Shown piece by piece: positions 1 through 48,156 of a stretch of DNA of 48,156 nt. A program made the position numbers and the translations under genes. The notes beneath the pieces were generated by a model, which was given only the letters and a program-made list of their open reading frames with translations, made no database searches and was not told the origin of the DNA. The first letter of the stretch is position 1. The number at the start of each line of letters is the position of its first letter. The stretch is from a virus, in IMG/VR virus record IMGVR_UViG_3300026533_000004, positions 1-48,156 of that record; one strand, given 5' to 3'.

Positions 1-694
1 TACTATTTATAAATATGTTACTATCATTTGATATATTTACATTTATATTTTTTACATTTAGATTATAAACTTTATCTACATTTACATTTTTATTATTATT
101 TATATTCTCATTTAAATTACTTCCTATACTTATATTTTTATCATTTTTTATATCCTCATTAAGATTATTTTTAATATTACTATTTAAATTATTTCCAATA
201 TTTAAATTATAATCTTTATCTACATTTACATTTTTATTATTACCTATATCCTCATTTAAATTACTTCCTATACTTATATTTTTATCATTTTTTATATCCT
301 CATTAAGATTATTTTTAATATTACTATTTAAATTATTTCCAATATTTAAATTATAATCTTTACCTACATTTACATTTTTATTATTACCTATATCCTCATT
401 AAGATTATTAGACATATGAATATTTATATTATCACTTTTAAAATCAATATGTAAATATGTTTTACCGTCAGTTAATATAATATCATTACTATTTAATTTT
501 ATAGGTATATTTTTATGATTATGCAGAGCTATAATATACTTATTATCTAATAATAAACCTCTTTTATCTTTAGGATTAGTATAGTATCCATAGGGAGTTA
601 TAAATACAGTTTTAATAAATTCTTTACTACCTACTTTTTTAAAATATGCAGTTAGATTTTTAACTACTTTACTTATATTTGCAATATTAAACAT
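1..694 (-). CDS. Baseplate spike (Mu gp45-like), N-terminal part; gene continues at the other contig end
   Basis: The reading frame starts at ATG 694-692, overlapping the end of the hub gene by 8 bases, and stays open to base 1. Joined to 48156 it continues in frame to a stop at 47645 (401 residues; 339 if the 186-bp terminal duplication is trimmed). Residues 1-95 resemble the start of the Mu gp45/P2 gpV spike family: a small beta domain with segments such as KRGLLLDNKYIIALHNH and LTDGKTYLHIDF. After that come Asn-rich 48-residue repeats (NLNEDI, KNVNV, NISIG) expected to form a trimeric beta-helix. The spike sits at the tip of the contractile tail and pierces the host envelope. Gene order after the gp43- and gp44-like genes supports the call. 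The product is known only by family resemblance. Confidence 0.8.
   Translation of the reverse strand, partial: MFNIANISKVVKNLTAYFKKVGSKEFIKTVFITPYGYYTNPKDKRGLLLDNKYIIALHNHKNIPIKLNSNDIILTDGKTYLHIDFKSDNINIHMSNNLNEDIGNNKNVNVGKDYNLNIGNNLNSNIKNNLNEDIKNDKNISIGSNLNEDIGNNKNVNVDKDYNLNIGNNLNSNIKNNLNEDIKNDKNISIGSNLNENINNNKNVNVDKVYNLNVKNINVNISNDSNIFINS
71..405 (-). repeat. Tandem 144-bp coding repeat inside the spike gene
   Basis: Near-identical units begin at 71, 215 and 359, exactly 144 bp (48 codons) apart; the last is partial. A further partial copy occupies about 48041-48156 at the other contig end. The unit encodes an Asn-rich pattern (NLNIGNN, NSNIKNN, NLNEDI, NISIGS, KNVNVDK) with hydrophobic residues at alternating positions. 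The period preserves the frame, so gain or loss of units would change spike length without breaking the protein. Confidence 0.85.
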
Positions 695-1580
695 GTAAAT
701 ATCCTTTTAATTTAATTCTTTTAGTTTCATCTATCTCTATTTGACTAATTGCAAAGGTATCATTAGTTTCTAATGTGGTAATTTTGGATAAATTAAGTAA
801 ATTATTTAATTTAAAATTATATTCATCTGCAAATAATTCTAACTCTATAATTTTACTCTTCATTTTATTATAATAGTTGAGATTATCTAAAATCTTATCC
901 AAACTTTTACTATCTGTATTTATTAAAGGTTTATATACTAAATTGCTATTACCACTACTAACAGTATTAAAATAGTTCCACTTTTCGTTATATCTAATGT
1001 TATTATCTACATATACTACTACACTATCATATACTTTATTTTCAATCATTTTAATACTATCTATAAATTCTATAATATTGGTATTAGAGTTATTTTTAAT
1101 AGACTGAATATTTAAATTATATTTATTGCATTCTACAAGTATATAACCATGTTCATACAATAATTTACTAATTAACTCTCCTAAATTTATACCAATAGAT
1201 ACAGTTAATTCATTAGTATAAATTAAATTAAAATCTTGCCCACAATTATTAAATCCATATTTATTTAATATAGTATTTATACTAACTCCAATATCAAATT
1301 GGATAGTTTCAGTAGTATAATAATGTAATAAATCATACTCTTTACTACTTGCAATAATTAAATAATCACTTCTATCTTTAGTGGTAGTATTAACTATAGA
1401 AGTTATTTTAAAGCTTAAATAAGGATTTAAATTATCAATAACTATAAAAACCTCATCATCAATATTATATTTATCATTAGTATATATTTGTATAGAGTTA
1501 ATTAACTTATCTCTATTTAACTCTATTTTAAAACTCTCATATTTAATTTCTTCATTATTTATATATATTTCTACTTGCAT
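687..1580 (-). CDS. Baseplate hub protein (Mu gp44 / tail protein P-like)
   Basis: A 297-residue protein rich in beta strands, placed between the gp43-like and spike genes exactly as Mu gp44 (the T4 gp27-like hub) is. The N-terminus (VEIYINNEEIKYESFKIEL) and the segment FVIDNLNPYLSFKITSI fit the first hub beta domain. The segment IEFDIGVSINTILNKYGFNN-like around residues 94-115 fits the family pattern for the linker/second domain. The hub forms a trimer onto which the spike docks. AAGGTG precedes the ATG; the next gene overlaps its 3' end. Identification rests on order plus weak motif resemblance. Confidence 0.65.
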   Translation of the reverse strand: MQVEIYINNEEIKYESFKIELNRDKLINSIQIYTNDKYNIDDEVFIVIDNLNPYLSFKITSIVNTTTKDRSDYLIIASSKEYDLLHYYTTETIQFDIGVSINTILNKYGFNNCGQDFNLIYTNELTVSIGINLGELISKLLYEHGYILVECNKYNLNIQSIKNNSNTNIIEFIDSIKMIENKVYDSVVVYVDNNIRYNEKWNYFNTVSSGNSNLVYKPLINTDSKSLDKILDNLNYYNKMKSKIIELELFADEYNFKLNNLLNLSKITTLETNDTFAISQIEIDETKRIKLKGYLHV

Positions 1581-1583
1581 TAT

Positions 1584-2621
1584 TTACACCTTTTTAAAAT
1601 ATTTAAATTGACCTATAAATAAATCTATATGTGTTTTATTTATAAATTTAAGCTCATCTACATTATCTAAATTACTATAATATTTATATATCCATTGTTG
1701 TATGTTAGTATATTTATCAAACTCTATTACTTGCATATTTGGATAATCAGAACTAGATACAAAATTAATAATATCATTTTTCATACTATTAAAATCTATA
1801 AGTGTAAAAGGTTTAATAGTATTATTGTTAAGTTCAATATTGCTATCTAAAAGACTTAATAATACATCTTTTATATTATTCAATTTATATATATTATCTG
1901 CATTTAATAGAGTGTTAAGATGATATTTAATATATAAATTATTAACATAAATACTATTTAAATTTAAGTTACTGAAAATAGCTTTATTTAAACTACTCAT
2001 TAAATCTATTTTAAATATTTTAGGATTTTTAATATAATAGTTAATCCTATATGCTAATTTTGCAATTTGTTCAATTTTATCAATGTAATTATTGAACTCT
2101 TTTAACTTATTTTGCAAATCTAAATTAAATACATTTTTAGGATTTAAATTATCTAAATTTGGTATAGATTGTATTGGATTATAGAGGTTATTTTTAATAT
2201 CTACATAATTTAATGTGTTTAAACTCTCTAATTTAGATATATTAGATAGTATATTACCTTTATAATTAATCTTTGGATTAAAATCTTCATTTATCTTTAA
2301 TTGCAAGTTTATCTTAGTTAAATTAAGATGTTTATCACTATTAACTACTTCAAAACTCTTAATAAATGCTTTAAACTCTCCTATAAATTTATCTGTAAAA
2401 CTTACTATTCTTTTTTTACTTAATATTTTAAATACCTTATCAAAAGTATTTTCATCTGTAATTAAGATTGTAGTATTTAATTCTTTTGAACCCTCTCCTA
2501 AATCTATTTGTTTATTTTTACCCTTTTTTAAATCTGCTCTATCTGCAGATTTATTATTTATAGAAAATGATGAATTATTATCTTGCTTAACTTCAATATT
2601 CTCAATCTTAGTAATATACAT
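1584..2621 (-). CDS. DNA-circularisation-type tail protein (Mu gp43 position)
   Basis: First gene of the minus-strand hub operon. An upstream ATG at 2645 exists, but AAAAAGGATATATAAA lies directly before the ATG at 2621, so this start (345 residues) is preferred. The N-terminal region has a Lys-rich segment (ADLKKGKNKQIDLG, about residues 28-41), then segments such as TTILITDENTFDKVFKIL and FIGEFKAFIKSFEVVNSDKHLNLTKI; the rest is helical and Asn-rich. The Mu N/gp43 family links tape measure and hub. Placement upstream of the hub is the main evidence. Here the tape measure is not adjacent but lies beyond repeat copy B. Confidence 0.55.
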   Translation of the reverse strand: MYITKIENIEVKQDNNSSFSINNKSADRADLKKGKNKQIDLGEGSKELNTTILITDENTFDKVFKILSKKRIVSFTDKFIGEFKAFIKSFEVVNSDKHLNLTKINLQLKINEDFNPKINYKGNILSNISKLESLNTLNYVDIKNNLYNPIQSIPNLDNLNPKNVFNLDLQNKLKEFNNYIDKIEQIAKLAYRINYYIKNPKIFKIDLMSSLNKAIFSNLNLNSIYVNNLYIKYHLNTLLNADNIYKLNNIKDVLLSLLDSNIELNNNTIKPFTLIDFNSMKNDIINFVSSSDYPNMQVIEFDKYTNIQQWIYKYYSNLDNVDELKFINKTHIDLFIGQFKYFKKV

Positions 2622-2683
2622 TTTATATATCCTTTTTAATATCATTATATCAAAAAATATAAATAAAATATATGTATGTTAAA

Positions 2684-3130
2684 AGTAACTTAATCAAATC
2701 TTAACTATTTACAAGCTCTAAATATACCTCTCATTCATCACTATAAAATTGCATTTTATGTAACTCTTTATTGAATGTTACCATATTTTTAGGTTACATA
2801 ACTCCGTGTAACCGTTTTTTAAAACCTTTATAAACCCCTATTTTTCGATGTTTATAAGCATTTGTTACCTTGTATATCATTTTTACTTTATTTAAAGTGA
2901 AAAATAAAAAAGGAGAAATTAAAGAACAATATTTAACATGAATTTCCCCTTTTTTAAAACGAGGGTGTATAAATATGCTGAAAAAGGTTACAAAAATTTA
3001 ATCCTTTATAAATACCTATTTTATGGGATTTATAGATGTTTTTATGCAGAGTTACACTATTTTAATTGTAACTTATCTAAAATGTATAATTTATTAGATT
3101 GTAGGTTTAAGAATTTGTTAAGATATATAA
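2684..3130 (+). repeat. Dispersed 447-bp intergenic repeat, copy A
   Basis: Fills most of the gap between the divergent gp43-like and capsid genes and recurs at 23462-23908 (inverted) and 33546-33985. It has nine GTTAC/GTAAC pentamers (2685, 2760, 2777, 2793, 2808, 2864, 2987, 3051, 3068), several in inverted pairs (for example GGTTACA 2792-2798 with TGTAACC 2807-2813). A long hairpin has arms at 2906-2920 and 2941-2955. It contains an open frame (2938-3168, starting MNFPFFKTRV) with no ribosome-binding site, probably not translated. Function unknown; a protein-binding or recombination site would fit. Confidence 0.9.
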
Positions 3131-3215
3131 ATTTAATTAGATTTTTACATAAATATTTATTATATTAATTATCTTTGTGATATTATTTAAATAAAATTAA
3201 AATAAAGGAATTTAA

Positions 3216-4211
3216 ATGGCAAGTTATGATTTAAATGATATTTTGAGAAGAGAATTATGGACTACAGAAGATATTAATGAAGCACCTGCATTAACTAATT
3301 TATATAATTCAGGTATTCTCACTGGAGATAGTAGAATTAAAAAAATAGTAAATAGTATTGATGTAGGAACTAAAGTCGAGATACCTTTTATTCAAGTAGC
3401 AGATTATGCAGAGCCTAATATTAGTGATGACACTACTAATAAAGCAGATGTAAATAAATGGAATAAAATTAGACAAATGGCTTTATTAGGTAATTATAAT
3501 AATGCTTGGGGGTCGTATGATATTGCAAGGGAATTAGACAGTGGAAAAGACCCTTATATAGCTATTCGTGATTTTGTAGGGCAATATTGGGCATTTGATA
3601 TACAGCATAGAATGGCTAGTTATGCTATAGGTATATTAGAAGATAATAAAGCAAATGACGCTAACGATTTATATAATGACCAATCAGGTAATTCATTCAC
3701 TTATGATATGGTTGTTGATACTAACGCATTAAGAGGTGATAGGGGTGTAGGTGGAACTGATTTTATGATTATGCACTCTAAAGCCTATGCAAGTATTAAA
3801 AAAGAGGACGCTGGAAGAGTTAGAGCTATTTTAGATAATAGTAATGGTAAAATTTTATATCATCTATATGATGAAAGAACTGTTATTATTGTAGATGATA
3901 TAATGCCTTATGACGGAACTAATACAACTGTATTATTTGCTAATAGTGGAGCTTTTGTATATGAAGAAAGTAATAATGTTAAAAATCCATTAATGTATCA
4001 AAGAGATGAACTTATTGGTAGTGGTGGGGGACATGAGTTAATTATCTCTCGTAAAAGATACTTACTTGCAGTTAATGGATTTAGTTATACAGGTGCAGTT
4101 CAGGCTAAAAGCACAGGTGCAACAATAGCAGAACTACAGAATAAGGATAATCACGATAGAGTAGTAGATAAAAAACTATCTCCAATCTGTTTCTTAACAT
4201 TTAAGGCGTAA
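3216..4211 (+). CDS. Major capsid protein
   Basis: 331 residues. The N-terminal stretch (LNDILRRELWTTEDINEAPALTNLYNSGILT), the central strand SIDVGTKVEIPFIQVADYAEPNISDD, the segment VGQYWAFDIQHRMASYAIGIL and the late DFMIMHSKAYASIKKEDAG/FANSGAFVYEE pattern are typical of the coat-protein families with an HK97 fold (Gp13-like group). It assembles the icosahedral shell around the scaffold and packaged DNA. AAAGGA precedes the ATG. The scaffold gene (44026) is normally directly upstream, but here the hub operon and repeat A lie between. The capsid role is well supported; the exact family is less certain. Confidence 0.85.
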   Translation: MASYDLNDILRRELWTTEDINEAPALTNLYNSGILTGDSRIKKIVNSIDVGTKVEIPFIQVADYAEPNISDDTTNKADVNKWNKIRQMALLGNYNNAWGSYDIARELDSGKDPYIAIRDFVGQYWAFDIQHRMASYAIGILEDNKANDANDLYNDQSGNSFTYDMVVDTNALRGDRGVGGTDFMIMHSKAYASIKKEDAGRVRAILDNSNGKILYHLYDERTVIIVDDIMPYDGTNTTVLFANSGAFVYEESNNVKNPLMYQRDELIGSGGGHELIISRKRYLLAVNGFSYTGAVQAKSTGATIAELQNKDNHDRVVDKKLSPICFLTFKA

Positions 4212-4225
4212 TAAAAAGGATAAAA

Positions 4226-4489
4226 ATGAATAAAAAAGATTTAAGAATAACTAAAACTCCAAAACAAAATAATGAAGATATATTTGTATATGGAAACCCT
4301 GATGATTGGCAATTATTAAATAAATTTAGTAATGGAAATACTATGAAATCTACTAAAGCATATGAAATTAAAGATGTTGGTGTAGTTATGCAAGCAACAA
4401 CTGTTGAATTATCATTAAATGCTATTAGTGATAGTTTAGTATTTATTCCAAATGTTAGAATTGTAGATAAGAAAATAGTTAAGGCATAA
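4226..4489 (+). CDS. Small head-associated protein, unknown
   Basis: 87 residues, 14 bases after the capsid gene and in the same operon, preceded by AAAAGGAT. It is predicted soluble, with segments DDWQLLNKFSNGNTMKSTKAYEI and GVVMQATTVELSLNAISDSLVFIPNVRIV. No signal peptide, membrane segment or motif was recognised. The position right after the coat gene is where decoration or head-completion proteins usually lie, but nothing in the sequence proves that. Confidence 0.6.
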   Translation: MNKKDLRITKTPKQNNEDIFVYGNPDDWQLLNKFSNGNTMKSTKAYEIKDVGVVMQATTVELSLNAISDSLVFIPNVRIVDKKIVKA

Positions 4490-4491
4490 TA

Positions 4492-4716
4492 ATGGCTAGA
4501 AAAAGCTATAAAGAGTTATATGAAGAAAGTTTAAAAGAGATAGATAGATTAAATAAGTTAATTAAAATAAAAGATTTAACTATTAAAAATCTATCTCCAA
4601 AACCCTCTAATAAAAATATGTTAGAGGGTTTAATATTTAGAGATAATAAATTTTGGAAAAATGGTAAAAGTTATAACAGTGTGCAAGAATATATTAACTC
4701 TATAAAAGGATTTTAA
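4492..4716 (+). CDS. Small hypothetical protein with N-terminal coiled coil
   Basis: 74 residues. It starts two bases after the previous stop and ends two bases before the fibre gene, so the three are translationally linked. Residues 5-35 (KELYEESLKEIDRLNKLIKIKDLTI) form a heptad-like charged helix; the C-terminus has the aromatic segment FRDNKFWKNGKSYNSVQEYI. No known family recognised. It may be an adaptor or chaperone for the following fibre, inferred only from coupling. Confidence 0.55.
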   Translation: MARKSYKELYEESLKEIDRLNKLIKIKDLTIKNLSPKPSNKNMLEGLIFRDNKFWKNGKSYNSVQEYINSIKGF

Positions 4717-4718
4717 TT

Positions 4719-6242
4719 ATGCAAAAGAAAATTATATATAGTGAAGCTATTAAAAATAGTGCTAATTTAGAGAAATATAAAGATAAACCTAATTGGCGTG
4801 AAGATAATCCAAAGAAAAAAAGTTATATAGGTGGTAAACCTACAAGATATAAAGAAATGGATAAACTATTTAAACAGTTGCAAGATGTAGTTAAACAAAT
4901 AGATAATTATATTAAGGATATAATTTTAGATAATAATATCCTTAAATTTAATTATATCAATGGAGATAATAAAGAAATTGATTTATCACAATATCAAGAT
5001 TTGCATTTAAAATCATTAGAATTAGATATTACTAATAAAAAGTTAATTGGAACTCTTACAGATGATACTACTAAAATTGAGGTTGATATTAGTGATTTAA
5101 TTAATATTAATTTAAATGCAGGTAGTTTAGAAAATACAAATAAAAGGTTAAAATTAACTTTAAGTAATAATAGTATTATTTATGTAGATTTAACTGATTT
5201 ATATAATACTATTAATGATAAAGTTAGTAAAGTTAGTAGTAGTGATAATGCAATAGTTAGATTTAATGGAGATAGTGGAGATATACAAAATAGTGGTGTT
5301 ACTATTGATGATGATAATAATATATCTTTTAATACAAATGATAATACTATTAAATTAACTGCTGGTAATTCAGATAAAACACCTAATTTAAGTTTATTAA
5401 GTAAAGATGATGGAAAAGCTATTACATTATTAGCAGGGGTCAATTTTGCTAGTGTTACATTTGATGAAGAGGGTTATTTTACAATAGGTAGAGATACAAA
5501 AGATAATATTAAAAATGGCTCTAGTGGTGGAACTACTTTATTTACTTTATATCCAAATAGTAATACCTTAATTGGTAATTATATTTATAGTTCTGTTGTT
5601 CATAGTGCTACAGATACAGTTTATGGGTATAATATGATTGGTCATGATAGTGATATGGAAAAAGTAGTATTTCCTAAAAATATATCGTCAATAAAACCAC
5701 AATCTATTATAGTTGGTCAAAGGTATGGTATTGCATTTTTAACATCTGAAATAGACCCTAGTTCTCAAAGTGAGGCTAATATAAGCGATATATTAAGAGG
5801 GCAAATTAAACCAAATGGGGAAATATGGTTTAAAAATAAAATTTTAATATCTGCAGATAATAAAACTATGATAACTATTGCAGATAAAAAGTTTAAAGTA
5901 TTATATGATAGTTTAACTAAAACAGATGATACAAACGGTTATATTAATTATTTACCTCATAGACATGAGGGTGGAATAATTAGAGTTGAATTACATACAT
6001 GGGAGAATAAATATTATATTGGATATATTGGTTGGCGTAATGACGGTTCAGGAAGTAATCATAATATCCATACTGTAAATATTACAAAGGTTATTTCAAA
6101 TGAAAATGTAGATGTTACAGTAGAAATTAACCCCGATAATAATGAAGAAATGAGAATACATTTTAAAAATATTCATACTAATAATCATGGTTGGAGTTGT
6201 ATTTTAACTGAAAATTTACAAGATAGAGATAATGGATTTTAA
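4719..6242 (+). CDS. Large fibre protein, head or tail fibre
   Basis: 507 residues. The N-terminal 70 residues are basic with a helical segment (YKEMDKLFKQLQDVVKQI). Repeated beta-type stretches rich in Asp, Asn and Ser follow (DLHLKSLELDITNKKLIGTL, LNAGSLENTNKRLKLTLSNN, SDNAIVRFNGDSGDIQNSG), then a folded C-terminal domain with His and Trp clusters (LPHRHEGG, GWRNDGSGSNHNIH, HTNNHGW). This layout suits a trimeric fibre with a receptor-binding tip. The downstream hairpin at 6239 ends the operon. Location after capsid genes would allow a head fibre; tail fibre is equally possible. Confidence 0.6.
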   Translation: MQKKIIYSEAIKNSANLEKYKDKPNWREDNPKKKSYIGGKPTRYKEMDKLFKQLQDVVKQIDNYIKDIILDNNILKFNYINGDNKEIDLSQYQDLHLKSLELDITNKKLIGTLTDDTTKIEVDISDLININLNAGSLENTNKRLKLTLSNNSIIYVDLTDLYNTINDKVSKVSSSDNAIVRFNGDSGDIQNSGVTIDDDNNISFNTNDNTIKLTAGNSDKTPNLSLLSKDDGKAITLLAGVNFASVTFDEEGYFTIGRDTKDNIKNGSSGGTTLFTLYPNSNTLIGNYIYSSVVHSATDTVYGYNMIGHDSDMEKVVFPKNISSIKPQSIIVGQRYGIAFLTSEIDPSSQSEANISDILRGQIKPNGEIWFKNKILISADNKTMITIADKKFKVLYDSLTKTDDTNGYINYLPHRHEGGIIRVELHTWENKYYIGYIGWRNDGSGSNHNIHTVNITKVISNENVDVTVEINPDNNEEMRIHFKNIHTNNHGWSCILTENLQDRDNGF

Positions 6243-6264
6243 GGGATATAAATTAATCCCTTAA
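6239..6264. terminator. Hairpin between convergent genes
   Basis: Arms TTAAGGGAT (6239-6247) and ATCCCTTAA (6256-6264) pair perfectly around an 8-base loop. The stem contains the stop codons of the plus-strand fibre gene and of the small minus-strand gene, so it can act in both directions. The T-tracts are short. Confidence 0.5.
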
Positions 6265-6360
6265 CTTAATTAGTAGCTCTGTTGCAAGTTCAATAATATC
6301 ATTTAGATTATTATCATGTCTTATTCTATCTAAATGATACAATAAATCTTTAATTATCAT
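6253..6360 (-). CDS. Very small protein (35 residues)
   Basis: Open frame with start ATG 6360-6358 and stop TAA 6255-6253, 13 bases downstream of the 64-residue gene in the same minus-strand group. The peptide reads as an amphipathic helical sequence (MIIKDLLYHLDRIRHDNN then IIELATELLIKLRD). A weak ribosome-binding site (AATAAG) precedes it. Function unknown; support is its operon position and lack of other content in the gap. Confidence 0.4.
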   Translation of the reverse strand: MIIKDLLYHLDRIRHDNNLNDIIELATELLIKLRD

Positions 6361-6373
6361 CTTATTTTTATAA

Positions 6374-6568
6374 TTAAAGATTTATTGTATCTTCCTCTGT
6401 TAACTCAAATTTGTATTCTGAACAACCAAAACGACACTTATATCCTACAGGACTTAAAGTAGATTTCCTTAATCTTGTATTATCAGATAGGATATATAGG
6501 GTTTTTGTCTCCCTAATAACACTTAACTCTTCTATATTACCTTGATAAGTTATCATGTATATTTTCAT
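6374..6568 (-). CDS. Hypothetical small protein
   Basis: 64 residues, third gene of a tight minus-strand operon, starting within two bases of the preceding stop (TGATATG junction). It contains a short Cys pair (YKCRFGCSEYKFEL, about residues 43-56) that could bind metal but is too small to assign. No homologue recognised. Position away from structural genes and among short genes suggests an accessory or host-takeover function, an inference only. Confidence 0.55.
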   Translation of the reverse strand: MKIYMITYQGNIEELSVIRETKTLYILSDNTRLRKSTLSPVGYKCRFGCSEYKFELTEEDTINL

Positions 6569-6569
6569 A

Positions 6570-6800
6570 TCAATCTCCTATTACTTTAAACAATTTTCTA
6601 CTATCTAAAAGATAGTAATTGAAGTATTTTAAGACTTCAGCATTATTAAAATAGTTGCAGTTGTAATCATCTAATATATCATTACTATCAATAATTTTTT
6701 TGCTAAAGTCACCTAAAACATTTACTACAACTAACCTCTTAACTCTATTAAGCTGTTTTAACTCATCATAGCTTATAGTTTTAATAAACTGTAACTGCAT
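6570..6800 (-). CDS. Hypothetical small protein
   Basis: 76 residues, overlapping the preceding gene by one base (TAATG), so translation is coupled. The sequence is mixed alpha/beta (FIKTISYDELKQLNRVKRLVVVNVLGDFSKKII and EVLKYFNYYLLDSRKLFKVIGD). No motif recognised. Confidence 0.55.
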   Translation of the reverse strand: MQLQFIKTISYDELKQLNRVKRLVVVNVLGDFSKKIIDSNDILDDYNCNYFNNAEVLKYFNYYLLDSRKLFKVIGD

Positions 6801-7132
6801 TATATTATCTCCTTGTAAACTAATGATATATACTCATCTATGTAAAATTTTAATATCTCCACCTTATCAGTAGTTTTTAACCCTTTTGCTCTTTTTAATA
6901 TTTGCATTCTTAAATCATAACTATTAGGTAAAAAGTATTTAGTGTATTCATGTAATTGCAATAAATCTATATCATCAATACATTTATTACCAACAACAAA
7001 TGTAAATACTGCATTTTGTAATGGTGATAAGTATTTATCATTACACTTATTAAGACCTTTTGTATTCAATGAGGGTTTTAATAATCCCTCTAAGTATGTA
7101 AGCCTTTTTATTATACTATCTATACCAATCAT
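6800..7132 (-). CDS. Hypothetical protein, first gene of a small minus operon
   Basis: 110 residues, predicted helical and soluble. The leader on this strand has TATAAT near 7165 and the common AAATTTAAAGGAT sequence before the ATG. Segments include SIIKRLTYLEGLLKPSLNTKG, LQNAVFTFVVGNKCIDDIDLLQ and SYDLRMQILKRAKGLKTTDKVEILKFYIDEYI. It heads a coupled four-gene operon (7132 to 6253). Unknown function. Confidence 0.6.
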   Translation of the reverse strand: MIGIDSIIKRLTYLEGLLKPSLNTKGLNKCNDKYLSPLQNAVFTFVVGNKCIDDIDLLQLHEYTKYFLPNSYDLRMQILKRAKGLKTTDKVEILKFYIDEYISLVYKEII

Positions 7133-7243
7133 TATTATCCTTTAAATTTTATTTTGTAACTGTATTATAACCTATTTTATCTTAAATGTTCCTTATAAAT
7201 TAATAAATTTTTGAGATATATTAAAAATAAGTTGTATTTTTAA

Positions 7244-7813
7244 ATAATTAATACACTATTATTTAAAAATTGTAAAGTTAGAGGTATTAAATTTTGTATA
7301 AAATTATCTATAGATAAATGGATTGAGGTTAAAATATCATCATTAAAAAAAGAAGATGATAGATTAATTGGAGAGCTATATAAACTAAATAAGGGTGATA
7401 CTATAATAATTGCAGAAATAAGCCGTTTAGCTCGTAGTATTCAACAATTAACTTATATTGTAAAAGAACTTACAGATAAAGGTATTACTATAGTATTTGT
7501 AAAAGAGCAACTAGAGTTAAGTAATACTAAAATGAATATAACTAATAAAATAGTTTTATATACATTTGGAATACTTGCAGAAGTTGCAAGAGATTTACAT
7601 TCCATGCGAATTAAAGAGGGATTACAAAAGAATACTGCTAGGAAGAAAAAGAAGAGGGTATTTAATAAATTAATGGGTAAAGGTTTGGAGATACAAGGAT
7701 ATTTAGAATTAGGACTAAGTAAGCGTAAAATAGCAAAAAGGTTAAATGTAACTATAAATACTTTAGATACTTATTTAAAGTATTTTTATGAGAATGAATT
7801 AAATAATACTTGA
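7244..7813 (+). pseudogene. 5'-truncated serine recombinase (resolvase/invertase family)
   Basis: Open frame after a TAA at 7241. From about 7295 it reads as a serine recombinase: DKWIEVKISSLKKEDDRLIGELYKLNKGD, then the family signature TIIIAEISRLARSIQQL, GITIVFVKEQLEL, LYTFGILAEVARDLHSMRIKEGL and a C-terminal HTH (LGLSKRKIAKRLNVTINTLDTYL). The expected N-terminus with the catalytic serine (YxRVSTxxQ) is absent: upstream frames carry stops and no good start exists until 7532, inside the catalytic domain. It is therefore probably inactive, or at most a DNA-binding fragment from 7532. A degenerate early-type promoter (AATGTTCCTT, 7185-7194) remains upstream. Confidence 0.75.
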
Positions 7814-7838
7814 CATTTTATTAAAATTTTGATAGTAT
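7810..7838 (+). promoter_or_regulatory. Sigma70-type promoter for candidate RNA 1
   Basis: TTGACA (7810-7815), a 17-base spacer and TAGTAT (7833-7838). The -35 overlaps the stop codon of the recombinase remnant. No protein start follows, so the predicted product is a short RNA starting near 7842-7846. Confidence 0.7.
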
Positions 7839-7841
7839 TTT

Positions 7842-7950
7842 AACTGTGTGAGGATAAGGCAACCCTAGAGAGGTAAAACGGGTATATATAGTAGCATGAG
7901 ATAAAAATAATCCCACACTAAAAACTAGAGGTATAAATACCTCTAGTAGT
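7842..7950 (+). ncRNA. Candidate small structured RNA 1
   Basis: Begins about 5-8 bases after a strong promoter and ends at a perfect hairpin followed by T-rich sequence. GTGTG-A-GGAT (7846-7855) pairs with ATCC-CACAC (7910-7918), closing a ~70-base body. The 3' hairpin CTAGAGGTAT/ATACCTCTAG occupies 7925-7946. CTAGAG at 7865-7870 could instead pair with CTCTAG at 7941-7946, crossing the closing stem. Candidate RNA 2 at 10648 has the same 5'/3' closing sequence and topology. No known RNA family was recognised. Confidence 0.45.
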
Positions 7951-8446
7951 TTATTATAAACACTTTACCTACTTTTCTTAACTTTTCATAGTTATTTCTC
8001 CTAATAATATTAAATTTATCCCTTAAATTATTTAAAACATGTAAGGGTATAAATTTCCCCTCTCTTCGTTTATTTCGTTCTAATATTAAATTAAAATTAG
8101 TATTGAATACAACTATATTAATATCATAATTAGCTTTAATTGCAGGTTCTATTAAATTTTGAACACTATATTTACTTTCTTTATCCCATTCTAAATTAGT
8201 CATATCAATGATAATATTACTATTATTATTGATATAATCCTCTAATATAGCATTTAAATTAAAACTAACCTTATACTTTTTATAGTTATCATATTTTTCA
8301 TTGTAAGTATTCCCTACTATGCAATTTTCAAGTATATCATCAAAACTAATCACTTTATAAGAGTATTCTCTAGTTAATCTATGTCTAAACATAGTTTTAC
8401 CACTATTAGGTAATCCTGTTAATATTACTAATTGTTTTTGTTCCAT
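7943..8446 (-). CDS. P-loop kinase (AAA_33 / polynucleotide-kinase-like)
   Basis: 167 residues. The Walker A motif GLPNSGKT is at residues 11-18; a second-strand acid IIIDMTNLEWD at about 78-88 and the late IVVFNTNFNLILERNKRREG segment match small zeta-toxin/T4 polynucleotide-kinase-like P-loop enzymes. Such phage enzymes phosphorylate nucleic-acid 5' ends or nucleotides, often for RNA/DNA repair. Only the kinase domain is present, with no phosphatase. The TAG stop lies in the terminator hairpin of candidate RNA 1. Substrate cannot be deduced. Confidence 0.7.
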   Translation of the reverse strand: MEQKQLVILTGLPNSGKTMFRHRLTREYSYKVISFDDILENCIVGNTYNEKYDNYKKYKVSFNLNAILEDYINNNSNIIIDMTNLEWDKESKYSVQNLIEPAIKANYDINIVVFNTNFNLILERNKRREGKFIPLHVLNNLRDKFNIIRRNNYEKLRKVGKVFIINY

Positions 8447-8498
8447 GTTTTTATTCTTTTAAAAATTTTTAAAAGGATAACATACAGAATATTAAAAA

Positions 8499-8774
8499 CT
8501 ATTTAAACTGTTTAACATTATACCATAAATCTTTTTTTACAATAGTATCATCTTGCATAGTTAAATTAAGTATAACAACTGTAATAGGTGTAAATTTAAT
8601 AGTTATACTTGCAGGGATAGTTATAATATATTCATTATTTACTAATTCACCAATTATATTTATATCTTCCATTTTTTCAAAACAGTTATTATTACAATTA
8701 GTATATATATCTACTGTTACACTTTTAACATTATCTGCAGAGGTTTTAATTATTAAAGTTTCTCCTGTTATCAT
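8499..8774 (-). CDS. Hypothetical beta-rich protein
   Basis: 91 residues with AAAGGATA before the ATG. The sequence is predominantly beta (ETLIIKTSADNVKSVTVDIYTN, NNEYIITIPASITIKF, TVVILNLTMQDDTIVKKDLWYNV) and contains CNNNCFEKM. The alternating pattern resembles small phage head-tail joining or Ig-like structural proteins, but no family is recognised. It is divergent from the plus-strand head genes at 8845. Confidence 0.55.
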   Translation of the reverse strand: MITGETLIIKTSADNVKSVTVDIYTNCNNNCFEKMEDINIIGELVNNEYIITIPASITIKFTPITVVILNLTMQDDTIVKKDLWYNVKQFK

Positions 8775-8808
8775 TTTTTATATCCTTTATTTTTTAAATT
8801 ATTTTTAG

Positions 8809-8814
8809 TATAAT
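8809..8814 (+). promoter_or_regulatory. -10 element of structural-gene promoter
   Basis: TATAAT, then a short leader with ATATCTTAA and AAGGAG before the ATG at 8845. The same arrangement is found before the gp46-like and sheath genes. Confidence 0.45.
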
Positions 8815-8844
8815 ATTATATCTTAAATTAATAAGGAGATAAAA

Positions 8845-9357
8845 ATGACAACACAAGAAATAAATGAATTATGTAATGTGATAATTCAAAATATAGATGT
8901 TTTTAGTGATACTCTAAAAAAATATATTGATAGTAAAGATAGTGAACTTAATAGCTCTATTGATAGTAAGATAACTACTGCAAAAGAGGATATTTTAAAT
9001 CAAATTAGTGTTAATGCAGAGGATTTAAAAGCACTTAAAGATTTACTTGATAGTTTAGACGGTGAAGCAGACGGAGAAGTAAATTTACAAAATGCACTAT
9101 TAAAACTATTAGATAGAGTTAATAAACTAGAGGAAGATAATCAAACTATTAAAAATGATTTAACTAATTGTCAAACAAATATTACTAATATTAGCAATAA
9201 TGTTAAACTTAATAGTGATAATTTAAATGCAGTAGTTGAATGTATGACTAATATAAAAGAGGCTATTAGTATTGCAGAGAGTAAATTTAAAATAATTGGA
9301 ACAGCAACTACTGATACTACTACTTCAGATACAACATCAGAGGATAATGCTCTATAA
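8845..9357 (+). CDS. Coiled-coil structural protein (possible head fibre)
   Basis: 170 residues. Residues 15-140 are nearly continuous amphipathic helix with heptads (VFSDTLKKYIDSKDSELNSSI, DLKALKDLLDSLDG, ALLKLLDRVNKLEEDNQTIK, DLTNCQTNITNISNNVKLN), ending with a Thr/Asp-rich low-complexity tail (TTDTTTSDTTSEDN). Long coiled coils are usual in phage fibres and scaffolds. It heads a three-gene plus operon whose last gene is a head-morphogenesis protein; the next gene starts on its stop (TAATG). Confidence 0.5.
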   Translation: MTTQEINELCNVIIQNIDVFSDTLKKYIDSKDSELNSSIDSKITTAKEDILNQISVNAEDLKALKDLLDSLDGEADGEVNLQNALLKLLDRVNKLEEDNQTIKNDLTNCQTNITNISNNVKLNSDNLNAVVECMTNIKEAISIAESKFKIIGTATTDTTTSDTTSEDNAL

Positions 9358-9746
9358 TGACATTTGAAGATTACATATCTCTAACTCAATTAGTGAAGTT
9401 AGAGATAGATATACGACCTAATTCTACTATTACTATTAATAATGCTTTTAAAATAGTTAAAGATAGAGTAAATAGAGTTAGTAATCAATATAATATAGAT
9501 TGTAAAGCATTATTAACAGATAATAGAGATAATAAGCAATATACTATATATTCAGATTTAATGGTATCTAAATACAATATGGATAGAGATATTATTGAAT
9601 TAAATATAAGGAAAATAACTACTGTTACTACTTTAGATATAGATACAATTAAGCATAATAACGATATTGAAGTAAATGAATATAATGTATCTATTGATAA
9701 TACTACTCCAAATATTGAAATAAATAGTGATAAAAATACTTTATAG
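9357..9746 (+). CDS. Hypothetical protein in head operon
   Basis: 129 residues, overlapping the previous stop by one base. N-terminal helix and strand pattern (TFEDYISLTQLVKLEIDIRPNSTI, TINNAFKIVKDRVNRVSNQYN), then a beta-rich half with many Asp/Asn. Its place between the coiled-coil gene and the head-morphogenesis gene suggests a virion or head-assembly role, but no motif identifies it. Confidence 0.55.
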   Translation: MTFEDYISLTQLVKLEIDIRPNSTITINNAFKIVKDRVNRVSNQYNIDCKALLTDNRDNKQYTIYSDLMVSKYNMDRDIIELNIRKITTVTTLDIDTIKHNNDIEVNEYNVSIDNTTPNIEINSDKNTL

Positions 9747-9755
9747 GATTAAAAT

Positions 9756-10622
9756 ATGCAATTAAAAGATTTAAAGTTAGAGATATTATTTTTAAATCAG
9801 CAATATAATTATATAACTCATTTTAAAAATAGCAATAATGAAATCTTAAATAAAATTAGAAATATGCAAGATAAAGGATATAGTTTAACTACTATAAAAA
9901 AGTATCTATATTCACACCTAAAAGAGTTATATAAATATGTTAAAAAAGATATTGAAGATATGCAAAATAGTAATAATGAGTTAATTAAATTTGCATATAA
10001 TTATGATAAAGATATTAATACCTTAACTACTTTTACTATGGGTATGAATTTAGATGATTTAATTAATGCTAAAATATACTATCATCTAAATTTAATAGTA
10101 AGAGATTTAATAATTAATGAACTAAAAGTAAATACTATTAAAAGAAAAACTTTAAATAGTATTACTTCTACCACTTATGATTATTTAAAAGCAGATAGAC
10201 AGTATATTATTACTCAAATAGAAAAAAGTGATAATAATATAAAAGGGTGGTTATATAGTGCTATTTTAGACCGTAGAACATCTAATTTATGTATATCTCT
10301 TAATAATAGATTTTATAGTAAAAAAGTATATAAAGATAGGAGTAAATTACCATATATACCTAATGTAAATACTCACCCACATTGTCGAAGTATTTTAATT
10401 ACTATATATAAGGGTGATAATATTGCAGATTATAAAGGTTTAAGTATTAAAGAATTTATTACTAATGAGAAATATGAAGTTAAAAAACTTATTGGAGCTA
10501 GAAAATATAAACTTATGATTGATAATAATTTAAGTTTTAATGAAATTTTTAATTATAAAAATAATAAATTTTATACAAATGAAGAAATTAAGCAAAAAAT
10601 AAGAGAAAATATATTGAAATAA
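9756..10622 (+). CDS. Head morphogenesis protein (SPP1 gp7 / Mu F-like)
   Basis: 288 residues. The C-terminal half carries the diagnostic domain: IKGWLYSAILDRRTSNLCISLNNRFYS (about residues 166-192), then proline-containing IPNVNTHPHCRSILITIY (about 206-223), matching the W..vLDsRTc..C..l.g and P..HP.CRC pattern of this family. The N-terminal half is helical. Family members sit inside the capsid near the portal and help early DNA injection or assembly. Usually the gene is next to the portal; here it is far from it. TAGGA precedes the ATG. Confidence 0.8.
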   Translation: MQLKDLKLEILFLNQQYNYITHFKNSNNEILNKIRNMQDKGYSLTTIKKYLYSHLKELYKYVKKDIEDMQNSNNELIKFAYNYDKDINTLTTFTMGMNLDDLINAKIYYHLNLIVRDLIINELKVNTIKRKTLNSITSTTYDYLKADRQYIITQIEKSDNNIKGWLYSAILDRRTSNLCISLNNRFYSKKVYKDRSKLPYIPNVNTHPHCRSILITIYKGDNIADYKGLSIKEFITNEKYEVKKLIGARKYKLMIDNNLSFNEIFNYKNNKFYTNEEIKQKIRENILK

Positions 10623-10642
10623 TTGTAAAAATTTGATATAAT
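10614..10642 (+). promoter_or_regulatory. Sigma70-type promoter for candidate RNA 2
   Basis: TTGAAA (10614-10619), 17-base spacer, TATAAT (10637-10642), straddling the stop of the head-morphogenesis gene. No protein-coding gene follows on this strand; the predicted transcript begins near 10648. Confidence 0.65.
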
Positions 10643-10647
10643 TGCAA

Positions 10648-10793
10648 GGTGTGGGAAGATAAAGATATTTTATCAAATCCTTTAAATTTTATTTTTCCCC
10701 AAATTAGACTTCTAAAAGTAGTGTTATTTAAAATTTCCCTTTAAAACCTAATAACCCCACACATGTTTTTATCCTCAAATAACACTACTTTTA
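10648..10793 (+). ncRNA. Candidate small structured RNA 2
   Basis: Starts just after a near-consensus promoter. GTGTGGG (10649-10655) pairs with CCCACAC (10756-10762). A second helix of 17 bp pairs 10713-10729 (TAAAAGTAGTGTTATTT) with 10777-10793. The two helices cross, so they either form a pseudoknot or exclude each other. The 3' arm overlaps the last codons of the convergent helicase gene, so antisense or terminator roles are possible. The closing sequence is shared with candidate RNA 1 (GTGTG..G ... CCCACAC). Family unknown. Confidence 0.45.
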
Positions 10794-12103
10794 ATAAATC
10801 CTTTTAACATTTCTTTCATATTAAAATTTTTATTCTCTAAAGATTTATAAACTTTTTTATCATCATTAGTAGCAAATAAATGAAATATATTAACTATCTT
10901 TTTATCTTTACCCCTTGCAAGTCTTTTATTTAATTGTAGGTAGTTTTCTAAATTATCTAAAGGACTAAAATATATTATATTACTCCCACCATTTTGCATA
11001 TTTAAACCATGTGATATATTTGCATGGTGGACTAATAAATATTTAATCTTTCCATTATTCCATTTATTAATTAATTTATTAGCTATTTTCTTATTCCAAA
11101 GAGTTATATTTTTAATATTTTGTATGATTAAATCTCTTTGGAATTTAAAATTATATACTATTATAAAGTTTTCATTATCATAAGTTTCAAGTAGTTCTTT
11201 AAGTAATTTAATCCTCTCTAAATGCAATATTTCTACTTTATCGCCTACAATTAAACCACCTGATGATATTTGTAATAATTTAGAATATAATACACTTGCA
11301 GATTTAATAATACTATCTTCATCTAAATTATCATCAATATTCATTATAAAATCAGTTTTCATATCTTTGATAATTTTGATAATACTATTATTTAAACTAT
11401 GCTCTTTGTAATAGTAGTTAATTTTATGTATATCTTTAACCTCAACATTAAAAGTAATCTTTTTTATTTTATTCATGATAGTTTTATCCATACCTTTTAT
11501 TGGTTCGTAAACAGATTTTAAATATGGGTGTTTTTGCATATATTTATTTCTAAATTTAGTTATATAAGCCTCTAACCTTTTACCATTATCAAGTATATAA
11601 GTTTGAGACCATAAATCCATATATGTATTTGGATTTGGTGTCCCTGTTAAAAGTATTTTATACTTAAAATCTTGCTTTTTTAGGAGTTTTTTAATACTTT
11701 TAAATCTTACACTAGAGGGATTTTTAAATGCACTACTTTCATCTATAATTAAACAGTTAAATTTATTTCTATTTACCTCAACAAACCATTTAAAATTATA
11801 AATAGATATAGCTATAATATCTTTATTAGTATTTAATTGCTTTAATCTCTCTTTTGGACTACCCTCTACTATTTGCATAGATAAATTTATATTAAATTTA
11901 TTAATCTCATCATTCCAACTGTATAAAATATTAGGGAATGATACTAATAAAATTTTATCAATATATGCAAATTCTTTTAATAATTCTATTGCATTTAAAG
12001 TTATTAAAGTTTTACCTAAACCCATATCTAAAGTTATTAAACTTGTAGGATTATTTAAAATAAAATTCCTACAATCTCTTTGATATTTATCTAATATATA
12101 CAT
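10775..12103 (-). CDS. SNF2-like superfamily 2 helicase
   Basis: 442 residues. Motif I DMGLGKT is at 26-32, the DEAH-box equivalent IIDESSAFKN near 120, motif III LLTGTPNP near 150 and motifs V/VI near the C-terminus (HHANISHGLNMQNGGSNII, LQLNKRLARGKDKK). These make an ATP-driven DNA translocase with both RecA domains. Phage SNF2-like helicases work in replication or recombination. AAGGAG precedes the ATG; it lies 14 bases after the RecD/Dda-like helicase gene and shares its operon. Confidence 0.85.
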   Translation of the reverse strand: MYILDKYQRDCRNFILNNPTSLITLDMGLGKTLITLNAIELLKEFAYIDKILLVSFPNILYSWNDEINKFNINLSMQIVEGSPKERLKQLNTNKDIIAISIYNFKWFVEVNRNKFNCLIIDESSAFKNPSSVRFKSIKKLLKKQDFKYKILLTGTPNPNTYMDLWSQTYILDNGKRLEAYITKFRNKYMQKHPYLKSVYEPIKGMDKTIMNKIKKITFNVEVKDIHKINYYYKEHSLNNSIIKIIKDMKTDFIMNIDDNLDEDSIIKSASVLYSKLLQISSGGLIVGDKVEILHLERIKLLKELLETYDNENFIIVYNFKFQRDLIIQNIKNITLWNKKIANKLINKWNNGKIKYLLVHHANISHGLNMQNGGSNIIYFSPLDNLENYLQLNKRLARGKDKKIVNIFHLFATNDDKKVYKSLENKNFNMKEMLKGFIKSSVI

Positions 12104-12116
12104 TTATTGTAACTCC

Positions 12117-13382
12117 TTAATAAATATATAACTCTTCAACAGCTCTACTAATAGCAACATACATATTATCACTATTAGGTATATCATTCTTCAATACAAC
12201 AACTTTTTTATATGCCTTACCTTGTGCTTTATAGCTAGTAATAAACTGTGAATGTCTAGCAAAAGGTTTGAATTTTATAGACATATATTTTTTATAAACA
12301 TTTGCTAAACTCTCTTTATCTTTGCTATTTAATTTATCCTTACGATACATTTCCCAAAGTTCTTTTTTAGATTTATTATATACTGACATTAAATTTTTAA
12401 GAACTTTAATAAAATTCTTAAATCTAATATCTAAAACTTTTTTATATAACTCATAATCTCCTACTATACACGCATTAGGGTATCTATCATCACCCCATTC
12501 ATCATCTATATCAAATACTCTTAATTTTAAATAAATTTTTTCATGAATAGTAAAGAAATCTAAATCATCATCACCTAATAATTCCTCTACAATATCATCT
12601 AAATCTAATTGATAATTAGATACTTTTAATAATCTAACACTATCCCCATTATCATAAACTTTATCTCCGTTTTTGTATATTGGAGAAAATAAAACAACTT
12701 TAGTATGATTACTATATTTAATTAACTCTTTTTCCATTTTTGAAATAGCTTTATTTGTGTAGCCGATAATATAAGTATCTTCATCAAACATATTTAAATT
12801 AAATTTAGGGATATTAGGATTTAATTTATGTGTATCTCTAAACTCTGCAATCCATTGTGAAACTTGTTTATTAGTAGCTCTATAATTGTTTTTTAAATGT
12901 ATATGTTTATCTACATATTTAGTATAATCAACCTTTTTATCTTTTACGGGTGGTAATTGTTCTAAATCTCCAAATAGTATCATTTTTGTATAAATTGCAT
13001 TATCTAAAGTTTTAGATAGTAACTTTTTACCAACCATACTAACCTCATCTACTATTAACACTCTATCATATTGAGATAATTTATCTTCATCATCTGCAAA
13101 ATTATCAAATATAATAAATTCATCTTCTGATTTAGCTTCAATATTTTTATTAGGTAGTAAAGAAAATTCAGAATGTAAAGTTTTACCCCCAACATTTCTA
13201 CTTGCCATATTAGTAGGTGCAACTACATTATATTTGATTTTATTTTCATCAAATTCTTTTTTGATGTAGTTAATAATAGCAGATTTACCACTACCTGCTA
13301 CACCTGAAATAAATACTTTCTTGTATTTATTACTCAAACATGCATTTATTGCTTGATTTTGATATTTATCAAACTCTATCAT
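12117..13382 (-). CDS. RecD/Dda-like superfamily 1 helicase
   Basis: 421 residues. Walker A GVAGSGKS at 27-34, Walker B VLIVDEVSMVG near 108-118, motif III GDLEQLPPV at 138-146, and C-terminal motifs SYKAQGKAYKKVVV and YVAISRAVEELYIY. This is the T4 Dda/RecD2 (AAA_30) arrangement: a 5'-3' helicase that could unwind or remodel forks. It has its own early-type promoter at 13432-13460 and the AAAATTTAAAAGGATT leader common to the replication genes. Confidence 0.85.
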   Translation of the reverse strand: MIEFDKYQNQAINACLSNKYKKVFISGVAGSGKSAIINYIKKEFDENKIKYNVVAPTNMASRNVGGKTLHSEFSLLPNKNIEAKSEDEFIIFDNFADDEDKLSQYDRVLIVDEVSMVGKKLLSKTLDNAIYTKMILFGDLEQLPPVKDKKVDYTKYVDKHIHLKNNYRATNKQVSQWIAEFRDTHKLNPNIPKFNLNMFDEDTYIIGYTNKAISKMEKELIKYSNHTKVVLFSPIYKNGDKVYDNGDSVRLLKVSNYQLDLDDIVEELLGDDDLDFFTIHEKIYLKLRVFDIDDEWGDDRYPNACIVGDYELYKKVLDIRFKNFIKVLKNLMSVYNKSKKELWEMYRKDKLNSKDKESLANVYKKYMSIKFKPFARHSQFITSYKAQGKAYKKVVVLKNDIPNSDNMYVAISRAVEELYIY

Positions 13383-13431
13383 TTTTCAAATCCTTTTAAA
13401 TTTTATGTTATAATTCATATAGATACTTATA

Positions 13432-13460
13432 ATTATAACATAATGAACATTAAAATAAAA
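13432..13460 (-). promoter_or_regulatory. Early-type promoter with AATGNNCATT element (helicase operon)
   Basis: On the minus strand the element AATGTTCATT (13442-13451) is followed after four bases by TATAAT (13432-13437). The same element-to-(-10) spacing recurs before six other genes. The -35 hexamer is poor. Confidence 0.6.
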
Positions 13461-13478
13461 TTTAAAAAGGAATATAAA

Positions 13479-13847
13479 ATGAATTTACCAACAAATAATG
13501 AAATTAAAGCATTATTTAGAAATATTGCTTTTACTATAGGTAATGAAATAAGGTTAGAATATGAAAAATCAGGTGAATATACTAAACATGGTATAAAATA
13601 TAAAAACTTACCAAATAGAAGTTCTGCACCTTTTGAAAGCCCTGCATTACAAAGTGGTAATTTACATAGTAAAATAGATGTAGAATATAAAGATAAAGTT
13701 TTAAGTGTTGGTAGTGATGTTAAATATCTAAAATATTTAGAATTAGGAACTAAAAAGATGAAACCTCGTAATGGTTTAGAAATTGCATATAATAATATAG
13801 ATATTTTAGATATAATTGATAAAAAAGTAAAGTTATTCTTTAGATAG
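13479..13847 (+). CDS. HK97 gp10-like head-tail / tail-completion protein
   Basis: 122 residues from the ATG at 13479, chosen because AAAAAGGAATATAAA precedes it; the longer frame from 13353 starts inside the divergent promoter region. The conserved pattern SSAPFESPALQSGNLHSKIDVEYKDKVLSVGSDVKYLKYLELGTKKMKPRNGL (about 50-101) is characteristic of HK97-gp10-like proteins, which terminate the tail and join it to the head. First gene of a plus operon of three inserted among minus-strand replication genes. Confidence 0.8.
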   Translation: MNLPTNNEIKALFRNIAFTIGNEIRLEYEKSGEYTKHGIKYKNLPNRSSAPFESPALQSGNLHSKIDVEYKDKVLSVGSDVKYLKYLELGTKKMKPRNGLEIAYNNIDILDIIDKKVKLFFR

Positions 13848-13855
13848 GAGATAAT

Positions 13856-14452
13856 ATGCAACTAAATAATTTATTAAATAAATATGGAAATAAAGTTATT
13901 TTATTTATAAATAATACTCCAATACTTGCATTTGTAGATGAGGTTAAATATAAAAATAATGAGATTACTATTTTTATATTAATGGAATATAAAATTATAG
14001 ATAGTAATTTAAAGGTAGTATATAAAGGTGAATTGTATGATATTAAGGAGTATATTAACTATCATCATAGAAATAATCAATATAATCATACAGAGCTAAT
14101 TTTATATAAAAAAGCAGAGGTATTAACTACTAAATTAAATAATTTAGTTATTTATAAAAATAATATTACTGTGGACGATTGCAAAGTTAATAAAGCAAGT
14201 AATATATTAACTATTACTGATAATTACAATATAACTACTATTAAAGCTAATGAAATTATTGGTAATGATACTATTATAGATAGTTCAATTACTCATAAAA
14301 TTGCAATTAACTATATTTATAATTTAAATATTAGTAACATCTTAAGAATTAAAGATGATTATTTTAAAATTATAAATATAGAAAATTTAGATAATAGAAA
14401 TAAATTTTTAATTTTAGATTGTGAAAAATATAGTGATAATGAGAGGATTTAA
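13856..14452 (+). CDS. Probable head-closure/connector protein
   Basis: 198 residues, 8 bases after the gp10-like gene. It has two similar beta segments: KVVYKGELYDIKEYINYHHRN...TELILYKK (about 50-85) and NILRIKDDYFKIINIENLDNRNKFLILDCEK (about 160-192). Both resemble the strand-turn-strand of SPP1 gp16-like head-closure proteins, suggesting an internal duplication. Its position between gp10-like and DnaT-like connector genes supports a connector role, but the match is weak. Confidence 0.5.
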   Translation: MQLNNLLNKYGNKVILFINNTPILAFVDEVKYKNNEITIFILMEYKIIDSNLKVVYKGELYDIKEYINYHHRNNQYNHTELILYKKAEVLTTKLNNLVIYKNNITVDDCKVNKASNILTITDNYNITTIKANEIIGNDTIIDSSITHKIAINYIYNLNISNILRIKDDYFKIINIENLDNRNKFLILDCEKYSDNERI

Positions 14453-14454
14453 AT

Positions 14455-14943
14455 ATGTTTATAACTTATGAAGAAGATAAAGAAAATTATAATACCTATG
14501 TTAAAAGTGTTGATTTAGCAGGATTGGAGAGTTATATATTACCTAATTTATATACAGAGTTCAATACTTTAGATAATGCAACTAAAGATATATATCTATT
14601 TAATGCAAGTAAATTAATAGATAGTGAATATATATATTTAGGTAATAAATTAAATCCAATACAAGCTTTAAAATTCCCAAGAATAGGTTTAAATATAGAT
14701 AATGAAATAATCCCTTTAAATGTAAAAATTGCATGTGTATTAAGAGCTATTAAATATCAGCAAGATATTAATAATGAAGATAATAAAAATATTAAAAGGG
14801 ATAAAATAGGTAGAACTTTAGAGAGGGAATATTTTACATTTGGAGAGATAGATATTACCCAAAATAAAGATATTATTAGTAATATGATAGAGATTTATTT
14901 ATCTCCATATATTACTAATATTTTAAATGTTTGCAGGGGGTAA
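14455..14943 (+). CDS. Head-tail adaptor (DnaT-like family)
   Basis: 162 residues starting two bases after the previous stop. The pattern is that of phage adaptors of the DnaT-like family: a helical start with LDNATKDIYLFNASKLIDSEYIYLGNKLNPIQALKFPRIGLN (about 41-81), then PLNVKIACVLRAIKYQQD (about 87-104) and a REYFTFGEIDIT segment. It would form the ring below the portal. It ends four bases before the convergent VRR-NUC gene stop. Confidence 0.7.
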   Translation: MFITYEEDKENYNTYVKSVDLAGLESYILPNLYTEFNTLDNATKDIYLFNASKLIDSEYIYLGNKLNPIQALKFPRIGLNIDNEIIPLNVKIACVLRAIKYQQDINNEDNKNIKRDKIGRTLEREYFTFGEIDITQNKDIISNMIEIYLSPYITNILNVCRG

Positions 14944-14947
14944 TACA

Positions 14948-15241
14948 TTAACTATTTATAGGTTTTAAATTATAAAATTTAAGCTTATCCTCTAACATTT
15001 CAATACTATCAACATAAAAAGCTATACCACCTTTATTATTGATAGTATTAATCATAATTTGTTGATTAACTCTAGGTTTTTTACCTTTTTGTTTAACTTC
15101 AATAGCTACAAATTTACTATTGATACAGCATATTAAATCAGGTGTAGCACGGTTATTACTAACTTCACCCTTAATCACATAAGCATTGTATTTACTTTCT
15201 AAATATTTTTTAATTTTTGATTGTAAGTATTTTTCTAACAT
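14948..15241 (-). CDS. VRR-NUC domain nuclease
   Basis: 97 residues, essentially just the VRR-NUC fold. Catalytic PD-(D/E)xK residues are visible: ATPDLICC (D35) and FVAIEVKQKG (E48, K50), preceded by an N-terminal helix (LQSKIKKYLESKY) and followed by NQQIMINTINNKGG. Stand-alone VRR-NUC proteins of phages are structure-specific nucleases used in replication or junction resolution. AAAGGT precedes the ATG. It lies downstream of the ssDNA-binding protein gene. Confidence 0.8.
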   Translation of the reverse strand: MLEKYLQSKIKKYLESKYNAYVIKGEVSNNRATPDLICCINSKFVAIEVKQKGKKPRVNQQIMINTINNKGGIAFYVDSIEMLEDKLKFYNLKPINS

Positions 15242-15303
15242 TGAATTTACCTTTGGGAGAATTTTAAAAGTAGTATTGTGATTAGTAGGTATAAAACCTA
15301 CTA

Positions 15304-15921
15304 TTAAAAATCAGGGTCTAAGAAATATGCTTCTTCTTCTTCATCAAGTTCAAATTCACTAACATCAACGGTCATATCTGCATTTAATCTTTCAGTAAGT
15401 TTAAGCACTTTAATACCACTTAAACTACCAAAAATACCCTTATTAACATTTTCAGTTAAAGCATATAAATCAATTATAACAGTTAGAGTTACACCCCTAT
15501 ATAACTGTTCTTCAACTAAATCATTATCATTAATATCAAATATATCCCCGTCTATATCATATATAGTAGGTTTATACTTGTTTTTTAAACTAACTACCCA
15601 ACAATTTTGATAAACATCTTTATACTCAATAAATTGGTCTTTATCATCTCCATCACGAACACATGACTTAAATCTTTTACTTTCTTCACCAAGTTCAATA
15701 CCAAACTTAGCCTTATTTACCACATTATTAAATGTTTTTTCCAATTTTCTAGAACTTGGACTATCTTTATCAATACATAAATTTATTGAGTATTTACCAT
15801 TTTCATGGTCTTCAATATATTTACCGTTTTCATTGTCCCAACTAATTGGATTAATAATTGCTATCGTTTCAGCTATCCCAATAACTCTAACTCTTTCCTT
15901 AATTGTTTTAACTTTTGCCAT
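15304..15921 (-). CDS. DUF2815-type single-stranded DNA-binding protein
   Basis: 205 residues: a compact beta-rich body (RVRVIGIAETIAIINPI, KYSINLCIDKD, FIEYKDVYQNCWVVSLKNKYKP, YRGVTLTVIIDLYAL) and a C-terminal acidic tail (FELDEEEEAYFLDPDF), the usual protein-interaction tail of SSBs. The family is regularly found with DUF2800 exonucleases and phage polymerases, as here. The 5' leader carries two hairpins and an early-type promoter, suggesting regulated, perhaps autoregulated, expression. Confidence 0.8.
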   Translation of the reverse strand: MAKVKTIKERVRVIGIAETIAIINPISWDNENGKYIEDHENGKYSINLCIDKDSPSSRKLEKTFNNVVNKAKFGIELGEESKRFKSCVRDGDDKDQFIEYKDVYQNCWVVSLKNKYKPTIYDIDGDIFDINDNDLVEEQLYRGVTLTVIIDLYALTENVNKGIFGSLSGIKVLKLTERLNADMTVDVSEFELDEEEEAYFLDPDF

Positions 15922-15943
15922 GTTTTTATCCTTTTCATTAAAA

Positions 15944-15999
15944 TTATTAAGTCAAAAGACTTAATAAAAGATTTATATAACCCTTTACTAAATCTTTTA
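15944..15999 (-). promoter_or_regulatory. Two-hairpin leader upstream of the ssDNA-binding protein gene
   Basis: Perfect palindromic arms TTATTAAGTC/GACTTAATAA (15944-15953 and 15958-15967, AAAA loop) and TAAAAGATTT/AAATCTTTTA (15965-15974 and 15990-15999). The two share three bases, so they compete. Both lie between the promoter (16004-16032) and the ribosome-binding site, inside the predicted mRNA leader. Confidence 0.55.
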
Positions 16000-16003
16000 A
16001 ATT

Positions 16004-16032
16004 ATTATAATATAAAGAACATTAGATTAAGT
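16004..16032 (-). promoter_or_regulatory. Early-type promoter (ssDNA-binding protein)
   Basis: Minus-strand AATGTTCTTT (16014-16023), four bases, then TATAAT (16004-16009); weak -35. Confidence 0.6.
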
Positions 16033-16073
16033 TTAAATATTATAATAGTTTAAAAGATTTTAGAGAATACCTT

Positions 16074-16610
16074 TTAATAAGGTATCTCTTCTAGCTCTTC
16101 TAATAATTCTTTTATTTCAGAATAAGCTTTAGGATAATTACTTTTTTTAATATCTCTAATAGCTTTTGATTTACCATATTTAAGTGATATATTTGCAATA
16201 TCAATTCTATATTGTTGCTCTATTTCCTCATTATCACATAAAGATACTATATGCCTACATAGATTTTGAATATCAACAAAGTTAATATCATCTTTATCAT
16301 TTTTTGGTATAAATTTAGTATCTTTCTTTTTCTTACTAACTGTAGTTTTAGTATTATCATCTTGTTTACTAACCTTTTTTGTAGATTTAACATCTTTCTT
16401 TTCTTCAGTTGTCTCTACTTTTTTTACCTCTTTTTTAGGTTTATTATTAACCTTTTCTTTAACTGTAGGTTTAGTATCTGCATTATCTACTTTAGGTTTA
16501 TTCACTACTTTATCATTACTACCCTCACTTAACTTAATATAAGTATCAAGCATTGCTTTAGCTATTTTAGCTTCCTCTACACTATTTATCTCAAATTTAA
16601 AAAATGCCAT
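16074..16610 (-). CDS. Replication-module protein with Lys-rich linker, unknown
   Basis: 178 residues. N-terminal short domain (FFKFEINSVEEAKIAKAMLDTYIKL), a ~70-residue disordered Lys/Thr/Asp-rich linker (about 34-108), and a C-terminal helical domain (FVDIQNLCRHIVSLCDNEEIEQQYRIDIANISLKYGKSKAIRDI). The layout resembles small replication accessory proteins tethered to SSB or DNA, but no family is recognised. It has its own early-type promoter and sits between the SSB and exonuclease genes. Confidence 0.6.
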   Translation of the reverse strand: MAFFKFEINSVEEAKIAKAMLDTYIKLSEGSNDKVVNKPKVDNADTKPTVKEKVNNKPKKEVKKVETTEEKKDVKSTKKVSKQDDNTKTTVSKKKKDTKFIPKNDKDDINFVDIQNLCRHIVSLCDNEEIEQQYRIDIANISLKYGKSKAIRDIKKSNYPKAYSEIKELLEELEEIPY

Positions 16611-16644
16611 GTTTTTATCCTTTTTAATTATTTTTTGTATTATA

Positions 16645-16673
16645 ATTGTAACATAAAGAACATTAGAGTAAAC
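16645..16673 (-). promoter_or_regulatory. Early-type promoter (178-residue gene)
   Basis: Minus-strand AATGTTCTTT (16655-16664), four bases, TACAAT (16645-16650). Confidence 0.55.
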
Positions 16674-16677
16674 TTAA

Positions 16678-17373
16678 TTACTCTAAATAATCCTCACAAA
16701 TATCTCTACCCTTACACCATTTACAGATATAACTATTAGGATTAGTAGTTAAAGTATCTGCAATAAATATATTATCTAAATTAGTGATAATGTTATCTTG
16801 AATAAATGTAACTAATTCATCAATATCTATATCTATATAACTCTCTCTACCATATTGATAAATACCAATTCTAATAGAACTAATATATTCTTTAGGATTA
16901 TTATCAATATACTCTCTATATGCAAGATAAGCATAAATATAGAGTTGATGATTATCTCTAATAGTAACTTTAGCTCTACCTGTTTTTAAATCAACTATAT
17001 ATAATTTCTCATTTTCAATATCTATAGCTACAAAATCTATCTTTCCATATTTACTATTTTTAAAATATGGAGATAAATTATTTAAATATACCTCTTTTTC
17101 AACCTCTGCAATATTTGCATTTTTAGCAATAGATTTAATATAATAAACATAACCTTTTACTAAATTAATCTCATCTTTAGTAAAGCTATCATCTATTTCT
17201 AATTTAGGATTATTATATAATTCCTCTGCTAGTTGGTGCATTAAAATACCTTTACTAGCATATTCATTAGTAGTATCCTCTTGTGTATATTCATATTCAA
17301 ATGCCTTGTAGCAAGTGAGTATTCTTTTACTACTACTAGGTCTGAACGCATTTATTAAATCAAGTTTATTCAT
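16678..17373 (-). CDS. Cas4/RecB-like exonuclease (DUF2800)
   Basis: 231 residues. PD-(D/E)xK nuclease core: KYGKIDFVAID (D113) and LYIVDLKTGRA (D128, K130), then the QhxxY-like helix HQLYIYAYL. Cys21 plus the C-terminal CKWCKGRDIC give the four-cysteine pattern of the Fe-S cluster seen in Cas4 and AddB-type nucleases. It likely resects DNA ends for recombination or replication, next to the ssDNA-binding protein. Start overlaps the previous gene's stop (TAATG). Confidence 0.8.
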   Translation of the reverse strand: MNKLDLINAFRPSSSKRILTCYKAFEYEYTQEDTTNEYASKGILMHQLAEELYNNPKLEIDDSFTKDEINLVKGYVYYIKSIAKNANIAEVEKEVYLNNLSPYFKNSKYGKIDFVAIDIENEKLYIVDLKTGRAKVTIRDNHQLYIYAYLAYREYIDNNPKEYISSIRIGIYQYGRESYIDIDIDELVTFIQDNIITNLDNIFIADTLTTNPNSYICKWCKGRDICEDYLE

Positions 17374-17807
17374 TATTTATCTCCTCTCATATCGTATAAA
17401 ATGATGTTATTATCAATTAATGTTTGAGTAAACATCATATTTAATTTAATCATCATATCGTAATTTTCATAATCTGATAATAATAATGGTAATAACATAG
17501 GGTGGAAATAACTACTACCACCATTACCAGCTTTTTTAATATAAAGTCGTTGGTTTGGTATTTTTTCTAATAAATATCTTAATACCATTTTACGGTGAAA
17601 ATTAGAGCGTTTAGCAAATAATACTTTACCTAACTTAGACACATTGATATACTTAATATCTATACCCTCGCCCTCTTTTATATTATCAGGTATATATTCC
17701 ATAAAATCACTTATTGTTAATGGTTTCTTACCACCCAAAATTTTAATACTTGCTATTTTTGATAATTGCTCCTCATTAAGAATAGTATTTACATCTATTT
17801 GTTGCAT
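17373..17807 (-). CDS. Replication-module protein, possibly KilA-N-like
   Basis: 144 residues. Central basic region VLFAKRSNFHRKMVLRYLLEKIPNQRLYIKK and the C-terminal half GGSSYFHPMLLPLLLSDYENYDMMIKLNMMFTQTLI recall the YFHP..l..... stretch of KilA-N DNA-binding domains, but the match is loose. It has its own early-type promoter and the AAAATAAAATTGAAAGGATT leader, and is translationally coupled to the exonuclease gene. Confidence 0.55.
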   Translation of the reverse strand: MQQIDVNTILNEEQLSKIASIKILGGKKPLTISDFMEYIPDNIKEGEGIDIKYINVSKLGKVLFAKRSNFHRKMVLRYLLEKIPNQRLYIKKAGNGGSSYFHPMLLPLLLSDYENYDMMIKLNMMFTQTLIDNNIILYDMRGDK

Positions 17808-17841
17808 AATTTAATCCTTTCAATTTTATTTTTAGGATTAA

Positions 17842-17870
17842 ATTATAACATATAGAACATTAAAATAAAA
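17842..17870 (-). promoter_or_regulatory. Early-type promoter (144-residue gene)
   Basis: Minus-strand AATGTTCTAT (17852-17861), four bases, TATAAT (17842-17847). Confidence 0.6.
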
Positions 17871-20105
17871 TTATAGAATAGTAGTTTTAGAAGTAATTAT
17901 ATAACCTATATTTTCAAGTTCTTTAAGAGTTATATTTAAATATCTATCATAATCAATATAACTCTTAAAATTAGTATATTTATCTATCTCTAAATCAATA
18001 ATTTTTACATTATTAGCATTAGCAACATTATTAGCAGTTTTTTTATAAATAACTCTATTATTTGCATTTTTAGAATATACATATCTAATATAATTACCTA
18101 ATTGTTGAAAATCTTGATAATTAAATACTGAATTATCTATTTTCTTATATTCAGTTTTAATATCATTTTTATTGTAAATATCAAAATAATACCTTTTAAC
18201 TAAATTATTCTTTTCTGCATACTCTTTAATATCAATACCATTTATTTTAATGCGTTTAGATTTAGGAATTACACCATATATAATATTACCTTGTTTATCT
18301 CTTTTAGGTATTTTTTCATTATATTTAATTACTTGATTATCTTCTACTAAAATAGCTCCACCTGTAACTTTTTGAACTGTTGCAAATTCTAATATATTAT
18401 TGCAATTAAGTAATTTATTAAGTATATAATTTTTAATTTTAGATATATCATTTAATGGATAGCTAAAATCATTAATTAAATTTCTAATAGTTTCATATAC
18501 TATAGGATATTCTATTTTTTTATGAATACTATTAACACTAGCTCCATAAATACCTTTAGCTTTAACACCATTTGAGTATTTAGCTACATAAGCGTTTACA
18601 TCTCTAGCAAATAAAGATTTATACTCTCCATACTCCATAGTTAATTTAGTAGTCTTTTCCCATTTAGATACAATATTTTTAATATCTTCAAAATTATGAG
18701 TATCTAAATTATGCAATATTTCTATACCGTCTGTATTAGAACTAATTACTTCAATTCCTGCATATTCTAACCATTCTATTAATAGTAAAAGTGAAAATTG
18801 TCCTGTAAGAGTTACATTTAATAATGCTTTAGGGTCGTAGTATTTAGAGTTAATATCACCTAATTTACCATACATACCACCATTGAGAATAATTTTATTA
18901 GTCTCATTAATGATGATAGCATTCTCTAAAAGTAATTTTTCATTATTAGTTAAATTACTTTTATTTTTTAACTCTTTTTGTATCTTTTTTGCCTCTACTC
19001 TTTCTAATAATAAATTTTCTCCAAATTCTATATATTTATCTTTATCTATATTAGCAGGGGTAAATCCGTTTTTAAATTGTAGATTAGGGTAATAGCTTAT
19101 GACATCTATATTTCTTAAATTTGCATTAGTAAATGTAACTACTCTTAATACCTTTTCTTTACTATGTAAACCACCTTTTTTAATAAAATAAAAATTATTA
19201 CCTATTGTTATTTTAAAATTTTTAATAAAGTCTGGAATTGTTGTAGAACTACTATTAAAAGTATGTTTTTTTACTCTATTTAATAAATTTTGAATATCTT
19301 TATTTTTAAACTGCAAATAATTAGGTAAATTTAATTTAAATGACTTAATTTTACCATTTTTATAGTTATTTGTAGTAACTTTAAGTTTTAAGTTAATTAA
19401 CTTTTCTCCTATTGTAGCTCTACCCATATTTAAGAAATTCTTAAATGGATTATAAATATCTACAATATCATCATATCTATTATTAAGTTTACCCCTAAAC
19501 TCTAAATCTTTTAGTGATTTTTTATATAACTCTTTAGTTATAATAAGGTCATTTTTATTATATTCAATAATTTCATTAATTTGTTGATGTGTTAATATAC
19601 TATCTGATTGATAAGGTAATTCTCTAATTTTAAGACCTAAATTTGACGCATAAAATTTTAATCCACCTGCATTATTTATTTTATATAAATCAATAGTTTC
19701 ATAAATATAATTATTAGCGTTAAATGCACTTAAAATACTAAATATATTAAAATTAGTAGGTTTTAATTTAACTAATTTATCTGCAATAGATGATTTAAAA
19801 TTAACTTTAATATCGTTAATTAACTCATCAGAGTAACTATCTTCAATTAATAAATCACTTATTAATTTTAATTGTTTAGCTGTTAAATTGCTATCAGCAA
19901 GTAAAATATTAACAAAGATATTATCATAACTAATACTATTAAAACCAACTAAAGTATTATCTTTAACTGTTGATAATAACTTATCTTGCCTCTTTTTACC
20001 AAATACTTCATTATCTCTAATATCAATAGATACATATTTATTATCTACTAATAAGCCAATTTGGAAGAAGTTTTTAAATACTTCAATGTCAAAAAATATT
20101 TGCAT
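17871..20105 (-). CDS. Family-B-type DNA polymerase with 3'-5' exonuclease
   Basis: 744 residues. Exonuclease motifs: DIE (6-8), FNSISYDN (55-62), YNKND (182-186). Polymerase motifs: A, DVISYYPN (334-341, as DxxSLYPS); B, KIILNGGMYGKLG (404-416, as KxxxNxxYG); C, SNTDGIEI (456-463, as DTDS with Gly replacing Ser). All catalytic acids are present, so it should be an active proofreading replicative polymerase. It is smaller than most B-family enzymes. No terminal-protein signature was noticed. Early-type promoter directly upstream. Confidence 0.85.
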   Translation of the reverse strand: MQIFFDIEVFKNFFQIGLLVDNKYVSIDIRDNEVFGKKRQDKLLSTVKDNTLVGFNSISYDNIFVNILLADSNLTAKQLKLISDLLIEDSYSDELINDIKVNFKSSIADKLVKLKPTNFNIFSILSAFNANNYIYETIDLYKINNAGGLKFYASNLGLKIRELPYQSDSILTHQQINEIIEYNKNDLIITKELYKKSLKDLEFRGKLNNRYDDIVDIYNPFKNFLNMGRATIGEKLINLKLKVTTNNYKNGKIKSFKLNLPNYLQFKNKDIQNLLNRVKKHTFNSSSTTIPDFIKNFKITIGNNFYFIKKGGLHSKEKVLRVVTFTNANLRNIDVISYYPNLQFKNGFTPANIDKDKYIEFGENLLLERVEAKKIQKELKNKSNLTNNEKLLLENAIIINETNKIILNGGMYGKLGDINSKYYDPKALLNVTLTGQFSLLLLIEWLEYAGIEVISSNTDGIEILHNLDTHNFEDIKNIVSKWEKTTKLTMEYGEYKSLFARDVNAYVAKYSNGVKAKGIYGASVNSIHKKIEYPIVYETIRNLINDFSYPLNDISKIKNYILNKLLNCNNILEFATVQKVTGGAILVEDNQVIKYNEKIPKRDKQGNIIYGVIPKSKRIKINGIDIKEYAEKNNLVKRYYFDIYNKNDIKTEYKKIDNSVFNYQDFQQLGNYIRYVYSKNANNRVIYKKTANNVANANNVKIIDLEIDKYTNFKSYIDYDRYLNITLKELENIGYIITSKTTIL

Positions 20106-20137
20106 GTTATAATCCTTTCAATTTTATTTTAATAAAG

Positions 20138-20166
20138 ATTATAACATAAAGAACATTAAACTATAA
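20138..20166 (-). promoter_or_regulatory. Early-type promoter (DNA polymerase)
   Basis: Minus-strand AATGTTCTTT (20148-20157), four bases, TATAAT (20138-20143). Confidence 0.6.
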
Positions 20167-20170
20167 TAAT

Positions 20171-20371
20171 TTATTGAGATTTATTTAACTCAATAAGTTT
20201 GTTAATATAAAAACTTGCCTTTTTTAAATCTTCCAAACCATTTTTATATTTATAGCGTGTAACATACTTAATAATATTACCCTCTATAAAATTAAGGTCA
20301 TTAGCAATAATGTAATCTAAAGGTTCAATAGAACCCTGTTTATAATGTTTAGGTTCTATTTTACTATCCAT
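20171..20371 (-). CDS. DUF3310 protein
   Basis: 66 residues matching the whole DUF3310 domain: PKHYKQGSIEPLDYIIAND, NFIEGNIIKYVTRYKYKNGLEDLKKASFYINKLIEL. The family is widespread in phages, often labelled a putative nucleotide kinase although it has no P-loop, and is usually beside replication genes. It overlaps the 3' end of the primase-helicase gene by 16 bases. Confidence 0.8.
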   Translation of the reverse strand: MDSKIEPKHYKQGSIEPLDYIIANDLNFIEGNIIKYVTRYKYKNGLEDLKKASFYINKLIELNKSQ

Positions 20372-23052
20372 TCTTGTTTTAATCTCCTAATATCATTAAA
20401 TGTATCAAACATATCATCTTCCATACTAGCTATATCTATAATGACACCTTTTTTAACCTTATTATTAATATCTCTTACAGAGCCATAACTGCAATATTTT
20501 AATTTACCTTGTTCTATTAATGCTTTTATATTTTTACGCTTTAACTCATATTCTAAGTCTGCATTATATGCTAAGAGTATTTGCTTTAATATCCTTGTAG
20601 GATTGGTAATTATTAACTTATCTTTCTTTTTAGTAATATGAATATTTGCCTCAATAGAACTATCTTTATCAACTAGATTAACTAAAGGTTCAGTATTATC
20701 AACCATATTTACAATAGTTTCATTGATACTATCTTCTACATTCTTAATATCATCTTTATTTACATAAGCTTTATTTGCAAATAATTCACTTTCCAACTGC
20801 TTTCTAATTTGCACTAATTTATATTTTTGCATGTTTTTATAACTGTTAATAGTATCAATAATTAAATCGTGATAATAACTTAAAATAATATTTCTAATAG
20901 TATCATCATCTATATTGTATTTATTAGTGATAGTAGTAATTAAATCCAATATAGTTTTATTTTGGATACTTCTAAAATCAAAGATATTTAATCTATTTTT
21001 TATTTGCTCATCTATACCCTCAAATGATAATGTTTTACCGTCTGCGTCAAGGAATACTTTAGCACCGACGGTAATATTAATGGTATTTTTATATAAACCT
21101 CTATATCTTAAATTACCTGATATTTCAAATAATTTTCTATTATATACTGATTTTTCATCAAAAATATTAAAGTAAGATAGTTTATAATCTTCAATAGGTG
21201 CATTATTTATACTACCACCATTTTTAGAATAATCTTCAATATCGCTGAACTTAGCTATACCAAGTTCATCAAAAATTGAGAAAAAATAACCTTTACCAAA
21301 ATTGGTATTACCTAATAGCATTATATCCATACCTTTATTATTACTAAAAAATTTAGATAATAAAAGATATTTAGTTAAAGGTTCTGTAAGGTTAAAATAA
21401 TGCTTATTAAATGCCTTAATAACGCCATTATAGATATTTTTATCAAGTTTTTTAGCATTATCTATATTAGATAGCATGTTTTTAAAATACTTACTTTGAG
21501 TATTTTTAATAACATTATCCTCATCATCTAAATTGTAAATGTTTGGATAAAGTATGCTTTCAGTAATAAATATCTCCTTATAATCACTCTCATGGAGTAA
21601 TAATAGCACATCTCTTAATTTATTTAAATTGATATATTCCTTACTTCTATCTTTAGATACTATTTTAGGAAATTGTTTAATCATAGCTCTTTTAAATAAA
21701 CTAAATTGATTATTTGCAAGAGGTATAAATAAAACAGTTTTAAATTCTTTGTCAAATGCAATTATTCTAGTAGAAGTATCTTTAATAATTTTAATTCTAC
21801 TAAATATATCTTTTATAATATCATATTGTTGTTGGTAAGTTAAATCATGCTCTATCCAATCATCTCCAACTTTCATTTTAGAACTAATAATATCTCTATA
21901 TGTAGATGAGCTACCAGCATATATATATTCATCATATTTACTATCAAAATATTCATCAGTAGTGATATTTTCATAGTATTCATCATTCCATATATTAGAT
22001 AAATATTGAGTTAATTTTTTACTAGATATAGATTTACTATTATTAAGTTTTTTATATCTATTTTTTATCTCATCTTCAATAATATCATTAAACTTATTTT
22101 TACTAATATAAGGAAATGTAGATACTATAGATGATATTTCTTTAGTAGATTTATCTAAATTAGAGGAATTATTAATAATAGATTTAATCTGATTTAACTT
22201 ACTTTCATAAGCTTCAAAATATAAACTACCTACACTTAAATTATCAGTAGGTAATACTTCCCATTTATCTTTTAATTTAGATATATCTTTCTCTGCATTA
22301 TCTGCCTCTAAACTCCATTTAATAAATCCCTCTAATGTTCCACCACTAGCTTTATATGCACCTGCATAGCGTATCCAATTATGGTAATCTTCATTATCGC
22401 AATAACTAAGGAGTGTATCTAATTGTTCAGGTAATAACTCACTATCAAACTCTTCATTATTATCATTATCTATATCTTCATTAGATTTAGTATCTTCAGA
22501 TAATAGTTTATTCATTTTAAATATTGTAAGGTTACTTTTATTAATACTTTCTTCACTAAATATACTATCTATATCTACTAACAGTTTATATTCTCCTATT
22601 TTATTATTCCCTTTACTGTCTTTAGTTTTTATACCTTTATTACTTGCAAGGAGTATATATCCATTTTTACTACTATTAGCATGTAAAAATTCTATATCAG
22701 GGTAATTTTTATTATATCTTTTAAATTCAGGTTCAATATCTGATATTAAATAACAGTGATACCCACCACTAGGTGATTGCACAGTTTTTACAAATTCTAC
22801 ACCTATATCTTTTTCTAATTTACTCAAACTATCTAAACCTTGTGAGCCTTTTTTAGTATCTACATCAATAATAGTTAAAAATTGCTTGACATTATCAAAT
22901 TTTTTAGGTATAATAGCCATGTTTTTGTTTTTGAATTTGTCACTGTGGGTTTTATTCTTCCACTTACCCACAGCGATTTTATTACTATTAACTTCTATTA
23001 AAATCCCAAACTTATTAAATCTATCGTAAACTTCTTTATCAAATCTTTTCAT
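20356..23052 (-). CDS. Primase-polymerase / SF3 helicase fusion
   Basis: 898 residues from ATG 23052, preceded by AAAGGATTAAAG; a longer frame starts 15 bases upstream, but its ATG has no ribosome-binding site. The N-terminal Prim-Pol domain has IIDVD (about 61-65) and SPSGGYHCY (about 93-101). A PriCT-2-like domain (EQLDTLLSYCDNEDYHNWIRYAGAYK) follows at about 209-270. The C-terminal helicase has Walker A LLGNTNFGKG (about 579-588) and Walker B YFNIFDE (about 627-633). The protein can both prime and unwind, as in D5-type replication initiators, and with the polymerase forms a self-sufficient replisome. Confidence 0.85.
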   Translation of the reverse strand: MKRFDKEVYDRFNKFGILIEVNSNKIAVGKWKNKTHSDKFKNKNMAIIPKKFDNVKQFLTIIDVDTKKGSQGLDSLSKLEKDIGVEFVKTVQSPSGGYHCYLISDIEPEFKRYNKNYPDIEFLHANSSKNGYILLASNKGIKTKDSKGNNKIGEYKLLVDIDSIFSEESINKSNLTIFKMNKLLSEDTKSNEDIDNDNNEEFDSELLPEQLDTLLSYCDNEDYHNWIRYAGAYKASGGTLEGFIKWSLEADNAEKDISKLKDKWEVLPTDNLSVGSLYFEAYESKLNQIKSIINNSSNLDKSTKEISSIVSTFPYISKNKFNDIIEDEIKNRYKKLNNSKSISSKKLTQYLSNIWNDEYYENITTDEYFDSKYDEYIYAGSSSTYRDIISSKMKVGDDWIEHDLTYQQQYDIIKDIFSRIKIIKDTSTRIIAFDKEFKTVLFIPLANNQFSLFKRAMIKQFPKIVSKDRSKEYINLNKLRDVLLLLHESDYKEIFITESILYPNIYNLDDEDNVIKNTQSKYFKNMLSNIDNAKKLDKNIYNGVIKAFNKHYFNLTEPLTKYLLLSKFFSNNKGMDIMLLGNTNFGKGYFFSIFDELGIAKFSDIEDYSKNGGSINNAPIEDYKLSYFNIFDEKSVYNRKLFEISGNLRYRGLYKNTINITVGAKVFLDADGKTLSFEGIDEQIKNRLNIFDFRSIQNKTILDLITTITNKYNIDDDTIRNIILSYYHDLIIDTINSYKNMQKYKLVQIRKQLESELFANKAYVNKDDIKNVEDSINETIVNMVDNTEPLVNLVDKDSSIEANIHITKKKDKLIITNPTRILKQILLAYNADLEYELKRKNIKALIEQGKLKYCSYGSVRDINNKVKKGVIIDIASMEDDMFDTFNDIRRLKQEWIVK

Positions 23053-23094
23053 CTTTAATCCTTTCATATTTTAAAAATTTTATAAAATATTAAC

Positions 23095-23125
23095 ATATAA
23101 TTACTTAAAGAACATTAAAAGATTA
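23095..23125 (-). promoter_or_regulatory. Early-type promoter, degenerate (primase-helicase)
   Basis: Minus-strand AATGTTCTTT (23107-23116) followed by TTATAT (23095-23100); spacing two bases longer than in the other copies. Confidence 0.45.
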
Positions 23126-23191
23126 AATATAATTATATGTTTTCTGCAATATTATAGAATATGTAAGCTTAAAAATAGAAATAAGAGGAAA

Positions 23192-23227
23192 ATCTTAACT
23201 CACCTTTTAACTAAGGTAAGTTAAGAT
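23192..23227 (-). terminator. Rho-independent-type terminator after the frameshift gene
   Basis: Arms ATCTTAACTCACCTT (23192-23206) and AAGGTAAGTTAAGAT (23213-23227) pair with one mismatch; on the minus strand the stem is followed by TTTTCC. It lies 16 bases past the stop of the small gene at 23243. The stretch from here to the primase gene (about 140 bases) holds only its promoter. Confidence 0.6.
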
Positions 23228-23242
23228 ATGAAGAGTTAAGAA

Positions 23243-23397
23243 CTATCTATTATATATAGTTTTCCACTGTATCATACCATTATGATTGTTAATAAACTCT
23301 ATATTATCTAGCTCTTTTATAATACTCAATGGTAATTTAAAAAAGCAAAAGCCATTTTTTGTAACTTACTTGCAACACCTCTATAATATAATGTCAT
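23243..23397 (-). CDS. Small early gene with in-frame TTTTTTA frameshift signal
   Basis: ATG at 23397 with AAAGGATTTGAA before it and the best early promoter of the genome (23430-23458). The zero frame gives 23 residues (MTLYYRGVASKLQKMAFAF...) and stops at 23326. The slippery heptamer T-TTT-TTA (23338-23344) is in the correct phase; a -1 shift extends the product to 51 residues, adding KLPLSIIKELDNIEFINNHN and QWKTIYNR, ending at 23243 before a terminator. The tail chaperone gene uses the same heptamer. A homopolymer sequencing error or a decayed gene would also explain it. Function unknown. Confidence 0.5.
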
Positions 23398-23429
23398 TTC
23401 AAATCCTTTAAATTTATTTTTGTATTGAA

Positions 23430-23458
23430 ATTATAGCATAATGCACATTAAAAGTCAA
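23430..23458 (-). promoter_or_regulatory. Early-type promoter, best match (small frameshift gene)
   Basis: Minus-strand TTGACT (23453-23458), 17-base spacer containing AATGTGCATT (23440-23449), TATAAT (23430-23435). Confidence 0.75.
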
Positions 23459-23461
23459 GTA

Positions 23462-23908
23462 TTATATATCTTAACAAATTCTTAAACCTACAATCTAATA
23501 AATTATACATTTTAGATAAGTTACAATTAAAATAGTGTAACTCTGCATAAAAACATCTATAAATCTCATAAAATAGGTATTTATAAAAGATTAAATTTTT
23601 GTAACCGTTTTCAGCATATTTATACACTCTCGTTTTAAAAAAGGGGAAATTCATGTTAAATATTGTTCTTTAATTTCCCCTTTTTTATTTTTCACTTTAA
23701 ATAAGGTAAAAATGATATACAAGGTAACAAATGCTTATAAACACCGAAAAATAGGGGTTTATAAAGGTTTTAAAAAACGGTTACACGGAGTTATGTAACC
23801 TAAAAATATGGTAACATTCAATAAAGAGTTACATAAAATGCAATTTTATAGTGATAAATGAGAGGTATATTTAGAGCTTGTAAATAGTTAAGATTTGATT
23901 AAGTTACT
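23462..23908 (-). repeat. Dispersed 447-bp intergenic repeat, copy B (inverted)
   Basis: Inverted relative to copies A and C. Its hairpin is perfect: AAAAAAGGGGAAATT (23637-23651) with AATTTCCCCTTTTTT (23672-23686). It lies between the start of the small early gene and the end of the tape-measure gene and abuts the promoter at 23430-23458 on one side and a 19-bp palindrome on the other. The embedded MNFPFF frame is cut short differently from those in copies A and C, which argues against it being a gene. Confidence 0.9.
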
Positions 23909-23927
23909 AATCGTCAAATTGACGATT
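23909..23927. repeat. Perfect 19-bp palindrome next to repeat B
   Basis: AATCGTCAA-A-TTGACGATT immediately follows repeat B and ends five bases before the tape-measure stop. It is richer in G+C than its surroundings and has no T-tract, so it is more like a binding or recombination site than a terminator. Confidence 0.6.
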
Positions 23928-23932
23928 TGGAA

Positions 23933-26131
23933 TTATTCTAAGTTTATATTTTTAACATTTATATAACCTCTCTTTTTAACAACCTCTGCAGTATTAACAC
24001 CTTTAGCATTTAGATTAATATCAACACTGCTATTTGTAGTAGTAGGTAAGCTTTGAACATTCCATTTATTAAAGTAAATAGGAGTAGATTTTATAGTTTC
24101 TTTTTTATCATCTCCAATACCTATTTTAGCTTTTAAACTATCCCAACCCTTGCTAAGTTTATCTTTAATATTAGGTAATTTAAAATTTTTAACACTATCT
24201 ATAATTCCAACTATTTTATTTTTAATACTTACTAAATATCCATATAATTTTTTAATAATATTTAATGGATATTCTAAAGCAGTAACTATATAAACACCTA
24301 ATGCTTTAAAAATAGGTGATAATAATTGCACTTTATCAATTATCCATGTAATAACTTGTAGAAACTTATTTAAAATGAAAATAACAGCATTTAGAGCTAA
24401 TCCTATAGTATAACCAACTATTTTAAATACTTCTCCAAATATGCTAACTTTAGATGAGGTTTCATTTATTTTAATGTTAGTATTAAATAAATGATTATAT
24501 ATAGATAAAAATACTTTAGTAACTGTATTCCAAATTATTTTTAATTTATTAATAATTATATTAAAAGTATTAATTAATTCATTAATACTAGATAAATCTA
24601 TAGCATATTTAAATGCAGATTTAAACTCATTCCAATATTTATATAATCCATAAATTGCAATTCCTATTAATGTAATAGGTAAATTTATTAAAGATATAAC
24701 TTTCAACACTGCTAATAATGAACTAATTAAACCACCTGAAACAATGCTTAAAGATAACATCATTAATTTAAATGTTAAGAAACTAACTAATAAGATACTA
24801 ATTACACCTATTATTTTAAGTATTATAGATACTAATTTTTTATGAGTAGATATAAATTTACTAATCTTTTGCATTAATGGATTAATTATAGATAGTATCT
24901 TACTTGTTATACCTAATAATAAAGTTCCAATTTTTATAAATATAATATTTAGTAATCCTTTAAACTTTTCTATCTTTTTACTTACTGTATTTTCAACTTG
25001 TTGAAACTCTTTAGATACTGAATTATTCCAATTACTTTTTAAACTTATTTTATTCAATCTCTCTTGCAATCCGTCTAAATCATTTAAAAAGTTTTCTATT
25101 AAATTCTTTTGTTCACCTTTACCAAAAATAGAAGTAATTAAATTATATCTTTTATCTGCATTAGTTTCTTTTTTAATTCTTTTTAATATTGCTAATAAAT
25201 ACTCAAATCCTTTACCCTCTTTAATTGCAGTAGCTCCACTAATATTAAAAGGTAATTTTATATCTATACCTTTTTTATCTTTTAATTTAGCTACTAATTC
25301 TTTATTTAATTCACTTAAACTATTCATTATAGTATTTAAACTTGTTGCTGTTGTTTCAGGACTAACACCTTTTTCAACTGCAAAATTAATAAGAGTTGCT
25401 ATTTCATTAGTTTTTAATTTACTCATACTACCAGCAGTTCTACTTAATACATTAAGCATATCTACCATTTTAGAACTAGATATATTAGTGGAATAGTTAA
25501 GCATATCAAAAAGTTTTTGAGTATCTTTAACTGAATAATTTAATTTAGATAAAGTTGCATTTAATGCTTTTCCTAATTGGTAGTTAGTTACATCAAAAGC
25601 TACTTTAGCTTGATTTGCAAGGTTAATATAATCTCTCATATCTTTTAAAGGTATCTTACCTGTTGCTATACCCTCTGCAGTAATTTTAGTTATATCTTTA
25701 ACACTTGCTGAACTTTTACTAGCTATATCAAATATCATCTTTTTAATATTCTTTAATTGTTCATCTGTAAAATTAGCTACTTTTTTAACATCTACAAACT
25801 GTAATTCAAAGTCCATAGCTTGTTTAATTGGGATAGCAATAGTTGCACCTACAGATAAAGTTTTTAATGAATATGCTTTTATATCATCTATCTCTTTTTT
25901 AATTCTATCTTTATTTAATAGTTTTAATTTTATATTTACTGTTTTATCTTTTATACTATTTAAAGTAGAGCTATCTAATATAGTTTTTATTTTTATAACT
26001 CTATTATTTAATTTATCTAAATTAACCTTAGCATTTATTTTAATATCTTTTATTTTTGATAATTTAGCCTGTATCTTATTTAATTTATTAGTAATTAAAT
26101 CATTTAATTTAATTGTAATTGCATAATTCAT
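23933..26131 (-). CDS. Tail tape measure protein (TP901/PhageMin_Tail type)
   Basis: 732 residues. Residues about 105-300 match the conserved tape-measure core (MDFELQFVDVKKVANFTDEQL, ASKSSASVKDITKITAEGIATGKIPL, YQLGKALNATLSKLNYSVKDTQKLFDML, SRTAGSMSKLKTNEIATLINFAVEKGVSPETTATSL). Hydrophobic helices fill about 385-600 (for example KLVSIILKIIGVISILLVSFLTF), as expected for a membrane-active tape measure. It fixes tail length and is normally just after the tail chaperone, which here lies at 39960 on the other strand. Confidence 0.85.
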   Translation of the reverse strand: MNYAITIKLNDLITNKLNKIQAKLSKIKDIKINAKVNLDKLNNRVIKIKTILDSSTLNSIKDKTVNIKLKLLNKDRIKKEIDDIKAYSLKTLSVGATIAIPIKQAMDFELQFVDVKKVANFTDEQLKNIKKMIFDIASKSSASVKDITKITAEGIATGKIPLKDMRDYINLANQAKVAFDVTNYQLGKALNATLSKLNYSVKDTQKLFDMLNYSTNISSSKMVDMLNVLSRTAGSMSKLKTNEIATLINFAVEKGVSPETTATSLNTIMNSLSELNKELVAKLKDKKGIDIKLPFNISGATAIKEGKGFEYLLAILKRIKKETNADKRYNLITSIFGKGEQKNLIENFLNDLDGLQERLNKISLKSNWNNSVSKEFQQVENTVSKKIEKFKGLLNIIFIKIGTLLLGITSKILSIINPLMQKISKFISTHKKLVSIILKIIGVISILLVSFLTFKLMMLSLSIVSGGLISSLLAVLKVISLINLPITLIGIAIYGLYKYWNEFKSAFKYAIDLSSINELINTFNIIINKLKIIWNTVTKVFLSIYNHLFNTNIKINETSSKVSIFGEVFKIVGYTIGLALNAVIFILNKFLQVITWIIDKVQLLSPIFKALGVYIVTALEYPLNIIKKLYGYLVSIKNKIVGIIDSVKNFKLPNIKDKLSKGWDSLKAKIGIGDDKKETIKSTPIYFNKWNVQSLPTTTNSSVDINLNAKGVNTAEVVKKRGYINVKNINLE

Positions 26132-26242
26132 AATAACTCCTATAATTTTTTAATTTATTATAACTAAATTATAATTATTAAGCTATTTTTAATATAAGGA
26201 ACATTATAATTTTATTATAAAAATAAAATTTAAAGGATTGTG

Positions 26243-26425
26243 ATGATACAAATAGTTTTATTAGGTATATTACCTATCGTGTTAATTCAGTTGCATATAT
26301 TTATTATGGGTTTAGTTGAGAATAAATATATGATTATTTTTATGGCACTTATGTTTTATATTTTGGTAATTGTTGCATGTTATTATTACTATGTGTTTTT
26401 TAAAACACTATTATCTATTATTTAA
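26243..26425 (+). CDS. Small two-helix membrane protein
   Basis: 60 residues from ATG 26243 (AAAGGA five bases upstream; a GTG at 26240 is too close to it). Two hydrophobic segments, about 2-23 (IVLLGILPIVLIQLHIFIM) and 30-55 (YMIIFMALMFYILVIVACYYYYV), are separated by a short charged turn (VENKY). It is divergent from the tape measure and co-directional with a signal-peptide protein. It could be a holin or a membrane-exclusion protein; nothing decides between them. Confidence 0.55.
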   Translation: MIQIVLLGILPIVLIQLHIFIMGLVENKYMIIFMALMFYILVIVACYYYYVFFKTLLSII

Positions 26426-26436
26426 GGAGTTATATA

Positions 26437-26670
26437 ATGAAAAAATTATTAATTAGTTTAATGGTTGTTAGTGCTTTAAATGCAAAAGTTGAGGTAGTTG
26501 GAGATGAGTTATATGAATTACAAACTATATTTGTAGTAGCTAATAAAGATTTTAATAGTAAAAATATAGCTAAATGTGAATTAGAAATAAAAGAATGGTT
26601 ATTATCATATAGAGTTGGTAATAATGATTATAAATATATTGATAATATAGTTAACTGTCTGCATAAATAA
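26437..26670 (+). CDS. Small exported protein
   Basis: 77 residues. The N-terminus MKKLLISLMVVSALNA is a typical signal peptide, with cleavage likely before KVEV; the mature part has two cysteines (KCELEIKEWLL and NIVNCLHK) that could form a disulfide in the periplasm. AAGGAG precedes the ATG, 11 bases after the membrane-protein gene; a terminator hairpin follows. Candidate lysis accessory or superinfection-exclusion factor; unproven. Confidence 0.6.
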   Translation: MKKLLISLMVVSALNAKVEVVGDELYELQTIFVVANKDFNSKNIAKCELEIKEWLLSYRVGNNDYKYIDNIVNCLHK

Positions 26671-26681
26671 AAATCTTCTAA

Positions 26682-26710
26682 AATAGAGTTAATATTTTAT
26701 TAGCTCTATT
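26682..26710 (+). terminator. Terminator hairpin after the exported-protein gene
   Basis: AATAGAGTTAATA and TATTAGCTCTATT pair over 13 bp with one G-U pair and a TTT loop, followed by ATTTTAATT. Confidence 0.6.
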
Positions 26711-26842
26711 ATTTTAATTACTTCAAATTAACATATTTAATGATAGTAAAAAATATATTTAAATGCCCTAAAAGTGTGGTTATTAGTAATATAGAAAAGA
26801 TACTTTAAAAGTATTAATATTGGTTAGAATATGAATTATTTA

Positions 26843-26862
26843 AGAGCTAACTTAATAGCTCT
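26843..26862 (-). terminator. Hairpin at the end of the minus membrane operon
   Basis: AGAGCTA (26843-26849) pairs with TAGCTCT (26856-26862) around a 6-base loop, right at the stop of the 35-residue gene. The tail on the minus strand is A/T-rich without a long T run. The 130 bases between this and the opposite terminator show nothing else. Confidence 0.45.
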
Positions 26863-26969
26863 TATGGGTGTAAATTATCTATACCATAGATAAATAATTC
26901 AGATGTAATAAATACACCTAATGCCACTAAACTACTAATCACAATTACCCAAACTATATCAATTTTCAT
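26862..26969 (-). CDS. Very small single-pass membrane protein (35 residues)
   Basis: ATG 26969 lies within the 3' end of the 212-residue gene, with AAAGGAAATAAAG upstream; the stop is at 26862. Sequence: MKIDIVWVIVISSLVALGVF then ITSELFIYGIDNLHP, a single transmembrane helix with a short tail. Translational coupling and a good ribosome-binding site support it as a real gene closing the membrane operon. Confidence 0.6.
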   Translation of the reverse strand: MKIDIVWVIVISSLVALGVFITSELFIYGIDNLHP

Positions 26970-27597
26970 CTTTATTTCCTTTCATAAATGTTTTAATAAA
27001 GTGTTCTTCTTCACTTTCTATCTTTAAATTATCTATAACCTTTTCTGCGTGATGATAGTCCATATATGCAATATTATTATTACCAATTTTTCTATAGATA
27101 CCTAAGTCTTTAAAAATCTTTTTCCATAATAAAATTGCATATTCTAAACCACGCCCCCCACCCTCTATTTTAATATTAGAAAATGCTTCTAATTTATCAT
27201 ATTTTTCACAAGTCCCCTCTTTAAATAATTTAAAAAGTAATTCTTGTGGAGAAATTAACTTACCGTAATATTTGCGATATAATTTATTTTCATCAATAGC
27301 CTTATTGAACTTTTTGTTTCTTTCTTTATAGTCCTCTATCAACCTATCTTTTTTATTTTGATAGTATCTGAATAATTTTTGCTTATGTTGATAAAGTTTA
27401 TTTTTATATTCCTCTTCTAACTTAGGTTTAAGTTCTCTTAATTGCACTAACTCATTAGTTGCTTTTTCAAGTAAGTTTAATAGTTTAGTATTTTCTTGCA
27501 TTAAGGCATTAACTACATTAGATACTTCATGTTCAAGACAAACTATATTTTGACCTACTTGATATGTAGGTATTTCTAAAGTTATTTTATCTTCCAT
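26959..27597 (-). CDS. Coiled-coil protein of the membrane operon, unknown
   Basis: 212 residues. Residues 25-115 are strongly helical and charged (NVVNALMQENTKLLNLLEKATNELVQL, KPKLEEEYKNKLYQHKQKLFRYYQNKKDRLIEDYKERNKK). The C-terminal part (ISPQELLFKLFKEGTCEKYDKL, GGGRGLEYAILLWKKIFKDLGIYRKIGNNNIAYMDYHHAEKVI) looks like a compact helical domain that could be a winged helix. It starts four bases after the 464-residue membrane protein gene, so the two probably act together. Confidence 0.6.
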   Translation of the reverse strand: MEDKITLEIPTYQVGQNIVCLEHEVSNVVNALMQENTKLLNLLEKATNELVQLRELKPKLEEEYKNKLYQHKQKLFRYYQNKKDRLIEDYKERNKKFNKAIDENKLYRKYYGKLISPQELLFKLFKEGTCEKYDKLEAFSNIKIEGGGRGLEYAILLWKKIFKDLGIYRKIGNNNIAYMDYHHAEKVIDNLKIESEEEHFIKTFMKGNKDEN

Positions 27598-27601
27598 TTT
27601 A

Positions 27602-28996
27602 TTAAACCCCTTTATTATCTAATAATTTACTTTCTAAAATCTCTTCTAATGCCTTTCTTTTTTTATTCTCAATCCCTGCAATAATTGCATTTTTAGCCCC
27701 ATCTATTGCCATATTAACCAACTCTGTATTTGTGCTAGTTAATTCATTTGTAGCACTAATAAAACCTCTAGTAGCTTGTGTTTGTTGGTGCATATTATTT
27801 AAACTAGATAGATAAGTAGTTTCATTATTTAATCTAATCATTCCTAGATTTTTATTCATATTTGCTATTTGCTGTGCCTCTATCTGCATTAAATTAGCAC
27901 TTATTACACTATTAGCGTCAGCTATATTTCTAATACTATCTAGTTTCTCTAAATATTCTTGTTCAGTATTTTTATTACTAATAAAATCTGCAAGTAGTCC
28001 CATAAAACTAGCTATTTTAAAAAATATAACTAATATAAATAGAAATACTAATCTATTAAATTGCTCACCTTTCATTTCTTCATTTAATTCTTTTAAATTA
28101 TTCACTTTATTATTTGCAATTTGAGATATTTGATTTGTTAAGTTATTTATCTTATTTTCAATATCTTCAATATCCTTTTTAGTAGTTTCTTCTTCTACTG
28201 TTAATCTTTTTAATTCTTTTCTAGCAGTATAAATATTTTGATTAATTTTTCTAATCTCTTTTTTATCATTTGTTTTTTCTTTAATATCAATAGCTCTTTG
28301 TAGTGCATTATTAAATTTATCTTTTTGACTATTTATATTTTCTAATTTTTTATTTAATAAATCTAGTTGGTTATTTAACCTATTGATACTATCTTGCTTT
28401 AATTTAATATTGTTATCTACAATATTATTTTTTACTCCACTAATAGAACTATTACTATTTAGTTCTTTAGTTTTTAAATCTTCTATTACTTTTTTAGAAT
28501 AATTAGTAACCATTCTATAATTAAAATATATCCCAATACCTACACCAACTAACATAAAGAAAATTAAAATAAGTCTTGGTGTAGATTTCCACTTACTATT
28601 AACTAAGCCGTCACCCATTTTATGAGCCATACCAATAGCGATAGCAGTTATTAACATTGCTATTAAACCTATACCAAACACACCTATATCATTTTTTAAT
28701 GTAGGAATATGATAATCTAAGTCATATATAGCTCCAGCTAATTCTGTAATAGCAGTAAGTATTAATCCTATCCAACCAATAGTGTGTAAAATTTTAATTG
28801 TTTGATTAATTCTTTTAGTGCTATTTATTTCCTTTACATTATCTATATGTTTACTTATTTCTAAATGTTCCTCTGAACCAATCGGTGCATTTGAAACCTT
28901 AGAAATAAGGTCATCTGCATTAGTAGCCTTATTTAATTTTTCAATGTTTTCATTAATTTTTTTGTTTATATCATTGAAGATATTTGTATTTTCCAT
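27602..28996 (-). CDS. Large membrane protein with cytoplasmic or periplasmic coiled coil
   Basis: 464 residues. Hydrophobic helices at about 68-92 (ILHTIGWIGLILTAITELAGAIY), 103-125, 140-160 (RLILIFFMLVGVGIGIYF) and 316-340 (RLVFLFILVIFFKIASFMGLLADFI). Between the third and fourth lies a ~150-residue charged coiled coil, and after the fourth a soluble helical tail with Met/Gln-rich heptads. Such architecture is not part of any virion module I know. It may build a membrane complex during infection, such as exclusion or host reorganisation. AAGGAG upstream. Confidence 0.6.
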   Translation of the reverse strand: MENTNIFNDINKKINENIEKLNKATNADDLISKVSNAPIGSEEHLEISKHIDNVKEINSTKRINQTIKILHTIGWIGLILTAITELAGAIYDLDYHIPTLKNDIGVFGIGLIAMLITAIAIGMAHKMGDGLVNSKWKSTPRLILIFFMLVGVGIGIYFNYRMVTNYSKKVIEDLKTKELNSNSSISGVKNNIVDNNIKLKQDSINRLNNQLDLLNKKLENINSQKDKFNNALQRAIDIKEKTNDKKEIRKINQNIYTARKELKRLTVEEETTKKDIEDIENKINNLTNQISQIANNKVNNLKELNEEMKGEQFNRLVFLFILVIFFKIASFMGLLADFISNKNTEQEYLEKLDSIRNIADANSVISANLMQIEAQQIANMNKNLGMIRLNNETTYLSSLNNMHQQTQATRGFISATNELTSTNTELVNMAIDGAKNAIIAGIENKKRKALEEILESKLLDNKGV

Positions 28997-29062
28997 AATT
29001 AAACTCCTTGATTTTGTATATAATAAGTTACCCCATAAAGGGGATTTAAGAAGATTTGAAGA

Positions 29063-29245
29063 TTAAATTAAGTGTAGATTTTTAATTACTGTGTAAAAGA
29101 AGATTACATAGTAAACTACTACAACTACAAAATATACCACTTGCATTATTTTAAATAATAAAGTTTCTTTAAATACTATTCCAAATGGAACTAAAAGAAA
29201 CCCTATTATTATTGGTAAAAATAATAGGAATAAGAAGATTAACAT
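29063..29245 (-). CDS. Small two-helix membrane protein
   Basis: 60 residues, almost entirely two hydrophobic helices: about 2-25 (IFLFLLFLPIIIGFLLVPFGI) and 32-53 (IMQVVYFVVVVVYYVIFFYTVI). It overlaps the last base of the preceding 179-residue gene (translational coupling) and lies 67 bases before the 464-residue gene. Likely a partner in the same membrane assembly. Confidence 0.55.
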   Translation of the reverse strand: MLIFLFLLFLPIIIGFLLVPFGIVFKETLLFKIMQVVYFVVVVVYYVIFFYTVIKNLHLI

Positions 29246-29784
29246 TAAAGTAATCCTCTTATATAACTAGCTGTATCATAATCAAAACTATCAATAGACC
29301 AACGAAAATCATTAATATTTTTTAATATAATTTTCAAATCTATATCTTTATTTAAGTATTTGACTATGTAAAATACTAAATCTACTATTTTTACTTTAGC
29401 AGGTGTTATTTTAGTTTCACTATTTTTATTATTTTTCTTTAGATACTCATCATACACTTCTGCTATTGACCAAAGTATATCTTCCAAATCTTCCTTAGTA
29501 TCAATACTTACATTTAATATTCTAATTACCTCTTGTAATTGCTCATCTGTCATTTTTTTTAGAGATATTTTAGTATCTAGTTTACCACTACCTAAACCAC
29601 CATATAACCACTGTGCAAACTCTTTGTTTACCCCTGCAATGTCTTGTAAATTCTTAAGAGATAAATCTCTTTTAACTTTAGGATTTTTAGTATCGACTAC
29701 CTCTCGATACCATTTACAAGTCGCTCTAATTATTTTTGGTTTTTTTACAACCTTTGTCATTTTATTATTTTCTACTGTTGCCAT
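29245..29784 (-). CDS. Hypothetical soluble protein, start of membrane operon
   Basis: 179 residues. Basic N-terminus (VVKKPKIIRATCKWYREVV), a central helical region (LSLKNLQDIAGVNKEFAQWLYGGLGSGKLDTKISLKKMTDEQLQEVI) and an acidic C-terminal helix set. GGLGSGKLD looks P-loop-like, but lacks the following Thr/Ser and hydrophobic strand context, so ATP binding is not claimed. AAAAGGATAAAAC precedes the ATG. Function unknown. Confidence 0.6.
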   Translation of the reverse strand: MATVENNKMTKVVKKPKIIRATCKWYREVVDTKNPKVKRDLSLKNLQDIAGVNKEFAQWLYGGLGSGKLDTKISLKKMTDEQLQEVIRILNVSIDTKEDLEDILWSIAEVYDEYLKKNNKNSETKITPAKVKIVDLVFYIVKYLNKDIDLKIILKNINDFRWSIDSFDYDTASYIRGLL

Positions 29785-29847
29785 GTTTTATCCTTTTCAA
29801 TTTTTTTTTTACATCACAATAATATCTAATTTAAACTTAAAGTTTTA

Positions 29848-30342
29848 TTAATTTTCTAATAAATTTATTAAAAAATTAATTTGTATGATATTTAAATGAG
29901 TAATTGGATAACTTAATTCTTTAATTATAAAATACCTTATATCCATTAATTGCATATTTAACTTTAAATTTAATATATCTATTACTTTAACTCTACTTGC
30001 ATATTTTTTACTACCATTTTTAGATTTATATAATAAAAATAATAGTAATACTCTTTCATCAATAGATTTAAATTGCATATTGTTTAAATCTATATCTAAT
30101 AATTTAACTATTTCCATTTTAATTGTGAATGATAATTGTTTAAATGAATTTTTAGTTAAATTTGGATTTAGTAGTATTAAGTTATCTAAATATTGCTCTA
30201 ATTTACTATTTTCTTTACTCTTTGCAATACTAATTAAATAACTAAAACTAACTTTTTGAGGATATATCTTAAATATAGATTTATATAACCTCTTAATTGC
30301 AAGATTAGCCTTTTCACTTAATATATATCTAGTTTCTTTCAT
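29848..30342 (-). CDS. Hypothetical helical protein
   Basis: 164 residues, nearly all helical and Lys/Leu/Asn-rich (YILSEKANLAIKRLYKSIFKIYPQKVSFSYLISIAKSKENSKLEQYLDNLILL...). No membrane segment or motif. AAATTTAAAGGATAGATAA precedes the ATG, the leader type shared by many genes here. It is the first gene of the minus block that ends at 26862. No family recognised. Confidence 0.55.
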   Translation of the reverse strand: MKETRYILSEKANLAIKRLYKSIFKIYPQKVSFSYLISIAKSKENSKLEQYLDNLILLNPNLTKNSFKQLSFTIKMEIVKLLDIDLNNMQFKSIDERVLLLFLLYKSKNGSKKYASRVKVIDILNLKLNMQLMDIRYFIIKELSYPITHLNIIQINFLINLLEN

Positions 30343-30502
30343 TTATCTATCCTTTAAATTTATTTTATTGTATTTATTTTAGCAATTTATTTTTTAAAAT
30401 ATTATTAAAATAAAAATAAAATTTTAATAAAAAATAAAATTTTTTTACATAGGTAAAATAAAAAAATTTTGGATAGTGAAAATTAAGAGTGTTTTAAAAA
30501 TA

Positions 30503-30534
30503 TGTCGCTTACCATAATTTCGGTAATTGCGACA
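30503..30534. other. Strong G+C-containing hairpin in a 270-bp non-coding stretch
   Basis: TGTCGC (30503-30508) pairs with GCGACA (30529-30534), and inside it TTACC pairs with GGTAA, leaving a TT bulge and an 8-base loop. Surrounding bases (gttttaaaaa / tgtttaaaaac) are partly complementary too. The stretch 30343-30616 otherwise contains only A/T-rich sequence and a 30-codon open frame (30570) without clear coding signs. Possible operator, small RNA or site for phage maintenance. Confidence 0.5.
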
Positions 30535-30616
30535 CTGTTTAAAAACGAAAGGTGAGTATAATTGAAGAAAATGAAAATTTTACCTAAAAATTATTTTGTA
30601 AAACTACCTAAATTTT

Positions 30617-30841
30617 TTATATTTTTAGATAGTTTTTTTTATCATAAAATTTCATTTTTTTAATATGTTTTTTATCTGTCCATATATTTATACTAAAGCC
30701 TAATTCCTGCATTTTTAGAGCAATATTTTTAGGTATAGGACTTCTAAAACTAAGATAATTATATACAGTAGGTAAACTTTTACCACTGTGTGTTATTAAT
30801 GCGTCTCTTAAATGCTTGAAACTATTTGTATTATATTGCAT
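30617..30841 (-). CDS. Small Cro-like helix-turn-helix regulator
   Basis: 74 residues. FKHLRDALITHSGKSLPTVYNYLSFRSPIPKNIALKMQELGFSINIW (about 8-54) has the helix-turn-helix rhythm of Cro/YdaS-type repressors: a helix, a Ser-Leu-Pro-Thr recognition helix, a Pro-Ile-Pro break and a dimerisation helix. Basic C-terminus. AAGGATTAAATT precedes the ATG. It sits 80 bases from the hairpin at 30503 and upstream of lysis genes, and may control one of the promoter classes. Confidence 0.5.
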   Translation of the reverse strand: MQYNTNSFKHLRDALITHSGKSLPTVYNYLSFRSPIPKNIALKMQELGFSINIWTDKKHIKKMKFYDKKNYLKI

Positions 30842-30867
30842 AATTTAATCCTTATTTTTTATTAAAA

Positions 30868-31488
30868 TTATACAATATTTTCTAATAGTTTTATAAAGAA
30901 ATTATATCTTTTTTCTAACTCAAATTTAGGTAATCTATTATTAATTAAACCTTGCATATAGTTAAATCTATCTTCAATTTTAATATAATCATTTTTTCTA
31001 TCTATATTATTTTTATTTAAAAATAGAAATATTGCAAGTGTGGATATAGCTTTATTTAATAGTAAATCAGGATTATTTAATAAATCAAAATCTAAATTTA
31101 ATTTATCTATAAATTCAGTATTTATCATTTTATAATTATCTTTACCTGTTATTTGAATATACCCACGACCTCTATATAAATAACCCTCATTACCTTTATT
31201 TCCCATTCTATTACCATAAATGATATTTGCTATTTTTTGCTGACATCTTATATTATGACATGGTAGATATGGAAGAGCTCTTAAATATTTTTCATGTGAG
31301 AATATTTGTTTAAACCTATCTTCACTATATCTAAAACTCTCTTCTATAGGTTTATAATCACTTTCATATTTACATGTAGTAGTTATAAATGCTAAAATTT
31401 CAATATCACTTAAATCTATATTTAATAGAAATGTATTATATTTCTCAAATTTTTTAATATAATCGTAAAATTTAATATCTAATTGCAT
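30868..31488 (-). CDS. Endolysin, glycoside hydrolase family 19 (chitinase-like)
   Basis: 206 residues. The family core is clear: ITTTCKYESDYKPIEESFRYS (about 35-55) holds the two catalytic Glu (E42 and E49 or E50), and ANIIYGNRMGNKGNEGYLYRGRGYIQITGKDNY (87-119) is the strongly conserved GH19 segment. It cleaves peptidoglycan glycan strands. No signal peptide or membrane segment, so it needs a holin, possibly the protein at 44748. Promoter-like TATACT elements lie upstream at about 31510-31525. Confidence 0.85.
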   Translation of the reverse strand: MQLDIKFYDYIKKFEKYNTFLLNIDLSDIEILAFITTTCKYESDYKPIEESFRYSEDRFKQIFSHEKYLRALPYLPCHNIRCQQKIANIIYGNRMGNKGNEGYLYRGRGYIQITGKDNYKMINTEFIDKLNLDFDLLNNPDLLLNKAISTLAIFLFLNKNNIDRKNDYIKIEDRFNYMQGLINNRLPKFELEKRYNFFIKLLENIV

Positions 31489-31542
31489 AATTTAATCCTT
31501 TTAATAGTATAATTTCTTATATATAGTATAACTCCTTTTTAC

Positions 31543-33489
31543 TTAAATAGGTAATTTATTTACCATATTTAACATCTCCTTTTTGTTTGAATTATTTAAT
31601 ATAGGAACTATTAAATAATTCACTGCGTCAACAAGAGTATCAATAATATCATCATGTTCATGTGTATCATTTATAGTAAATTCATTCATTTCTTTTTTAA
31701 TAGTAGGTATAAATGTTTTATTATCATCAGCATGATAAGTAATATATCCTTGTTTAATTAAATGTGATACATTACTAACCCTATATACCTTATCCTTATT
31801 TCTTTGAATATCTACAATATTAAAACCCTCTCTTCTTAGCATTTGTATTAAACTTGTTCCACTTGCTTTATCTTCTATATATGCAAGTGATAATTTAGGA
31901 TATAAACCTCTATTATTTAATTCATTATAAGTCCATTTATTCCACATTAATTTAAAATTTAAAATTAAATTATAAAACTCTACTTTTTCACGGAATAAAT
32001 CTATTAAAAATAATTTATTATCTTCAGTAACTCCTACAATTAAAAATACTGTATAATCATTGTAAGTTTTAGTTTTATTAGCAGTATCTGCAAATAAAAC
32101 TACTTGTTTTAACTTAATAAAGTGTTTAGGAGTATCTTTAACCTCAACAAGCCAATTACCTCTTAATAATCTACTTTTAGTATCTAAAATTGGTTCTTGT
32201 TGTAACTGTGAATAAAAATAATGAGGATTATTAACTCTTTCTTGCAATAAATAATCTAAATTATATCTAATATCCCAACTAGATATAGGTTTTTTATTTT
32301 TAGTTTCTCTATCTACATTATTTACTATATTTAAATCTTTATTTAAAGTAATAGTTTCTTTAGCATATTTATTTATTTTAACTTCATTTATTAAAGCAGG
32401 TATTTTAAGTAAAGTCCATTCATTAAGGTATTTAGTTAATAAATGATTAGTAAAATCTTTAGTATGTAACCTTTGCATTATAACTATTATAGGTATATTT
32501 TCAGTAGCTATCCTACTTTTAAATACATTTTCAAAACGATTATTAATAAATTCTCTTTTAGTATTTGATAATGCGTCATCAGGTTTAAGAGGGTCATCTA
32601 TAATCATAAAACCACTGAAACCACTTATATTAATATTCCCTGCTCTAAAACCTGTAATACCTGCACCACTTGCACTAGCTTTAAATACTCCACCTTGATT
32701 AGTTTTCCATATAGATTTAGAGTTAGTATCATCTATAATTTTAATATTAAATAATTCTCTATATAATACAGAATTTACAATTATATCTCTAATAATAGAA
32801 CTATTTAATTTCACTAAACTATCATTGTAAGATATATGTAATATCTTACTTCTACTTTCTATAGCATAAGCTCTTAATGAACTAACTATAACACCTCTAA
32901 AGGTTTTACCATAACCCATAGGTATATTTATAATTAATCTTTTAATTTCACCTCTAAACACTTTATCCATAGTAGAATTAAATACATCATCAAAAGGAGT
33001 TTCAATATAATTACCCTCTAATTCATATGCAATAAATTTAGTAAAAGCATTGTGATTACTAATTAAATAATTTGCTATTTTAAATTTATTATAATCGTAT
33101 CTCTCTGCAAGTTCTTTTATATATTCATTTTCTTCCACTAATTTTTTATCTAATTTAATATTAGTTTTTATATTATTTAGTGGAGATGAAAATATTATAT
33201 TTAGATTTTTAAATATAATAGATTGAACTTTAAGATTAGAGCTAGTTTGTTCTAAATCTATTATATTTAAATTATCCAATATTAATCTTGCATTTTCTAA
33301 ATTTATATTAGCATGTTTTTTAACCTCATCTACATATTTATTTTCTTTAATGTATTTTCGCATAATATCATCAAAATTTATAAGTGTAGATGATAACTGG
33401 AATAAATCATAGATAGTTATTTCATCTATATCTATATCAACATAATTCAAATATTGGTTTGTTTGTTTAATCAATTCAAATACTTTCAT
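31543..33489 (-). CDS. Terminase large subunit
   Basis: 648 residues from ATG 33489; an upstream GTG at 33525 gives 660 but has no ribosome-binding site, and the interval is TATAAT-rich like a promoter. ATPase: Walker A NIPMGYGKTF (about 188-197), Walker B FMIIDDPLKP (about 295), coupling motif VIMQRLH. Nuclease: VLFADTANK, LAYIEDKASGT and HEHDDIIDTLVDAV near the C-terminus. It drives DNA packaging through the portal. The ~150-residue N-terminal helical extension is longer than usual. No small terminase was recognised. Confidence 0.85.
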   Translation of the reverse strand: MKVFELIKQTNQYLNYVDIDIDEITIYDLFQLSSTLINFDDIMRKYIKENKYVDEVKKHANINLENARLILDNLNIIDLEQTSSNLKVQSIIFKNLNIIFSSPLNNIKTNIKLDKKLVEENEYIKELAERYDYNKFKIANYLISNHNAFTKFIAYELEGNYIETPFDDVFNSTMDKVFRGEIKRLIINIPMGYGKTFRGVIVSSLRAYAIESRSKILHISYNDSLVKLNSSIIRDIIVNSVLYRELFNIKIIDDTNSKSIWKTNQGGVFKASASGAGITGFRAGNINISGFSGFMIIDDPLKPDDALSNTKREFINNRFENVFKSRIATENIPIIVIMQRLHTKDFTNHLLTKYLNEWTLLKIPALINEVKINKYAKETITLNKDLNIVNNVDRETKNKKPISSWDIRYNLDYLLQERVNNPHYFYSQLQQEPILDTKSRLLRGNWLVEVKDTPKHFIKLKQVVLFADTANKTKTYNDYTVFLIVGVTEDNKLFLIDLFREKVEFYNLILNFKLMWNKWTYNELNNRGLYPKLSLAYIEDKASGTSLIQMLRREGFNIVDIQRNKDKVYRVSNVSHLIKQGYITYHADDNKTFIPTIKKEMNEFTINDTHEHDDIIDTLVDAVNYLIVPILNNSNKKEMLNMVNKLPI

Positions 33490-33545
33490 ACTTAGAATTA
33501 TATCAGAATTATAATTTTTAGTCACTATAATATCACAATTAATTT

Positions 33546-33985
33546 AGTAACTTAATCAAATCTTAACTATTTACAAGCTCTAAATATACCTTACATTTAT
33601 CACTATAAAATTGCATTTTATGTAACTCTTTATTGAATGTTACCGTATTTTTAGGTTACATAACTCCGTGTAACCGTTTTTTAAAACCTTTATAAATCCC
33701 TATTTTTCGGTGTTTATAAGCATTTGTTACCTTGTATATCATTTTTACCTTATTTAAAGTGAAAAATAAAAAGGGAGAAATTAAAGAACAATATTTAACA
33801 TGAATTTCCCCTTTTTTAAAACGAGGGTGTATAAATATGCTGAAAAAGGTTACAAAAATATAATCTTTAATAAACACCTATTTGATGGGATTTATAGATG
33901 TTTTTATGCAGAGTTACACTATTTTAGTTGTAACTTATCTAAAATGTATAATTTATTAAATTGTAGGTTTAAGAATTTGTTAAGA
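33546..33985 (+). repeat. Dispersed ~440-bp intergenic repeat, copy C
   Basis: Same orientation as copy A and likewise between divergent genes (terminase and gp46-like). It keeps the GTTAC/GTAAC sites and the hairpin with arms 33768-33782 and 33803-33817. The end nearest the gp46-like gene diverges from A and B after 33985. The embedded MNFPFF frame (33800-34009) and an opposite-strand frame are probably not genes. Confidence 0.9.
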
Positions 33986-34009
33986 ATTTTAATATTTAAA
34001 TATATATGA

Positions 34010-34015
34010 TATAAT
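34010..34015 (+). promoter_or_regulatory. Extended -10 promoter of baseplate operon
   Basis: TG-A-TATAAT, with weak TTTTAA 17 bases upstream, followed by ATTCTTAAAAAGGAG before the ATG at 34040. Confidence 0.6.
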
Positions 34016-34039
34016 ATTCTTAAAAAGGAGTTTTAAAGA

Positions 34040-34384
34040 ATGTTTGATTTTAAACTATTACCTACTACAAATGATATTATTATCAATAATGATATTGAAA
34101 TTACTAATGAATTATATACGCATATATTAGTATCTCTCTTTGCAAATAAGGATATAGATATTATTCTTGATGAAAATGTAGGTAGTGATTTATATAAATA
34201 TTATCAATCTAAAATTACTACAAATACATTAACTAATATTAAGAATAGTATTAAAAATGCTCTAAATCAATTAAATTTAGACTATAATTTAGATATATCA
34301 ATAGTTAAAAATAGTATTCAAATAAATGTATATTTACTAGATGTATCTAATAATAATATTACTAAATATACATTTACTATATAG
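34040..34384 (+). CDS. Baseplate wedge protein (Mu gp46 / gpW-gp25-like)
   Basis: 114 residues; the start MFDFKLLPTTNDIIINNDIEITNELYTHILVSLFANKD and the later helix-strand pattern fit the phage GP46 family, which joins the tail hub to the wedge. It directly precedes the baseplate J-like gene, the same order as in Mu. Strong AAAAAGGAG ribosome-binding site and extended -10 promoter upstream. Confidence 0.7.
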   Translation: MFDFKLLPTTNDIIINNDIEITNELYTHILVSLFANKDIDIILDENVGSDLYKYYQSKITTNTLTNIKNSIKNALNQLNLDYNLDISIVKNSIQINVYLLDVSNNNITKYTFTI

Positions 34385-34395
34385 GAGTTATTAAC

Positions 34396-35697
34396 ATGCT
34401 GATTACTTATGATGATATTAAAAGAGATTTAAAAAATGAGTTCTTGAAACAGTTTCCTACTGTAAAAGTATTTGATAATAATACTTTTATATCTATATTT
34501 TTAAATATAATTGCATTTGGTATATATAATCTCCATAAATCTATTTTATTTTTACTAAAACAAACCTTTGCAAATACAGCAGATTTAGACCATTTAAAAT
34601 TACAAGCTACTAATAGATTAGAATATTTACAAGCTACTAAATCAAGTGGTAAAGTATGTATAAATGGAGATATTGGAACTACTATAAACAGTGGAGAGAT
34701 ATTTAATTTAAAAAATAGTAATTTGCAATTTAAACTTTTAGATAATGTAACTATAAATGAAATTAGTTATTTAAATGTTGATATAGATAGTATATATAGT
34801 TATGAAAAGATATGTAGTATCAAATTTAAAAATTATACCTCTTTTATAGTTGGTATGAGTATTACTATAGAAAATGCTACTATTAATGAATTTAACGGTA
34901 TATGGACTATAAATAAGATTATAGATAGATATACTATTGAAATTACTATAAATGATAGTTTACTATTGCAAGAGGATTTATCTAGTAGCTCTATTAAAAT
35001 TAAAGCTAATATAGGTATTGGTAATATAGAAAGTGTAGAAGTTGGTAAAATAAATAATATATCTCCATTTTCTATATTAGAAAGTTCTAATCCAAATATA
35101 GATTTTGTAGGTATTAATTATAATGGATTAACAGGTGGTAGAGATAATGAAACAGATGAAGAGTATAGAGTTAGATACTTGCAATTTTTAAGAGAGCCAC
35201 AGGCATTTTTTAATGCAAATTGGATTAAATATAAAATATTAGATAATTTTCCTAAAGTTACTAGGGTTGATATTTTAGGAAATGAAGATGAGGTTAATAT
35301 ATATGTAATAAATACTAATGCAATAGATTTAATTGTAGATACTAATACTATTGATAGTATTAAAACATATCTATTTGATACATATAAACCTATTAATCTA
35401 TCTACTGATAAATTTAATGTATTAAATCCTACACAACAAGAAATTAGCTTTAATTTACTTAATATTAAACCCTCTCCAAATAATGCTTTTAAAGATGTAA
35501 TAAAGCAAGAATTATATAATTATATTATTAGCTTACCAATAGGTGGATATATGCGATTAGACCTATTAAAAGGGTTTATTTATAATATCAGAGACTATGA
35601 AAATAACTACTATATAGATAGTTTTGATATATCACTAAATAATGATGTAGATATAGCATTAGGTAGTATTTTAATACCTAAAATAGAAATATTATAA
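34396..35697 (+). CDS. Baseplate J-like protein (Mu gp47)
   Basis: 433 residues. The diagnostic J-like segment is GLTGGRDNETDEEYRVRYLQFLREPQAFFNANWIKYKIL (about 247-285), followed by FPKVTRVDILGNEDEVNIYVI (about 289-309). The N-terminal YDDIKRDLKNEFLKQFPTVKVFDNNTFISIFLNIIA segment is also family-like. It builds the wedge arms of the contractile-tail baseplate. It lies 11 bases after the gp46-like gene. Confidence 0.85.
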   Translation: MLITYDDIKRDLKNEFLKQFPTVKVFDNNTFISIFLNIIAFGIYNLHKSILFLLKQTFANTADLDHLKLQATNRLEYLQATKSSGKVCINGDIGTTINSGEIFNLKNSNLQFKLLDNVTINEISYLNVDIDSIYSYEKICSIKFKNYTSFIVGMSITIENATINEFNGIWTINKIIDRYTIEITINDSLLLQEDLSSSSIKIKANIGIGNIESVEVGKINNISPFSILESSNPNIDFVGINYNGLTGGRDNETDEEYRVRYLQFLREPQAFFNANWIKYKILDNFPKVTRVDILGNEDEVNIYVINTNAIDLIVDTNTIDSIKTYLFDTYKPINLSTDKFNVLNPTQQEISFNLLNIKPSPNNAFKDVIKQELYNYIISLPIGGYMRLDLLKGFIYNIRDYENNYYIDSFDISLNNDVDIALGSILIPKIEIL

Positions 35698-35708
35698 GGA
35701 GTGTAATT

Positions 35709-36395
35709 ATGATATGTGAATTAATAAAATCTAAATTATCTTGTAATAATATTGCATTATTTACAAGTAAGATTTATAATAATATTGAATTAAATATAAA
35801 TAGTGGTGTAGGTGTATTAAATGGATACAATGGAGAAATTGGAGATAGTATTAGAATTTGTGCTAATAATAAGTTTGATTGTGATGATATTAATTTAATT
35901 AGCAGTGATTTAATCTTTACAACTCATATTTTAAATACTACTAATAGTTTTAATTTTAAATATGAGTATATTGATTTAAATATGCAGGTAGATATACTTA
36001 ATAAAATAAATATAGTAACTATTAGTAGTGAAACTATTGCATTTGAGATATTTAAAAATAATCCTACTAATTATATTTTTATTATCCCTACTATTAAAAA
36101 ATTAAATAACTATGATAGTGCTAATATATCTTTAGAGCAATATTATAATATTTTAATTTATTTATACAATAGAGAAGATATTAATAATTTTATTCACATA
36201 AATACTATAGATATTATTGAAAATGAGATAATAAATATTTTATTAAATGCTAATTATAAATTTAATAGTAGTGAATTTGTATTTAATACTCAATATACAC
36301 TAATTAAAAAAATGCAAATATCTAATAAAATAATTTTAGATAGATATAATAATGAATGCTATAATCTTACTTTAACTAATCCAAATTGTGTATAA
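35709..36395 (+). CDS. Tail/baseplate-operon protein, unknown
   Basis: 228 residues, 11 bases after the J-like gene with AAGGAG upstream. Mixed alpha/beta with several cysteines near the N-terminus (ICELIKSKLSCNN, SIRICANNKFDCDD) and a C-terminal Cys pair (NECYNLTLTNPNC). A DUF1834/Mu gp37-type completion protein would be one possibility, but the resemblance is not good enough to assign. The gp48-like gene is instead at 40549. Confidence 0.5.
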   Translation: MICELIKSKLSCNNIALFTSKIYNNIELNINSGVGVLNGYNGEIGDSIRICANNKFDCDDINLISSDLIFTTHILNTTNSFNFKYEYIDLNMQVDILNKINIVTISSETIAFEIFKNNPTNYIFIIPTIKKLNNYDSANISLEQYYNILIYLYNREDINNFIHINTIDIIENEIINILLNANYKFNSSEFVFNTQYTLIKKMQISNKIILDRYNNECYNLTLTNPNCV

Positions 36396-36402
36396 TTTAA
36401 CT

Positions 36403-36435
36403 AAAATTTTTATATAATTTTATTATAAAAATTTT
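36403..36435 (+). terminator. A/T-only hairpin before the accessory cassette
   Basis: AAAATTTTTATA (36403-36414) and TATAAAAATTTT (36424-36435) pair perfectly, directly before the AAAGGA of the next gene. It could weakly terminate or occlude that ribosome-binding site. Confidence 0.4.
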
Positions 36436-36447
36436 AAAGGATTTATA

Positions 36448-36903
36448 ATGAAAATATCAAAGGGTTATAATAAAAGTATAGCTTTACTAGCATTATGCAG
36501 TGGTTTATTAATTAGTAGTAAAGATGTATCAGCATATAAAGATATTAGTGATATATTCTTAAATATTGCAGATGATATAGTAGCATTTACTAAAGGTAAA
36601 CATAATTATAATATCTCTAATATTAAATCATTTTCAGATAGAAAAGTTAGGGAAAGTATGAAAGAATTAGAAAAAGAAGAAAGTATCAATCCTTTACTTT
36701 TAACATGTAAGTTAATTAGAAATATATATGAAAATGATAAAACAAAGAGTGAAATTAAAGAGTTCTTAAATACTATTATTGATAATGTTAAAATACTTGA
36801 AAATATCATTAATAGTAGTGTAGGTAATAAGTTTTTAGCTTTAAAACTTAATTTAAGATATAGAGGTTTAGCTAATAGAATAGTAAATATATATTTTTCA
36901 TAA
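36448..36903 (+). CDS. Exported or membrane-tethered protein of accessory cassette
   Basis: 151 residues. The N-terminus KISKGYNKSIALLALCSGLLISSKDVSAYKDI is a likely signal peptide with cleavage after VSA; the LCSGLLISS stretch could instead be a poor lipobox. The mature part is helical (SFSDRKVRESMKELEKEE, LLLTCKLIRNIYENDKTKSEIKEFLNTIIDNV). No homologue recognised. First of three non-structural genes inserted between tail genes. Confidence 0.5.
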   Translation: MKISKGYNKSIALLALCSGLLISSKDVSAYKDISDIFLNIADDIVAFTKGKHNYNISNIKSFSDRKVRESMKELEKEESINPLLLTCKLIRNIYENDKTKSEIKEFLNTIIDNVKILENIINSSVGNKFLALKLNLRYRGLANRIVNIYFS

Positions 36904-36913
36904 AGGAAATATT

Positions 36914-37414
36914 ATGAGTGGGATAGATTGGTTAATATTAAAAGATTTTGATAATGGTATCAATATAAGGAATTTAACAAGGAAATATGATGTAAATAGT
37001 GCATATATTAAATATGTTATATCTACTAAAGGTAATGTAGAGCTTATTAAAAAAATGAGGAATAGGCGAAGTGATACAATTATTAAAAATGAATTATTGG
37101 ATAAATTTTTAGATTTGTATAGTAGTAATATAAAATTAAGAGATATTGCAAATCAATTATATCTTACTAAAAATACTATAATATCTACTATCTCAAATAG
37201 AAAATTAAAATTGAGAGATATTGATAAACAAGAAATTGATAAATTGTATAATAAATTATTCAATATTAGTAGTATTGCAAATCAGTTGTATTTACCTTAT
37301 CATCTAGTTAAGGATTATTTAAATATTAAAAAGAATAATCTAAATATTAAAACTATCAATCCTTATTTTTTAAAAAGAGGTAAAATATCAGACGCTTATA
37401 TAAGTTTTTCATAA
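36914..37414 (+). CDS. Protein with repeated helix-turn-helix motifs
   Basis: 166 residues. Three HTH-like units: about 17-34 (INIRNLTRKYDVNSAYIKYVI), 74-95 (IKLRDIANQLYLTKNTIISTI) and 113-134 (FNISSIANQLYLPYHLVKDYL). The last two share the core IANQLYL, a clear internal duplication. Probably DNA-binding. It is 10 bases after the signal-peptide gene and 46 bases before the Csx20-like gene, so it may regulate this cassette, as Aca proteins do for anti-CRISPR operons; that comparison is inference. Confidence 0.6.
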   Translation: MSGIDWLILKDFDNGINIRNLTRKYDVNSAYIKYVISTKGNVELIKKMRNRRSDTIIKNELLDKFLDLYSSNIKLRDIANQLYLTKNTIISTISNRKLKLRDIDKQEIDKLYNKLFNISSIANQLYLPYHLVKDYLNIKKNNLNIKTINPYFLKRGKISDAYISFS

Positions 37415-37459
37415 GCAATATTTGTTTATAATTTTATTAAAAATTTAAAGGATAGAAAC

Positions 37460-37849
37460 ATGAAATTACTTGTAATCAGCAACCATACATTAACAAATGA
37501 GCAAATTAGTGACGCTTATAAAAGCCTAAATGTAGATAAAATAGAATATCTACCTTATGAGTTAAGAGAACTTTGGGGTAATATTAATCCCGAATATAGT
37601 GAAATAGAGGTAGAAAGTTATATCCAACCTATTGAAGATTTTATTCATGAAAATGTAAATGTTGATGATTATGTATTAGTGCAAGGTGAATTTACAGCAA
37701 CTTTTTATATTGTAGATAATTTATTGCAATTAGGTGCAACTCCTATAGTAGCTACTACACAAAGAGTAGTTAAAGAGGTTCAAAAAGGTGATAAAGTTGT
37801 TAAAACAACCGAATTTAAACATATTAGATACAGACCTTATTTTATTTAA
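37460..37849 (+). CDS. csx20: Csx20-like protein, putative cyclic-oligoadenylate ring nuclease
   Basis: 129 residues over the full length of the family. Recognisable pattern: short strand KLLVISNHTLTNEQISDAYKSL, YLPYELRELWGNINPEYSEI (30-49), the core DDYVLVQGEFTATFYIVDNLLQLGATPIVATTQRVV (69-104), and the final FKHIRYRPYF (119-128). In type III CRISPR loci Csx20 is a CARF-related ancillary protein proposed to degrade or bind cyclic oligoadenylate second messengers. A phage copy outside any CRISPR locus suggests counter-defence. It has its own TATAAT (37427-37432) and AAAGGATAG leader. The family call is made from memory of the pattern; enzymatic activity is inference. Confidence 0.65.
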   Translation: MKLLVISNHTLTNEQISDAYKSLNVDKIEYLPYELRELWGNINPEYSEIEVESYIQPIEDFIHENVNVDDYVLVQGEFTATFYIVDNLLQLGATPIVATTQRVVKEVQKGDKVVKTTEFKHIRYRPYFI

Positions 37850-37865
37850 TTCTTCTCTCTAAATT

Positions 37866-37906
37866 CCTTTTTTAAGATATTATTGTTATAATATATCTAA
37901 AAAAGG
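37866..37906 (+). promoter_or_regulatory. Sheath-gene promoter inside a hairpin that covers the ribosome-binding site
   Basis: TATAAT at 37887-37892. CCTTTTTT-A-AGATAT (37866-37880) is complementary to ATATCT-A-AAAAAGG (37893-37906), which includes the ribosome-binding site. A transcript starting from the local -10 would lack the left arm; read-through mRNA from upstream would have it. Confidence 0.5.
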
Positions 37907-37914
37907 ATATATTA

Positions 37915-39399
37915 ATGCCAAGTTTACAAAGACCATCAATAACATTAAATATATCTCCTAGCATTACTAAACCTAGTATAGAACATAGAGTTTTGATTAT
38001 AGGTGAAATTGGAGATACTAGCACAGTAGAAACAAATAAAGTTATCAAAGATATTCAACTTACAGATATAGATATATTTGGTAAAGATAGTCAGTTATAT
38101 TATGCAATTCAAAAGTTTAAATCTATAAATAAATTAAATATTTTAGATGTTTTACCTATTGCAAAAGGTTCTAGTAAATCTACAAGCGATATTACTATTA
38201 CAGGAACAGCAACTAAAAATAATAAATTAACTTTTACATTAAATAATAATTTTGTTGAGGTTGTTGTTAATAATTCAGATAGTGATATAACTATTGCTAC
38301 TAATTTAGAAAGTGCATTAAATGCAAATAGTTACTTTACTGATGTATTTACAATTAGTAGAACTGATAATAAAGTAACTTTAGAAACTAAACAACCTAGT
38401 GCTACATTAAATAATCAAACAGGAGTTATTACATTAGATAATTTAGATAATGGTATTACAAATACTATAAGTTATTTTAGTGGTGGTGCTAGTTCTACAC
38501 TCCCTGATAATTATTTATTTGATATATTAGATGAAAGATATAATAGTATCATTTATGATTATTCATTGGGATTAAATGCAGTTAGAGTTTATTTAGAAGC
38601 TCAATTTAATTTACTCAATAAAATTAATGATGGTGTAGGATTTACTACAATTAAAGATACTTTATTTAATTTTAAATCTATAGTAAATAGTCAAAATTAT
38701 AAAACACAAGTTATTTTTGGAAATATTTGTCAAATGGATTATAATGTATTTTCATTAGTTGCTACATCTGAAATAGTAGCTATAAGAGCATTAAGATTAA
38801 CAGATAAAGCAACTATAGCTAATTATGTATCTCAAAATATAGAAACTTTTGGTGGTATTAGTTTAGCAAGTTTACCATACTTTAATACTCCTTTATCATT
38901 CCCTAAACCTAATGGTTGTATTAATGAAGAGGATTTAATTAATGTAATTAATGCAGGTGGTTCATTATGGGTAAATAATGGTATTACTGTATTATCAGAA
39001 GTAGTTACTACTTATAAAACTAATAATCTTGGTGATGAAGATAAAAGTTTTAAATACCTTAATTATGTTGATACATTATCAGTAATTAGAGAGTATTTAA
39101 CTATTGGTCTTAGAAAAAGATACGCACAAGTAAGGCTTACAGACGGTAATTTAATACCTAATAAATCTATTACTAATAAAGGAGCTATCAAAGCAAGTAT
39201 TATTAAATATTTAAATGAACTTGCAGATTTAGCATTAGTTAGAAAAGGTTTAGATAAATTTATTAGTGATAATTTAATTATTACTGAAGATTTAGAAACA
39301 GACACAATTACATTTAATTGTAAAGTTCCTATTGTAGTGCAACTTAGAAATATTCAAGGTAATATTATTGAAGTATTAGAGATTGAAAGTAGTATATAA
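37915..39399 (+). CDS. Contractile tail sheath protein (Mu gpL-like)
   Basis: 494 residues. The sheath signature is present: N-terminal RPSITLNISPSITKPSIEHRVLIIGEIGD, a central inserted domain (about 85-185, beta-rich), and the conserved C-terminal part with GINTITVLSE-like GGSLWVNNGITVLSEVVTTYKT, RYAQVRLTDGN, and a final domain CKVPIVVQLRNIQGNIIEVLEI. It polymerises round the tube and contracts. The next gene starts on its stop codon. Confidence 0.85.
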   Translation: MPSLQRPSITLNISPSITKPSIEHRVLIIGEIGDTSTVETNKVIKDIQLTDIDIFGKDSQLYYAIQKFKSINKLNILDVLPIAKGSSKSTSDITITGTATKNNKLTFTLNNNFVEVVVNNSDSDITIATNLESALNANSYFTDVFTISRTDNKVTLETKQPSATLNNQTGVITLDNLDNGITNTISYFSGGASSTLPDNYLFDILDERYNSIIYDYSLGLNAVRVYLEAQFNLLNKINDGVGFTTIKDTLFNFKSIVNSQNYKTQVIFGNICQMDYNVFSLVATSEIVAIRALRLTDKATIANYVSQNIETFGGISLASLPYFNTPLSFPKPNGCINEEDLINVINAGGSLWVNNGITVLSEVVTTYKTNNLGDEDKSFKYLNYVDTLSVIREYLTIGLRKRYAQVRLTDGNLIPNKSITNKGAIKASIIKYLNELADLALVRKGLDKFISDNLIITEDLETDTITFNCKVPIVVQLRNIQGNIIEVLEIESSI

Positions 39400-39560
39400 T
39401 GGTTGTTGAAACTAAAATTAAAGAGATTAGTTACAATAAAATTAAAGATACTATTACATGCACTATAACTACTAAAAATGGTAATAAAGTGGTTGGTGTT
39501 GGAGATGAGAAGTTAAAAGCATATAATAGTGCATTAAATAAATTAAAAGGAGTTAATTAA
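39399..39560 (+). CDS. Small protein between sheath and tube (53 residues)
   Basis: ATG overlaps the sheath stop (TAATG) and its TAA overlaps the tube ATG in the same way, so all three are coupled. Sequence begins MVVETKIKEISYNKIKDTIT and ends with LKAYNSALNKLKGVN; two short strands with a basic helix. A small gene near the sheath is common in Mu-like phages, but no family was matched. Confidence 0.65.
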   Translation: MVVETKIKEISYNKIKDTITCTITTKNGNKVVGVGDEKLKAYNSALNKLKGVN

Positions 39561-39949
39561 TGGCTGAACAAATAATAAGTAATCCACAAATTATTATAAA
39601 TGATGAGTTAATTGCATATACACCAAGTAGTTTAAAATATGTAAAAAATACAGCTAAAACCAATATTAAATCACTTACTGTTGGTGGAGAAAGTGCTATA
39701 ACTGTGCATAGTAAAGATATTACAGAGGCTGTTAGTCAAGTAACATTTAGTTTTAAAGCTACTACTAGAAATATAGAACTTTTAGATTTTTGGGTTAATA
39801 ATACTGCTAAAAATGTTATAGAGTTATCTAGTAGTGATGGTGTTATAGCTCTTGCATTTACAGGTATGAGTATAGAGGAAGTGCCTGAAATGGATTTTGG
39901 AGCAGATAAAGATATAGAAGTTACATTCAAAGGCGACCCTATTATATAA
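39560..39949 (+). CDS. Tail tube protein (Mu gpM-like)
   Basis: 129 residues, beta-rich: ELIAYTPSSLKYVKNTAKTNIKSLTVGGESAITVHSKDITEAVSQVTFSFKATTRNIELLDFWV and a closing strand IEVTFKGDPII. The length, position after the sheath and pattern fit the Mu-like tube family. It forms the rigid inner tube that DNA passes through. Confidence 0.8.
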   Translation: MAEQIISNPQIIINDELIAYTPSSLKYVKNTAKTNIKSLTVGGESAITVHSKDITEAVSQVTFSFKATTRNIELLDFWVNNTAKNVIELSSSDGVIALAFTGMSIEEVPEMDFGADKDIEVTFKGDPII

Positions 39950-39959
39950 AGGAGTAAAA

Positions 39960-40528
39960 ATGCAAGATGAATTAATTATACAATTAAATAAACCTATTAA
40001 AATAGCACATAATGGAGACCTTAGAGAAGTGGAGATATTAAATATATATCCACCTAATATTAAAGGTTTTAATTTATATGCAGATATTAAAAGTATTATC
40101 ACTAAATCAGTATTAGATATGCAAAATAAGGTTAATTCTAATCAAAATATTGAAAGTGATGATAATGAAGATGAAAAATTACCTTTGGAGTTATTTTTAG
40201 CTACTAATACACTTAATTCATTAAGTGAAAAAGTTAATAAATATTTATTTAACTTTGCTAAATTTGACGGAGAAATAGCAGTTAATAAAAATAATATTTT
40301 AAAATTATCTATTAAAGATTATAATAATATTTTAGAGCGTGTAAGCTATTTTTTATTTCAAATTTAACTAATGCTACTATTGGCATTATAGAAGATATGA
40401 TATTTAATATATCTCTCTATATGCAAGGTGGTATTAGTTATGAATATTTGGAAAATATAAGCGTATTAAAAGTGCAGAAATTATACAAAAAATGTAAAAA
40501 GCATAGTAAAGAGATTAATAAATCTTAA
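39960..40528 (+). CDS. Tail assembly chaperone with programmed -1 frameshift
   Basis: The zero frame (39960-40367, 135 residues) is acidic and helical, ending FLFQI. At TTTTTTA (40349-40355), in phase T-TTT-TTA, a -1 slip continues in a second frame to the stop at 40528, adding SNLTNATIGIIEDMIFNISL and then a Lys-rich tail. This matches the G/GT-type chaperone arrangement known in lambda, Mu and many other phages, where both forms guide the tape measure. The tape measure itself is elsewhere (23933). Confidence 0.8.
40349..40355 (+). promoter_or_regulatory. Slippery heptamer T TTT TTA
   Basis: Classic X_XXY_YYZ -1 frameshift site in phase with the chaperone zero frame. The zero-frame stop lies 10 bases further on at 40365-40367, and the -1 frame is open for about 175 bases. 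Confidence 0.8.
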
Positions 40529-40548
40529 ACTATGCTAAAAGGGAGTAT

Positions 40549-41220
40549 ATGAAATTATTGGAACATATAGATTTAACTCAATATTGGTTAAGTGGTAGAT
40601 TTAATAGTTTAATTACTTGTAAGGATAGTAATATATATAAATTTTTACAAGTAATTAACAATACTTTAAATAATGTAATTGATAAAATTAATAATATATA
40701 TCTATCTATTTACCCATGTTTAGGTGTTAAATTACTTAAAGAACATGAATTAGAATTAGCGATACCCGATAGTATATTTAATGTAGATAGGGATATTTAT
40801 AGATTTACTTATAAATTCCCGATACCTTTTAGAGACGGTGATACTACAAGTGGATATAATCCTATTAAAATACGCCAAATAGATGTATTTGTTAAAAAAT
40901 ACTTAATGCAAGATAATAGTGAAATAGGATTTAAAAGAATTGCAGGGTGTTACGGTCACAGTCTTAAATTTGAGATAGAAAGTAAAGATAGACATTTAAC
41001 ATTCCCTTATATATTCCCTATATGTTTTCAATGTGCTAAAAGTGGTAATACTGTTAAAATTACTATATATGGTAATCCTAGTATTATTCTAGTGCAAAAA
41101 TTAAGTTTTATATTTAATTATATAAAAAGGATAGATATGAAACTTATAATAGTTAAAAGTGAAGATGATAATATTTATAATCCTAAAGATTATTGTCCGT
41201 GTAAGGAATTTAATGATTAA
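40549..41220 (+). CDS. Tail protein, YmfQ/Mu gp48-like (DUF2313 type)
   Basis: 223 residues. The N-terminal pattern LLEHIDLTQYWLSGRFNSLITCKDSNIYKFLQVINNTLNNVIDKI and the block YPCLGVKLLKEHELELAIPDSIF (about 53-77) fit the DUF2313/YmfQ family, wedge-tip proteins to which fibres attach. C-terminal Cys cluster (NPKDYCPCKEF). GGGAG precedes the ATG. It is followed by a small membrane protein and a fibre gene, as expected. Confidence 0.7.
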   Translation: MKLLEHIDLTQYWLSGRFNSLITCKDSNIYKFLQVINNTLNNVIDKINNIYLSIYPCLGVKLLKEHELELAIPDSIFNVDRDIYRFTYKFPIPFRDGDTTSGYNPIKIRQIDVFVKKYLMQDNSEIGFKRIAGCYGHSLKFEIESKDRHLTFPYIFPICFQCAKSGNTVKITIYGNPSIILVQKLSFIFNYIKRIDMKLIIVKSEDDNIYNPKDYCPCKEFND

Positions 41221-41332
41221 TTTAATATTATTTATACCATTTTTAATTATAATAAGTTTAATGATTATAATTGGTTCAATTATAGTATTTTTGCAAATTT
41301 TATATTATTTATTAAAGGAGTTTTTAAAATGA
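41213..41332 (+). CDS. Very small membrane protein (39 residues)
   Basis: ATG 41213 overlaps the end of the gp48-like gene, preceded by AAGGA; its TGA overlaps the fibre ATG (ATGA). The sequence is one or two hydrophobic helices (MINLILFIPFLIIISLMIII then GSIIVFLQILYYLLKEFLK). Tight coupling on both sides supports translation. A holin-like or coupling peptide is possible. Confidence 0.6.
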   Translation: MINLILFIPFLIIISLMIIIGSIIVFLQILYYLLKEFLK

Positions 41333-42255
41333 TACAATTATCAAATATGGTTACAGGTTCAGAGTTAACAGCTACACAATGGGATAATCACAGTAAAGAA
41401 TTAGAAAATGTAGTTACATTTGCAGGGTTAAGTCTTAGTGAAAATGAAAATGATTTAGCTAGAGCCATTGATATATTTAGTAAATCTAACATTTATGACA
41501 CTACAAATAGTGGTAATGATTATACTATTATAAATAGAGGTTTATCAGTAGAAGAGTTAAAAGCTGGTATGATTGTATTTGTAAGATTTAATAAAGCAAA
41601 TACAGATAGTGTTAGATTAGATTTTGGTAGTGGTTTTATTAATGTAAAAAATGCAGATAATAGTTATTTAACAGGTATGAGATTTAAAGATGGTGCTATT
41701 ATACCTTTATTTTATAATGGTAGTGATTTTATATCTACTATTTATTTATATAAATATATTAATAATAATATAAACGGTTATTTTAATTTTGTTACAGATA
41801 ATAATGCAGTTATAAGTCCTTATATTGAGTGGAACACTGATTATTTAGAAAATCAAACATACAAATTATTAATAGTTAGGGGTAATATAGTAAAAGATTT
41901 TTTAACTTTAGAAATAATTTTATTCGTTGAGGGTGATTTAAAAGATAATGACGGTAATGCTGATTATATAAAAATTGATATAAATAAATTTTTTAATGAT
42001 AAATATAATTATGATGTTAAAATATCTAATAATCAAACAGGAACAGGTGTTATAGTTGCAGAAAATACAACTATACCTTATTTATATTCACCATGTCCTA
42101 TTTTATTTGATGTTTGGGAAGATGGAACATCTTTTAGTAATAAATTAATTACAGATATGGGTCACAGAGGTTGGATATGGGATAATGCAGTTACTACGCA
42201 ATATAATAAATTAAGATTTTATTTCCAAACAAATGTAAAAATAGAGGTTGTATAA
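41329..42255 (+). CDS. Tail fibre protein
   Basis: 308 residues. Start MIQLSNMVTGSELTATQWDNHSKELENVV is a typical fibre attachment region, then beta-rich repeats and a C-terminal domain with IYDVWEDGTSFSN-like segment and GHRGWIWDNAVTTQYNKLRFYFQTNVKIEV. Located directly after the gp48-like wedge protein, the usual place for host-recognition fibres. It overlaps the portal start by one base. Confidence 0.65.
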   Translation: MIQLSNMVTGSELTATQWDNHSKELENVVTFAGLSLSENENDLARAIDIFSKSNIYDTTNSGNDYTIINRGLSVEELKAGMIVFVRFNKANTDSVRLDFGSGFINVKNADNSYLTGMRFKDGAIIPLFYNGSDFISTIYLYKYINNNINGYFNFVTDNNAVISPYIEWNTDYLENQTYKLLIVRGNIVKDFLTLEIILFVEGDLKDNDGNADYIKIDINKFFNDKYNYDVKISNNQTGTGVIVAENTTIPYLYSPCPILFDVWEDGTSFSNKLITDMGHRGWIWDNAVTTQYNKLRFYFQTNVKIEVV

Positions 42256-43571
42256 TGGCTATTGATACTATTAGAGATATTGCAAAATATACAGAGTTAA
42301 TTAAAATTAAAGATTTTTATAATGTTAATAATCCTTTTAACTATTTAATTAAATGGGATAAGGAAGATATTGATAAATTTGAGTGGCGTAAAAAAGTATC
42401 CTATCTAAAAAATTTCACTAAACCTATTGTAAATGGATTAGTGAATAGATTATTTATTAAACAGCATATTTTTAATATCTCTAATGAAGAGTATTTAAAG
42501 GATATAGATTTACAAGGAGATAGTTTAAAAGCATTTATTAAAAAAGCTACTATGTTAGCTATTAGAGATGGATTATGTTTAATTTATGCAGGGACTAATA
42601 ATAAATTTGTAAATATTAGTAAATTAGATGAAGAAAGATATAATATAAGAGGATATTTAAAATTATATGAATATAACCAAATAGTTAATTATAGATATTC
42701 AAATAATATTCTCACTCAAATAGTTTTACAAGAGCAGATATTTATAAATGATGATAAAGATGAATATAATACTATTGAAGTCACTAAATATATTAGATTA
42801 TTTATAGGTGGTGGAGAGGTATATATTAAAAATGGTAATAAAATTGAACTAATTGATAGTTGGAATAATAATTTAAGTTATATACCTATTACTATATTCT
42901 ATGGAACTCTTGATTATACTAATTTAAATGCAAATAGTATTATAAAAGATATAGTAGAATTAAATCAATCACATTATAATTTATCTAGTGGATTAATGAA
43001 TATATCACATATAGTTTCTAATCCTATACCTATTTTATATGGTCAACCTCAAAATTTAGATAGAGACCTTAAATTAGGTGTAAATAGTGTAATTATGTTT
43101 CCTACAGCTCAAAACAATGCTTTTAAATTTGAATGGGTTGAAGTATTAGGAAATGGTGTAAAAATTGCAGAAAGGGAAATAGATAAATTAGAAGAGTATA
43201 TAATATCTATATCTTTTGATATTTTAAGAGTGGATAAAATAAATACAGCAACAGAGGCTATTATTAAAGATAATAATAATAAATCTATATTATCTACTAT
43301 TGCTGATAATTTAGAAAGTTCTATAAATAAAGCATTATCTATATTAGAAACTTTAACTAATACTAAAATAGGTAATATAGAGATAAATAAAGATATTGAT
43401 AGCACTAGATTAAATGCTGAAAGTATTAAAAATTTAATTGAACTTCGTAAAAATAATATTATTTCAACTGAAACTATTTTAGATAGTTTAATGAAAGGTG
43501 AAATAATAGATAATATAGATATTGATAATGAATTAGCTAAAATTCAAAGAGATATGCAATTAGGTATTTAA
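42255..43571 (+). CDS. Portal protein (DUF4055 family)
   Basis: 438 residues. The start, WRKKVSYLKNFTKPIVNGLVNRLFIKQH (about 46-73), the block SLKAFIKKATMLAIRDGLCLIYAGT (about 92-116), and DIVELNQSHYNLSSGLMNISHIVSNPIPILYG (about 235-266) match DUF4055-type portals; the C-terminal half includes helices characteristic of the stem. Twelve copies would form the DNA gate. It overlaps the convergent 60-residue gene by four bases. Confidence 0.8.
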   Translation: MAIDTIRDIAKYTELIKIKDFYNVNNPFNYLIKWDKEDIDKFEWRKKVSYLKNFTKPIVNGLVNRLFIKQHIFNISNEEYLKDIDLQGDSLKAFIKKATMLAIRDGLCLIYAGTNNKFVNISKLDEERYNIRGYLKLYEYNQIVNYRYSNNILTQIVLQEQIFINDDKDEYNTIEVTKYIRLFIGGGEVYIKNGNKIELIDSWNNNLSYIPITIFYGTLDYTNLNANSIIKDIVELNQSHYNLSSGLMNISHIVSNPIPILYGQPQNLDRDLKLGVNSVIMFPTAQNNAFKFEWVEVLGNGVKIAEREIDKLEEYIISISFDILRVDKINTATEAIIKDNNNKSILSTIADNLESSINKALSILETLTNTKIGNIEINKDIDSTRLNAESIKNLIELRKNNIISTETILDSLMKGEIIDNIDIDNELAKIQRDMQLGI

Positions 43572-43750
43572 TACTTATTACATATCTTAATTAACCTTTT
43601 ATACCTCTCCATAACTTTTTTATTCTTATATTTTTTAGCATAGTTATAATATTTTAATAACCTACTACATTTATTTTTTATAGGGTTGTTAAAATCTTTA
43701 TGATTTATATCTGCATTTAAAATACTTACTATAATTAATAGTATTCTCAC
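43568..43750 (-). CDS. Small exported basic protein
   Basis: 60 residues. N-terminus MRILLIIVSILNADINHKDF has a short signal-peptide-like hydrophobic run, followed by a highly basic tail (KYYNYAKKYKNKKVMERYKRLIKICNKY) with two cysteines. AAAGGAG precedes the ATG on the minus strand. It might be a spanin-like or host-envelope protein. Short and isolated between plus genes, so moderate confidence. Confidence 0.5.
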   Translation of the reverse strand: MRILLIIVSILNADINHKDFNNPIKNKCSRLLKYYNYAKKYKNKKVMERYKRLIKICNKY

Positions 43751-43842
43751 TTTTTTAACTCCTTTTTGAGATATTATATCTTAATAAATATATTTTTAAT
43801 TTTAGATATAATAGATATGTTTTTTACTTAAGGAGTTCTTAA

Positions 43843-43983
43843 ATGTTTAAAAAAGATATAATAAAGATAGTATATATAATCTTAATAGTAATATCTATAT
43901 TTATATCCTTATCTAAAAATAAACAAACGATAATTGATATAAATATATCAAAAGAGGGTTGTGAAATAATAATAATAAAATAA
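43843..43983 (+). CDS. Small membrane protein (46 residues)
   Basis: ATG 43843 with AAGGAGTTCTTA upstream and TATAAT at 43807-43812; TAA at 43981. Sequence: MFKKDIIKIVYIILIVISIF then ISLSKNKQTIIDINISKEG and CEIIIIK. One N-terminal membrane helix and a small outer domain with a cysteine. It is convergent-free and divergent from the exported gene at 43568, so the two may form a small lysis or exclusion pair. Confidence 0.6.
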   Translation: MFKKDIIKIVYIILIVISIFISLSKNKQTIIDINISKEGCEIIIIK

Positions 43984-44025
43984 AAATATAGGTATAATTT
44001 AAATAAAAACACAAAGGATTAATAA

Positions 44026-44739
44026 ATGCTAGATTTAAAAGATATAATACAAGATGAAGAGGTATTAAAACAAGTTAATAGTATAGTAGAGCAAGAGATT
44101 AATAAATATAAAGAGGCTCAAAGTAAGCAGATGAATACTATTAATGAATTAAAAAAGACTATTGAAAATAAAGATAGTGAAATTGCAAGTATTAAAAATA
44201 TAATAGGTATAGATAAAGATACTCCTATTAATGAAGAGTTAATTAAAAGTAAATTTGTAGAAAATAATAAAGATTTAACTAAAATTGAGGCTAAATATAA
44301 TGAAATTATCAGTGAATTAAATAAAAAATTTGAGGCTAAAGAAAATGAATATAAACAGCAGTTAGAAACTTTAGCTAATGAAAAGCGTAATCTTATTTTA
44401 GAGGGTAAAATTAAAAATATACCTAATATAAATCCACAAGAGGGTGCATTAGAGGATATAGTTAGATACCTTAAAGAGAATGCTAACATAGATGATGTAA
44501 CGGGTAATATTATTTATAAAAATGGAGATGATATTATTAGAAATGATAAAGGTTTACCACTTACTATAGAAGAGAAATTAACTCAACTTAAAAATACTAA
44601 AAAGTATTTGTTTAAAACAGATGTTCAGATAGATAAATCTACATCTATACCTAATAATCCTATATATTCAAATAAAAATAGTGATTTCGCTAGTAGAATG
44701 AGACAAAGAGCTTTACAATTAGGTATTAGAACATATTAA
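44026..44739 (+). CDS. Capsid scaffolding protein
   Basis: 237 residues. A long charged coiled coil (about 10-135, VLKQVNSIVEQEINKYKEAQ, NELKKTIENKDSEIASIKNI, ELNKKFEAKENEYKQQLETL) and a basic C-terminus (NSDFASRMRQRALQLGIRTY), the usual capsid-binding end of scaffolds. TATAAT at 43993-43998 and AAAGGATTAATAA upstream. The coat gene, normally next, is at 3216 across the hub operon. Confidence 0.75.
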   Translation: MLDLKDIIQDEEVLKQVNSIVEQEINKYKEAQSKQMNTINELKKTIENKDSEIASIKNIIGIDKDTPINEELIKSKFVENNKDLTKIEAKYNEIISELNKKFEAKENEYKQQLETLANEKRNLILEGKIKNIPNINPQEGALEDIVRYLKENANIDDVTGNIIYKNGDDIIRNDKGLPLTIEEKLTQLKNTKKYLFKTDVQIDKSTSIPNNPIYSNKNSDFASRMRQRALQLGIRTY

Positions 44740-44762
44740 AAGTGGTATTACTTTACCACTTT
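44739..44762. terminator. Bidirectional terminator between scaffold and holin genes
   Basis: AAAGTGGTA (44739-44747) pairs with TACCACTTT (44754-44762); both genes' stops adjoin it and T/A runs flank both sides. Confidence 0.65.
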
Positions 44763-45110
44763 ATTAATTAAATACTTTAAAATATTAGAAGTATTATTTA
44801 ATAATAAATCCAATATACTCTTACCAAATAATCCCAGCATAAAACCTACACTAGGTGTTATTTTAGCATTATCTAAACCTTTAGATATTATAAATAAATC
44901 TATTATTGGAATTATATATAATGCTACTGTTATACTTATAAATATAATCATTAATATATATTTTATTCTAATTTTATTATTTTTATAAAAATAATATACT
45001 AATGCACCTAAACTAACACTAAGAGTAGGTTCTATTATACTTAATATAAAATTTATAGTAATAATAGTTAACTCCAAACTATCAATATCATCTAAATTAT
45101 CAATATGCAT
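44748..45110 (-). CDS. Holin-like membrane protein
   Basis: 120 residues with three probable membrane helices: about 17-42 (TIITINFILSIIEPTLSVSLGALVYYF), 50-71 (YILMIIFISITVALYIIPIIDLFII) and 85-105 (VGFMLGLFGKSILDLLL), an acidic N-terminus (MHIDNLDDIDSLE) and a basic C-terminus (LKYLINKVVK). The size and charge layout are those of class I holins. It is far from the endolysin. AAGGAGTTTAACC precedes the ATG. Confidence 0.6.
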   Translation of the reverse strand: MHIDNLDDIDSLELTIITINFILSIIEPTLSVSLGALVYYFYKNNKIRIKYILMIIFISITVALYIIPIIDLFIISKGLDNAKITPSVGFMLGLFGKSILDLLLNNTSNILKYLINKVVK

Positions 45111-45180
45111 GGTTAAACTCCTTATTTTTATTTTAATTATACCTAATTTATTAAAAAATTACAAAAATAATATAAATTAC

Positions 45181-45209
45181 TTGACTTTAAATGTTCATTA
45201 TGATATAAT
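45181..45209 (+). promoter_or_regulatory. Early-type promoter (796-residue gene)
   Basis: TTGACT (45181-45186), 17-base spacer containing the palindrome-like AATGTTCATT (45190-45199), TATAAT (45204-45209). Confidence 0.75.
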
Positions 45210-45241
45210 AAGGAGTAAAAATAAAATTAAAAGGATTAAAA

Positions 45242-47632
45242 ATGCAAATCACATTTACAACTGAAAGTATTAGAAAAGATATACTAAGTCAAGAGGTTAT
45301 TAAAACTATTGCTAAAAGTCTTGAAGAAAAAACTGCTACTATTAGTAATAATGAATTAAACAAAGCTTTAATAGCTAAAAATGAAGAGTTAAAAGCTACT
45401 ATAAATAGTTTATTAAATGAAAAAGAAGAATTAATTAATAGAGTGCAAGAGTTACAAACAGCAAATGAGGAATTAGTTAATTTAAATAAAGAGTTAACTA
45501 ATAAAACATCTAGTGATAATAATGAAAGAGTATCTAAACTTGAAGAGGAAATTAAACATCTCCAAACTATCATTAGTAACAAAGATAAATTTATTGCTAA
45601 AATGAATGAAGAGTTAAAAGCAAGTGAAGATGTTTTAAATAATGATACAGAAAAGGCAATTACACAAACTAAAGTTAGTGAAAATGAAGATACTCCTAAA
45701 AAAGATATTGCAATATCTAAAGTTGTTAGTAACGAAGTGCAAGAGGAATTAAATGATAGTTATAAACACAACATATACATTAGATTTAAAGAACCATTGA
45801 AAAGATATTTAGGAGTTAAGAGAATTGGAGAAAAGAAAGCAATTATAGAGTTACAAAAAATATCTAAAAATCTTAGTATTGACGGTTTAGAAAATTTCTT
45901 CAATACTAAAAATGAAGATACTCCTAAAGAAGATATTGATATTGAAGCAGAGCTATTGCAATTTGATGAAATTAAAGATAAAATTAAAGAGGGTAAGCAA
46001 CAACCTCTAAATAAAAAATTTGATAATTTTGCAAAAAGGTTTAAAGATGAATACAATAAAAAAGCTACTAAAAAAGCAGTTAGTTTATTCATCAAAGATA
46101 ATTTAGAAAAACATTATCCAAATAGTTATAAATTAATAGTAGATACTAAAGGATATAATTTTAGTGGTTTTAAATCAGCAAAATATATTTATGAAGCAAC
46201 AGAAGATATTTATAATACTATTGTAAATGTAATTAATAAGCAAGTTGAATTAAATAATACTAACTCTTTTAAAAATAGAGTATTGGAAGAGTTAGATGAT
46301 TTATATCATGATGATATTAAGTTTGATGAACTAACTATAGATATTGATGATGTTAAAAAAGTTGAAAGTGAATTAACAAATGAAGATTTTAAAAATGATG
46401 ATGAGTTACAAAAACAATTCAATTACTACTATAAGCTTTATAATAATAGTAAATTATATCAATATCTTAATGCTAAAATTGCAAGTAAAATAAATGTAAA
46501 TGAAGATATTGATAATAAAACTCTTATTAAAACTATCTATAAAACATTCATTAATAATGATATTAGAAAAGCAGTAGTAGAGTTTATGCAAGAGGAAAAG
46601 TTAGATAGTATCTTAAATCTTAATAAAGAGCAATTTAATAAGTTTCAAGATTTAATTATTGAAAATATGCAAGATGATACATCTACTACCTCAACAGTTC
46701 AAAATCTATCTAATGAAGATAGTGAAGTAATTAATCAATTAGATGAGTTCTTAAATAATGATGATATTCAATTTGAGGATTTAGATATTAGTTATGAGCA
46801 GGTTGATAAATTATACTATAATATAAAAGAGTATAAAGCAGATGATGATAGTGAATTGGATAAGTTTAGAAACTTTTTCACTTATTATGCTAATTTTGCA
46901 GATACATACAATTTTGATAAAGAGTTATCTATAAAAGAAAACTTTAAAAAGTATGTTAATATTGATGAAACTCCTTGCTTATCTGATTTAGATTTATCTA
47001 ATAGTGATTTAGATATTGAGTTAATTGAAGATTTTAAATCTAATCCTAATAAATATAGTGATAGATTTTATTCAGCAATTATATTAAAATTAGGATTAAA
47101 GGATATATATAATAAGGTTATTACTAAAGACTTCAATTTAAAAACAAATACTCCATGTGAAATATTGCAAAAAGTATTATCTATATATTTAGATAATACT
47201 AATCAAAATGTAAGAGATGAAATTGAAGTATTAGATGAGAAGTATAGAAAGTTGTATGAATATTTACAAGTCAATAACTTTGATATGGAAAAGATGATAG
47301 AGTTAGGTTTGATAACTAGAGATTATGAAATGCCTGATGATAGAAAAAAAGAGTATGATAGGTTAATATCTGATGATAATCCTACATATCAAAAAGTGCT
47401 TAAATTAAAGAGAAGTTTGAAAGCAAGAGTATCTAAAGATAGTAAGTTAGAAAATGTAATAAATACATATAATGCAACAAATCTAACTAAAGATGAAAAA
47501 TTAGCAATATTTAAAATATTTAGATATTTCCATGATGTCCAATTTGATAATTGGGACTATAAGCGTGTAATGGAAATTATGCTAATTTTAGATAAAGAAA
47601 AGGAAGATATTATTATAGATGAGGATTTTTAA
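45242..47632 (+). CDS. Large repeat protein of unknown function
   Basis: 796 residues, with its own strong early-type promoter and an AAAATTAAAAGGATTAAAA leader. N-terminal coiled coil (about 35-130). Afterwards, diverged repeats of roughly 120 residues can be aligned by eye: DDIKFDELTIDIDDVKKVESELTNEDFKNDDELQKQFNYYYKLY and DDIQFEDLDISYEQVDKLYYNIKEYKADDDSELDKFRNFFTYY, with related segments before and after. Very acidic (Asp/Glu) overall. NEDTPKKDI/NEDTPKEDI is a short direct repeat. It is neither in a structural operon nor similar to known replication proteins. Co-regulation with replication genes suggests an early role. Confidence 0.6.
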   Translation: MQITFTTESIRKDILSQEVIKTIAKSLEEKTATISNNELNKALIAKNEELKATINSLLNEKEELINRVQELQTANEELVNLNKELTNKTSSDNNERVSKLEEEIKHLQTIISNKDKFIAKMNEELKASEDVLNNDTEKAITQTKVSENEDTPKKDIAISKVVSNEVQEELNDSYKHNIYIRFKEPLKRYLGVKRIGEKKAIIELQKISKNLSIDGLENFFNTKNEDTPKEDIDIEAELLQFDEIKDKIKEGKQQPLNKKFDNFAKRFKDEYNKKATKKAVSLFIKDNLEKHYPNSYKLIVDTKGYNFSGFKSAKYIYEATEDIYNTIVNVINKQVELNNTNSFKNRVLEELDDLYHDDIKFDELTIDIDDVKKVESELTNEDFKNDDELQKQFNYYYKLYNNSKLYQYLNAKIASKINVNEDIDNKTLIKTIYKTFINNDIRKAVVEFMQEEKLDSILNLNKEQFNKFQDLIIENMQDDTSTTSTVQNLSNEDSEVINQLDEFLNNDDIQFEDLDISYEQVDKLYYNIKEYKADDDSELDKFRNFFTYYANFADTYNFDKELSIKENFKKYVNIDETPCLSDLDLSNSDLDIELIEDFKSNPNKYSDRFYSAIILKLGLKDIYNKVITKDFNLKTNTPCEILQKVLSIYLDNTNQNVRDEIEVLDEKYRKLYEYLQVNNFDMEKMIELGLITRDYEMPDDRKKEYDRLISDDNPTYQKVLKLKRSLKARVSKDSKLENVINTYNATNLTKDEKLAIFKIFRYFHDVQFDNWDYKRVMEIMLILDKEKEDIIIDEDF

Positions 47633-47639
47633 CCTCATC
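47618..47639 (+). terminator. Terminator between the 796-residue gene and the spike gene
   Basis: GATGAGG (47618-47624) pairs with CCTCATC (47633-47639) around an 8-base loop and is followed by TTCTTTT. It overlaps the last codons of the repeat-protein gene. Confidence 0.6.
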
Positions 47640-47644
47640 TTCTT

Positions 47645-48156
47645 TTAATGTGGGACATCTGTATCACTTACACCCCAAACAACTTGTGTCATTTTATGTT
47701 TGTGGGTATCCCCTACATTTACACCATTGTGAGTAAAGCTACCACTTGGAGAATTAAATTTAATACCTACACTTGCATTTACTTCAAATACTTTACAATT
47801 AAAAGTAAGATTATCAGTATTAAATTTAATATTAGGTGCTGTTAAACTTATAGTATCACTTGCAGTTAAATTAATATTAGTAGCTTGTAAATTATAATCT
47901 TTAACAATATTCTCATTTAAATTACTTCCTATACTTATATTTTTATCTTTACCTATATTCTCATTACTATTACTATTTATAAATATGTTACTATCATTTG
48001 ATATATTTACATTTATATTTTTTACATTTAGATTATAAACTTTATCTACATTTACATTTTTATTATTACCTATATCCTCATTTAAATTACTTCCTATACT
48101 TATATTTTTATCATTTTTTATATCCTCATTAAGATTATTTTTAATATTACTATTTA
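47645..48156 (-). CDS. Baseplate spike, C-terminal part with HxH tip
   Basis: This is the continuation of the spike gene that starts at 694. It reads through the end of the repeat region and then into a less repetitive beta-rich stretch (ATNINLTASDTISLTAPNI), ending with a segment containing GVNVGDTHKHKM and the final residues SDTDVPH. The DTHKH segment matches the HxH tip motif of P2/phi92-type membrane-piercing spikes, where the histidines hold an iron ion at the needle apex. The TAA stop is at 47645-47647, 12 bases from the convergent 796-residue gene. The tip motif is seen directly; metal binding is inferred from the family. Confidence 0.8.
   Translation of the reverse strand, partial: NSNIKNNLNEDIKNDKNISIGSNLNEDIGNNKNVNVDKVYNLNVKNINVNISNDSNIFINSNSNENIGKDKNISIGSNLNENIVKDYNLQATNINLTASDTISLTAPNIKFNTDNLTFNCKVFEVNASVGIKFNSPSGSFTHNGVNVGDTHKHKMTQVVWGVSDTDVPH
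47971..48156. repeat. Terminal redundancy: duplicate of bases 1-186
   Basis: Aligned at a fixed offset of 47970, this segment equals bases 1-186 except at positions 99, 100 and 106 (tt and t at the start, cc and c here). The differing bases match the second internal 144-bp unit (near 243-250). It is either an assembly overlap of a circular molecule whose end was built from the wrong repeat copy, or a real additional repeat. Both interpretations keep the spike gene in frame (186 = 62 codons). Confidence 0.85.

Follow-up and report, generated by a model that had tools for sequence, protein, structure and literature searches.

Cellular Csx20 and the ring nucleases of phages

Cells reset type III CRISPR signalling with Csx20, one purified member of which cleaves cA4 in vitro and, at ten-fold more enzyme, cA3 too (Hoikkala et al. 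2025, PMC12409355). The same study associates the family with cA4 effectors and reports it in 4 of 28,114 phage genomes; both the family and the idea of a phage-borne Csx20 are thus already published. Our search of the open-licence literature turned up no study in which a phage Csx20 had been tested. Phage ring nucleases of other families comprise AcrIII-1 (DUF1874) and AcrIII-2 (SAVED; PMC12751052), as well as Crn4b (PMC12830947), all of them likewise phage-encoded, with degradation of cyclic oligoadenylates either demonstrated or proposed. The native anti-CRISPR role of AcrIII-1 is disputed (Nature 640 E8, as cited in PMC12751052), and because AcrIII-1 is the model case, this dispute counts against an anti-CRISPR reading of the protein described below. 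What is new here is this particular Csx20 copy, together with the recurrence of the gene in phages with different structural genes.

By scanning genomes we retrieved csx20 from 80 cellular loci, spread over many phyla, and surveyed their gene contexts by rounds of BLAST. Type III cas genes or csx1 occur in the vicinity of no fewer than 63 of these loci, and the true number may be higher, since many of the contigs are short. The first-pass annotation had presented Csx20 as a protein proposed from type III loci to remove cyclic oligoadenylate; the link to type III loci stands, but the activity is no longer merely proposed, as cleavage has been shown (PMC12409355). For three chromosomal copies from Campylobacterota (L011, L017, L027), no cas genes were found nearby. 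At two other loci (L019, L036), about 50 residues in frame before Csx20 resemble the end of a Csx1-type protein, an arrangement that agrees with known CARF-HEPN-Csx20 fusions.

A Csx20 protein encoded among phage tail genes

The stretch of DNA analysed here, referred to as the window, spans 48,156 bases and comes from IMG/VR, where it is recorded as a virus. It contains genes for major head, portal, terminase, tape-measure, sheath, baseplate, endolysin, polymerase and helicase proteins; given the head, tail-sheath, baseplate and other structural genes, it therefore belongs to a contractile-tailed phage. The csx20 reading frame (Table 1) runs from ATG to TAA and encodes 129 residues. That this protein matches Csx20 from end to end, as had been claimed from inspection, was borne out: the frame and the quoted motifs are present, and the curated NCBIfam profile NF040559 aligns over its entire length (3.9e-36; positions 1-124 of 124). 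In the profile check proposed at that stage, the score was 124 bits, far over the curated cutoff of 70; PADLOC contributed three further Csx20 models with a match, the best at 5.9e-38. Even with E values of up to 1 allowed, the window protein had no match in Pfam; it also lacked a significant PHROG family and a significant sequence match among solved structures. With the DUF1874 domain absent at this Pfam threshold the protein does not belong to AcrIII-1, and AcrIII-2 and Crn4b are likewise other families, to which it has no Pfam match.

Across 61 cellular relatives aligned to the phage copy, nine residues never vary (H9, Q15, D70, V72, L73, Q75, G76, R102 and H121), and the phage copy keeps all of them. 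Curated profiles, conserved residues and the predicted model together establish it as a member of Csx20. It resembles the cellular proteins of NF040559 in its whole-length profile match, its invariant residues, its length and probably its predicted fold, but differs from them in being phage-borne without type III cas genes, and in its divergence. The best cellular identity among the 80 loci is 47% (Methanocaldococcaceae). Of the 25 positions conserved in 85% or more of the cellular proteins, six differ from the consensus in the window protein; G79T and Y97V, two of these changes, affect positions where cellular Csx20 varies little or not at all. Cellular proteins show a median of one such departure and a maximum of six, a number in which the window protein equals the most deviant of them; in the csx20 tree it sits on a long branch.

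An AlphaFold2 model of the window protein reached a pLDDT of 96.6. In a fold search of the PDB, its top matches were mostly CARF or SAVED sensors and ring nucleases, including Csm6, Cdn1, Sso2081, Sis0455, Cam1, Can2, Cap5, Cap4 and CalpL; the structural comparison with CARF models that had been suggested thus points to a fold of this kind, though with a best E of 0.013 and no match below 0.001. H9 is located in the beta1-alpha1 loop of the model, between the strand at residues 2-6 and the helix at residues 13-22. This corresponds to the motif-I loop, in which Csx15, AcrIII-2 and Crn1 have their catalytic residue (PMC13148439), making H9 a candidate catalytic residue of the phage protein. Conceivably, the changes at G79 and Y97 could alter catalysis yet keep binding, leaving a protein that would hide the signal by binding cA4 tightly rather than cleaving it; sponge proteins of this sort, directed at cyclic nucleotides, are indeed known from phages (PMC12409355). 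We consider such a sponge unlikely, however, given that the invariant set is intact, H9 and H121 included, and that the tested Csx20 is an enzyme (PMC12409355).

As had been noted from the sequence, csx20 lies among tail genes, flanked by baseplate genes (34040-35697) on one side and the tail sheath gene on the other. The product of its immediate upstream neighbour gave weak matches to NCBIfam HTH_Cbp1 (8e-4, with 19 bits where the cutoff is 140) and Pfam HTH_40 (0.003, below cutoff), and a part of this helix-turn-helix-like protein in the control of csx20 is possible. The csx20 gene may be transcribed on its own, from its own promoter, which would suit a protein that is needed early. A TATAAT box occurs at -48 to -19 in 15 of the 31 window genes with intergenic upstream DNA, compared to a background of 9-13%, and the AAAGGAT leader is also found 5' of other genes of this phage; a sigma-70 scan around csx20 remained at chance level. 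An extended motif, AATGTTC-N2-TATG-N-TA, precedes genes at window positions 13451, 16664, 17861, 20157 and 45190, mostly replication genes, and in several cases continues into the TATAAT box. It looks like a promoter class of this phage, and csx20 is without the extended part.

Table 1. Position and basis of csx20 and its surrounding features in the window
Feature	Position	Strand	Basis
csx20, candidate anti-type III CRISPR ring nuclease	37460..37849	+	NF040559, PADLOC, nine invariant residues, AlphaFold2 model
Baseplate wedge protein, upstream of csx20	34396..35697	+	phrog_6, 2.3e-39
Upstream neighbour, 166 residues, resembling repeated helix-turn-helix units	36914..37414	+	weak matches only
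TATAAT, putative -10 element of a csx20 promoter	37427..37432	+	sequence; function inferred
AAAGGAT, putative ribosome-binding site of csx20	37447..37453	+	sequence
Tail sheath protein, downstream neighbour	37915..39399	+	phrog_165, 7.3e-38

Proposed role against type III immunity

The window contains no CRISPR array, and no type III cas gene was detected among the 51 open reading frames scanned. The only other Cas-named match in this set is a Cas4-like PD-(D/E)XK nuclease, most likely encoded at 16678-17373 as judged by sequence. Nucleases of this kind are common in phages. The earlier statement that the window has neither cas genes nor an array thus holds for the array and for type III cas genes, but has to be qualified for the Cas4-like nuclease. 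The Csx20 of the window is therefore encoded by a virus without a type III system of its own. Such a phage offers Csx20 no system of its own to regulate, which supports the proposal that the protein is directed against type III immunity. Considering also that cA4 cleavage has been shown for one cellular Csx20 (PMC12409355) and that relatives of the window protein reside mostly in or near type III loci, a candidate anti-type III ring nuclease, as originally put forward, is the best-supported reading.

We consider it likely that csx20 is an accessory gene of the phage, the product of which would degrade cA4 and blunt type III immunity as an anti-CRISPR. With its compact, predicted CARF-like Rossmann fold, the phage protein would probably dimerise, bind cA4 and cut it into short linear pieces, as the tested cellular Csx20 does. 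Upon infection of a type III host, Cas10 would sense phage RNA and give rise to cA4, which phage Csx20 may destroy in time to keep Csx1 and similar effectors from arresting the cell; we infer that this is how the gene benefits the phage. Recurrence in phages with other structural genes and the putative TATAAT and AAAGGAT leader also favour this reading; the departures from the cellular consensus, the long branch and the lack of a PDB match below E 0.001 weigh against it. As the tested Csx20 also degraded cA3 at ten-fold higher enzyme (PMC12409355), the main target might instead be another signal, such as the cA3 of CBASS or NucC-type systems, in which case the protein would be an anti-CBASS factor rather than an anti-type III one. 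This is highly unlikely, since the cA3 activity is minor, Csx20 is linked with cA4 effectors (PMC12409355) and the relatives occur in type III loci.

A phage copy that is clearly Csx20, together with the copies in phages with other structural genes, provides a testable case for the takeover of a host reset enzyme by phages. The proteins of the window, of L112 and of the JD-Fnp phages described below could be compared with cellular Csx20 in speed and specificity, a comparison that touches the dispute over whether viral ring nucleases serve as anti-CRISPRs in nature.

Csx20 in other phages, the host and the carrier genome

That a phage carries Csx20 at all has a precedent in the four phage genomes reported previously (PMC12409355), a point on which the original annotation needs updating. 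Csx20-like proteins are encoded next to structural genes in Fusobacterium phages JD-Fnp1, 4, 6 and 7, which may or may not be the four published ones. Like the window protein, they are phage-borne and adjoin structural genes, but they are far more divergent: the JD-Fnp1 protein reaches 48 bits, under the cutoff of 70, and misses several conserved residues, while the window protein is well over this cutoff. Phage ctKpZ937, which yielded a weak Csx20-like match, is possibly a further carrier. A scan of IMG/VR added one more phage type with Csx20, represented by the contigs G700 and G701 (L112, L113), where the protein is again phage-borne and over the cutoff, but the phage type and the site of the gene, which adjoins terminase genes, differ from those of the window. 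In G701, csx20 is split across the contig ends, and as these ends share 28 bases, the 46-kb genome looks circular. The portal and head families of G701 differ from those of the window phage, and at the protein level the overlap between the two is limited to csx20 and a weakly matching terminase. The Csx20 proteins of the window and G700 are 40% identical and group in the tree without strong support (83/78), and a single clade of the window and JD-Fnp genes is not rejected (p 0.41).

These carriers also bear on whether csx20 might be a host gene that was acquired by chance and is now decaying, or has another role in the tail-gene cluster. While the long branch, the six changes at conserved positions and the location among tail genes would fit such a passenger, the frame is open, all invariant residues are kept, the gene has its own TATAAT/AAAGGAT leader, and the site of csx20 varies among phages that differ in their structural genes, all of which makes this explanation quite unlikely. 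For Csx20 as an anti-type III protein, the wider generalization has, in our judgement, about an even chance of being correct: that viruses have in it a mobile off-switch for type III CRISPR, which unlike phages gained repeatedly or handed on to one another where they have hosts in common, and that it merits an anti-CRISPR name of its own beside AcrIII-1 and AcrIII-2.

The closest relative found for the capsid protein of the window phage is encoded by a Campylobacterota prophage (3e-40), with weaker relatives in Salmonella phages (1e-24), Bacillota (5e-21) and Fusobacteriota (4e-9). Three genes are common to G701 and this same prophage, and Csx20 exceeds the cutoff in 34 of 298 sampled Campylobacterota genomes, which suggests that the host of the window phage is perhaps a member of this phylum. 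Spacers from the fetched loci gave only matches of 17-27 bases to the phage, all in AT-rich DNA and none of them spacer-like. An adjacent pair of small genes, at 8845-9746 in the window, 7256-8370 in a Campylobacterota prophage (L091) and 3981-4805 in L112, looks shared by the window phage, G700/G701 and this prophage; the links to the prophage come from tblastn, that between the window and G701 from inspection only.

IMG/VR scans with the csx20, sheath and terminase sequences of the window retrieved no close phage relatives, and the 24 kb (half) of the window that we searched against a phage collection had no DNA-level relative there. Positions 1-694 and 47645-48156 form one gene with 24-nt-period repeats that is in frame across the joined contig ends, so that the genome may be near complete, though the ends fall in a repetitive gene. 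The terminal 186 nt form a repeat of 98% identity, so that either circularity or a break at a repeat may explain these ends. Elsewhere in the window, three dispersed copies of a repeat, each about 450 nt long, are 95-98% identical (2684-3130, 23446-23910 and 33544-34008), with the middle one inverted; Rfam returned no match for them. The same end of each copy points at the start of a gene block (head, 3216; primase-like, 23067; baseplate, 34040), and the repeat is possibly a repeated control region.
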